32,308 nucleotides of DNA from a virus: positions 1 through 32,308 of IMG/VR virus record IMGVR_UViG_3300042540_000269. One strand, 5' to 3'. Shown here in pieces: positions 1 to 32,308 of the stretch. The stretch's first letter is position 1, and each line of letters begins with the position of its first letter. The notes under the pieces were generated by a model, which was not told the origin of the DNA, did no database searches, and saw only the letters and a list, made by a program, of their open reading frames with translations. Both the position numbers and the translations under genes were made by a program.

Positions 1-14
1 CGATAAATGGTTAG
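1..14 (+). CDS. 3' end of tail protein gene (partial)
   Basis: The first 14 bases are identical to 27898-27911, which are the last codons and the TAG stop of the 471-residue tail protein gene at 26496. The window therefore opens inside a second copy of that gene, whose stop overlaps the start of the large tail protein at 7. Only three sense codons are visible, so the call rests on the repeat alignment and not on coding content. Confidence 0.5.
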
Positions 15-2736
15 GATACAATTAGAAAACGGATACCTTGACGTTAAAGACGGGACTGCGTTCCCGTTAAACTTCCAAGTGGGTGACATTCGTGACGTGT
101 CAACTCGTAAGGGGGCGTTTAGTAAAACAATAGTTCTTGAAGACACAAAGAACAACCACGACCTTTTAAACCATTACTACGACGTTAATATTGAGGCGGG
201 AACATTCGACATAAACACGATTACAAAATGTTCGGTAATTCAAAACGGAATCCCCGTAATGGAGGACGCAAGTCTTCAGCTAATATCGGTTAAGAAGAAC
301 CAAACAAACGATGCTTACGAACAATCGGTAACTTACGAAGTTTTGGTTAAAGATTCACAAAGCGATTTCTTTACTGAACTAGGTGCAAAGGAGTTAACTG
401 ACTTGAATTTTAGTGATATGACTCATTTATATACTTCAGCAAATGTTGTGGCAAGTTGGTCGAACACGGTTAGTGATGGTTATAAATACGTTTTACCTTA
501 TTCGGGTGACAACTTTTATCCGTTGAAGGAAATGAAACCTGCGGTTTACGCAAAGGTTTATTTTGATAGGATATTTGAAGCGGCAGGGTTTCAATATACT
601 TGGAGTACTTTGAGCGCAGCTTATTTCGATAAGTTGTTGATTCCTTACAATGGCGACCAAGAATTTTTGGACTTTACGGTGTATGCGGTTGAAGCCAACG
701 AACAACGAAACATAACATACAATTTCACACCTGCAGGTCAATCGGTAGGCTTTACAGAAAAGCTAGATAATTGGAGTGAAACGCAAGACCCGTTTTTATT
801 ATTCGACCCTACAACGGGAACTTACACAAACACGTTAACCGTAACGCAAGGCAGTTCTATTGACTTGTTATTTAATTGTAGTTATGACATTGACTTAAAC
901 AACACGTCAGGCGCAACGGCTTATTTAAACGCAATAGGTGGGGGTGGAAACCCTTTGAGTTATTTTTATTCGGTTAGAATTCAAATATACGTTAATGGCG
1001 TTTTAAACACGGAAACAACATTCGCTTCTTTTTTAGCTACGCTTGACGCATTTAGAACAAGCGGCACTAACATACCAAACGGTGTTACTAATTTAGGTTC
1101 GTTTACAAGATTAGTTAACTTGTCAGTTTCAAATTTAGTTGTGGGTGACACGGTTGAAGTTTATGCAGGTGTTCAAGTTGAGACTTATGTTCCGCAGGGT
1201 TCAAGTGGATATTTAAGGTGGCAAACTATTGGTAATGTAAACACGGCTTTTGTTGAAACTGAAATAAACAACTTTGATGTTGATATGAAAATAGTGCCGT
1301 CAAATAATAACCTAGCAACTGGCGCATTAATTGACCCTACGTTTTGGATTCCTAAAAAAATAAAACAATCGGACTTTGTTAAGTCTATTTTCACAATGTA
1401 CAATTTGTACACGGAAATAGACCCCGACAACCCGAATAAATTAATCTTGTCACACCGTGACGACTATTATGACGCAGGACAAGAAAAGGATTGGACTTTA
1501 AAACTAGCAAAAGACCGCGAACAAGATTTAAAGTTTCTTCCTGAAATAACCTCAAAGCGTTTAATACTAACTTACAAAGACGACAAGGATTCACCGAACA
1601 CAACTTACTTCAATGCGACTAACGAAATTTACGGACAAGTTGAATATATATTCGAAAACGAGTATGTTAAGAACGTAGACAAAAAAGAAATTCTATTCAG
1701 TCCAACTCCGATGAGTAAAACGGTATTCGATGCGGTTGTTCCTTTAATTGCGGGTGCTGCTCCAAAGACGAATATTAGAATACTATTCGACGGTGGTTTA
1801 TTTCCTTGCAACCCTTTTAATATTTACGACTACGGAACAACGGGACAAATTGGTTTAGTTCAATATCCTTCAATAATACATTTCGACAATCCAGACGTTC
1901 CAACGTTTGATTTAAATTTCGGGGTTTGCGATTATTATTTTTACCAACAAAACGTTTTAACAAATAACAACCTTTTCAATTTATATTGGAGACGGACAAT
2001 AGGACAAATTGACACGGGGAAAATGCTAACCGCTGAATTCGATTTGCGAGAAACGGACATCGCTACTTTAAAACTTAACGATAAAATTCGGATTGATAAT
2101 TCTTGGTGGAATATTAACAAAGTAATTGACTATGATTGTAACAACCCAAGACTGACGAAAGTTGAGTTGTTAAGTGTTGACACTGAAATTGATTACGCAA
2201 GGTTCACAACGGGAAAACCAATTTTCCCAACACCTTCCGAAGTTGGTAATATTACAACACCAATTATAAACTCAAACTACGAAAACACGAATGTAATAAG
2301 CCTCGGAAGTAACGCTTTAGTATTCGGACAAGGTAACGTTATTCAACAAGGTTTTAACGGTGTTGTTGTAGGTAATAATAAGTCAGTAAGTTCGGGAGAC
2401 ACGGGTATTTGGACGGACAACTTAAACGGGAAATCCTTAAACAACTTTAACCCTTACGGTTTATTTTTCAACCCTACATTTATTGATGCTGACTATACAG
2501 TTCTTGTTGACGACACAATGATTATTTCAAATGGCGCAGCTTTAGTTGACGTGACTTTACCGCCAGTTGGAAACGTTGGTAAAACTTACGTGATTAAAAA
2601 CGTGTCAACTTTCAATGTCGATGTTTACGGAGATGGGACTGACTTAATTGACGGACTAGGGGTTTATGGCTTACCTCAATGGTTTAGTTTGATTCTTATC
2701 GACTCGGGAACGATGTGGCTAAATATAAACTATTAA
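7..2736 (+). CDS. Large tail protein (tip/baseplate and fibre-like), allele A
   Basis: This 909-residue protein lies directly upstream of the tape measure gene. I infer a virion tail-tip or baseplate protein of a type common in Bacteroidetes phages. Residues 1-124 and about 448-810 are almost the same as in the second copy at 27904. Residues about 126-447 and the last 100 differ strongly. Around residues 760-800 there are short Gly/Asn/Val-rich repeats (GSNALVFGQGN, GVVVGNN) like a trimeric beta-roll. The C-terminus has a DDTMIISNGAALVDVTLPP-type stretch followed by GKTYVIKN, typical of fibre or carbohydrate-binding tail domains. The ATG overlaps the stop of the preceding gene. Structural role is likely; exact position in the tail and receptor binding are inference. 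Confidence 0.7.
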   Translation: MVRIQLENGYLDVKDGTAFPLNFQVGDIRDVSTRKGAFSKTIVLEDTKNNHDLLNHYYDVNIEAGTFDINTITKCSVIQNGIPVMEDASLQLISVKKNQTNDAYEQSVTYEVLVKDSQSDFFTELGAKELTDLNFSDMTHLYTSANVVASWSNTVSDGYKYVLPYSGDNFYPLKEMKPAVYAKVYFDRIFEAAGFQYTWSTLSAAYFDKLLIPYNGDQEFLDFTVYAVEANEQRNITYNFTPAGQSVGFTEKLDNWSETQDPFLLFDPTTGTYTNTLTVTQGSSIDLLFNCSYDIDLNNTSGATAYLNAIGGGGNPLSYFYSVRIQIYVNGVLNTETTFASFLATLDAFRTSGTNIPNGVTNLGSFTRLVNLSVSNLVVGDTVEVYAGVQVETYVPQGSSGYLRWQTIGNVNTAFVETEINNFDVDMKIVPSNNNLATGALIDPTFWIPKKIKQSDFVKSIFTMYNLYTEIDPDNPNKLILSHRDDYYDAGQEKDWTLKLAKDREQDLKFLPEITSKRLILTYKDDKDSPNTTYFNATNEIYGQVEYIFENEYVKNVDKKEILFSPTPMSKTVFDAVVPLIAGAAPKTNIRILFDGGLFPCNPFNIYDYGTTGQIGLVQYPSIIHFDNPDVPTFDLNFGVCDYYFYQQNVLTNNNLFNLYWRRTIGQIDTGKMLTAEFDLRETDIATLKLNDKIRIDNSWWNINKVIDYDCNNPRLTKVELLSVDTEIDYARFTTGKPIFPTPSEVGNITTPIINSNYENTNVISLGSNALVFGQGNVIQQGFNGVVVGNNKSVSSGDTGIWTDNLNGKSLNNFNPYGLFFNPTFIDADYTVLVDDTMIISNGAALVDVTLPPVGNVGKTYVIKNVSTFNVDVYGDGTDLIDGLGVYGLPQWFSLILIDSGTMWLNINY

Positions 2737-2767
2737 AACACGAACGAAATTTTTCTATTATAAATTA
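2737..2767 (+). promoter_or_regulatory. Late-type leaderless promoter, tape measure allele A
   Basis: AACA at 2737 straight after the stop of the large tail gene, TTTTTC, TATTAT at 2756-2761, AAATT, ATG 2767. Spacing 19 and 5. Confidence 0.6.
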
Positions 2768-5052
2768 TGGCAGGGACTATAAACGTCGGTACTATTCAAG
2801 TCGGAGGACTTAAAGAATTAAAAGCGGAACTTCGTGCGGTTCGTGACGAATTACTAGGAGCGACCGACCCCGAAAGAATGAAGGAACTCGCTGAAGCTGC
2901 GGGTGAATTGAAAGATAGAATAGGAGACGCTAACGAACAAATAAACGTCTTCGCCAGTGGTTCAAAGTTCGAACAAGTTTCTAATTCATTCGGAAGTTTA
3001 AAGGATTCGATAATGAACCTAGATTTTGAAGAAGCTGCCGAAAAAGCTGAAACATTTCGTCAAACGGTAACCTCAATAAGTCCTGAAACCATTTCAAAAG
3101 GAATGACTGGTTTAGCCTCAACGGTTAGCACGTTAGGAAAAACATTTGTTCAGTTCGGAATAATGCTTTTAACTAACCCAATCTTTTTATTGGTTACCGC
3201 TATCGTTGCAATCGTTGTTGCTATTGGTGCGTTAATGAATGCTTTAGGAATACTTCAACCGATAATGGACGCAGTCGGCGCAGTTTTTAGTTTTGTTGGT
3301 GACATTATAAATACGGTAATTGACGCTATTAAAGAATTCCTTTCGTGGTTTGGTTTGAGTGAGGGTGCTGCCGAAGAAGGTGAAAGCAATGCGCAAAGTC
3401 GTCACGATGCGGAAATGGCAAGGAGTGCAGAAAAAATTGCAGCTTTAGAAAGCCGTTCGAATCTAGAACAAAGCGCATACCAACGTGCTATTGATTTAGC
3501 TAAAGCCGAAGGAAAAGACGTTACCGAATTAGAGAAAGCAAAACTACGTGCATCAATAACCTTCCAAAAGTCGAAAGAAAAAGAACTTCGTTTACAACAT
3601 CAATTAATGCAAGCCCAATTAGAAGAAGCTAAATTGATAGCAATAATAAGAGGTGGCGACTATACTGAATATAATAAATTACTAGAACAAACAAAAACAA
3701 TAGTTACGGGAATAACGTCTTCGATGGAAAGCGTTAAAGATAGCGAAAACCAGTTGAAAATTATTGACATTGAGTCAACAAAAACGCAAGTTGAAAATTC
3801 AAAGAAACGAGCAGAAGCCGCCGCCGAAGAAGCTGAAAAAAGAAAAGAGGCTTTAGAAAAAATAAAAGAAATTCAAAACAAGTTTGCTTACGACCAAATG
3901 AGTGAACGAAAACAAGAACTTGCCGACATTGACGCGAATTACAAAGAAGCTTTTCAACTAGCAAAAAAATACGGTCAAGACACTACCACTTTACTTGCTA
4001 ATTACAATGCAGAACGTAAAGCGGTTAACGATGAATTCGACAAAGAGGAACTTGAAAAACAGAAGGAACACCAAGACGCTATTGCTTTATTGCAACGTGA
4101 ACTTAATTACAAGACGTTAAGCGAAACTGATTTAGCGCGACAAGTTGAAAGGGACGGTTTAGCGGAATGGTATACTCAAAAGTACGAACTAGCAAAAGAC
4201 GATGCCGAACTTACTAAACAACTAAAGGAACAACAATTACTAGACGAACAAGCGTTAACGGAAAAATACGCTAAAGAGGACGCTGCGAAAGTTGCCCAAT
4301 ACAACCAAAGTTTAAAAGACCTTCGAACCGAACTTAACCAAGTAGGTTTAAGTGACGAAGAAATAGCACGTCAAAACGAACGCCTTGCTTTGGAGAAATG
4401 GTATGCTGAAAAATTAGAACTTGCGAAACTAGACGCTGAAGCCCAAGCCGAAGTAAAGAGCGCATACATTGCAAAGTCCCAAGCTTTAGACGAACAAGAC
4501 AAACAGAAAGCAATTCAAAACGCTATTGACAAGGGTAACCAAATTGCCGAATGGACAACTCAAGGACTTCAAGTAATTAACGATGTTGTAGGAGCATTCG
4601 CTAAAGACAACGAGAAAGCGCAAGAACGAGCATTCAAAGTTAATAAGGCGGCAAATATAGCAATGGCAGTTATTGACACTTTAAAAGGTGCGGTTGCTGC
4701 ATACACTTCGCAAATAATACCTGGTGACCCTACCTCAATTGTAAGGGGTGCAATTGCCGCTGCAATGGTTACCGCTGCGGGTGTTGCAAATATTAAGAAA
4801 ATAGCTTCAACACAATTTCAAGGCGCTTCAGCTTCGAACGCTCAAGGCGGTGCGGGTACTGGTGGCGGTGGTGGTTTACAACCTGCAACACCTCAAACGA
4901 ATTTGTTTGGTGGCGGTAACGATATGAACACTTTACAAGGTGCGCAAAGTGTGGAATCTAAACAACAAGTTGTTAGGGCGGTGGTTGTTGAAAGTGACAT
5001 AACAAGCTCACAAAGTAGAATAAAACGAATGGAAGAAAACGCGACACTATGA
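2767..5052 (+). CDS. Tail tape measure protein, allele A
   Basis: 761 residues. Long Gln/Glu/Lys/Ala-rich coiled coil occupies roughly residues 200-600. Hydrophobic segments lie at about 126-165 and 165-195, and a Gly/Ala/Ser-rich C-terminus follows. This is the usual make-up of a siphovirus tape measure, which sets tail length and is ejected with the DNA. A 77-residue unit repeats imperfectly (ELNYKTLSETDLARQ near nt 4099 and ELNQVGLSDEEIARQ near nt 4330). The gene starts 5 nt after a TATTAT element (late-type promoter), and its TGA overlaps the next ATG. A diverged copy begins at 30652 without indels over the visible part. Class is confident from length, composition and position between tail genes. 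Confidence 0.85.
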   Translation: MAGTINVGTIQVGGLKELKAELRAVRDELLGATDPERMKELAEAAGELKDRIGDANEQINVFASGSKFEQVSNSFGSLKDSIMNLDFEEAAEKAETFRQTVTSISPETISKGMTGLASTVSTLGKTFVQFGIMLLTNPIFLLVTAIVAIVVAIGALMNALGILQPIMDAVGAVFSFVGDIINTVIDAIKEFLSWFGLSEGAAEEGESNAQSRHDAEMARSAEKIAALESRSNLEQSAYQRAIDLAKAEGKDVTELEKAKLRASITFQKSKEKELRLQHQLMQAQLEEAKLIAIIRGGDYTEYNKLLEQTKTIVTGITSSMESVKDSENQLKIIDIESTKTQVENSKKRAEAAAEEAEKRKEALEKIKEIQNKFAYDQMSERKQELADIDANYKEAFQLAKKYGQDTTTLLANYNAERKAVNDEFDKEELEKQKEHQDAIALLQRELNYKTLSETDLARQVERDGLAEWYTQKYELAKDDAELTKQLKEQQLLDEQALTEKYAKEDAAKVAQYNQSLKDLRTELNQVGLSDEEIARQNERLALEKWYAEKLELAKLDAEAQAEVKSAYIAKSQALDEQDKQKAIQNAIDKGNQIAEWTTQGLQVINDVVGAFAKDNEKAQERAFKVNKAANIAMAVIDTLKGAVAAYTSQIIPGDPTSIVRGAIAAAMVTAAGVANIKKIASTQFQGASASNAQGGAGTGGGGGLQPATPQTNLFGGGNDMNTLQGAQSVESKQQVVRAVVVESDITSSQSRIKRMEENATL
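4099..4560 (+). repeat. Imperfect 77-residue tandem repeat in the tape measure
   Basis: Two consecutive units start near 4099 and 4330, 231 bases apart. Each carries the pattern EL-N-x(3)-L-S-(D/E)-x(2)-(L/I)-A-R-Q, then (R/L)-x-(L)-x-(E)-W-Y, then KxELAKxDAE. The repeat is protein-level; the DNA is only partly alike. In tape measures, such repeats usually add fixed lengths of tail. The same pair is in the second copy, near 31984 and 32215. Confidence 0.6.
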
Positions 5053-6521
5053 CAAGTTATTACACTTTATTAAATAAACTCGAAACGTTCTTTAACGCTC
5101 ATATCCAAGTTAAAAAATTTGGGGGTGAGTTTAGGGAACAGATGCCCAACTTCTCAACCATTGACGAACGTTACCCTTTAGTTTATGTTGTTCCAACTTC
5201 CGAGACTTCAGGAATGAACACGAACGTATTTACTTTAGATGTTTATTGTGTTGACATTATTCAAAAGGACCGCGCCAACATAAATACAATTTTAAGCGAC
5301 ACCCAACTTATATTAAACGACCTTTACCTTTACTATACGGACGGTTCGGATTTATCGATTGACATTCTTGTCGACCCAACAATGACGCCTTTAAACAACT
5401 TTGATTTAGATTACGTTGCAGGTTGGGTTGGTACGTTTACTTTTGAGGTTAACCAATATTCAGTGTGTGAAATTCCTTTAGAACCAATAACGCCCGTAGT
5501 TGTTGAATGCTTACCCGCTAATTATTTGGTTGAATACGAAAACGGAACGGACATACAAAGCGGAACAATACCAAGCGGTGGGAGTTTAACGATTCAAGTT
5601 CCCGACCCTATTGAATGCGAACCTGCAATTGCTCAACTCGTAAACACGAACGACTTACTTTTATTAACCGAGTCAATTGACTGCGGAACAACCGAACAAA
5701 TAATTGCACCCGACGGAATAGTTCATTTACGTAAAGTAAACAACGGAACAATTCACGTTGAAGCAATACCAAGCGGTGAAACAGAAAACTACATCGTTGC
5801 GGATAACAACATAACCGTTAACCAAGTTAGCCCGTTTACGATTCACGCTACCGACCCGCTTAACATTCGATTACATAATCAAAGCGGTGGCGACATCGTG
5901 CCTCAATCGGTAGTTTACCAAGGTAACTCGAACCACGTTACAATTACGGTTAACACTTCGTCTTTTGTTCCCGTGGGTCAAACGCTACAAAAAACGGGTC
6001 AAACAATTAGTTATGCTCAAAATGACGATGGCGACACGGAGCGCGGACGCTTAACAAACTTTTTAACGTTACCTTCAAACAATCCATTTGGAAACACGAA
6101 TCGATTTACAGATAAAACGGGCGGACAAGTTTACACTAATTCAGTTGCTTTTGATTGGTCAACTTACAACGGTTCAACGGTACTTGCTTATTACTTTGGC
6201 GACTCAACAACGAGACCTTGGACAACTCAATTAGACCAATACAAAAATAGTGTGATTGACGGTTTACGAGGTTGGGACTTGTTTAACATTTACGAAGCAA
6301 TGAACATAATGAACTTTAGCTTTCCGAGTGGATTTCTTTATAATTACCCACCATTTAATTTAACTAGGCGTTATATGTGGGTAAGTACTAACCAAACGGG
6401 CGCAACGGGAATTTCAACGGAAACGGCAGGACCAAATCCATTCACAGCATCAACAAAAGTATCTGCGCTTTGGGGAATTTGGGTAAGGGTGTGTAATGTT
6501 TCAGGAACTAATATAACTTAA
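5049..6521 (+). CDS. Tail-terminator-like domain fused to a lectin-like C-terminus
   Basis: 490 residues, overlapping the tape measure stop by ATGA. Residues 1 to about 145 resemble phage tail terminator/completion proteins: an alpha/beta N-terminus, a central PLVYVVPTSE strand, and WVGTFTFEVNQYS near the end. Residues about 150-290 contain repeated IPSG units (SGTIPSGGSLTIQVPDP and EAIPSGETENYI) of Ig-like or adhesion character. Residues about 325-490 (GRLTNF, RFTDKTGGQVYTNSVAFDWS, GWDLFNIYEAMNIMNFSF, MWVSTN, WVRVCN) look like a DUF1566/C-type-lectin-like fold. The usual terminator is about 150 residues, so the extension is unusual. I infer a structural protein displaying a binding domain. 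The N-terminal assignment is moderate; the lectin-like call rests on motif spacing. Confidence 0.5.
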   Translation: MTSYYTLLNKLETFFNAHIQVKKFGGEFREQMPNFSTIDERYPLVYVVPTSETSGMNTNVFTLDVYCVDIIQKDRANINTILSDTQLILNDLYLYYTDGSDLSIDILVDPTMTPLNNFDLDYVAGWVGTFTFEVNQYSVCEIPLEPITPVVVECLPANYLVEYENGTDIQSGTIPSGGSLTIQVPDPIECEPAIAQLVNTNDLLLLTESIDCGTTEQIIAPDGIVHLRKVNNGTIHVEAIPSGETENYIVADNNITVNQVSPFTIHATDPLNIRLHNQSGGDIVPQSVVYQGNSNHVTITVNTSSFVPVGQTLQKTGQTISYAQNDDGDTERGRLTNFLTLPSNNPFGNTNRFTDKTGGQVYTNSVAFDWSTYNGSTVLAYYFGDSTTRPWTTQLDQYKNSVIDGLRGWDLFNIYEAMNIMNFSFPSGFLYNYPPFNLTRRYMWVSTNQTGATGISTETAGPNPFTASTKVSALWGIWVRVCNVSGTNIT

Positions 6522-6523
6522 TT

Positions 6524-6757
6524 ATGACTTATAAATTTGAAAATTGGAACATCGAAATAATTGACCCTATTAAACAAGTGGTTAACGTAATCGATAACAT
6601 TGAAAACAAGACGTGCAACGTTGACTTGCTTTTAACAACTGACACTGCGCAGTTTGGTGTAACTTTAAACGGGTTTACTTATTCGGAAACTTGGACAGAC
6701 CAAGACGTTCGCGATTGGGTAACAATTGAACTAGAGAAATACGAGGTAAATGGCTAG
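6524..6757 (+). CDS. Small hypothetical phage protein
   Basis: 77 residues, acidic, no signal peptide or membrane segment. It reads as a compact beta-rich domain (FENWNIEIIDP, then VDLLLTTDTAQFGVTLNGF) ending in a TWTDQDVRDWVTIELEKYEV helix. It sits 2 nt after the lectin-fusion gene and its stop overlaps the ATG of the gp10-like gene, so it is translated with virion assembly genes. I do not recognise the family; a structural or assembly role is only suggested by position. Confidence 0.6.
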   Translation: MTYKFENWNIEIIDPIKQVVNVIDNIENKTCNVDLLLTTDTAQFGVTLNGFTYSETWTDQDVRDWVTIELEKYEVNG

Positions 6758-7181
6758 TAAAAAATTCAAGGTTAAATACGCGACTAGAAATAAGTTAGCG
6801 AGGTCACTTCAAAAAGAAGTTCGTACACTTGGACTTATTGACACTGGTACGCTTTACGATTCAATTCGAATTTCTGCGGTTAGTGGTGAGGTTATCAATG
6901 AGTTAATGATAACGATTAACGCAATGTATTACTATTTATTTTTAGACGAGGGAACAAGTCGCGGAATACCACCTTACTCAATAACCGATAAGTGGTTGCA
7001 ACGTTCTGACACCCAAGCAATAATTGGTGAAATAGTTGCGGAATATATTGCTTATCAATTTGAAGTTTACCCATTACTAGATTTAGCACCTATATTAAAC
7101 AACCCTAAAATACAAATACAATTTAACTGGATTGATTCACCTTACGCTAATTTACCAACTGCACCAATGACCGCGTTTTAA
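6750..7181 (+). CDS. HK97 gp10-like head-tail joining protein
   Basis: 143 residues. The N-terminal basic segment, the LIDTGTLYDSIRIS motif (LxDTGxLxxSI) and the later YYLFLDEGTSRGIPPYSIT stretch (YxxxxxxGTSRxxPPY) are the hallmarks of the HK97-gp10/minor tail completion family, which sits at the head-tail interface. The start overlaps the preceding stop region by 8 nt. Its stop overlaps, by 4 nt, the 3' end of the convergent gene on the minus strand. Confidence in the family is good; which exact joining role it plays is inferred. Confidence 0.65.
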   Translation: MASKKFKVKYATRNKLARSLQKEVRTLGLIDTGTLYDSIRISAVSGEVINELMITINAMYYYLFLDEGTSRGIPPYSITDKWLQRSDTQAIIGEIVAEYIAYQFEVYPLLDLAPILNNPKIQIQFNWIDSPYANLPTAPMTAF

Positions 7182-7909
7182 GCTAAAACGTGTTTCATTG
7201 AAAGCATATTAAACACGAAGGTTAAATTAAGGTCAGTGATGGCGTCAATTTTTGTAATGTCTTCACCCGCTAAATTATAAAGCAAAGATTCCCAAGCGAA
7301 TTTTGACCGCTTCTTTTCGTTTTCAACTTCTTTCTTTTCTTCGGGGGTTAGTTCTTCGGTGTTTTCGTCTTCGTCGAATTGTTGAGCGAATAGGTTTTCG
7401 TATTGTTTAGTAAAATTATCGCGAAATTTTAGGTATTCGTGAACCACACCAAACACGCTAGTAATAGGAATTGTTTTAAATACTTCGGAACGTTCGAATA
7501 GGTTGTATTTATAAGGTTCAAAAACACGGTTATTCCATTCGTCTAGTTGTGTTTGTCGGTAAAATATTGCACAAATAATCGGTATATTTCCGATTTTATC
7601 GTTAACCGTGAAATAGTCGGTATCAATAAACTCACCTAGCGTTATTTTCTCGAACGGTTTAAACGTGAATTTATCAATTTGTTGGGTAATCTTAACACGT
7701 GGTTCTTGACGCAAGAATTTAAGCGGTTCAATTAGTTGTTTAAGTTCGTCAATTTCTAGGTCGTAAAACTCTTCAGGGTCTTCATCCGCAAGAATCGAAA
7801 GCATTTCGACCTGCATTTCAAACAACGAATCGAATTCAACTTGTTCAAGTTTCGCGAGTTCGATGAATTGGTTAACCGTTATTTGATTCCACGACTGCGG
7901 TAACTTCAT
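7178..7909 (-). CDS. Tail-assembly-chaperone-like protein, distal gene
   Basis: 243 residues on the minus strand. It opens with SWNQITVNQFIELAKLEQ, which parallels NELTIEQFEKVSEFTNNQ in the neighbouring upstream gene, so the two are likely paralogues. The rest is helical and acidic, with an FDEDENTEELTPEEKK linker. Such a gene pair is typical of tail assembly chaperones that coat the tape measure. It starts 38 nt before the upstream gene ends, in the +1 frame. The ATG has no Shine-Dalgarno sequence, so translational coupling is likely, and I see no slippery heptamer. The opposite orientation to the tape measure gene is unusual. Function is inferred from architecture; moderate confidence. Confidence 0.5.
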   Translation of the reverse strand: MKLPQSWNQITVNQFIELAKLEQVEFDSLFEMQVEMLSILADEDPEEFYDLEIDELKQLIEPLKFLRQEPRVKITQQIDKFTFKPFEKITLGEFIDTDYFTVNDKIGNIPIICAIFYRQTQLDEWNNRVFEPYKYNLFERSEVFKTIPITSVFGVVHEYLKFRDNFTKQYENLFAQQFDEDENTEELTPEEKKEVENEKKRSKFAWESLLYNLAGEDITKIDAITDLNLTFVFNMLSMKHVLA

Positions 7910-8441
7910 TCGTTAATTGTTTAGCAGTGTCTTTTAATTTGTCGGCAACGTAAGCCATAAACGGCAATGCTATTTCAGCATTTAAAGATTTAAACAAATT
8001 TGCTTTGTGTTTAATGTGAGCATCCGAATAATGTTCCTGAATGTCGAGGTCTTCGCGTTTAAATATAACGGCTAACATTTTAGACACGTACCTAGTCGGG
8101 TCTTTTTTAATAATTTTTTCAATGTGTTTAATGTCACGAACTGACAACTTAAATTTCTTGTCGTAACTGATATACTTGAAACCTTCTATTTCGATAGTTC
8201 GTTTTTTCTTTGTTGATGCTTTGTAAGTTACCGTGTTGAATTCTTTAACCTTGTCTTTGAACTCGGAAAAGTCCATTTCGTTTACCTCGTCTTCATCAGC
8301 ACCAAGGTACGTAAACACGGAAACCCATTTCTCAAAAGCGTCTAGTTCTTGGTTGTTTGTGAACTCGCTAACCTTTTCGAATTGTTCAATAGTTAGTTCG
8401 TTAATTACGTTTGGAATTTCTTGCTTACCTAGTTTTATCAT
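7872..8441 (-). CDS. Tail-assembly-chaperone-like protein, proximal gene
   Basis: 189 residues from the ATG at 8441. A longer in-frame start at 8477 exists, but would add a 12-residue stretch encoded in the AT-rich divergent promoter region. The N-terminus has VINELTIEQFEKVSEF followed by FEKWVSVFTYLGADEDEV, then a basic central part (YKASTKKKRTIEIEG) and a helical C-terminus. Similar small proteins lie beside tape measures in Bacteroidetes phages and are usually called tail assembly chaperones. A TATATTTG element lies 15 nt upstream of the start on this strand. Orientation opposes all other genes in the window. Confidence 0.5.
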   Translation of the reverse strand: MIKLGKQEIPNVINELTIEQFEKVSEFTNNQELDAFEKWVSVFTYLGADEDEVNEMDFSEFKDKVKEFNTVTYKASTKKKRTIEIEGFKYISYDKKFKLSVRDIKHIEKIIKKDPTRYVSKMLAVIFKREDLDIQEHYSDAHIKHKANLFKSLNAEIALPFMAYVADKLKDTAKQLTNEVTAVVESNNG

Positions 8442-8456
8442 CTTATAAGTTTTCAA

Positions 8457-8464
8457 CAAATATA
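8457..8464 (-). promoter_or_regulatory. Bacteroidetes-type -7 element for the minus-strand pair
   Basis: Read on the minus strand the sequence is TATATTTG, an exact fit to the TAnnTTTG (-7) consensus of Bacteroidetes housekeeping promoters, 15 nt before the ATG at 8441. Two TTTG copies lie upstream (8475-8478 and 8479-8482), but 10 and 14 nt away, shorter than the usual spacing of about 19. The site shares a 62-nt gap with the divergent late-type promoter for 8503. Confidence 0.45.
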
Positions 8465-8472
8465 AAAAAAAT

Positions 8473-8503
8473 AACAAACAAATTTTTATCCTATTATAAG
8501 GTA
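8473..8503 (+). promoter_or_regulatory. Late-type leaderless promoter, protease gene
   Basis: AACA at 8473 is followed 19 nt later (start to start) by TATTAT at 8492-8497, then AAGGT and the ATG at 8503. The T-rich spacer and the 5-nt distance to ATG match the other sites of this class. If TATTAT is a -10 hexamer, transcription would start on the A of the ATG. Confidence 0.55.
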
Positions 8504-9468
8504 TGGCGAAAGATTTACCTCTTTACAAAATTACAATTGACGAAGAATATTCAGAAGGCGAAGACTTGGGAATTGATATGATAGCATTCACTTCTAAACC
8601 TGCGGTAATGGTTAAAGGGTTAGCGTTTAAAAGCGCTGAAATTTTCCATTTCAAAGACGAACCAAAAATGCGGATTGTTGCTCCCGCAATGATTCCTATG
8701 AATATATATAGAAACGATGAGGGCGAGGAATATTACGTACAATTTACGGAGCAGGAAATAGAAAATATTTACTCGAAGTTTATGCAGGATTTAAACAACC
8801 AAAACTTGTTTAACCTAGAACACACGGATAAAAAAGTCCCTGCGTATATTCTCGAAGCTTGGATAGTGGAGAACCCAAAAGAAGACAAAGCGTTTTCTAG
8901 TTATGGTATTGACGTACCAAAAGGGACTTTAATGCTAACCGCCCAAATCACGGACAAAGAATACTATTCAAAGTTAGTTGAAAGTGACCAAGTCGGCTTT
9001 TCAATTGAGGGTTTTCTAGGTCTTAAATTAAGCAACCAAATAAACAAATATAATATGATGTTACCTGATGGAGAACATTTAATTGAAGGCAAAATATACG
9101 TTGTAAAAGACGGAGAAGTTGTTGAGATTAAAGAAGAAGTTCCCGTAGAAATGGAGGCTGAAATGGCTGAAGAAGTCGTTGAAGAAGAAATCGAAGCGGA
9201 AGGGGTAACGGCAGCGGAAGCTGAAGAAGTTGTTGAAGAAGAAATCGCAATGGCGGTTGACCCTCAAACGGATTCAGAAGCGGTTCTTGCTATCGTTCAA
9301 CCCGTTTTAGATGCTTTAGCCACTGAATTAATGAAGGCTATTGCTGAAGTAAAAGCATTGATTCCCGTTGTTGAAGAAACGGAAGTTGAAGAAGTTGAAT
9401 TGTCCGAGCAAAAATTTTCGGCAATTGACCGTTTAAAAAAGTATAGAAAATTATTTAAAGAAAATTAA
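8503..9468 (+). CDS. XkdF-like prohead serine protease with acidic scaffold-like tail
   Basis: 321 residues. Residues about 55-175 carry the XkdF-like protease pattern: RIVAPAMIPMNIYRNDEGEEYYV, then NLEHTDKK with candidate catalytic His107, LEAWIVENPKEDKAFSSYG, VPKGTLM, and VGFSIEG with candidate Ser167. Residues about 200-300 are very acidic and Ala/Val/Glu-rich with an internal duplication (AEEVVEEEIEA near nt 9168 and AEEVVEEEIAM near nt 9219). Together this suggests a maturation protease fused to, or also acting as, the capsid scaffold. It lies immediately before the capsid gene with a 1-nt gap, the classical position. Protease call is good; scaffold role is inference. Confidence 0.7.
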   Translation: MAKDLPLYKITIDEEYSEGEDLGIDMIAFTSKPAVMVKGLAFKSAEIFHFKDEPKMRIVAPAMIPMNIYRNDEGEEYYVQFTEQEIENIYSKFMQDLNNQNLFNLEHTDKKVPAYILEAWIVENPKEDKAFSSYGIDVPKGTLMLTAQITDKEYYSKLVESDQVGFSIEGFLGLKLSNQINKYNMMLPDGEHLIEGKIYVVKDGEVVEIKEEVPVEMEAEMAEEVVEEEIEAEGVTAAEAEEVVEEEIAMAVDPQTDSEAVLAIVQPVLDALATELMKAIAEVKALIPVVEETEVEEVELSEQKFSAIDRLKKYRKLFKEN

Positions 9469-9469
9469 A

Positions 9470-10411
9470 ATGAACAGAAAACTAAAATTCGATTTGGATA
9501 TCGAAACTAACGCACTACTTTGTGCGAACCCTGATGAGTTCTATTCTAGAGCTTATTTAACTGAAGACCTAGTTGATAACTACCGAACTTTGCCGGGTAT
9601 TAAGTCAGCTACTAAATTGGCAAACGTTGCTTTCGGTAACATTTTGAAAGCTTCAACTTGTAGCTTTACTGCTCCTAACGATTCACTAGACGCAATCGAT
9701 GTTGACGTTTGTGCTTTGTCAGCAATGGCGCAAATTTGTCAGTTTGATTTAGAGCAATCTTTTGTTTCTTTACAAATGGCGCAAGGTTCTAACGGTGACT
9801 TTACGGTTGCTAGTTTTATGAACTACTATTGGAATGAAATGTCTTTGAAAATTCAAGAAGACCTTGAGTTAATCAGATGGCAAGGTGACACAAGTTTGAA
9901 CCCTGTTACTTACCCTATTGAATCTTTATGTGACGGTTATTTAGTAAAACTTTGTGGTGACGAAAACATCGCTGCAGGTCTTTACGCGGGTGCAATTGAT
10001 TCAACTAACGTAATCGCTCAAATGACTGCGGTTTATACAGCTTTACCTCCTGCGGTTATTCGTAAGAAAGCTGATTTGAGATTTTATGTTTCTTCAAATG
10101 TTGCCGCTGCATACGAATTGGCTGCTGCTACGGGTAACACACAAACATACGTTACTTTACCTTTAGGTTTAACTTTCCTAGGTGTTAAAGTTGTAGTTGC
10201 TGACGGTATGCCTAACGACACAATGGTATTGACTTTGAAATCAAACCTTATTTATGCGTTCGATGGCGAAGGAGATAGTAAAGCGTTGAAAGCGGTTAAC
10301 TTAACTGACACTGTTGCTGAACCATATTTGAGAACTCGTGCAAATATGAAAGTTGGTTTTTACTATACCAACCCTGCGGAAATTGTTGTTTACAATATCT
10401 GTTTTGACTAA
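9470..10411 (+). CDS. Major capsid protein (HK97 fold)
   Basis: 313 residues, right after the protease gene and followed by a strong terminator. Features typical of HK97-fold capsid proteins are visible: a helical N-terminus, a central helix-rich region with MNYYWNEMSLKIQEDLELIRW, and a beta-rich end with KKADLRFYVSSNVAAAYELA, LTFLGVKVVVADGMPNDTMV and RTRANMKVGFYYTNPAEIVVY. Codon use is rich in GCT, GGT and AAC, in keeping with high expression. It forms the icosahedral shell. Confidence is high from gene order, size and C-terminal pattern. Confidence 0.85.
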   Translation: MNRKLKFDLDIETNALLCANPDEFYSRAYLTEDLVDNYRTLPGIKSATKLANVAFGNILKASTCSFTAPNDSLDAIDVDVCALSAMAQICQFDLEQSFVSLQMAQGSNGDFTVASFMNYYWNEMSLKIQEDLELIRWQGDTSLNPVTYPIESLCDGYLVKLCGDENIAAGLYAGAIDSTNVIAQMTAVYTALPPAVIRKKADLRFYVSSNVAAAYELAAATGNTQTYVTLPLGLTFLGVKVVVADGMPNDTMVLTLKSNLIYAFDGEGDSKALKAVNLTDTVAEPYLRTRANMKVGFYYTNPAEIVVYNICFD

Positions 10412-10431
10412 TTAATTTAATTACTAATTTG

Positions 10432-10463
10432 AAGGGGGTGGGGTTATCCCTTACCCCTTTTTT
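10432..10463 (+). terminator. Intrinsic terminator after the capsid gene
   Basis: GGGGTGGGG at 10435-10443 can pair with CCTTACCCC (9 bp with two G-T wobbles) around a short TTATC loop, followed by six T at 10458-10463. It separates the capsid gene from the major tail gene, suggesting a discrete, highly abundant capsid transcript. Confidence 0.8.
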
Positions 10464-10476
10464 AATACTTATAAAA

Positions 10477-10986
10477 ATGGCTTGTACAACTTTAGAAGCA
10501 ATCGTAAAAGGGTGTGATAATAACATCGGTTCGATTGTTAAAATTTACATAAACGACCAAGACGAAGTAACTGCGGTAAACGCAAACACGACAACTTGGA
10601 TTATTGGTTCAATTACTCACACTTCGCCTTTCTTGGAGTTTGAGTTTAGAAGAAACACTTCAAACTATACCGAAGAAGCGGCAATCGATTTAATTAACGG
10701 TTCGTCTTTCGTTACGCAAACAATTAACTTAATGTTCCACAGACGCGAGGCTGCTAAATCTTTGGCTATCAAAATTCTTGGCGAAGGTCAAAGAGACCTT
10801 TCGGTTGTTGTTTTGGATGGAAACGGAATCTATTGGTACTTTGAAAACGTTCAAGTAACGGCATACGGCGAGGGTTCTGGAACTGCGAAAGCAGACGGTT
10901 CAAAATATTCGTTGGTATTGACTGCTGAAGCTGAACATTTAGCTTACGAGGTTGACTCAACGGTAATTGCTGGATTACTAGTTTAA
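10477..10986 (+). CDS. Major tail tube protein candidate
   Basis: 169 residues from the ATG at 10477. An upstream in-frame start at 10429 would translate through the terminator hairpin and is rejected. The protein is beta-rich, with NIGSIVKIYINDQDEVTAV, FEFRRNTSNYTEEAAIDL, RREAAKSLAIKILGEGQRDL and ENVQVTAYGEGSGTAKADGS. This resembles the tail tube/major tail protein of Bacteroidetes siphoviruses. It is bounded by terminators on both sides, as expected for an abundant virion protein. Tube identity is moderate; structural role is likely. Confidence 0.6.
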   Translation: MACTTLEAIVKGCDNNIGSIVKIYINDQDEVTAVNANTTTWIIGSITHTSPFLEFEFRRNTSNYTEEAAIDLINGSSFVTQTINLMFHRREAAKSLAIKILGEGQRDLSVVVLDGNGIYWYFENVQVTAYGEGSGTAKADGSKYSLVLTAEAEHLAYEVDSTVIAGLLV

Positions 10987-11007
10987 CCTAAACTATAATT
11001 TAATAAG

Positions 11008-11039
11008 ACCCTCGATTAACGTCGGGGGTTTTGTGTTTT
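11008..11039 (+). terminator. Intrinsic terminator after the major tail gene
   Basis: ACCCTCGA (11008-11015) pairs with TCGGGGGT (11022-11029), eight pairs with one G-T wobble, around TTAACG. A T-rich tract follows to 11039. The late-type promoter for 11073 begins straight after. Confidence 0.8.
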
Positions 11040-11041
11040 AT

Positions 11042-11073
11042 AACACTTTACTAATTTTTTATATTATTAGATA
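11042..11073 (+). promoter_or_regulatory. Late-type leaderless promoter, 11073 gene/portal operon
   Basis: AACA at 11042, TATTAT at 11062-11067, TAGAT, then ATG at 11073. Start-to-start spacing is 20 and the hexamer-to-ATG gap is 5 nt. Its position directly behind a terminator supports a real transcription start for the portal-connector-lysis genes. Confidence 0.6.
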
Positions 11074-11420
11074 TGATTTATTTAGACAAGGGAGAAATAA
11101 ACACTTTCGCGTTAACATTAACCGAGAACTCAACGATTTCTGCGCCAACTTGGTTGTTTGTTTTTGAGAACGAATTCAACACGGCATCTCAACCTATTTA
11201 TTGGGTGGGTGTTGACACGTCACCTTACGTAAATCGTTACAATTTATTCACTTTAGAAGAGGGCGTTGACCTTACTTTAATTATTGGTCAATACACTTAT
11301 TCAGTTTATGAGTCACCCGTTCCAATTATAGTTGGACCAAACACGAGCGCAGCAGGTTTAAACCTTGTTGAAGAAGGTCGGCTAGTAGTTAACGGAACAT
11401 CAAATTCAATTTACGATTAA
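11073..11420 (+). CDS. Small virion-associated protein of unknown function
   Basis: 115 residues, all-beta in character: MIYLDKGEINTFALTLTENS, APTWLFVFENEF, a central VNRYNLFTLEEGVDLTLIIGQY, and EEGRLVVNGTS near the end. Small proteins with this pattern recur next to portal or capsid genes in Bacteroidetes phages. I do not know a defined function; head decoration or tail assembly are possibilities only. It is the first gene behind the promoter at 11042 and ends flush with the ATG of the portal gene. Confidence 0.6.
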   Translation: MIYLDKGEINTFALTLTENSTISAPTWLFVFENEFNTASQPIYWVGVDTSPYVNRYNLFTLEEGVDLTLIIGQYTYSVYESPVPIIVGPNTSAAGLNLVEEGRLVVNGTSNSIYD

Positions 11421-12746
11421 ATGAAAATATTCGGATTCGAAATAGGCAAAAAAGAAAGCGTTCAAGTTGTTGAAGGTAACAATTATCAGGCGTTTTCAAC
11501 ACCTTTTTTAAGGGTGGGCGAAGGTAATTTAAGTTTACCATACGTAAACCCTAGACAACAAGTAAACGGATACATTCGATTCGGTTCGGACAACTTGTAC
11601 CCTCAGTTATTAAACCAAATGTACTATACTAGCCCGTTGCACGGTGCAATAGTAGACTATAAAACAAACGCTGCGGTTGGTGGTGGGTTTGAAATAACCG
11701 TTGACAAGAATGCAACCGCAATAGAGAAAGTAGACGTTTACACCTTTGACAAGCGAGTTAAGTTAAAAAAGTTGTTGCCAGTTCTAACAAAAGACGTTAT
11801 TATTCATAACAGAGTGTATTTTTATTTATGCTTTAACCAAAGTGGGGATGTAGTTAAGATAAAACACATCGGAGCGGAAAAGGTAAGGCGTGACAAATAC
11901 GGTGAAAACTATTTCATCTGTGACGACTGGAGTTCACAAATCGACATTAAGACGCTTAAACCTTATAAATGGGGTTTAAATCAAAGAGAATGTTTATATA
12001 TATATGAAAGTCACTCGGTAGGTCAAGACGTTTACCCGTTACCTCAATATTCGAGTGCTATGAATTGGGCGTTTTTGGATGGTGAAATGTCGTATTTACA
12101 AAAGTCGAATATAATAAATTCTATTTTCCCAAGTTTCGCAATGATGTTTCCCAAGAAACCACAAAGCGAAGAAGAAAAAATCGCCATTAAAAATACTTTG
12201 GATAGGGCAAAAGGCGCAGCGAATGGAGGAAAAGCAATAGCGTTCTTTTCTAATAACCAAGAAAGCCTTCCGAAAATTGAATCCATACCAACAAATTCAA
12301 ACGATAACTTATTTCAAAATACGACCGAATCAATAGATTCAAAGATTTGTCAGGCGCATATAATCGACCCAATTTTAATGGGTATTCGAGTTAGCGGAAA
12401 ACTAGGTTCTGGAAGTGACATTAAACAAGCGTACATAATATTTGAAAAAAATACAATTATTCCTTTGCGTGACATCGTTGAAGAAATAGTTAACGACTTA
12501 ATGGAAATAAGCAAGTTAAAAGCTACGTTCACAATTAACAACTTCCAAATCGTAAATGAAACAATTGTAGAACTAGACGAAAACACGAACGCAGTTAACG
12601 ATTCATTGAATACTATGTCGCCGTTACTAGCTACAAAGGTTCTAGAATCGATGACAATTAATGAAATTCGCGCACTGGCTTCTTTACCACCCGTTGAAGG
12701 TGGTGACCAATCTAAAGGACAAGCAACCCAAACACCAACGCTATGA
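11421..12746 (+). CDS. Portal protein
   Basis: 441 residues. Portal features include the early segment with RFGSDNLYPQLLNQMYYTSPLHGAIVDYK (clip/wing entry), CLYIYESHSVGQDVYPLPQYSSAM, a helical region with LDRAKGAANGGKAI, and SGKLGSGSDIKQAYIIFEKN before a C-terminal helix ending in MTINEIRALASLPPVEGGD. The last segment is typical of SPP1/HK97-type portals. The protein would form the dodecameric DNA entry ring and bind the terminase encoded at 25317. The stop overlaps the start of the connector gene by ATGA. Gene order with the connector supports the call. Confidence 0.8.
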   Translation: MKIFGFEIGKKESVQVVEGNNYQAFSTPFLRVGEGNLSLPYVNPRQQVNGYIRFGSDNLYPQLLNQMYYTSPLHGAIVDYKTNAAVGGGFEITVDKNATAIEKVDVYTFDKRVKLKKLLPVLTKDVIIHNRVYFYLCFNQSGDVVKIKHIGAEKVRRDKYGENYFICDDWSSQIDIKTLKPYKWGLNQRECLYIYESHSVGQDVYPLPQYSSAMNWAFLDGEMSYLQKSNIINSIFPSFAMMFPKKPQSEEEKIAIKNTLDRAKGAANGGKAIAFFSNNQESLPKIESIPTNSNDNLFQNTTESIDSKICQAHIIDPILMGIRVSGKLGSGSDIKQAYIIFEKNTIIPLRDIVEEIVNDLMEISKLKATFTINNFQIVNETIVELDENTNAVNDSLNTMSPLLATKVLESMTINEIRALASLPPVEGGDQSKGQATQTPTL

Positions 12747-13252
12747 TTTACTTTATAACTGAAAGCTATTTAAAGACACAAACACCTATCACGGCAAATG
12801 TTGACGTTAACGATGTAGTGCCTTATATAAAAACCCAATCCGATATGCGGGTTCAACCTATTTTAGGAACGTACTTTTACAATTATATGCTAACGGGTTA
12901 CAATGCGCAAACGCTAAATAACGACGAAGAAACACTTGTCACTTATATTCAACCCGTTGTTGCGTGGCGGTCTGCTGAAGACGCGGTTTTTGGGTTAAGC
13001 TACCAACTTAAAAATAAAGGTATACAACAACAATTCGGGGACTATTCGAGCCAAGTTACACAAAACGAAGTTGTGTTTAGTATGGAACACTACGCGCAAA
13101 AGGCTAGTTTTTATGAGGCAAGGTTGTTTAAGTACTTAAAAGAAAATAAAGACTTGTTTCCTGAATTCATTTCTTTACTTAACAAAGATAGCGACATTAA
13201 GCCGTCAAAACGCGAAGACACTGGTTTTACTAATCAAATTTTAATATTGTGA
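12743..13252 (+). CDS. Head-tail connector-like protein (DUF6712 type)
   Basis: 169 residues, largely helical, with KTQTPITANVDVNDVVPYIK, QPILGTYFYNYMLTGY, VVAWRSAEDAVFGLSYQLKN, and EARLFKYLKENKDLFPEF. This matches the shape of gp6/DUF6712-type connector proteins found just after portals. Overlaps the portal stop by 4 nt and the next gene start (GTGA) at the other end. The role at the head-tail interface is inferred from family resemblance and position. Confidence 0.6.
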   Translation: MIYFITESYLKTQTPITANVDVNDVVPYIKTQSDMRVQPILGTYFYNYMLTGYNAQTLNNDEETLVTYIQPVVAWRSAEDAVFGLSYQLKNKGIQQQFGDYSSQVTQNEVVFSMEHYAQKASFYEARLFKYLKENKDLFPEFISLLNKDSDIKPSKREDTGFTNQILIL

Positions 13253-13491
13253 GTTTAATTGAACAATGGGCAAGAAAAGAAGGTGTAACTAGACCTATTA
13301 ACGGAAGTTGGCTTCAAGCCTTACGCGAGAATTACGGAGGTCGTCAAAGTGGTGACGATTTAAGAAGTATTGCCGTAGTTTTAGAAGCTGATTTAGTACG
13401 TTACCCCGTAGTAATTCAAGCTATCGCAATTAAACTTGGAGCGCAAACACCAAATAACGGGAGTTGGTTACAAGCAATAATTGACGTATGA
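13249..13491 (+). CDS. Small hypothetical protein with internal NGSWLQA repeat
   Basis: 80 residues from a GTG start that overlaps the connector stop (GTGA). The motif PINGSWLQALRENYG near residue 17 recurs as PNNGSWLQAIIDV at the C-terminus, so the protein looks like two copies of a roughly 50-residue unit, the second cut short. No membrane segment. Its place between connector and holin suggests virion or lysis use, but I do not recognise it. Confidence 0.6.
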   Translation: MSLIEQWARKEGVTRPINGSWLQALRENYGGRQSGDDLRSIAVVLEADLVRYPVVIQAIAIKLGAQTPNNGSWLQAIIDV

Positions 13492-13919
13492 AAATAGCAT
13501 CTTTTATTTCAGGACTTTTTAAAGCGTTATTAATCTTTTTAAGTCCTATTAAATACATCGTTTTATTAGTGGCTTTAAGTACGATTATTGACACTTTATT
13601 CGGACTTTGGAGGGCATACAACACGAACGTGGAAATAAAGTCTAAAAAGCTACGACACGGCTTTGTTCCTAAACTTATTACTTATTGCTTTGCGGTTATT
13701 ATAACTTATTGCACGGACTTTTATATTTTAAACGACTTGACTCAAACGGTTGTAGCAGTGGATTTTTTAAGTACTAAATTACTAGCGTTGGTTTTGATTT
13801 CAATTGAGGTTAAATCAATGGATGAAAGTTTTAAAGCGGTTAAAGGTTATTCGTTTTTAGAAAAGGTAATTAACACGGTTCGTAAAGTAAAGGACGTGAA
13901 AAAAGAAATTCAGGAATGA
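13488..13919 (+). CDS. Holin
   Basis: 143 residues with three or four hydrophobic stretches (FISGLFKALLIFLS, YIVLLVALSTIIDTLFGLW, LITYCFAVIITYCTDFYIL, LLALVLISIEV). The pattern STIIDTLFGLWRAY followed by KSKKLRHGFVPKLITY is the signature arrangement of the phage holin 4/Bacteroidetes holin group. The C-terminal tail is basic. It begins a cassette with a spanin-like protein and an endolysin, each overlapping by ATGA. It would form inner-membrane lesions to time lysis. Confidence 0.75.
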   Translation: MKIASFISGLFKALLIFLSPIKYIVLLVALSTIIDTLFGLWRAYNTNVEIKSKKLRHGFVPKLITYCFAVIITYCTDFYILNDLTQTVVAVDFLSTKLLALVLISIEVKSMDESFKAVKGYSFLEKVINTVRKVKDVKKEIQE

Positions 13920-14392
13920 TTGATTTACGGCAACTTATAGGATTTTTGTTTGCGGTTTTACTGACTGCATTATTTTTATTGTTTTATAGTTGTTCAGCAT
14001 CTTACCACATAAACAAGGCAATTAAAAAAGGCGCGAAGATTGAAACACGAATTGACACCGTAAGAGTTTATTTCAGGGACTCAGTAATAAAAGACGGGTT
14101 CAAAGAATACTTTTACAACTACCGTGACACTATCGTACAAAACAACACGGTTTACGTTCCTAAAACACGCTACGAAACAAAGACCGAATACAAAATAATA
14201 AAGGAACAAATTCAACAAGACGCTAAAACGGACAGACTAAAGGTTAAGCAAGACGCAAAGACGGAACGAAAAGAAATTCAATCGGAAAAGAAAACCAGTT
14301 GGTCCAGTGTGTTTAAGTTTTTAGCGGTTGTTCTTGGACTTGTTGCCCTTATTATAATACTATTAAAAACCAATAAAAAAATAGGCTTATGA
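13916..14392 (+). CDS. Unimolecular spanin candidate
   Basis: 158 residues. The N-terminus has a charged start, a hydrophobic run and a lipobox-like ending FYSC at Cys26, a cleavage site typical of Bacteroidetes lipoproteins. The middle is a hydrophilic, Lys/Glu/Gln-rich coiled-coil segment with a repeated QDAKTDRLKVKQDAKTERKE unit. The C-terminus has a transmembrane helix (FKFLAVVLGLVALIIILL) followed by basic residues. An outer-membrane lipoprotein end and an inner-membrane helix in one chain are the topology of u-spanins such as T1 gp11, which fuse the two membranes in the last lysis step. Sits between holin and endolysin. Topology is read from sequence; function is inference. Confidence 0.6.
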   Translation: MIDLRQLIGFLFAVLLTALFLLFYSCSASYHINKAIKKGAKIETRIDTVRVYFRDSVIKDGFKEYFYNYRDTIVQNNTVYVPKTRYETKTEYKIIKEQIQQDAKTDRLKVKQDAKTERKEIQSEKKTSWSSVFKFLAVVLGLVALIIILLKTNKKIGL

Positions 14393-14946
14393 ATAACGTG
14401 AGAAAATACACCGACAAGCAACTTCTTGACAAGGTTAAAGAACTTGAAAGTTTTGAAAAGATTCCAACTAATTATTGGGCGTTATTTGTGCGCTCAAACG
14501 AAGACGCTGCGGACAAGTTTGACGATAAATGTTACATTTTCAAAGGTTCAAAATTCGTAATGGTCACAACTTGCACCACAAACAAAGGACATAAGGGAAC
14601 GGGAGTTGTTGAAGCTAACGTATGGAATTACGACGGGTATTATTTAGGATTGCATCGAGGTAAAACACCTGCAGGAATTCAACGAAAAGGTTTTCCTTAT
14701 CGAAGAGACTTTACAACGGATGGAAAGACGAACCCAACAACCGAAATCAAAACGGATATTCGAGGCTTTAATTTTCACGCTGCGACACACGATTTAAAAT
14801 CTAGTAGAATAGTCGAAAACATAAGCGGTTGGTCCGAAGGTTGTTTAGTGTTTAACAACACACCTGAATACGTTAAAATCCTAAACCTATTTAAACCCCA
14901 ATTTATTTGGTCGTTCGTGATAATAGACGAATTCGAAGCGGAATAA
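14389..14946 (+). CDS. Endolysin with L,D-transpeptidase-like (YkuD) fold
   Basis: 185 residues. The pair FNFHAATHD (His130) and GWSEGCLVFN (Cys152, in an SxGC motif) matches the His...S-x-G-C catalytic set of YkuD-type L,D-transpeptidases, which phages have adapted to cut peptidoglycan. Upstream segments (KFVMVTTCTTNKGHKGTGVV, GYYLGLHRGKTPAGIQ) fit the preceding beta strands. No signal peptide is visible, so export would depend on the holin. Final gene of the lysis cassette, closed by a terminator whose 5' arm is within the last codons. Confidence 0.65.
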   Translation: MNNVRKYTDKQLLDKVKELESFEKIPTNYWALFVRSNEDAADKFDDKCYIFKGSKFVMVTTCTTNKGHKGTGVVEANVWNYDGYYLGLHRGKTPAGIQRKGFPYRRDFTTDGKTNPTTEIKTDIRGFNFHAATHDLKSSRIVENISGWSEGCLVFNNTPEYVKILNLFKPQFIWSFVIIDEFEAE

Positions 14947-14960
14947 CAACCGCTTTTTTT
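14936..14960 (+). terminator. Intrinsic terminator after the lysis cassette
   Basis: AAGCGG (14936-14941) pairs with CCGCTT (14950-14955) around an 8-nt loop that includes the TAA stop of the endolysin gene. A run of T continues to 14960. It ends the structural/lysis transcript. Confidence 0.75.
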
Positions 14961-14990
14961 GTATACTATACTTTACTTTTTGTACATTTT
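14958..14990 (+). promoter_or_regulatory. Host-type promoter for the exonuclease gene
   Basis: TTTG at 14958-14961 and TACATTTT at 14983-14990 are 21 nt apart, close to the Bacteroidetes -33 (TTTG) and -7 (TAnnTTTG, here one mismatch) elements. Position between a terminator and the ATG at 15022 supports it. Confidence 0.45.
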
Positions 14991-15021
14991 CCTAACCTAA
15001 TGTAAAATAAAACCTACTTTT

Positions 15022-15798
15022 ATGCGTAAACGCTTATTCTTTGACATTGAAGTAAGTCCAAATATTGTTTTTAGTTGGCGAAGTGGCTACAAATTAAACA
15101 TTGACCCTGACAACATTATTGAAGAACGGAAAATTATTTGTGTGTGTTGGAAATGGGAGGGTAAAGACGAAATCCATTCCTTAACTTGGGACAAAAAACA
15201 AGACGACAAGAAGCTTTTAAAAGACTTTATTAAGGTAATGAATTCAGCACACGAAATAATCGGTCACAACTCGGACAGATTCGACGTTAAATGGCTACGC
15301 ACACGGGCTTTATTGCAGGGTGTTGATATGTTACCTCATTACGTATCGATTGACACGCTTAAACACGCTAAAAATGGCTTTTATTTCAATTCAAATAAAC
15401 TCGATTACCTTGCTAAATTATTCGGCGAAGGTCAAAAGAAGGATAACGGCGGTTTTAGTACGTGGAAAAAGATAGTTCTTGACAAAGATGCTGAAGCTCT
15501 TGAACTAATGGTTGACTATTGTAAGCAAGACGTCGCCATTTTAGAACGGGTATTTAATAAGTTGCAACCATACGTTAAAAACACAACACATTACGGGGTT
15601 TTGTTTGGCGAGGAAAAGTATTCGTGTCCAAGTTGTTCGGGTTACAACATCGGCTTACATAAAAGGTACGTTACCCAAATGGGGACGCAACGCTATTCAA
15701 TGCATTGTAAAGGTGGTTGTCCTGAAAAGTTCACCATTTCACATAAAGCTTACCAAGACTTGTTAACACATAAAATAAAAGAAAGAAATATTTCGTAA
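15022..15798 (+). CDS. DnaQ-like DEDD 3'-5' exonuclease
   Basis: 258 residues. Exo I motif LFFDIEVSPN has D8 and E10. IIGHNSDRFDVKWLRTRALL supplies the exo II Asp, and MVDYCKQDVAILERV the exo III Asp. This is the RNase H-like/DEDD exonuclease fold of stand-alone phage proofreading or DNA-repair nucleases. Residues about 205-235 form a Cys cluster (YSCPSC and MHCKGGC) that could bind zinc, an extra domain not needed for the core fold. The gene stands alone between two terminators with its own promoter-like site. DNA processing is likely; exact substrate is unknown. Confidence 0.7.
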   Translation: MRKRLFFDIEVSPNIVFSWRSGYKLNIDPDNIIEERKIICVCWKWEGKDEIHSLTWDKKQDDKKLLKDFIKVMNSAHEIIGHNSDRFDVKWLRTRALLQGVDMLPHYVSIDTLKHAKNGFYFNSNKLDYLAKLFGEGQKKDNGGFSTWKKIVLDKDAEALELMVDYCKQDVAILERVFNKLQPYVKNTTHYGVLFGEEKYSCPSCSGYNIGLHKRYVTQMGTQRYSMHCKGGCPEKFTISHKAYQDLLTHKIKERNIS

Positions 15799-15839
15799 TT
15801 TAGACCATTCTTGTTTTTAAGCTGGTTAGGTTTGATGCT

Positions 15840-15869
15840 AAAGGGGTGTATTTCGGTGCACCCTTTTTT
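15840..15869 (+). terminator. Intrinsic terminator after the exonuclease gene
   Basis: AAAGGGGTGTA (15840-15850) pairs with TGCACCCTTTT, 11 pairs with two G-T wobbles, around TTTCGG; T run to 15869. Strong rho-independent form. Confidence 0.85.
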
Positions 15870-15959
15870 ATTTAAGGTAAAATTCTTTTTACAGAAACCC
15901 TTGATTTTGCTAGGTTTATTTAACATTACGAAAAATAATTGAAAAAAAACTTAACTCAA

Positions 15960-15992
15960 GTTATTCACAATTAAAAAAGTTGTGTACATTTG
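15960..15992 (+). promoter_or_regulatory. Early promoter, host type
   Basis: TACATTTG at 15985-15992 is an exact TAnnTTTG (-7) match, 30 nt before the ATG at 16022 and behind a terminator. The -33 element is weak. It overlaps a DnaA-box match at 15961-15969. I take it as the start of the early gene block. Confidence 0.55.
15961..15969 (+). promoter_or_regulatory. DnaA-box consensus match
   Basis: TTATTCACA matches the TTATNCACA DnaA-box consensus exactly. It lies in an AT-rich stretch (about 15930-16020) where the -33 region of the early promoter would be. The early block encodes a protein with a DnaA domain IV-like motif (17042), so this could be its operator, a replication origin element, or chance. 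A single box is weak evidence. Confidence 0.35.
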
Positions 15993-16021
15993 CATATATC
16001 AATTAACGAAAAACAAGAATT

Positions 16022-16219
16022 ATGAAAACAATTAAAACAGAAACAAGCGTAAGTGGTAAAGTAGTTGAACTTATAATGCTTAACACACCTTTAAATCTTG
16101 AATATTATTTTATTCATATTAATGGTGATTTAGTTCATTCGCAATATGAGAATAATAATAAACTCAATGCAATTTTTAACGAATGTATTAATGAGGATTT
16201 TGATTTAATTTACGCATAA
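16022..16219 (+). CDS. Small hypothetical early protein
   Basis: 65 residues with no signal or membrane segment. It starts KTIKTETSVSGKVVELIML, then has a central NLEYYFIHINGDLVHSQYEN that looks beta-rich and an acidic end. It is the first gene after the early promoter, with AAAAACAAGAATT directly before the ATG. Family not recognised; early phage genes in this position often act on the host, but nothing here shows it. Confidence 0.6.
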   Translation: MKTIKTETSVSGKVVELIMLNTPLNLEYYFIHINGDLVHSQYENNNKLNAIFNECINEDFDLIYA

Positions 16220-16276
16220 TAAAAATAACAAGGGGTGCGACTGTAACGCACAATTTAACCTTTAAAAACAAGAATT

Positions 16277-16351
16277 ATGAAAGACTTTTTAAAATTTGCC
16301 CTCGCAGTTTATTTATTAGGATTAATTATCGGAATCATTGAATCAATTTAA
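16277..16351 (+). CDS. 24-residue membrane miniprotein
   Basis: ATG at 16277 to TAA at 16349-16351 encodes 24 residues. MKDFLKFALA is followed by a hydrophobic run (VYLLGLIIGIIESI), a single transmembrane helix with almost no tail. The leader TAAAAACAAGAATT before the ATG is the same as for 16022, which supports translation. Too short for family assignment. Confidence 0.45.
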   Translation: MKDFLKFALAVYLLGLIIGIIESI

Positions 16352-16361
16352 AAACAAGAAA

Positions 16362-16697
16362 ATGGAAAAGTACACTGAATTACAAATCGACCTACCTAAC
16401 GAAGAAGCTTCATTCGTTATTAATGAAATAATTTTCACCGTAAAATTTGAAATCCACAACTATGTTTGCATTTATACCTCAATGCGTTTTGAGTTTTGGT
16501 GTGACGACCTTTGCGAAATCGTTGTAATTGAACCTAAAGACCTAGAAAAACACGGTATTAATTTAGACGTTTGCGAAGACTTACACGACGAAATCAATAA
16601 GGAAATCGAAAATTGGTATCACGAAAATTACGAGGTTGACCCTGACGAAAACATCGACGAGTGGTTTGAAAAGAAAATTAAATACTTTAATGCTTAA
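16362..16697 (+). CDS. Acidic hypothetical early protein
   Basis: 111 residues from the ATG at 16362, chosen because AAAAACAAGAA immediately precedes it, as for two upstream genes. A longer in-frame start at 16338 lies inside the miniprotein gene. The protein is strongly acidic (LEKHGINLDVCEDLHDEINK, DPDENIDEWFEKK) with several Cys in the middle (HNYVCIYTSMRFEFWCDDLC). Acidic small early proteins can mimic DNA, but that is speculation. Not recognised. Confidence 0.6.
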   Translation: MEKYTELQIDLPNEEASFVINEIIFTVKFEIHNYVCIYTSMRFEFWCDDLCEIVVIEPKDLEKHGINLDVCEDLHDEINKEIENWYHENYEVDPDENIDEWFEKKIKYFNA

Positions 16698-16700
16698 GAT

Positions 16701-16925
16701 ATGAAACAAACGGCAGTAGAATTTTTTGAAGACGAACTCAAAGATAAATTAGGAACAATTGTAATTAATAAAAATTGGGAATTATTGGAACAAATAATTG
16801 ACCAAGCCAAAGAAATGGAGAAAGGTCAAATAATGAAAACTTGGTATGATTGTAAGTTATCAATAATAGAAAAAAATCCAACTGATGCAGAACAATATTA
16901 CAATGAAACCTTTAAATCAGAATAA
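16701..16925 (+). CDS. Small helical hypothetical protein
   Basis: 74 residues, all helical in appearance (VEFFEDELKDKLG, WELLEQIIDQAKEMEKGQIM, DAEQYYNETFKS). Similar short proteins with a QAKEMEK-x-Q core recur in phages of this phylum, function unknown. Lies 3 nt after the previous stop and 1 nt before the next start, so in the early operon. Confidence 0.6.
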   Translation: MKQTAVEFFEDELKDKLGTIVINKNWELLEQIIDQAKEMEKGQIMKTWYDCKLSIIEKNPTDAEQYYNETFKSE

Positions 16926-16926
16926 A

Positions 16927-17079
16927 ATGTACGTAGACATAAACACAATAATTAATTACTGGAAAGGTCAAAAACACGAAGGAGACAAAGGGGGAAATTT
17001 TAACCTAGACCTTTATTTACAAATCTTAAAAGCAAAAAGCAATGAAATACAACAGAGGGAAAATAGCCAAACTAACTGA
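16927..17079 (+). CDS. Small hypothetical early protein
   Basis: 50 residues from ATG at 16927, placed 1 nt after the preceding TAA; an earlier in-frame start at 16885 would overlap that gene by 41 nt. The sequence MYVDINTIINYWKGQKHEGD is hydrophilic with no known motif. Its end overlaps the DnaA-like gene by 38 nt in another frame. Confidence 0.45.
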   Translation: MYVDINTIINYWKGQKHEGDKGGNFNLDLYLQILKAKSNEIQQRENSQTN

Positions 17080-17443
17080 ATGCACTAAATTCGAAATGAT
17101 TGATTTCTACAACGCGTGTCCGTTCGTGTTTGAGGGTGAATTTATCGACACCCGTAAACGTGAGGTTGTTCTTTGGCGTTCGGTTGGTATGGTGTGGAAA
17201 TGGTTAGGGGGTTCGTCACTTGCTGAAAGCGCAAAAGAATTTCACCGAGACCACGCGGTTACAGTTCACGCCATTAAAGCGGTTATAAATGCATACGAGG
17301 GTTACGGACACCCCGAAATAATAGAAAACATCGAGAAAGTTAAAGCGTGTTTTCCTTTAAATTACTATCCTGACGAGGACATTTGGGTTAATTACGCTAA
17401 AAATTTGGTTCGTTTAGACGGACTATTAGGAAAAATGTTATAA
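17042..17443 (+). CDS. DnaA domain IV-like DNA-binding protein
   Basis: 133 residues. Residues 59-78 (SLAESAKEFHRDHAVTVHAI) match the layout of the DnaA C-terminal helix-turn-helix, in which SL-x-E-I-x-x-x-F precedes the RDHxxVxHA signature. Here R69, D70, H71, V75, H76 and A77 keep the spacing. No AAA+ ATPase domain is present, so this is the DNA-binding part alone with its own N- and C-terminal regions. Possible roles are binding DnaA-box-like sites in the early region, helping origin recognition, or competing with host DnaA. Motif is clear; role is inference. Confidence 0.6.
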   Translation: MKYNRGKIAKLTECTKFEMIDFYNACPFVFEGEFIDTRKREVVLWRSVGMVWKWLGGSSLAESAKEFHRDHAVTVHAIKAVINAYEGYGHPEIIENIEKVKACFPLNYYPDEDIWVNYAKNLVRLDGLLGKML

Positions 17444-17468
17444 TTTTAAACAATCAAATCTAATAAAA

Positions 17469-18002
17469 ATGAAAAAACAAGAAACAACGGTTGAAGCTGC
17501 GGCTTTAACATTTTTGCAAAAGCTTCATAAAGCAAAGCAATCAATTAAGAAGGTAGCGAAGAACGCTAAAAACCCACACTTTAAAAACAATTACGCCGAC
17601 ATTAACGCGTTAATTGATGAGGTTGAACCCGTTCTTTTGGAAAACAACCTTTTATTATTACAACCAATCGAAGACGGTTTTGTATTTAGTCGAATAGTCG
17701 ACATTGATTCGGGCGAAATTGCCGAAAGTTATATGAAGTTGCCTGAAATCCTAGACCCTCAAAAAATCGGGTCGGCTTGCACTTATTTTCGCCGTTACAC
17801 TTTGGTCGGACTTTTATGTTTGCAAGCGATTGATGACGATTCGAATTTAGCAACGGAAGCGGTTAAAACACAAAAGCCATTAATTAACGACGAACGCTTT
17901 CAAAAGGCTTTGGAGGCTATCGAAAACGGGTTAGCTTCAAAAGACGATTTAAACAAATTTCAGTTAACTCAAAGTCAAATAACTAAACTTAACCAACTAT
18001 GA
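17469..18002 (+). CDS. erf: Erf-family single-strand annealing protein
   Basis: 177 residues. The ERF core is present: PHFKNNYADINALIDEVEPV (N-terminal), NNLLLLQPI, then the conserved DPQKIGSACTYFRRYTLVG and LLCLQAIDDDSNLA. The shorter C-terminus is variable. The protein promotes annealing of complementary single strands. Its gene overlaps the exonuclease downstream by ATGA, making a Red/RecET-like recombination pair. Confidence is high. Confidence 0.85.
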   Translation: MKKQETTVEAAALTFLQKLHKAKQSIKKVAKNAKNPHFKNNYADINALIDEVEPVLLENNLLLLQPIEDGFVFSRIVDIDSGEIAESYMKLPEILDPQKIGSACTYFRRYTLVGLLCLQAIDDDSNLATEAVKTQKPLINDERFQKALEAIENGLASKDDLNKFQLTQSQITKLNQL

Positions 18003-18664
18003 AAATACGTTGTTCATCACTAGGAAAAATAATGACTGCGCCCCGTTCAAAATCGGAGGTGTTAAGTCAAACCGCAAAGTCTTACATTGAAGAACTTGCA
18101 AAAGAACATTTATTCGGTATTAAAAAGGTGTTTAAAAGCCGTTACACTGACAAAGGGAACGAAGTCGAAGAACAAGCTATTGAACTAACCGAGGACGTGT
18201 TAGGATTCGAGTTTTTGACCAAGAACGAAAAGTACTTTGAAAACGATTACATTAAAGGAACGCCCGACGTAATTACAACATCGTTAATTATTGACGTAAA
18301 AAGTAGTTGGTCGGGTGAAACGTTTCCTTTTTTTGAAAGCGAATTACCTAACAAAGACTATTATTACCAAGTAATGGGGTATATGTGGTTAACTGGGAAA
18401 CAAAACGCTTTAATTAGTTACTGTTTAATTAACACACCTGAAGAAATTGTTAACGATGAAATACGACGCACCGCTTGGGGAAAATACGAAATTGAACCCT
18501 CTGAAGAAACTATTCGAGAGGTTCAGTCTGTTCATAATTTCAATCATATACCGAAAGATAGACGAGTGAAAGCCTTTCACGTTGAGTTTAACGAAGGTGT
18601 AATTAATGAAATGAAAACACGAATTGACGAATGTAGAAAATACTTTAATACTTTAATAAAATGA
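17999..18664 (+). CDS. YqaJ-like viral exonuclease (PD-(D/E)XK)
   Basis: 221 residues. It opens with RCSSLGKIMTAP. Motif TDKGNEVEEQAIEL provides the upstream Glu, YIKGTPDVI the Asp and LIIDVKSSW the (D/E)xK residues; YYYQVMGYMWLTG is the helix after the active site seen in YqaJ/lambda-exo nucleases. It would resect double-strand ends for the Erf protein encoded just upstream. Overlaps both neighbours by ATGA. Confidence is good on the family. Confidence 0.75.
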   Translation: MKIRCSSLGKIMTAPRSKSEVLSQTAKSYIEELAKEHLFGIKKVFKSRYTDKGNEVEEQAIELTEDVLGFEFLTKNEKYFENDYIKGTPDVITTSLIIDVKSSWSGETFPFFESELPNKDYYYQVMGYMWLTGKQNALISYCLINTPEEIVNDEIRRTAWGKYEIEPSEETIREVQSVHNFNHIPKDRRVKAFHVEFNEGVINEMKTRIDECRKYFNTLIK

Positions 18665-19125
18665 AAATACTAAATGTAAAAAAAGAACATTGCAATGTTT
18701 ATGAAATACCAAATAACACCAGTGGAACTTATTTTTTATTGAATAATGAAAATGAAGTTGTTTATGTTGGAAAAGCAACGTGCGTAAATAGTAGAATAAG
18801 TCAGCATAAAAAGAATAAAAATTTTTCGAATGTTGTAATTATTGAAACTAAAAATCAAAACGATGCTGAAGTTTTAGAAAGGATTTATTTAAATATTAAT
18901 TTACCTCTTTTAAATACTATTTGTCCTAGATATAATGATATTCCTTTATGGGCTTTAAGAGACCAAATAAAAGAATTAGAACATTATGTTGATACAACTG
19001 TCAGAGAAATGTTTATTGAAATAAAAAACGATTTACGCAATGATTACGAAAAATTTATTAGAATTGAAGCTAAAAGAATTTTTACTGATTATCAATTTAA
19101 TGGTCAATATATAAAATCTTATTAA
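18661..19125 (+). CDS. Free-standing GIY-YIG endonuclease
   Basis: 154 residues. G22-T23-Y24 and Y35-V36-G37 with K38 form the GIY-YIG pair; R45 in NSRISQHK, Glu in DAEVLERIYLN and the later PLLNT Asn complete the active site. The C-terminus (TVREMFIEIKNDLRNDYEKF) could be a small DNA-binding helix. The gene is visibly more AT-rich than both neighbours and inserts in the operon with an ATGA overlap, as expected of a laterally acquired homing-type nuclease. Repair function cannot be excluded. Confidence 0.7.
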   Translation: MKILNVKKEHCNVYEIPNNTSGTYFLLNNENEVVYVGKATCVNSRISQHKKNKNFSNVVIIETKNQNDAEVLERIYLNINLPLLNTICPRYNDIPLWALRDQIKELEHYVDTTVREMFIEIKNDLRNDYEKFIRIEAKRIFTDYQFNGQYIKSY

Positions 19126-19126
19126 A

Positions 19127-19336
19127 ATGAAAATAACACTTGAATTCGAAAGCCTAGAAGACGCTCAACCGCATTTAAACGGCTTTGACTATCGTATTGC
19201 TTTAGAAGACTTTTATAACTGGATGCGATATCAAATAAAACACGGTGAACTAATCGAAGCAAAATGGACGGTTTACGAAGAAATTCAAAAGAAATTCTTT
19301 AGTATATTAGAAGAAAATAATGTAAATTTAAATTAA
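19127..19336 (+). CDS. Small acidic hypothetical protein
   Basis: 69 residues: MKITLEFESLEDAQPHLNG, ALEDFYNWMRYQIKHGE, then a helical acidic end. Phages of many hosts carry small proteins with a similar strand-helix start; function unknown. Starts 1 nt after the GIY-YIG stop and returns to the typical base composition of the operon. Confidence 0.6.
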   Translation: MKITLEFESLEDAQPHLNGFDYRIALEDFYNWMRYQIKHGELIEAKWTVYEEIQKKFFSILEENNVNLN

Positions 19337-19342
19337 AAAGTT

Positions 19343-19570
19343 ATGAGTTACGACAACACGAACACGGGTGCAATATTCAAAAACGACAAAAAAGCTGATA
19401 ACCACCCTGATTACAAAGGTAAAATAAACGTAAAAGGCGAGGAACTAGAGATAGCCTTATGGGTTAAAGACGGTAAAAGCGGAAAGTTTTTCAGTGCAAA
19501 GATTAGCGAACCATTTAAAAAAGATGTCTTTGAGGGTTTGGAGCAACCGAAAACCGACCTACCGTTTTGA
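19343..19570 (+). CDS. Conserved small phage protein, DUF736-like
   Basis: 75 residues. The pattern MSYDNTNTGAIFKNDKK, NHPDYKGKINVKGEE, and IALWVKDGKSGKFFSAKIS is widely seen as a short beta protein in phage replication regions, related in form to DUF736 or ssDNA-binding-like folds. It lies downstream of the Erf/exonuclease pair. I do not assert a function; ssDNA binding is a possibility from fold and position. Confidence 0.55.
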   Translation: MSYDNTNTGAIFKNDKKADNHPDYKGKINVKGEELEIALWVKDGKSGKFFSAKISEPFKKDVFEGLEQPKTDLPF

Positions 19571-19746
19571 AAGCCTATTATTTAATATACCAATCGGAAG
19601 GTGTTCGAGATTGGAGGATAGTTCAAGCGCATTCAAATGAGGACGCCATCCAAAAAGCGGACATACATCCGAAATTGATTTACCACGTTTCAACACTGGA
19701 AGCTTGGGAGAAATTCAACGAAGAAAGACGAGGTATGTTTAAATAA
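19567..19746 (+). CDS. Small hypothetical protein, TTG start
   Basis: 59 residues from a TTG that overlaps the previous stop (TTGA). Reads MKAYYLIYQSEGVRDWRIVQ, then HSNEDAIQKADIHPKLIYHV and LEAWEKFNEERRGMF. Codon use and the coupled start support a real gene. Its TAA abuts the next promoter. Similar short proteins with a DAIxKA helix occur in phages; function unknown. Confidence 0.5.
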   Translation: MKAYYLIYQSEGVRDWRIVQAHSNEDAIQKADIHPKLIYHVSTLEAWEKFNEERRGMFK

Positions 19747-19775
19747 CAAAAACAATTTTTTTATATTATTAAGTA
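19745..19775 (+). promoter_or_regulatory. Late-type promoter in front of a structured RNA
   Basis: AACA at 19745, T-rich spacer, TATTAT at 19764-19769, TAAGT, and predicted start A at 19775. Spacing is as at the leaderless promoters, but no ATG follows. Instead the predicted start lies two bases before the first helix of the RNA at 19775-19871. Confidence 0.5.
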
Positions 19776-19871
19776 GGTTACGCTTCGACAACATAGTAAC
19801 TGAATAATAACATTATTACCCGATTATTTGAAAGCGAAGTCGAAGCCGCGAGTAGAATGGTCGGGTTTTTT
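19775..19871 (+). ncRNA. Structured RNA with predicted kissing-loop and terminator
   Basis: About 97 nt. Helix P1 is GTTAC (19777-19781) with GTAAC (19796-19800). P2 is AATAAT (19803-19808) with ATTATT (19812-19817), loop AAC. P3 is ACCCGA (19818-19823) with TCGGGT (19861-19866), followed by TTTTTT as an intrinsic terminator. GCTTCGAC (19782-19789), in the P1 loop, is an exact 8-bp complement of GTCGAAGC (19839-19846) in the P3 loop, which makes a loop-loop pseudoknot. It begins at the predicted start of a phage promoter and precedes the replication initiator gene at 19883. It may be a small RNA or an attenuating leader. All pairing is read by eye. Confidence 0.5.
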
Positions 19872-19882
19872 AATGAACTAAA

Positions 19883-20458
19883 ATGAGAAAAGCATTTAAT
19901 TTTTATCGTAGCTATTGGGACGTAGCTAACGAATTAAACGACAAAGAAAGGTTAGAGTTTTACGATGCGTTGTTAAAACGTGAGTTTACTGGTGAAGAAA
20001 GTGAACTTTCAGGAATGGTTAAGTTTGCTTACCTTTCACAAAAGCATTCCATTGATAATCAAATATTTGGTTACGTTTCTCAAATGAATAAAAAACACCC
20101 TAACCAAGACCCTTGGCAAGGGGGTACTAAAGAGGGTAAGATAACACCTAGGGTACAAGAGAAAGAGAAAGTAAAAGAGAAAGTAGAAGTAAAAGTTGAA
20201 TTAGAAAATATTGAAGACCGCAAACAAAAGTTTGCTGATAACCTCAAACCATTTGTTGAGAAATACGGAAGGGAGTTTATTAAGGATTTTTATTTGTACT
20301 GGAGTGAAACGACATTAAACAACAAAAAAATGAAGTATGAACTTGAAAAGACTTGGAGTTTAGAACGTAGGTTGTATAAGTGGGAAAGTAACGCTAAAAA
20401 GTTTGGGACAGTTTTACCTATTGAAGAAAAAACTAAATTTAAAGCAGCGTGGCAATAG
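19883..20458 (+). CDS. Phage replication initiator (DUF6291/DnaD-like type)
   Basis: 191 residues. The N-terminal KAFNFYRSYWDVANELNDKE, FYDALLKREFTG, SELSGMVKFAYL pattern is that of the DUF6291-type replication/replisome organiser domain. A charged linker (QEKEKVKEKVEVKVE) follows, then a C-terminal DFYLYWSET, KMKYELEKTWSLERRLYKW helix set also seen in phage replication initiators. Such proteins bind the origin and load the helicase, encoded directly downstream with a 10-nt overlap. Likely regulated by the structured RNA just upstream. Confidence 0.65.
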   Translation: MRKAFNFYRSYWDVANELNDKERLEFYDALLKREFTGEESELSGMVKFAYLSQKHSIDNQIFGYVSQMNKKHPNQDPWQGGTKEGKITPRVQEKEKVKEKVEVKVELENIEDRKQKFADNLKPFVEKYGREFIKDFYLYWSETTLNNKKMKYELEKTWSLERRLYKWESNAKKFGTVLPIEEKTKFKAAWQ

Positions 20459-21444
20459 AAGGATTTAAAGTAACGGAGCCTAGCGATGTTCTTAAACAAT
20501 TAAAAGAATATAGAAATAATTACCACGAAAGAGGTGTTTATTTGGGGTTTGCTGCGATTGATGAATATTATTCAATGCAGTTAGGCGGTTGTACTGACTG
20601 GACGGGTTTCCCAATGAGTGGTAAAACGCAAGTGTTAATGGAAATGTTAATGAATACTTCTATATTTTACGGTTGGAAACATTTAATTTATTTTCCTGAT
20701 GTTGGTAATAACGTTGAAATAATTGCGGACTTCATTCACAAAAAGACGAACAAATCTTTTGACCCAAAAAAACCGAATGTAATTACTGATTTTGATATCG
20801 AGAAAGAAATTAAGTGGGTTACTGACCATTTCAAGGTATTAACTAAAGTTGACGTTAAAGCTAAAATGACACCAATGGATTTTTGGGATATGGCTGCGCA
20901 CATTAAAAAGACGGAAGGATTACACACCGCCAGTATTGACAGTTGGAAAGATTTAAGCCACCCTTATGACACTTACGGAGGTTATGCGACTTATTTGGAG
21001 TTTTGCTTACCTTATCGAAATCATATTGCTGAAGAAAACGACTTGCATTTACATACAATTATTCACCCAAAACTTACGGAGAAAGTAAATGGTCAAAGGT
21101 CAGTGCCTACACCCTACGATTTAAAAGGAGGTTCGGAGTGGTTTAATAGTGGTAAGTCAATGATTACAATCCATCGACCCGACGTAACGCATAACTTGGT
21201 TGAAATCTATTTCAATAAAATAAAACCGCGTTCAATTGGTAGGATAGGTAAGTGTGAACTTCATTTTGACATAAACACTTTGACTTATTACGACATTGAT
21301 GTTGTTGCACCAAACCAACACAATAAACTTTACGCTGCTCCAAAAGGCGAATTAAAAACACGAAATGTATTACCGAATGAAATACAAGAATTTTATAAAC
21401 CACTATTGCCAAATAATAATTTTGACGATGGATTACCTTTTTAA
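20449..21444 (+). CDS. RecA-fold replicative helicase-like ATPase
   Basis: 331 residues from a GTG start overlapping the initiator gene. Walker A is GFPMSGKT (G53-T60) and a Walker B-like HTASIDSW has D164. Further segments GWKHLIYFPDVGNNVE and HLHTIIHPKLTEK with GGSEWFNSGKSMITIHR fit the C-terminal ATPase core of DnaB/Twinkle-type helicases. No primase or DnaB N-terminal domain is present. Acts at the fork with the initiator encoded upstream. RecA-like ATPase is confident; helicase is the likely function. Confidence 0.65.
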   Translation: MAIEGFKVTEPSDVLKQLKEYRNNYHERGVYLGFAAIDEYYSMQLGGCTDWTGFPMSGKTQVLMEMLMNTSIFYGWKHLIYFPDVGNNVEIIADFIHKKTNKSFDPKKPNVITDFDIEKEIKWVTDHFKVLTKVDVKAKMTPMDFWDMAAHIKKTEGLHTASIDSWKDLSHPYDTYGGYATYLEFCLPYRNHIAEENDLHLHTIIHPKLTEKVNGQRSVPTPYDLKGGSEWFNSGKSMITIHRPDVTHNLVEIYFNKIKPRSIGRIGKCELHFDINTLTYYDIDVVAPNQHNKLYAAPKGELKTRNVLPNEIQEFYKPLLPNNNFDDGLPF

Positions 21445-21446
21445 CT

Positions 21447-21623
21447 ATGAGATTAATTAAACAAAATAAGAAAACAACCGATTTAACGAACGGTGAACAA
21501 TTTAAGTTTTTAAACGAGCAAACAAATTACGAAGTTGTTGACTGGATTTATTACCGAAAAATTGGTACAAAAACACGAAAACTATTACCTAATGTTTGGG
21601 TAAAATCTTATAAAACTATTTAA
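21447..21623 (+). CDS. Small basic hypothetical protein
   Basis: 58 residues from the ATG at 21447, 2 nt after the helicase stop, with AACT before the ATG as for several neighbours. Contains LTNGEQFKFLNEQTNYEVVD and a basic C-terminus (RKIGTKTRKLLPNVWVKSYK). No recognised family; basic charge permits nucleic-acid binding but does not prove it. Confidence 0.5.
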   Translation: MRLIKQNKKTTDLTNGEQFKFLNEQTNYEVVDWIYYRKIGTKTRKLLPNVWVKSYKTI

Positions 21624-21625
21624 CT

Positions 21626-21883
21626 ATGGACAAAGCATTAAAACAAACTTTAGCGTCCGTTAATTTGTCGCTAACGATTAATAAAATGATTTTTCGCAAG
21701 AAACTAGAACCGAAAAAATCGGAAGGAATCGAGGTAATTATTCAAGACCTTTTATTAGTCGATGAGGTATTTAAACAACTGAAACACGAAAACAAAATTT
21801 TAACGACTAAACTCTATCAGATGAATATAGAGTTAATGAAAGCAAACCAACGAATAAACGACTTGAGAATATATGAAGACTAA
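21626..21883 (+). CDS. Small coiled-coil hypothetical protein
   Basis: 85 residues with helical segments throughout, ending in a heptad-like KLYQMNIELMKANQRINDLR coiled coil. Starts 2 nt after the preceding stop, preceded by AACT, and overlaps the HNH gene by 11 nt. Not recognised; likely early or middle operon protein. Confidence 0.55.
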   Translation: MDKALKQTLASVNLSLTINKMIFRKKLEPKKSEGIEVIIQDLLLVDEVFKQLKHENKILTTKLYQMNIELMKANQRINDLRIYED

Positions 21884-22346
21884 AAAATGTTCGTGTTGTG
21901 GAATTGAAAAAGAATTATCTAAATTTAGGTGTTTTTACAATAAAAAAATAAATGGTTATTTTGATGAATGTAGAATTTGTTACGATTTGAATTTTAAAAA
22001 TCAAATTATAAAAGAACAAGGAATTGAAAGTTGGAATAAATGGTTGTTTGATTCTTTTAAACATAGGATAAGGTCTAGAACACGTTTTGCATTCAAACGC
22101 ATAAAAGAAAATAAACCAATAAATACTGAAAAAATATTGGGTTGTGATTGGTTAACGGCTAAATTGCATATTGAAAGATTTTTTACTAATGAATTAAATT
22201 GGGATAATTTTAACGAATGGCATATAGACCACGTAATTCCATTATGTTCAGCATCTAACATAGAAGAAGTTATTTTATTATGTCGATACACAAATTTACA
22301 ACCTTTAATAGCAAAGGATAATTTAAAAAAAGGTGGTAAATATTAA
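21873..22346 (+). CDS. Free-standing HNH endonuclease
   Basis: 157 residues. An N-terminal zinc ribbon (C6/C9 and C33/C36) is followed by a basic helix (HRIRSRTRFAFKR) and the HNH core WHIDHVIPLCSA with LLCRYTNLQPLIAKDN. This matches phage homing-type HNH nucleases. Base composition is clearly more AT-rich than the adjacent helicase and NinG genes, so recent acquisition is likely. It overlaps the coiled-coil gene at its 5' end. Confidence 0.75.
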   Translation: MKTKKCSCCGIEKELSKFRCFYNKKINGYFDECRICYDLNFKNQIIKEQGIESWNKWLFDSFKHRIRSRTRFAFKRIKENKPINTEKILGCDWLTAKLHIERFFTNELNWDNFNEWHIDHVIPLCSASNIEEVILLCRYTNLQPLIAKDNLKKGGKY

Positions 22347-22356
22347 ATATAAAACT

Positions 22357-22893
22357 ATGAAAACACGAAAATGTAAATACTGCCGTTCAGAGTTCACACC
22401 TTACACCTCACTTCAAAAGAATTGTTTTCACGACCTTTGTGTCAAAGCAATGATTAAAGAACACGAGGTTAAGCAATGGAACAAGAAAAAAGCGAAGTTA
22501 AAAAAGGAGTTAATGACTGCATCCGACTGGCTTAAAATTGCTCAAACTACGTTTAACAAGTTTATTCGTCTTCGTGACACGGGTTTAAATTGTATTTCTT
22601 GCAACGAAAAACCGAAAAAAGAAAACGGAGGGCATTATTTTAGCGCAGGCGGACACGCTAACGTTAGATTTAACGAAGACAACGTACACTTGCAGTGTGA
22701 AAGATGCAACCAGTTCTTAAGCGGTAATCTTTTAAACTACCAAATAGGTATAGAAAAACGAATAGGAGGGCAAAGATTACTAGTATTACACGAACAAGCG
22801 CATATAACAAAGAAATTTACCATTGACGAACTGCGAGAAATAAACGAAATCTATAAACAAAAAATCAAAGAATTAAAAAAGTTGTATATTTGA
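22357..22893 (+). CDS. ninG: NinG/Rap recombination protein
   Basis: 178 residues from the ATG at 22357; the in-frame ATG at 22333 lies inside the HNH gene and is less likely. Zinc ligands are C6/C9 (RKCKYC), NCISCNEK, and VHLQCERC. The NinG pattern of an N-terminal finger, RLRDTGLNCISC, GGHYFSAGG, RFNEDNVHLQCERCNQFLSGN, and YQIGIEKRIGG is complete. Lambda NinG/Rap is a structure-specific nuclease that helps recombination, which fits with the Erf/YqaJ pair upstream. Confidence 0.8.
   Translation: MKTRKCKYCRSEFTPYTSLQKNCFHDLCVKAMIKEHEVKQWNKKKAKLKKELMTASDWLKIAQTTFNKFIRLRDTGLNCISCNEKPKKENGGHYFSAGGHANVRFNEDNVHLQCERCNQFLSGNLLNYQIGIEKRIGGQRLLVLHEQAHITKKFTIDELREINEIYKQKIKELKKLYI
22885..22892 (+). 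promoter_or_regulatory. Possible host-type -7 element
   Basis: TATATTTG matches TAnnTTTG and lies 5 nt before the ATG of the 42-residue gene at 22898. It is inside the ninG 3' end and has no clear -33 partner, so chance is possible. Confidence 0.2.
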
Positions 22894-22897
22894 ACTA

Positions 22898-23026
22898 ATG
22901 AACAGATTACTAACAAAACTTTTAAGGGTTAATTTTCGTCAATACGCTATGAGAAGACGAACACCTAACAAGTTTTTAAAGGAATTTAGTCACGAAGCTT
23001 TTGTAAGGTTAAACCCTGAAGAATGA
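22898..23026 (+). CDS. 42-residue basic miniprotein
   Basis: ATG 22898 to TGA 23024-23026. MNRLLTKLLRVNFRQYAMRR is followed by RTPNKFLKEF and an EAFVRLNPEE end. Highly basic N-terminus. It starts 4 nt after ninG and lies between convincing genes. No family recognised; short length keeps confidence low. Confidence 0.35.
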   Translation: MNRLLTKLLRVNFRQYAMRRRTPNKFLKEFSHEAFVRLNPEE

Positions 23027-23051
23027 ATAACAATTTTAAGCCTATAACCTT

Positions 23052-23255
23052 ATGACATCTAAAGAACAAGCCGCTAAATTGAGGTATTTATTTTCTAAAG
23101 AATTAGATTTAAAAACTACAGATGTTAAAGTATTACAATGCGCTTTAATTGCAGTTAATTTGTCGCTTGAATTTTGTGGTGGTAAAGATATGAACGAGGA
23201 ATTTGATAAGGTTTTGTATCTAGTTGAAGTAAAAAACGAAATTGAAAAGTTATGA
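23052..23255 (+). CDS. Small helical hypothetical protein
   Basis: 67 residues: TSKEQAAKLRYLFSKELD, VLQCALIAVNLSLEFCGGKD, then FDKVLYLVEVKNEIEKL. Appears all helical and soluble. Its stop overlaps the next ATG (ATGA). Not recognised. Confidence 0.55.
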   Translation: MTSKEQAAKLRYLFSKELDLKTTDVKVLQCALIAVNLSLEFCGGKDMNEEFDKVLYLVEVKNEIEKL

Positions 23256-23500
23256 TTATAATCGGACTTATTGCTTTTGCGTGGTGGTGGTGTGAATTCG
23301 AACCACTTCAATATTTAATTGATGGTGTTTTTGGATACTTCAAACCGTCTTTTTACCTTAATTGGATTCACGGTGGTTTAAGTTGTATTAAATGTGTTGC
23401 GTTTTGGGGTGCTTTAGCGTACACTGGAGACGTTTTCACCGCTTGTTTGGTATCTTTACTTGCTTTTATATTAAATCTATGTTTACAGAGGCTGAAATAA
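23252..23500 (+). CDS. Small membrane protein
   Basis: 82 residues with hydrophobic stretches at the N-terminus (IIIGLIAFAWWW) and near residues 50-77 (CVAFWGALAYTG, VFTACLVSLLAFILNLCL). GLSCIKCVAFWGA gives a CxxC before a membrane segment. Similar small proteins occur in Bacteroidetes phages without known role. Its 3' end overlaps the next gene by 22 nt. Confidence 0.55.
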   Translation: MIIIGLIAFAWWWCEFEPLQYLIDGVFGYFKPSFYLNWIHGGLSCIKCVAFWGALAYTGDVFTACLVSLLAFILNLCLQRLK

Positions 23501-23682
23501 GCTACATTGAAAGCGTTAAATCTTTAGCTGAAACTGCACGTTATTCAAAAAAGGTTGCTAAAGAGTTTCAAAAGATTCGAAATCGGGTCTTAAATGGTAA
23601 CGAGGCTAACTGTATGTGTGGAATGGTTTACCGAAAAATCTACATTAAGGACTTTCTTGAATTTTATGAAAGACATTCTTGA
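23479..23682 (+). CDS. Small hypothetical protein
   Basis: 67 residues from ATG 23479, preferred over an earlier in-frame start at 23392 that would lie deep inside the membrane protein gene. FTEAEISYIESVKSLAETA is helical. A CMCG pair and YRKIYIKDFLEFYERH end follow. Overlaps the sigma-like gene by 17 nt. Not recognised; resembles short proteins that accompany phage sigma-like regulators. Confidence 0.5.
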   Translation: MFTEAEISYIESVKSLAETARYSKKVAKEFQKIRNRVLNGNEANCMCGMVYRKIYIKDFLEFYERHS

Positions 23683-24196
23683 TAAGTACATACAAAGTAA
23701 TTACATTGAAGTCAAAAAATACACTGATTATTTCGTTTCACGCTCCAAACTTAACCTAACATCGGAAGCCGTAATATCAAACGCTTACCTTAAACTGGTT
23801 CAAATTAACCCCGACATTAAAGAAGACTACGAAGCAAAAGGTTATTTATTCCATTTAATTAAATCCGAGATTATTTGGAACGGAACGGCGTCAAAGTTGG
23901 AGTTGGTTAATTGCTTAACGGTTGACCAACAAAAAGACGAAGAAATTGACGAATATTTAATCAGTTTAGCCGAAGAAATTAAAATTCAAAACTACATTGC
24001 TACTTTAGAACTCTATAAGCAAACCCAGACCGACCGAGTTAAGAAAATATTCTTTGAAACTTATTACGACAAGGGTTATAATACCGTTAGGTCAATAGCT
24101 GCGCATTTTAACATTTCGTCTTTTGCTGCGCACGGGTTGCTGACTGAAATTAAAGAAGAAATTCGAGACCTATTAAAACACGAACCCATAAATTAA
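23666..24196 (+). CDS. Sigma-70-like/HTH transcription regulator candidate
   Basis: 176 residues from ATG 23666 (an earlier in-frame start at 23594 is inside the previous gene). Residues about 20-75 (YFVSRSKLNLTSEAVISNAY, YEAKGYLFHLIKSEIIWNG) look like a degenerate sigma region 2. The C-terminal TYYDKGYNTVRSIAAHFNIS followed by AHGLLTEIKEEIRDLL reads as a region 4-type helix-turn-helix. It is placed just before the packaging and tail genes, where a late-gene activator is expected. A late-type promoter lies across its 3' end. The sigma call is by layout only and could be another HTH regulator. Confidence 0.45.
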   Translation: MKDILDKYIQSNYIEVKKYTDYFVSRSKLNLTSEAVISNAYLKLVQINPDIKEDYEAKGYLFHLIKSEIIWNGTASKLELVNCLTVDQQKDEEIDEYLISLAEEIKIQNYIATLELYKQTQTDRVKKIFFETYYDKGYNTVRSIAAHFNISSFAAHGLLTEIKEEIRDLLKHEPIN

Positions 24197-24208
24197 TATT
24201 ATAAACTA
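24177..24208 (+). promoter_or_regulatory. Late-type leaderless promoter before terminase block
   Basis: AACA at 24177 lies in the last codons of the sigma-like gene. TATTAT is at 24197-24202, then AAACT and ATG 24208. Start-to-start spacing is 20 and hexamer-to-ATG gap is 5. It would drive the terminase genes. Confidence 0.5.
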
Positions 24209-24378
24209 TGAAAGACTTTCTAGCTTTAATTACCTTTATAACTGCAATCGGTTTCGGAGTGTGTTTAATTAATGGTTCTGAAATGGCAGGTAAATTTGGC
24301 GGTGTGTTACTTATAAGTTACATTACGTATTTAGCAATTAATGCTTATGAAAAAAACGCAAATGGACAAAACGAATAA
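24208..24378 (+). CDS. Small two-helix membrane protein
   Basis: 56 residues. Two hydrophobic segments (FLALITFITAIGFGVCLI and GGVLLISYITYLAI) separated by NGSEMAGKF, then a hydrophilic tail. Starts at the predicted late-type promoter. No family recognised; it could be a holin-like or host-membrane factor, but there is no direct support. Confidence 0.5.
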   Translation: MKDFLALITFITAIGFGVCLINGSEMAGKFGGVLLISYITYLAINAYEKNANGQNE

Positions 24379-24571
24379 ACATCGGTTCTTTATAATTGAT
24401 TCGGGCGAAAAGATGCTTTCAATTTCAGTAGGTATTGAAGAAATGCTTAAGGAAAAAGGTTTTCACTTTGTCGCATACCTTACCAGCCAAGACCACTATT
24501 TAGCAGTTGAAGAAGTAACCGAAGACGAATTTCTAAACCACTTTAAAAAACACGAAAAACACGAACTATGA
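24362..24571 (+). CDS. Small hypothetical protein
   Basis: 69 residues if started at the ATG at 24362, which has an A-rich run before it. In-frame ATGs at 24341 and 24347 would extend it by 7 or 5 residues and deepen the overlap with the membrane protein gene. FFIIDSGEKMLSISVGIEEM, FHFVAYLTSQDHYLAVEEVT and a Lys/His-rich end are visible. Overlaps the small terminase ATG by 4 nt. Not recognised. Confidence 0.5.
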   Translation: MDKTNKHRFFIIDSGEKMLSISVGIEEMLKEKGFHFVAYLTSQDHYLAVEEVTEDEFLNHFKKHEKHEL

Positions 24572-24984
24572 AAGCAAAATACATAGAAACACCCGAAGCC
24601 CTATACCAACTATTCGAAGGTTACGTAAAGGAAACTAAAGAAAGAACAAGAAACGTTCCTAAAGCTACAAACAAAGGTGTACTATACGAACCACACACAC
24701 CACCGTTAACAATAGACGGGTTTAAAACTTACTGCAATAAAAAAGGTTCTGACGTGAATCGTTATTGGTACAATGTAGGGGGTGAATGTGTTGAATATGT
24801 AAGCATCGTTACGCGCATAAAAGAAGAAATCCGAAATGACCAAATCGAAGGTGCGTTAGTTGGACAATACCAACAAAACATTGTTGCAAGGTTAAACGGG
24901 CTTACCGAAAAGACGGACGTCACTACCCAAGGCGAACGAATTAGTGAAATCAAAGTAAACATTATAAATCCAAATGGAATTTAA
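24568..24984 (+). CDS. Terminase small subunit
   Basis: 138 residues. The pattern ETPEALYQLFEGYVKETKE, PLTIDGFKTYCNKKG, VSIVTRIKEEIRNDQIEGAL and VGQYQQNIVARLNGLTEKTD is characteristic of Bacteroidetes phage small terminases. These recognise packaging sites and hand DNA to the large subunit. The large subunit gene follows after one short gene. Confidence is high from these segments and position. Confidence 0.8.
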   Translation: MKAKYIETPEALYQLFEGYVKETKERTRNVPKATNKGVLYEPHTPPLTIDGFKTYCNKKGSDVNRYWYNVGGECVEYVSIVTRIKEEIRNDQIEGALVGQYQQNIVARLNGLTEKTDVTTQGERISEIKVNIINPNGI

Positions 24985-25330
24985 TTCCGACTTTAAATAT
25001 GATTTAAAAATTGGGCAGGTTGCTGAACAACAACTTGCTTTTTTACTTGGTTGTAAAGTTGAGGTTAAGAACGACCAAAAGGCTCACATAACTGGAAATG
25101 TATTTATTGAGTATGAAAGTAGAGGTAAGCGTTCAGGAATTGCAACGAGTGAATCTGAATATTATTGTATAGTAATTAAGTCTAGCACATTTATATTACT
25201 TCCAAAAGACGAATTAAAACAGATGTGTAGAAAATACATAGGGACAAGTAGGGACGTTGTCGGAGGTGACAATAATACAAGTAAAGGTATTTTGCTCCCA
25301 CTTAAAGACCTAATAAATGGAAATAAATAG
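24974..25330 (+). CDS. PD-(D/E)XK nuclease-like protein
   Basis: 118 residues. GQVAEQQLAFLLGCKVEVKN supplies Glu and VEVK residues. TGNVFIEYESRGKRSGIATS and YYCIVIKSSTFILLPKDELK resemble small phage resolvase/endonuclease-type PD-(D/E)XK proteins. Placement between small and large terminase (overlapping both) suggests work on packaged DNA, such as debranching or trimming. Active-site assignment is tentative; moderate confidence in fold, low in function. Confidence 0.45.
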   Translation: MEFNSDFKYDLKIGQVAEQQLAFLLGCKVEVKNDQKAHITGNVFIEYESRGKRSGIATSESEYYCIVIKSSTFILLPKDELKQMCRKYIGTSRDVVGGDNNTSKGILLPLKDLINGNK

Positions 25331-26465
25331 CACAATAGTATTTCAAAGGAACTGGGACGCATTAACAAGCGACAAGCGTTTTATTATAAACCAAGGCGGC
25401 TCACGTTCAAGTAAGACCTATTCACTATGTCAACTTATAATTGTTTATTGCTTACAAAACCCAAACAAGGTAGTAAGCATAGTTAGGAAAACTTTTCCTG
25501 CGTTGAGGGCAACCGTAATGCGTGACTTCTTTGAGGTACTTAAAGACTTGAACCTTTACGAGAAGGGTTCACACAATATGTCCGAAAACATTTACCGCTT
25601 TGGTAATGGGTCGCTAGTTGAATTCTTTTCGGTTGACGACGAACAAAAGGTAAGGGGGCGTAAACGTGATTTGGGTTGGTGCAATGAAGCTAACGAACTT
25701 TGGTTTGAAGACTTCCAGCAATTGAATATGCGTACCGAGTTTAAAATGATTTTTGATTACAACCCTTCGGATTCGTCCAGTTGGCTTTATGAACTACCAA
25801 AAGACGAAAGTGTTTTAATTAAGTCAACGTACAAAGACAACCCGTTTTTACCCGAATCGATTAAACGCCAAATCGAAGACCTTTCGAGAACTGACGAAGC
25901 GCTTTACCAAATTTACGCGTTAGGTGAAAAGGCAATTAGTAAGACTAACATTTTCAACACTTGGACGTTTATAATGCGAAGACCTGAAAGGTTCACGAAT
26001 TACGTATACGGGTTAGACTTTGGGTACAACCACCCAACTGCGTTAATGCGTGTTTATTGGTGTGACGGTGACATTTACATTGAACCCGTTGTTTATGAAA
26101 GTTACTTAACACCAAGCGAATTAATTGAGCGCTTTAAACAACTAAACATTGAACAATCGGTTGATATACTAGCGGATTACTCACGACCCGAAATAATTGC
26201 CGAAATGCAAAACGCAGGGTTTAACGTTAACAACGCAAACAAGAACGTAAAGTCGGGAATAAACGCCGTTAAGACTTTCAAGGTGTGGTGTCAACAAGAC
26301 GATAATCTTAAAAAGGAATACGAAAACTACAAGTGGAAAAAAGTCGGGGACAACATAACCGACGAACCAGTTAAGCTTTACGACGATGCAATGGACGCGG
26401 TGCGTTATGCGGTTATGTTCATTAAAGAAATGTATTACACCGACGACAGTTATTTAACCTTGTAA
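25317..26465 (+). CDS. Terminase large subunit
   Basis: 382 residues. Walker A variant GGSRSSKT (residues 27-34), Walker B/Glu segment LGWCNEANEL, a coupling region IFDYNPSDSS, and the nuclease domain with YVYGLDFGYNHPTALM, ILADYSRPEII, and LYDDAMDAVRYAVMFIK supplying the acidic cluster. This is the ATPase motor and nuclease that fills the capsid through the portal. It overlaps the 24974 gene by 14 nt. Its TAA stop abuts a late-type promoter for the tail genes. Shorter than many large terminases, but both domains are complete. Confidence 0.9.
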   Translation: MEINSTIVFQRNWDALTSDKRFIINQGGSRSSKTYSLCQLIIVYCLQNPNKVVSIVRKTFPALRATVMRDFFEVLKDLNLYEKGSHNMSENIYRFGNGSLVEFFSVDDEQKVRGRKRDLGWCNEANELWFEDFQQLNMRTEFKMIFDYNPSDSSSWLYELPKDESVLIKSTYKDNPFLPESIKRQIEDLSRTDEALYQIYALGEKAISKTNIFNTWTFIMRRPERFTNYVYGLDFGYNHPTALMRVYWCDGDIYIEPVVYESYLTPSELIERFKQLNIEQSVDILADYSRPEIIAEMQNAGFNVNNANKNVKSGINAVKTFKVWCQQDDNLKKEYENYKWKKVGDNITDEPVKLYDDAMDAVRYAVMFIKEMYYTDDSYLTL

Positions 26466-26496
26466 AACACGAAACTAAAAACTATATTATAAAGTA
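26466..26496 (+). promoter_or_regulatory. Late-type leaderless promoter, tail gene 26496
   Basis: AACA at 26466 directly after the terminase stop, TATTAT at 26485-26490, AAAGT, ATG 26496. Spacing is 19 and 5, as in the tape measure promoters. Confidence 0.6.
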
Positions 26497-27911
26497 TGGC
26501 AATAACAACAATAAACGAACCTTTCGATAAGACACCCGCTTATAACCCTATTAAGTTTTTGTACAACTCAACGAACAAAAATAACCTAGGCTTTAAGTAC
26601 ATCTTTGACGTTTACGAATCAGGAACCGCTAACAAGATAGCTGAATATCGAGTTTACCCAAGATTCTCGGACGGGTACGGTGAGATTGATTTAAGTAAGC
26701 TTTTACAAAACAAGGTAAGCTATGACTTCGACCAAACGTTAATTGAAAGCGACCCTGCAACGAATTCATATTACAAGTACGACTTGAAGGTTGGCGAGGA
26801 ATTCGTGACATCGTACACTTACACGGCTAACCTAGTTAACAACGGAGGAAACGTTCAAATAACCCCAACAACCGCGCACACGTTTTTAGTTGGTGACCAA
26901 ATCATTTTGAATGCGGGGGTTGCCAATTCAGCAATTAGCGGACTTTGGACGGTCATCGCAGTTTCAGGAACTACCAACTTTACTATTAACGCTTTGTTTG
27001 CTAACGTGCTAAACCCAACCGACAATGGAAGCGTAAGTTATGCGGATAACCGAAAGACGGTAACACGTGACATCGAAACGGCTTTGGATAAATATGTTTT
27101 TAACGGTGCTATTCCTTGGGCAAGTTTTAGAACTTACGACGAGGTTGAATTCATACTTCCTGATACTAACGCAAGGCTATTAACCAACATACCAAAGACT
27201 GGATTTAAGGTAACCGAAACTCAAGATTTGTGGGTGAACATCTTAAACAACTTTGACACAACGGGGTTTATGGTCTTCGGTAATTCTGATGGTGACATAT
27301 TTTCCAAACCAATAACGGACAACGCGTTAATAACGCAGGTTGGGGTTGGTCCTAATAACTATGGAACACTAACAACTTTAGTCGGGACTGCGCCATTAAT
27401 TAAACCAACTACAACTTATTATTCGTTCGTTTACACCGATGCAAGTTACTCGGATAGTTCACTTATTTACACGGTTGAACTTGACACACGTTGTATTATC
27501 GAACCGTTCGAAATTGCTTTCCTTGATAGGTTAGGTTCGTTCGGTTCTTTTGCTTTTCAGTTGAGGGCTTACGAACAAGGGAATGTTAACAAAGAAACAT
27601 ACAAACAAGACGTAACGGGTTACACTGATTCGGGAATGTGGACTTACGGAACGGATGAAAAGGGGACGCGAGTAATTAACCCAACGGTCACAAAGACGAT
27701 ACAACTAAACACCAATTGGTTAACTATTGAAATGGATAATTATTTTCAAGAACTAATGACATCACCTGAAACCTACATTAAAATAGGCTCAAGATATTTC
27801 GCGTGTGTAATTAACGAAACTACTTTCGAAGTGGCAAGGCAAAAGAACAAGAACTTAATTAAGCGAAGCGTAAGTGTAACGCTTTCAAACCAAGATTCGA
27901 TAAATGGTTAG
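26496..27911 (+). CDS. Tail structural protein (distal tail/baseplate-like)
   Basis: 471 residues, beta-rich. N-terminus ITTINEPFDKTPAYNPIKF, then YIFDVYESG, RVYPRFSDGYGEIDLSKLL and YDFDQT form a pattern shared by Bacteroidetes phage tail proteins. Residues about 108-188 hold an inserted small beta domain (ITPTTAHTFLVGDQIILNAG ... VSYADNRKTV). The C-terminus has NWLTIEMDNYFQELMTSPET. Starts at a late-type promoter and its stop overlaps the start of the large tail protein. Structural tail role is likely; exact position (distal tail or hub) is inference. Confidence 0.6.
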   Translation: MAITTINEPFDKTPAYNPIKFLYNSTNKNNLGFKYIFDVYESGTANKIAEYRVYPRFSDGYGEIDLSKLLQNKVSYDFDQTLIESDPATNSYYKYDLKVGEEFVTSYTYTANLVNNGGNVQITPTTAHTFLVGDQIILNAGVANSAISGLWTVIAVSGTTNFTINALFANVLNPTDNGSVSYADNRKTVTRDIETALDKYVFNGAIPWASFRTYDEVEFILPDTNARLLTNIPKTGFKVTETQDLWVNILNNFDTTGFMVFGNSDGDIFSKPITDNALITQVGVGPNNYGTLTTLVGTAPLIKPTTTYYSFVYTDASYSDSSLIYTVELDTRCIIEPFEIAFLDRLGSFGSFAFQLRAYEQGNVNKETYKQDVTGYTDSGMWTYGTDEKGTRVINPTVTKTIQLNTNWLTIEMDNYFQELMTSPETYIKIGSRYFACVINETTFEVARQKNKNLIKRSVSVTLSNQDSING

Positions 27912-30621
27912 GATACAATTAGAAAACGGATACCTTGACGTTAAAGACGGGACTGCGTTCCCGTTAAACTTCCAAGTGGGTGACATTCGTGACGTGTCAA
28001 GTCGTAAGGGGGCGTTTAGTAAAACGATAGTATTAGAGGACACGAAGAACAACCACGACTTATTAAACCACTACTATGACGTAAACATTGAAGCGGGAAC
28101 ATTCGACATAAACACCATTACAAAATGTTCGGTTATTCAAAACGGAATACCCGTAATGGAGGACGCAAGTTTGCAACTTATATCGGTTAAGAAGAACCAA
28201 ACGAACGACGCTTACGAACAATCGGTAACTTACGAGGTATTAGTTAAGGATAGCCAGTCCGATTTCTTTACGGAACTAGGTTCGAATGAATTAACAGACC
28301 TAGACTTTAGCGACCTTAACCATACATACGATAGTTCAACAATAGTTGCAAGTTGGGGAAACACGGTTACCGATGGGTATAAATATTTACTGCCTTATTC
28401 GGGGGATAACTTTTACCCGTTGAAAGAAATGAAACCTTCGATTTATGCGAAGACTTATTTTGACCGTATATTTTCAAACGCAGGGTTTAGTTACGATTGG
28501 TTAACATTGAGCGCATCGTATTTTGACAAGTTGCTTATTCCTTACAATGGCGAACTAGAGAATATTGATTATTCAGCTTATAATGTTGAGGCTAACCAAA
28601 CGATAACGATTGACGGATATCAAGCAATTGCCGGACAAAACAATTCATTTAGTGAGCAGTTAGTCGGATGGACTGAAACGTTAGATGGCTTTAACCTATT
28701 CACCCCTTTAACGGGAATTTATACCAATACTTTCACGGTCAATTCAGGCGAAGCTATAAACTTCAATTTTAATTGTGCATACGATATTGACTTAATCAAT
28801 TCAACGGGTGCTAACGCTTTCTTAAATGGCTTTGGTAATCCAACAATCGGAGCGGGTTATCGTTACGTTATAAGGTTGTTTATTTATGTTAATGGGGTTC
28901 AAGTTACCTCAACTTCATTATCTACTTTTGCGCAATTTGACGACCAATTTTCAGAGGGTGGAACACTAGCAAACGGAACAACTAACCTCGGTTCATTTAA
29001 CCGAACTTTTAACGTTGCAGTTTCCAACTTACAACCAACGGACACGCTCGAAGTTTATGCGGGAATTTCAGTTCTTGAATGGATGGGAACGGCAGGAAGT
29101 GGGTATTTAAGATGGCAAAATGTAGGGGGTACAAACGTATTAGTTGACGTTAGCCTTACGAACTTGGTTATTGATATGACTATCGAACCGAGTACAAACA
29201 TAACTGGTTCTGGCGGTACTCTTCAAATCAATAATTACGTACCTAAAAAAATTAAACAATCGGATTTCGTAAAGTCGATTTTCACAATGTACAATTTGTA
29301 CACTGAAATTGACCCCGACAACCCAAATAAATTAATCTTATCACACCGTGACGATTATTATGATAGTGGACAAGAGAAAGACTGGACTTTAAAACTAGCA
29401 AAAGACCGCGAACAAGATTTAAAATTCTTACCTGAAATAACCTCAAAGCGTTTAGTCCTAACTTACAAGGACGATAAGGATTCACCAAACACAACTTATT
29501 TCAATGCGACTAACGAAATTTACGGACAAGTTGAGTATATTTTCGAAAACGAATATGTTAAGAATGTAGACAAAAAAGAAATTCTTTTCTCACCTACACC
29601 AATGGGTAAAACGGTCTTTGATGCGGTTGTTCCTTTAATTGCAGGTGCTGCTCCAAAGACGAACATAAGAATTCTATTCGATGGTGGTTTATTTCCTTGT
29701 AACCCTTTTAACATTTACGATTACGGAACAACGGGACAAACTAACCTTGTTCAATACCCGTCAATAATTCATTTTGACAATCCTAACGTACCCACTTTTG
29801 ATTTGAATTTTGGGGTTTGCGATTACTATTTTTACCAACAAAACGTTTTAACCAATAACAACTTATTCAATTTATACTGGAGACGAACAATAGGACAAAT
29901 TGACACGGGTAAAATGTTAACCGCTGAATTCGATTTGCGTGAAACTGATATTGCTACGTTAAAACTAAACGACAAAATTCGAATAGATAATTCTTGGTGG
30001 AATATAAACAAAGTAATTGATTACGATTGCAACAACCCAAGACTTACGAAAGTTGAGTTGTTAAGTGTTGACACTGAAATTGATTACGCTAGGTTTACAA
30101 CGGGTAAACCAATTTTCCCAACACCTTCGGAAGTGGGTAATATTACAACACCAATTATAAATTCTAACTATGAAAACACGAATGTTATAAGCCTCGGAAG
30201 TAACGCTATAGTATTCGGACAAGGCAACGTAATTCAACAAGGTTTTAACGGTGTTGTAGTAGGAAATAATAAATCGGTAAGTTCGGGAGATTCGGGTGTT
30301 TGGACGGACAACTTAAACGGCAAGTCTTTAAGTAATTGGTCACCTAATTCATTAACCTATTCACCAACTTTAATCGACCAAGATTACACACTAACCGCAG
30401 ACGACACGCTTATTATTTCGGATGGTGCGGCTTTAGTTAATGCAACACTTCCTGCAGTTGGGAACTTTGGTAAAACTTACGTAATTAAAAACGTTTCAAC
30501 TTTCAATGTTGATGTTCAGGGAACGGGAGGAGACTTAATTGATGGCGCATTGATTTATACTTTGACACAATGGAACGCGGTCACGGTAGTTGATGACGGG
30601 ACGCAATGGTTAACCATTTAA
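27904..30621 (+). CDS. Large tail protein (tip/baseplate and fibre-like), allele B
   Basis: 905 residues, the diverged second copy of the gene at 7. The first 125 nt of the repeat differ from copy A at one position, after which synonymous changes become frequent. Residues about 126-445 and from about 808 to the end differ in sequence, with a net difference of four codons. The core about 446-805 is near-identical. The C-terminal fibre-like segment (DDTLIISDGAALVNATLPA, GKTYVIKNV) is kept in form. Preceded by the complete 471-residue gene, so this is the normal context of the family. The pattern of variable and fixed blocks suggests selection on exposed regions. Confidence 0.7.
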   Translation: MVRIQLENGYLDVKDGTAFPLNFQVGDIRDVSSRKGAFSKTIVLEDTKNNHDLLNHYYDVNIEAGTFDINTITKCSVIQNGIPVMEDASLQLISVKKNQTNDAYEQSVTYEVLVKDSQSDFFTELGSNELTDLDFSDLNHTYDSSTIVASWGNTVTDGYKYLLPYSGDNFYPLKEMKPSIYAKTYFDRIFSNAGFSYDWLTLSASYFDKLLIPYNGELENIDYSAYNVEANQTITIDGYQAIAGQNNSFSEQLVGWTETLDGFNLFTPLTGIYTNTFTVNSGEAINFNFNCAYDIDLINSTGANAFLNGFGNPTIGAGYRYVIRLFIYVNGVQVTSTSLSTFAQFDDQFSEGGTLANGTTNLGSFNRTFNVAVSNLQPTDTLEVYAGISVLEWMGTAGSGYLRWQNVGGTNVLVDVSLTNLVIDMTIEPSTNITGSGGTLQINNYVPKKIKQSDFVKSIFTMYNLYTEIDPDNPNKLILSHRDDYYDSGQEKDWTLKLAKDREQDLKFLPEITSKRLVLTYKDDKDSPNTTYFNATNEIYGQVEYIFENEYVKNVDKKEILFSPTPMGKTVFDAVVPLIAGAAPKTNIRILFDGGLFPCNPFNIYDYGTTGQTNLVQYPSIIHFDNPNVPTFDLNFGVCDYYFYQQNVLTNNNLFNLYWRRTIGQIDTGKMLTAEFDLRETDIATLKLNDKIRIDNSWWNINKVIDYDCNNPRLTKVELLSVDTEIDYARFTTGKPIFPTPSEVGNITTPIINSNYENTNVISLGSNAIVFGQGNVIQQGFNGVVVGNNKSVSSGDSGVWTDNLNGKSLSNWSPNSLTYSPTLIDQDYTLTADDTLIISDGAALVNATLPAVGNFGKTYVIKNVSTFNVDVQGTGGDLIDGALIYTLTQWNAVTVVDDGTQWLTI

Positions 30622-30652
30622 AACACGAACGAATTTTTTCTATTATAAATTA
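30622..30652 (+). promoter_or_regulatory. Late-type leaderless promoter, tape measure allele B
   Basis: AACA at 30622 after the TAA stop, TATTAT at 30641-30646, AAATT, ATG 30652. The promoter block is nearly the same as at 2737-2767, although flanking coding DNA has diverged. Confidence 0.6.
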
Positions 30653-32308
30653 TGGCGGGTACAATTAATGTAGGTACTATTCAAGTTGGAGGACTTAAAG
30701 AACTCAAAGCGGAACTCAAAGCGGTTCGTGATGAATTACTAGGAGCAACAGACCCTGAAAGGATGAAGGAACTTGCTGAAGCGGCAGGGGGTTTAAAGGA
30801 TAGAATCGCGGACGCTAACGAACAAATAAACGTCTTCGCTAGTGGTTCAAAGTTCGAACAAGTTTCTAATTCATTCGGAAGTTTAAAGGATTCTATTATG
30901 AACCTAGACTTTGAAGAAGCTGCGGAGAAAGCTGAAACATTTCGACAAACGGTTACATCAATAAGCCCTGAAACCATTTCGAAAGGAATGACTGGTTTAG
31001 CCTCAACCGTTTCAACTTTAGGAAAGACCTTTGTTCAGTTTGGAATAATGCTTTTAACCAACCCAATCTTTTTATTGGTTACCGCTATCGTTGCAATTGT
31101 TGCTGCTATTGGTGCTTTAATGAATGCTTTAGGAATACTTCAACCGATAATGGACGCAGTTGGTGCGGTATTTAGTTTTGTTGGTGACATTATAAACACG
31201 GTAATTGACGCTATTAAAGAATTTCTTTCGTGGTTTGGTTTGAGTGAAGGTGCTGCCGAAGAGGGCGAAAGTAATGCTGAAAGTCGTCACGATGCCGAAA
31301 TGAAAAGAAGCGCAGAAAGAATTGCAGCTTTAGAAAGCCGTTCGAATTTAGAACAAAGCGCTTACCAACGTGCTATTGATTTAGCTAAAGCCGAAGGTAA
31401 GGACGTTACAGAACTAGAGAAAGCGAAACTACGTGCATCAATAACCTTCCAAAAGTCGAAAGAAAAAGAACTTCGTTTACAGCATCAATTAATGCAAGCC
31501 CAATTAGAAGAAGCTAAATTGATAGCAATAATTAGAGGTGGCGACTATACTGAATATAATAAACTACTAGAACAAACAAAAACAATAGTTACGGGAATAA
31601 CGTCTTCGATGGAAAGCGTTAAGGATAGCGAAAACCAATTGAAAATTATTGACATTGAGTCAACAAAAACGCAAGTTGAGAATTCAAAGAAACGAGCGGA
31701 AGCCGCAGCCGAAGAAGCGGAAAAAAGAAAAGAGGCTTTAGAAAAAATTAAAGAAATTCAGGACAAGTTTGCTTACGACCAACTGAGTGAGCGAAAACAA
31801 GAACTTGCAGACATCGACGCGAACTACAAAGAAGCTTTTCAACTAGCAAAAAAATACGGTCAAGACACTAGCAAGTTACTAGCTAACTACAACGCAGAAC
31901 GTAAAGCTGTCAACGATGAATTCGACAAAGAAGAACTAGAAAAACAGAAGGAACAACAAGACGCTATTGCAACTTTGCAACGTGAACTTAATTACAAGAC
32001 ATTAAGCGAAACTGATTTAGCTCGACAAGTTGAAAGGGACGGTTTAACCGAATGGTATACACAAAAATACGAACTAGCAAAAGACGATGCCGAACTAACT
32101 AAACAACTTAAAGAACAACAATTACTCGATGAACAAGCGTTAACGGAAAAATACGCTAAAGAAGACGCAGCGAAAGTTGCTGCATACAATCAAAGTTTAA
32201 AAGACCTTCGAACAGAACTTAACCAAGTAGGTTTAAGTGACGAAGAAATAGCACGTCAAAACGAACGCCTTGCTTTGGAGAAATGGTATGCTGAAAAATT
32301 AGAACTTG
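30652..32308 (+). CDS. Tail tape measure protein, allele B (3' truncated by window end)
   Basis: 552 codons are visible, colinear with the tape measure at 2767 without a gap (offset 27885 throughout). Hydrophobic segments and the coiled coil are the same. Protein changes are few and scattered (for example AELRAV to AELKAV, DQMSERK to DQLSERK, NAQSRH to NAESRH), while many third-position changes are present, so the copy is functional and under purifying selection. The sequence runs off the window in the second 77-residue repeat unit. Confidence 0.8.
   Translation, partial: MAGTINVGTIQVGGLKELKAELKAVRDELLGATDPERMKELAEAAGGLKDRIADANEQINVFASGSKFEQVSNSFGSLKDSIMNLDFEEAAEKAETFRQTVTSISPETISKGMTGLASTVSTLGKTFVQFGIMLLTNPIFLLVTAIVAIVAAIGALMNALGILQPIMDAVGAVFSFVGDIINTVIDAIKEFLSWFGLSEGAAEEGESNAESRHDAEMKRSAERIAALESRSNLEQSAYQRAIDLAKAEGKDVTELEKAKLRASITFQKSKEKELRLQHQLMQAQLEEAKLIAIIRGGDYTEYNKLLEQTKTIVTGITSSMESVKDSENQLKIIDIESTKTQVENSKKRAEAAAEEAEKRKEALEKIKEIQDKFAYDQLSERKQELADIDANYKEAFQLAKKYGQDTSKLLANYNAERKAVNDEFDKEELEKQKEQQDAIATLQRELNYKTLSETDLARQVERDGLTEWYTQKYELAKDDAELTKQLKEQQLLDEQALTEKYAKEDAAKVAAYNQSLKDLRTELNQVGLSDEEIARQNERLALEKWYAEKLEL

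Follow-up and report, generated by a model that had tools for sequence, protein, structure and literature searches.

A covarying kissing-loop leader RNA before replication operons in phages of Flavobacterium and relatives: a candidate transcription attenuator

The locus and its predicted RNA

The window, i.e., the whole stretch of DNA analyzed here, is a 32,308-base IMG/VR virus record with a gene set like that of Flavobacterium phages. Between an ORF ending at 19744 and the ATG at 19883 it contains an RNA element, the parts of which are listed below together with the two genes of the operon behind it.

19756–19775, plus strand: promoter-like stretch TTTTTTTATATTATTAAGTA, recognized by sequence and adjoining the RNA
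19776–19870, plus strand: predicted leader RNA of class A, with its expected 5′ end at P1 and its 3′ end in the T-run
19776–19801, plus strand: hairpin P1 (arms 19776–19781 with 19796–19801), doubly changed in 4/4 modelled pairs
19782–19789, plus strand: K1, P1-loop strand of the kiss, GCTTCGAC, covarying with K2
19819–19865, plus strand: terminator hairpin P3 (P3a, 19819–19829 with 19855–19865; P3b, 19834–19836 with 19847–19849)
19839–19846, plus strand: K2, strand at the apical loop of the terminator, GTCGAAGC, covarying with K1
19866–19871, plus strand: T-run of an intrinsic terminator, recognized by sequence and kept in all aligned members
19883–20458, plus strand: gene of a DUF6291 protein (Pfam PF19808; PHROGs 19415, unknown function), first of the operon
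20449–21444, plus strand: gene of a DnaB-like helicase or primase-helicase (phrog_5482; weaker matches to DNA primase/helicase families), second of the operon

The predicted length of the RNA is about 95 nt (19776 to approximately 19870). The region folds better than its shuffled versions (z −2.6), and the leader is matched by the covariance model R1 (see below) with 69.1 bits and an E-value of 2.6e-10, the window itself being part of the training set of this model. A weak second R1 match in the window (24978–25044, E 0.25) was taken as a chance hit. The 8-mers K1 and K2 occur once each on the plus strand of the window, and an 8-nt complement between shuffled loops of the same composition is expected with a chance of about 0.0016. 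The initial annotation of this DNA had described a compact RNA with kissing loops and with a promoter and a terminator of its own, a description supported at the sequence level by fold, covariation, and anatomy. The 8-bp complement that it reported between the P1 and P3 loops was borne out, GCTTCGAC and GTCGAAGC being complementary and covarying, but its helix P2 (19803–19817) has to be given up, as this helix is absent from the predicted fold and the linker shows no conservation of it.

Covariation of the stems and of the kiss

Relatives of the element were fetched via the two proteins encoded downstream. They carry, at the same position, different but matching loops, e.g., CGTCCTAC/GTAGGACG, GCTTCCAC/GTGGAAGC, and GGTTCGAC/GTCGAACC. 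In an alignment of 38 sequences (A1), the rows of which were partly chosen by a descriptor demanding K complementarity, 97.7% of the K1/K2 cells were paired and double changes were found in seven of the eight pairs, the covariation score of the kiss being 0.716 compared with 0.218 for shuffled and at most 0.122 for slid controls. Since the A1 rows are thus biased toward complementarity, the model R1 was built without the K pairs, and viral contigs were scanned with a DNA pattern containing no loop letters, which yielded 95 matching stretches and 80 listed loci. All but two of these loci (78/80) were new, and the new ones contain 65 R1 matches. In the alignment of the loop-blind pattern set plus the window (A3), the kiss is paired in 99.0% of the cells, with double changes in 5/8 pairs and 12 distinct loop pairs besides the one of the window. 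Double changes were also present in the stems (P1, 4/4 modelled pairs; P3a, 7/9; P3b, 2/3), and the modelled pairs of P3a and P3b were paired in 100% of the cells. Shuffled and slid controls stayed far below the real covariation score. At least seven of the eight K pairs are kept in 33 of the 34 class A members outside the training alignment; the K1 of the sole exception, L007, is identical to that of L035, and in L035 pairing occurs in a register that is off by one.

Covariation across homologues had been proposed by the initial annotation as the check to be made. As both the kiss, in the loop-blind set, and the helices P1, P3a, and P3b covary, we consider the observation of a kissing-loop RNA in the window as settled and, as judged from sequence comparison, confirmed. 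The top covarying column pairs all fall into P1, K, P3a, and P3b, and no competing or antiterminator helix was seen among them.

Two classes of the element could be distinguished. In class A, to which the window belongs, the 14-nt P1 loop consists of K1 and a conserved AxxATA strand. In class B, the P1 loop is short and formed nearly completely by K1 (e.g., GTTC-GTGCAG-GAAC), the AxxATA strand is absent, and K2 is located in a terminator of the same kind. Class B loops covary as well (GTGCAG/CTGCAC, GAGCAG/CTGCTC, GTGCCG/CGGCAC, AGGCAG/CTGCCT, and CGTAGGA/TCCTACG), with members identified either through visual inspection of the orthologous place or with a descriptor demanding complementarity. 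At one orthologous place in cultured phages, snusmum6-1 and mumin6-1 have the loop GTGGAACG, hattifnatt9-1 and filifjonk9-1 the loop GTGAGACG, and morran9-1 the loop GTGAGAAG, in each case with a matching K2. When loci were selected by the helicase of the window and reached far enough upstream, the element was present in 41 out of 41 (29 class A and 12 class B).

Promoter, terminator, and distance to the ATG

A box of the Bacteroidetes type, TAnnTTTG, ends 2–6 nt before P1 in 60 of the 71 distinct class A elements, which places P1 at or next to the 5′ end of the RNA. At the other end, P3 is a G-C rich stem running directly into the conserved T-run, which is the form of an intrinsic terminator. 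A co-oriented ORF comes after the T-run in each of the 71 distinct members of class A. For 68 of these the distance is at most 24 nt, compared with an equally close ORF behind 14 of 151 other terminator-like sites on the same contigs. The ATG at 19883 in the window is located 11 nt past the T-run. A strict descriptor, requiring a promoter box, P1, a K of at least 7, a terminator, and an ATG within 50 nt, retrieved 91 distinct leaders from 1.77 Mb vs. one from the reversed sequence. These leaders comprise 39 loop strings and have a median ATG gap of 18 nt; as the descriptor itself presupposes an ATG within 50 nt, the comparison of 68/71 with 14/151 is the figure to use for the spacing. Between the 3′ half of the RNA and the ATG, none of the 91 strict leaders contains a further box of the TAnnTTTG type.

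The promoter-like stretch of the window differs from the host-type box of most relatives. Sites similar to it were found seven times in the window (1.45 expected), with those at the start codons 2767, 8503, 11073, 24208, 26496, and 30652 standing directly at the codon; a looser form of the motif is weakly above chance. At 2755, 8491, 11061, 24196, 26484, and 30640 the motif (A/C)TATTATWAR(N)TATG runs into the start codons, as if the transcripts were leaderless, and the leader promoter at 19756–19775 is of the same class. The promoter of the RNA had been singled out before as the only member of its class that does not lead to an ATG. Since the six similar sites stand directly at start codons this remark was fair, and the promoter does adjoin the RNA, but the RNA itself leads to an ATG.

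Genes behind the leader and number of copies

The AlphaFold model of the protein encoded at 19883 is all helical with a mean pLDDT of 70, and its predicted fold had no significant match in the PDB. For this reason the designation as putative replication initiator derives from the place of this gene beside that of the DnaB-like helicase. The first gene behind the leader varies between relatives and encodes a DUF6291 protein, another initiator-like protein, a protein of about 60 amino acids, a helicase, or an HNH-type endonuclease. Up to 4 kb downstream of the 65 elements found by the pattern only, a homologue of the NinG of the window is present in 46 cases, one of its helicase in 26, and one of its DUF6291 protein in 21, and the upstream neighbours vary. 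This combination of kept downstream and changing upstream genes suggests that the RNA goes together with the beginning of an operon whose gene order resembles lambda O-P-nin. In the window itself, the order between 17469 and 22893 is Erf, exonuclease, GIY-YIG, SSB-like protein, leader RNA, DUF6291 protein, helicase, endonuclease VII-like protein, and NinG, which resembles the lambda recombination and O-P-nin order. Two ORFs on the minus strand of an otherwise plus-strand region (7178–8477) are without a PHROGs match.

Some phages contain two or three leaders before different operons, with loop sequences that differ. L157 has two leaders with the loops CATCCTAC and GCTCTCAC, L118 and L165 each have one leader of class A and one of class B, and L103 has two. 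The cultured phage snusmum6-1 contains three, at 9722, 13662, and 14697, which are located before the gp033 helicase, the gp040 endonuclease, and gp043. In most of the other virus records a single strong class A match was obtained, and one leader was also found in the Arctic Flavobacterium phage 11b. For Flavobacterium phage 6H, 46 of 47 kb of which were scanned, no strict leader was obtained. Kissing leaders directly before genes of HNH-type endonucleases were observed at L273:13662–13742 and L103:3355–3439, and a kissing-leader module may travel with such genes.

A probable attenuator of replication operons

The element is probably a cis-acting transcription attenuator of phage replication operons. 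With a promoter at the 5′ end of the RNA, a terminator at its 3′ end, and a gene without a visible promoter behind it, this gene is most simply expressed by read-through of the terminator. Whether the RNA acts in trans or as an attenuator had been left open by the initial annotation; the narrow ATG spacing, the presence in all testable relatives, and the occurrence of several copies per genome favor a leader acting in cis and make an attenuator the best reading. The fold, the kiss, the placement of the promoter, the terminator, and the place before the operon, as they emerge from the comparison of the relatives, would then combine as follows. Polymerase would start at the promoter adjoining P1 and produce a leader of about 90–95 nt, in which P1 would fold first and present K1 in its loop. 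P3 would fold next with K2 at its tip, and K1 would dock on K2. By default, transcription would stop in the T-run, resulting in a compact RNA with a hairpin at each end. A relieving signal, such as a phage or host antiterminator or a modified polymerase, would allow read-through to the ATG, which usually lies about 18 nt further on (11 nt in the window), and thereby expression of the replication operon. Function of the terminator in vivo and regulation of the read-through are inferences from this arrangement. The docked state would correspond to the “off” state, as suggested by the joint conservation of the kiss and the intact terminator stem and by the fact that no competing helix covaries.

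Several points speak against an attenuator. Among the covarying pairs, no antiterminator helix was seen that would account for the switch step. Compact phage genomes space their genes closely anyway, yet the control terminators do not show such a spacing. Furthermore, promoters other than TAnnTTTG could lie between the T-run and the ATG. The finding that the strongest covarying pairs are in the described helices argues against a classic terminator–antiterminator switch; it favors control through the docking itself or through a factor. Simple autoregulation by the product of the first gene is unlikely, because this gene varies too much. It is conceivable, though we hold it with some reserve, that the docking of the loop on the terminator tip itself sets termination, as part of a phage-wide riboregulation in which the module stands before several operons, each copy having its own loop code. 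Such codes would let the leaders of one phage avoid pairing with each other.

A free sRNA acting in trans on host or phage RNA or protein, for which the place before an ORF would be incidental, would be in line with the own promoter and terminator and with the compact fold closed at both ends. We regard it as unlikely, given the narrow ATG spacing, the missing promoter box of the gene behind it, the lack of a third site for either 8-mer on the plus strand of the window, and the fact that one genome has several copies with different loops before different genes. As a special case of regulation in cis, a metabolite-sensing riboswitch on the replication operon is rather improbable: a compact fold with a loop–loop contact would suit it, as would the small number of unpaired bases conserved in class A (e.g., AxxATA following K1), but class B does without the AxxATA strand and no alternative helix covaries. 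The constant position before an ATG would also be expected for a 5′-UTR structure serving mRNA stability or translation, in which the terminator-like hairpin does not terminate; as the G-C rich stem leads directly into a conserved T-run, in the form of an intrinsic terminator, there is little to recommend this reading. A DNA-level inverted repeat with K1 and K2 as half-sites bound by an initiator, a repressor, or another DNA-binding protein is hardly credible, even though such a repeat, close to a replication module, could serve as an operator or as an origin site. K1 and K2 lie in hairpin loops, the gap between them varies from 42 to 49 nt, and the stems on either side covary in the manner of RNA helices, G-U pairs included.

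Relation to known systems and occurrence

The probable attenuator resembles other attenuator and riboswitch leaders in its order of promoter, structured leader, intrinsic terminator, and gene, and, with respect to TAnnTTTG boxes, the gene behind the terminator has no promoter of its own. It differs from them in that no alternative antiterminator pairing covaries and in that the loop sequence is free while complementarity is kept. The lambda pR′-tR′ leader of approximately 194 nt precedes the late genes, and Q antitermination acts there at promoter-proximal DNA. Common to both is a phage promoter followed by a short terminated leader directly before an operon that needs read-through, whereas a conserved RNA fold with a kissing loop and a place before replication genes set the present leader apart. 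The put RNA of HK022 makes polymerase resistant to terminators further on. It is likewise a short phage RNA with two hairpins next to an early promoter and linked to termination; however, the hairpins of the leader are not separate from a terminator to be overcome, as its second hairpin is itself terminator-like with a T-run, and its loops pair. The pRNA of phi29 forms intermolecular pairs within a ring on the packaging motor. Although it is also a phage RNA of about 100 nt, the two loops of which are complementary to each other and vary from relative to relative, the leader goes with replication operons and not with the terminase. Judged by position, a role in a packaging motor is not indicated, the conserved neighbours being replication genes and the terminase gene of the window lying at 25317.

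A search of Rfam 15, with the gathering score of each family as the threshold, yielded no match in the window, in agreement with the earlier remark that no known riboswitch or sRNA family was recognizable, and none in L273, L275, L272, L118, and L157. For L012, L029, L072, L044, and L108, one sub-threshold rimP match was obtained, located elsewhere than the element. No description of this RNA was found in the open-access literature, and the text of a paper on Baltic Flavobacterium phages (PMC7077304) does not contain the words “terminator,” “promoter,” or “noncoding.” The element resembles a gene switch of a so far uncatalogued type and, in phages of Flavobacterium and relatives, forms an apparent RNA switch where DNA replication is entered. 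Its presence in cultured phages makes it immediately testable. If termination is controlled by the kiss at the tip of the terminator, this would represent a mode of attenuation that needs no antiterminator helix, and the variation of the loop codes would constitute a natural mutational series.

As far as the sequences searched are concerned, the element is found in phage contigs and cultured phages of Flavobacterium and relatives and is general in this group. In bacterial and archaeal contigs, 69 stretches matched the RNA pattern, none of which was scored by the model at E<0.1, and one query against plasmids gave no match. Searches with blastn in which individual class A members served as queries against phages and plasmids yielded little, owing to the rapid divergence of the family. 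Among 397 genomes of Flavobacteriaceae, the element was present in one. This lone match (L272:310–409) is located on a 1.9-kb piece and is followed by an initiator-like gene; the piece may represent either a prophage or a contig of a phage that was binned together with this genome.
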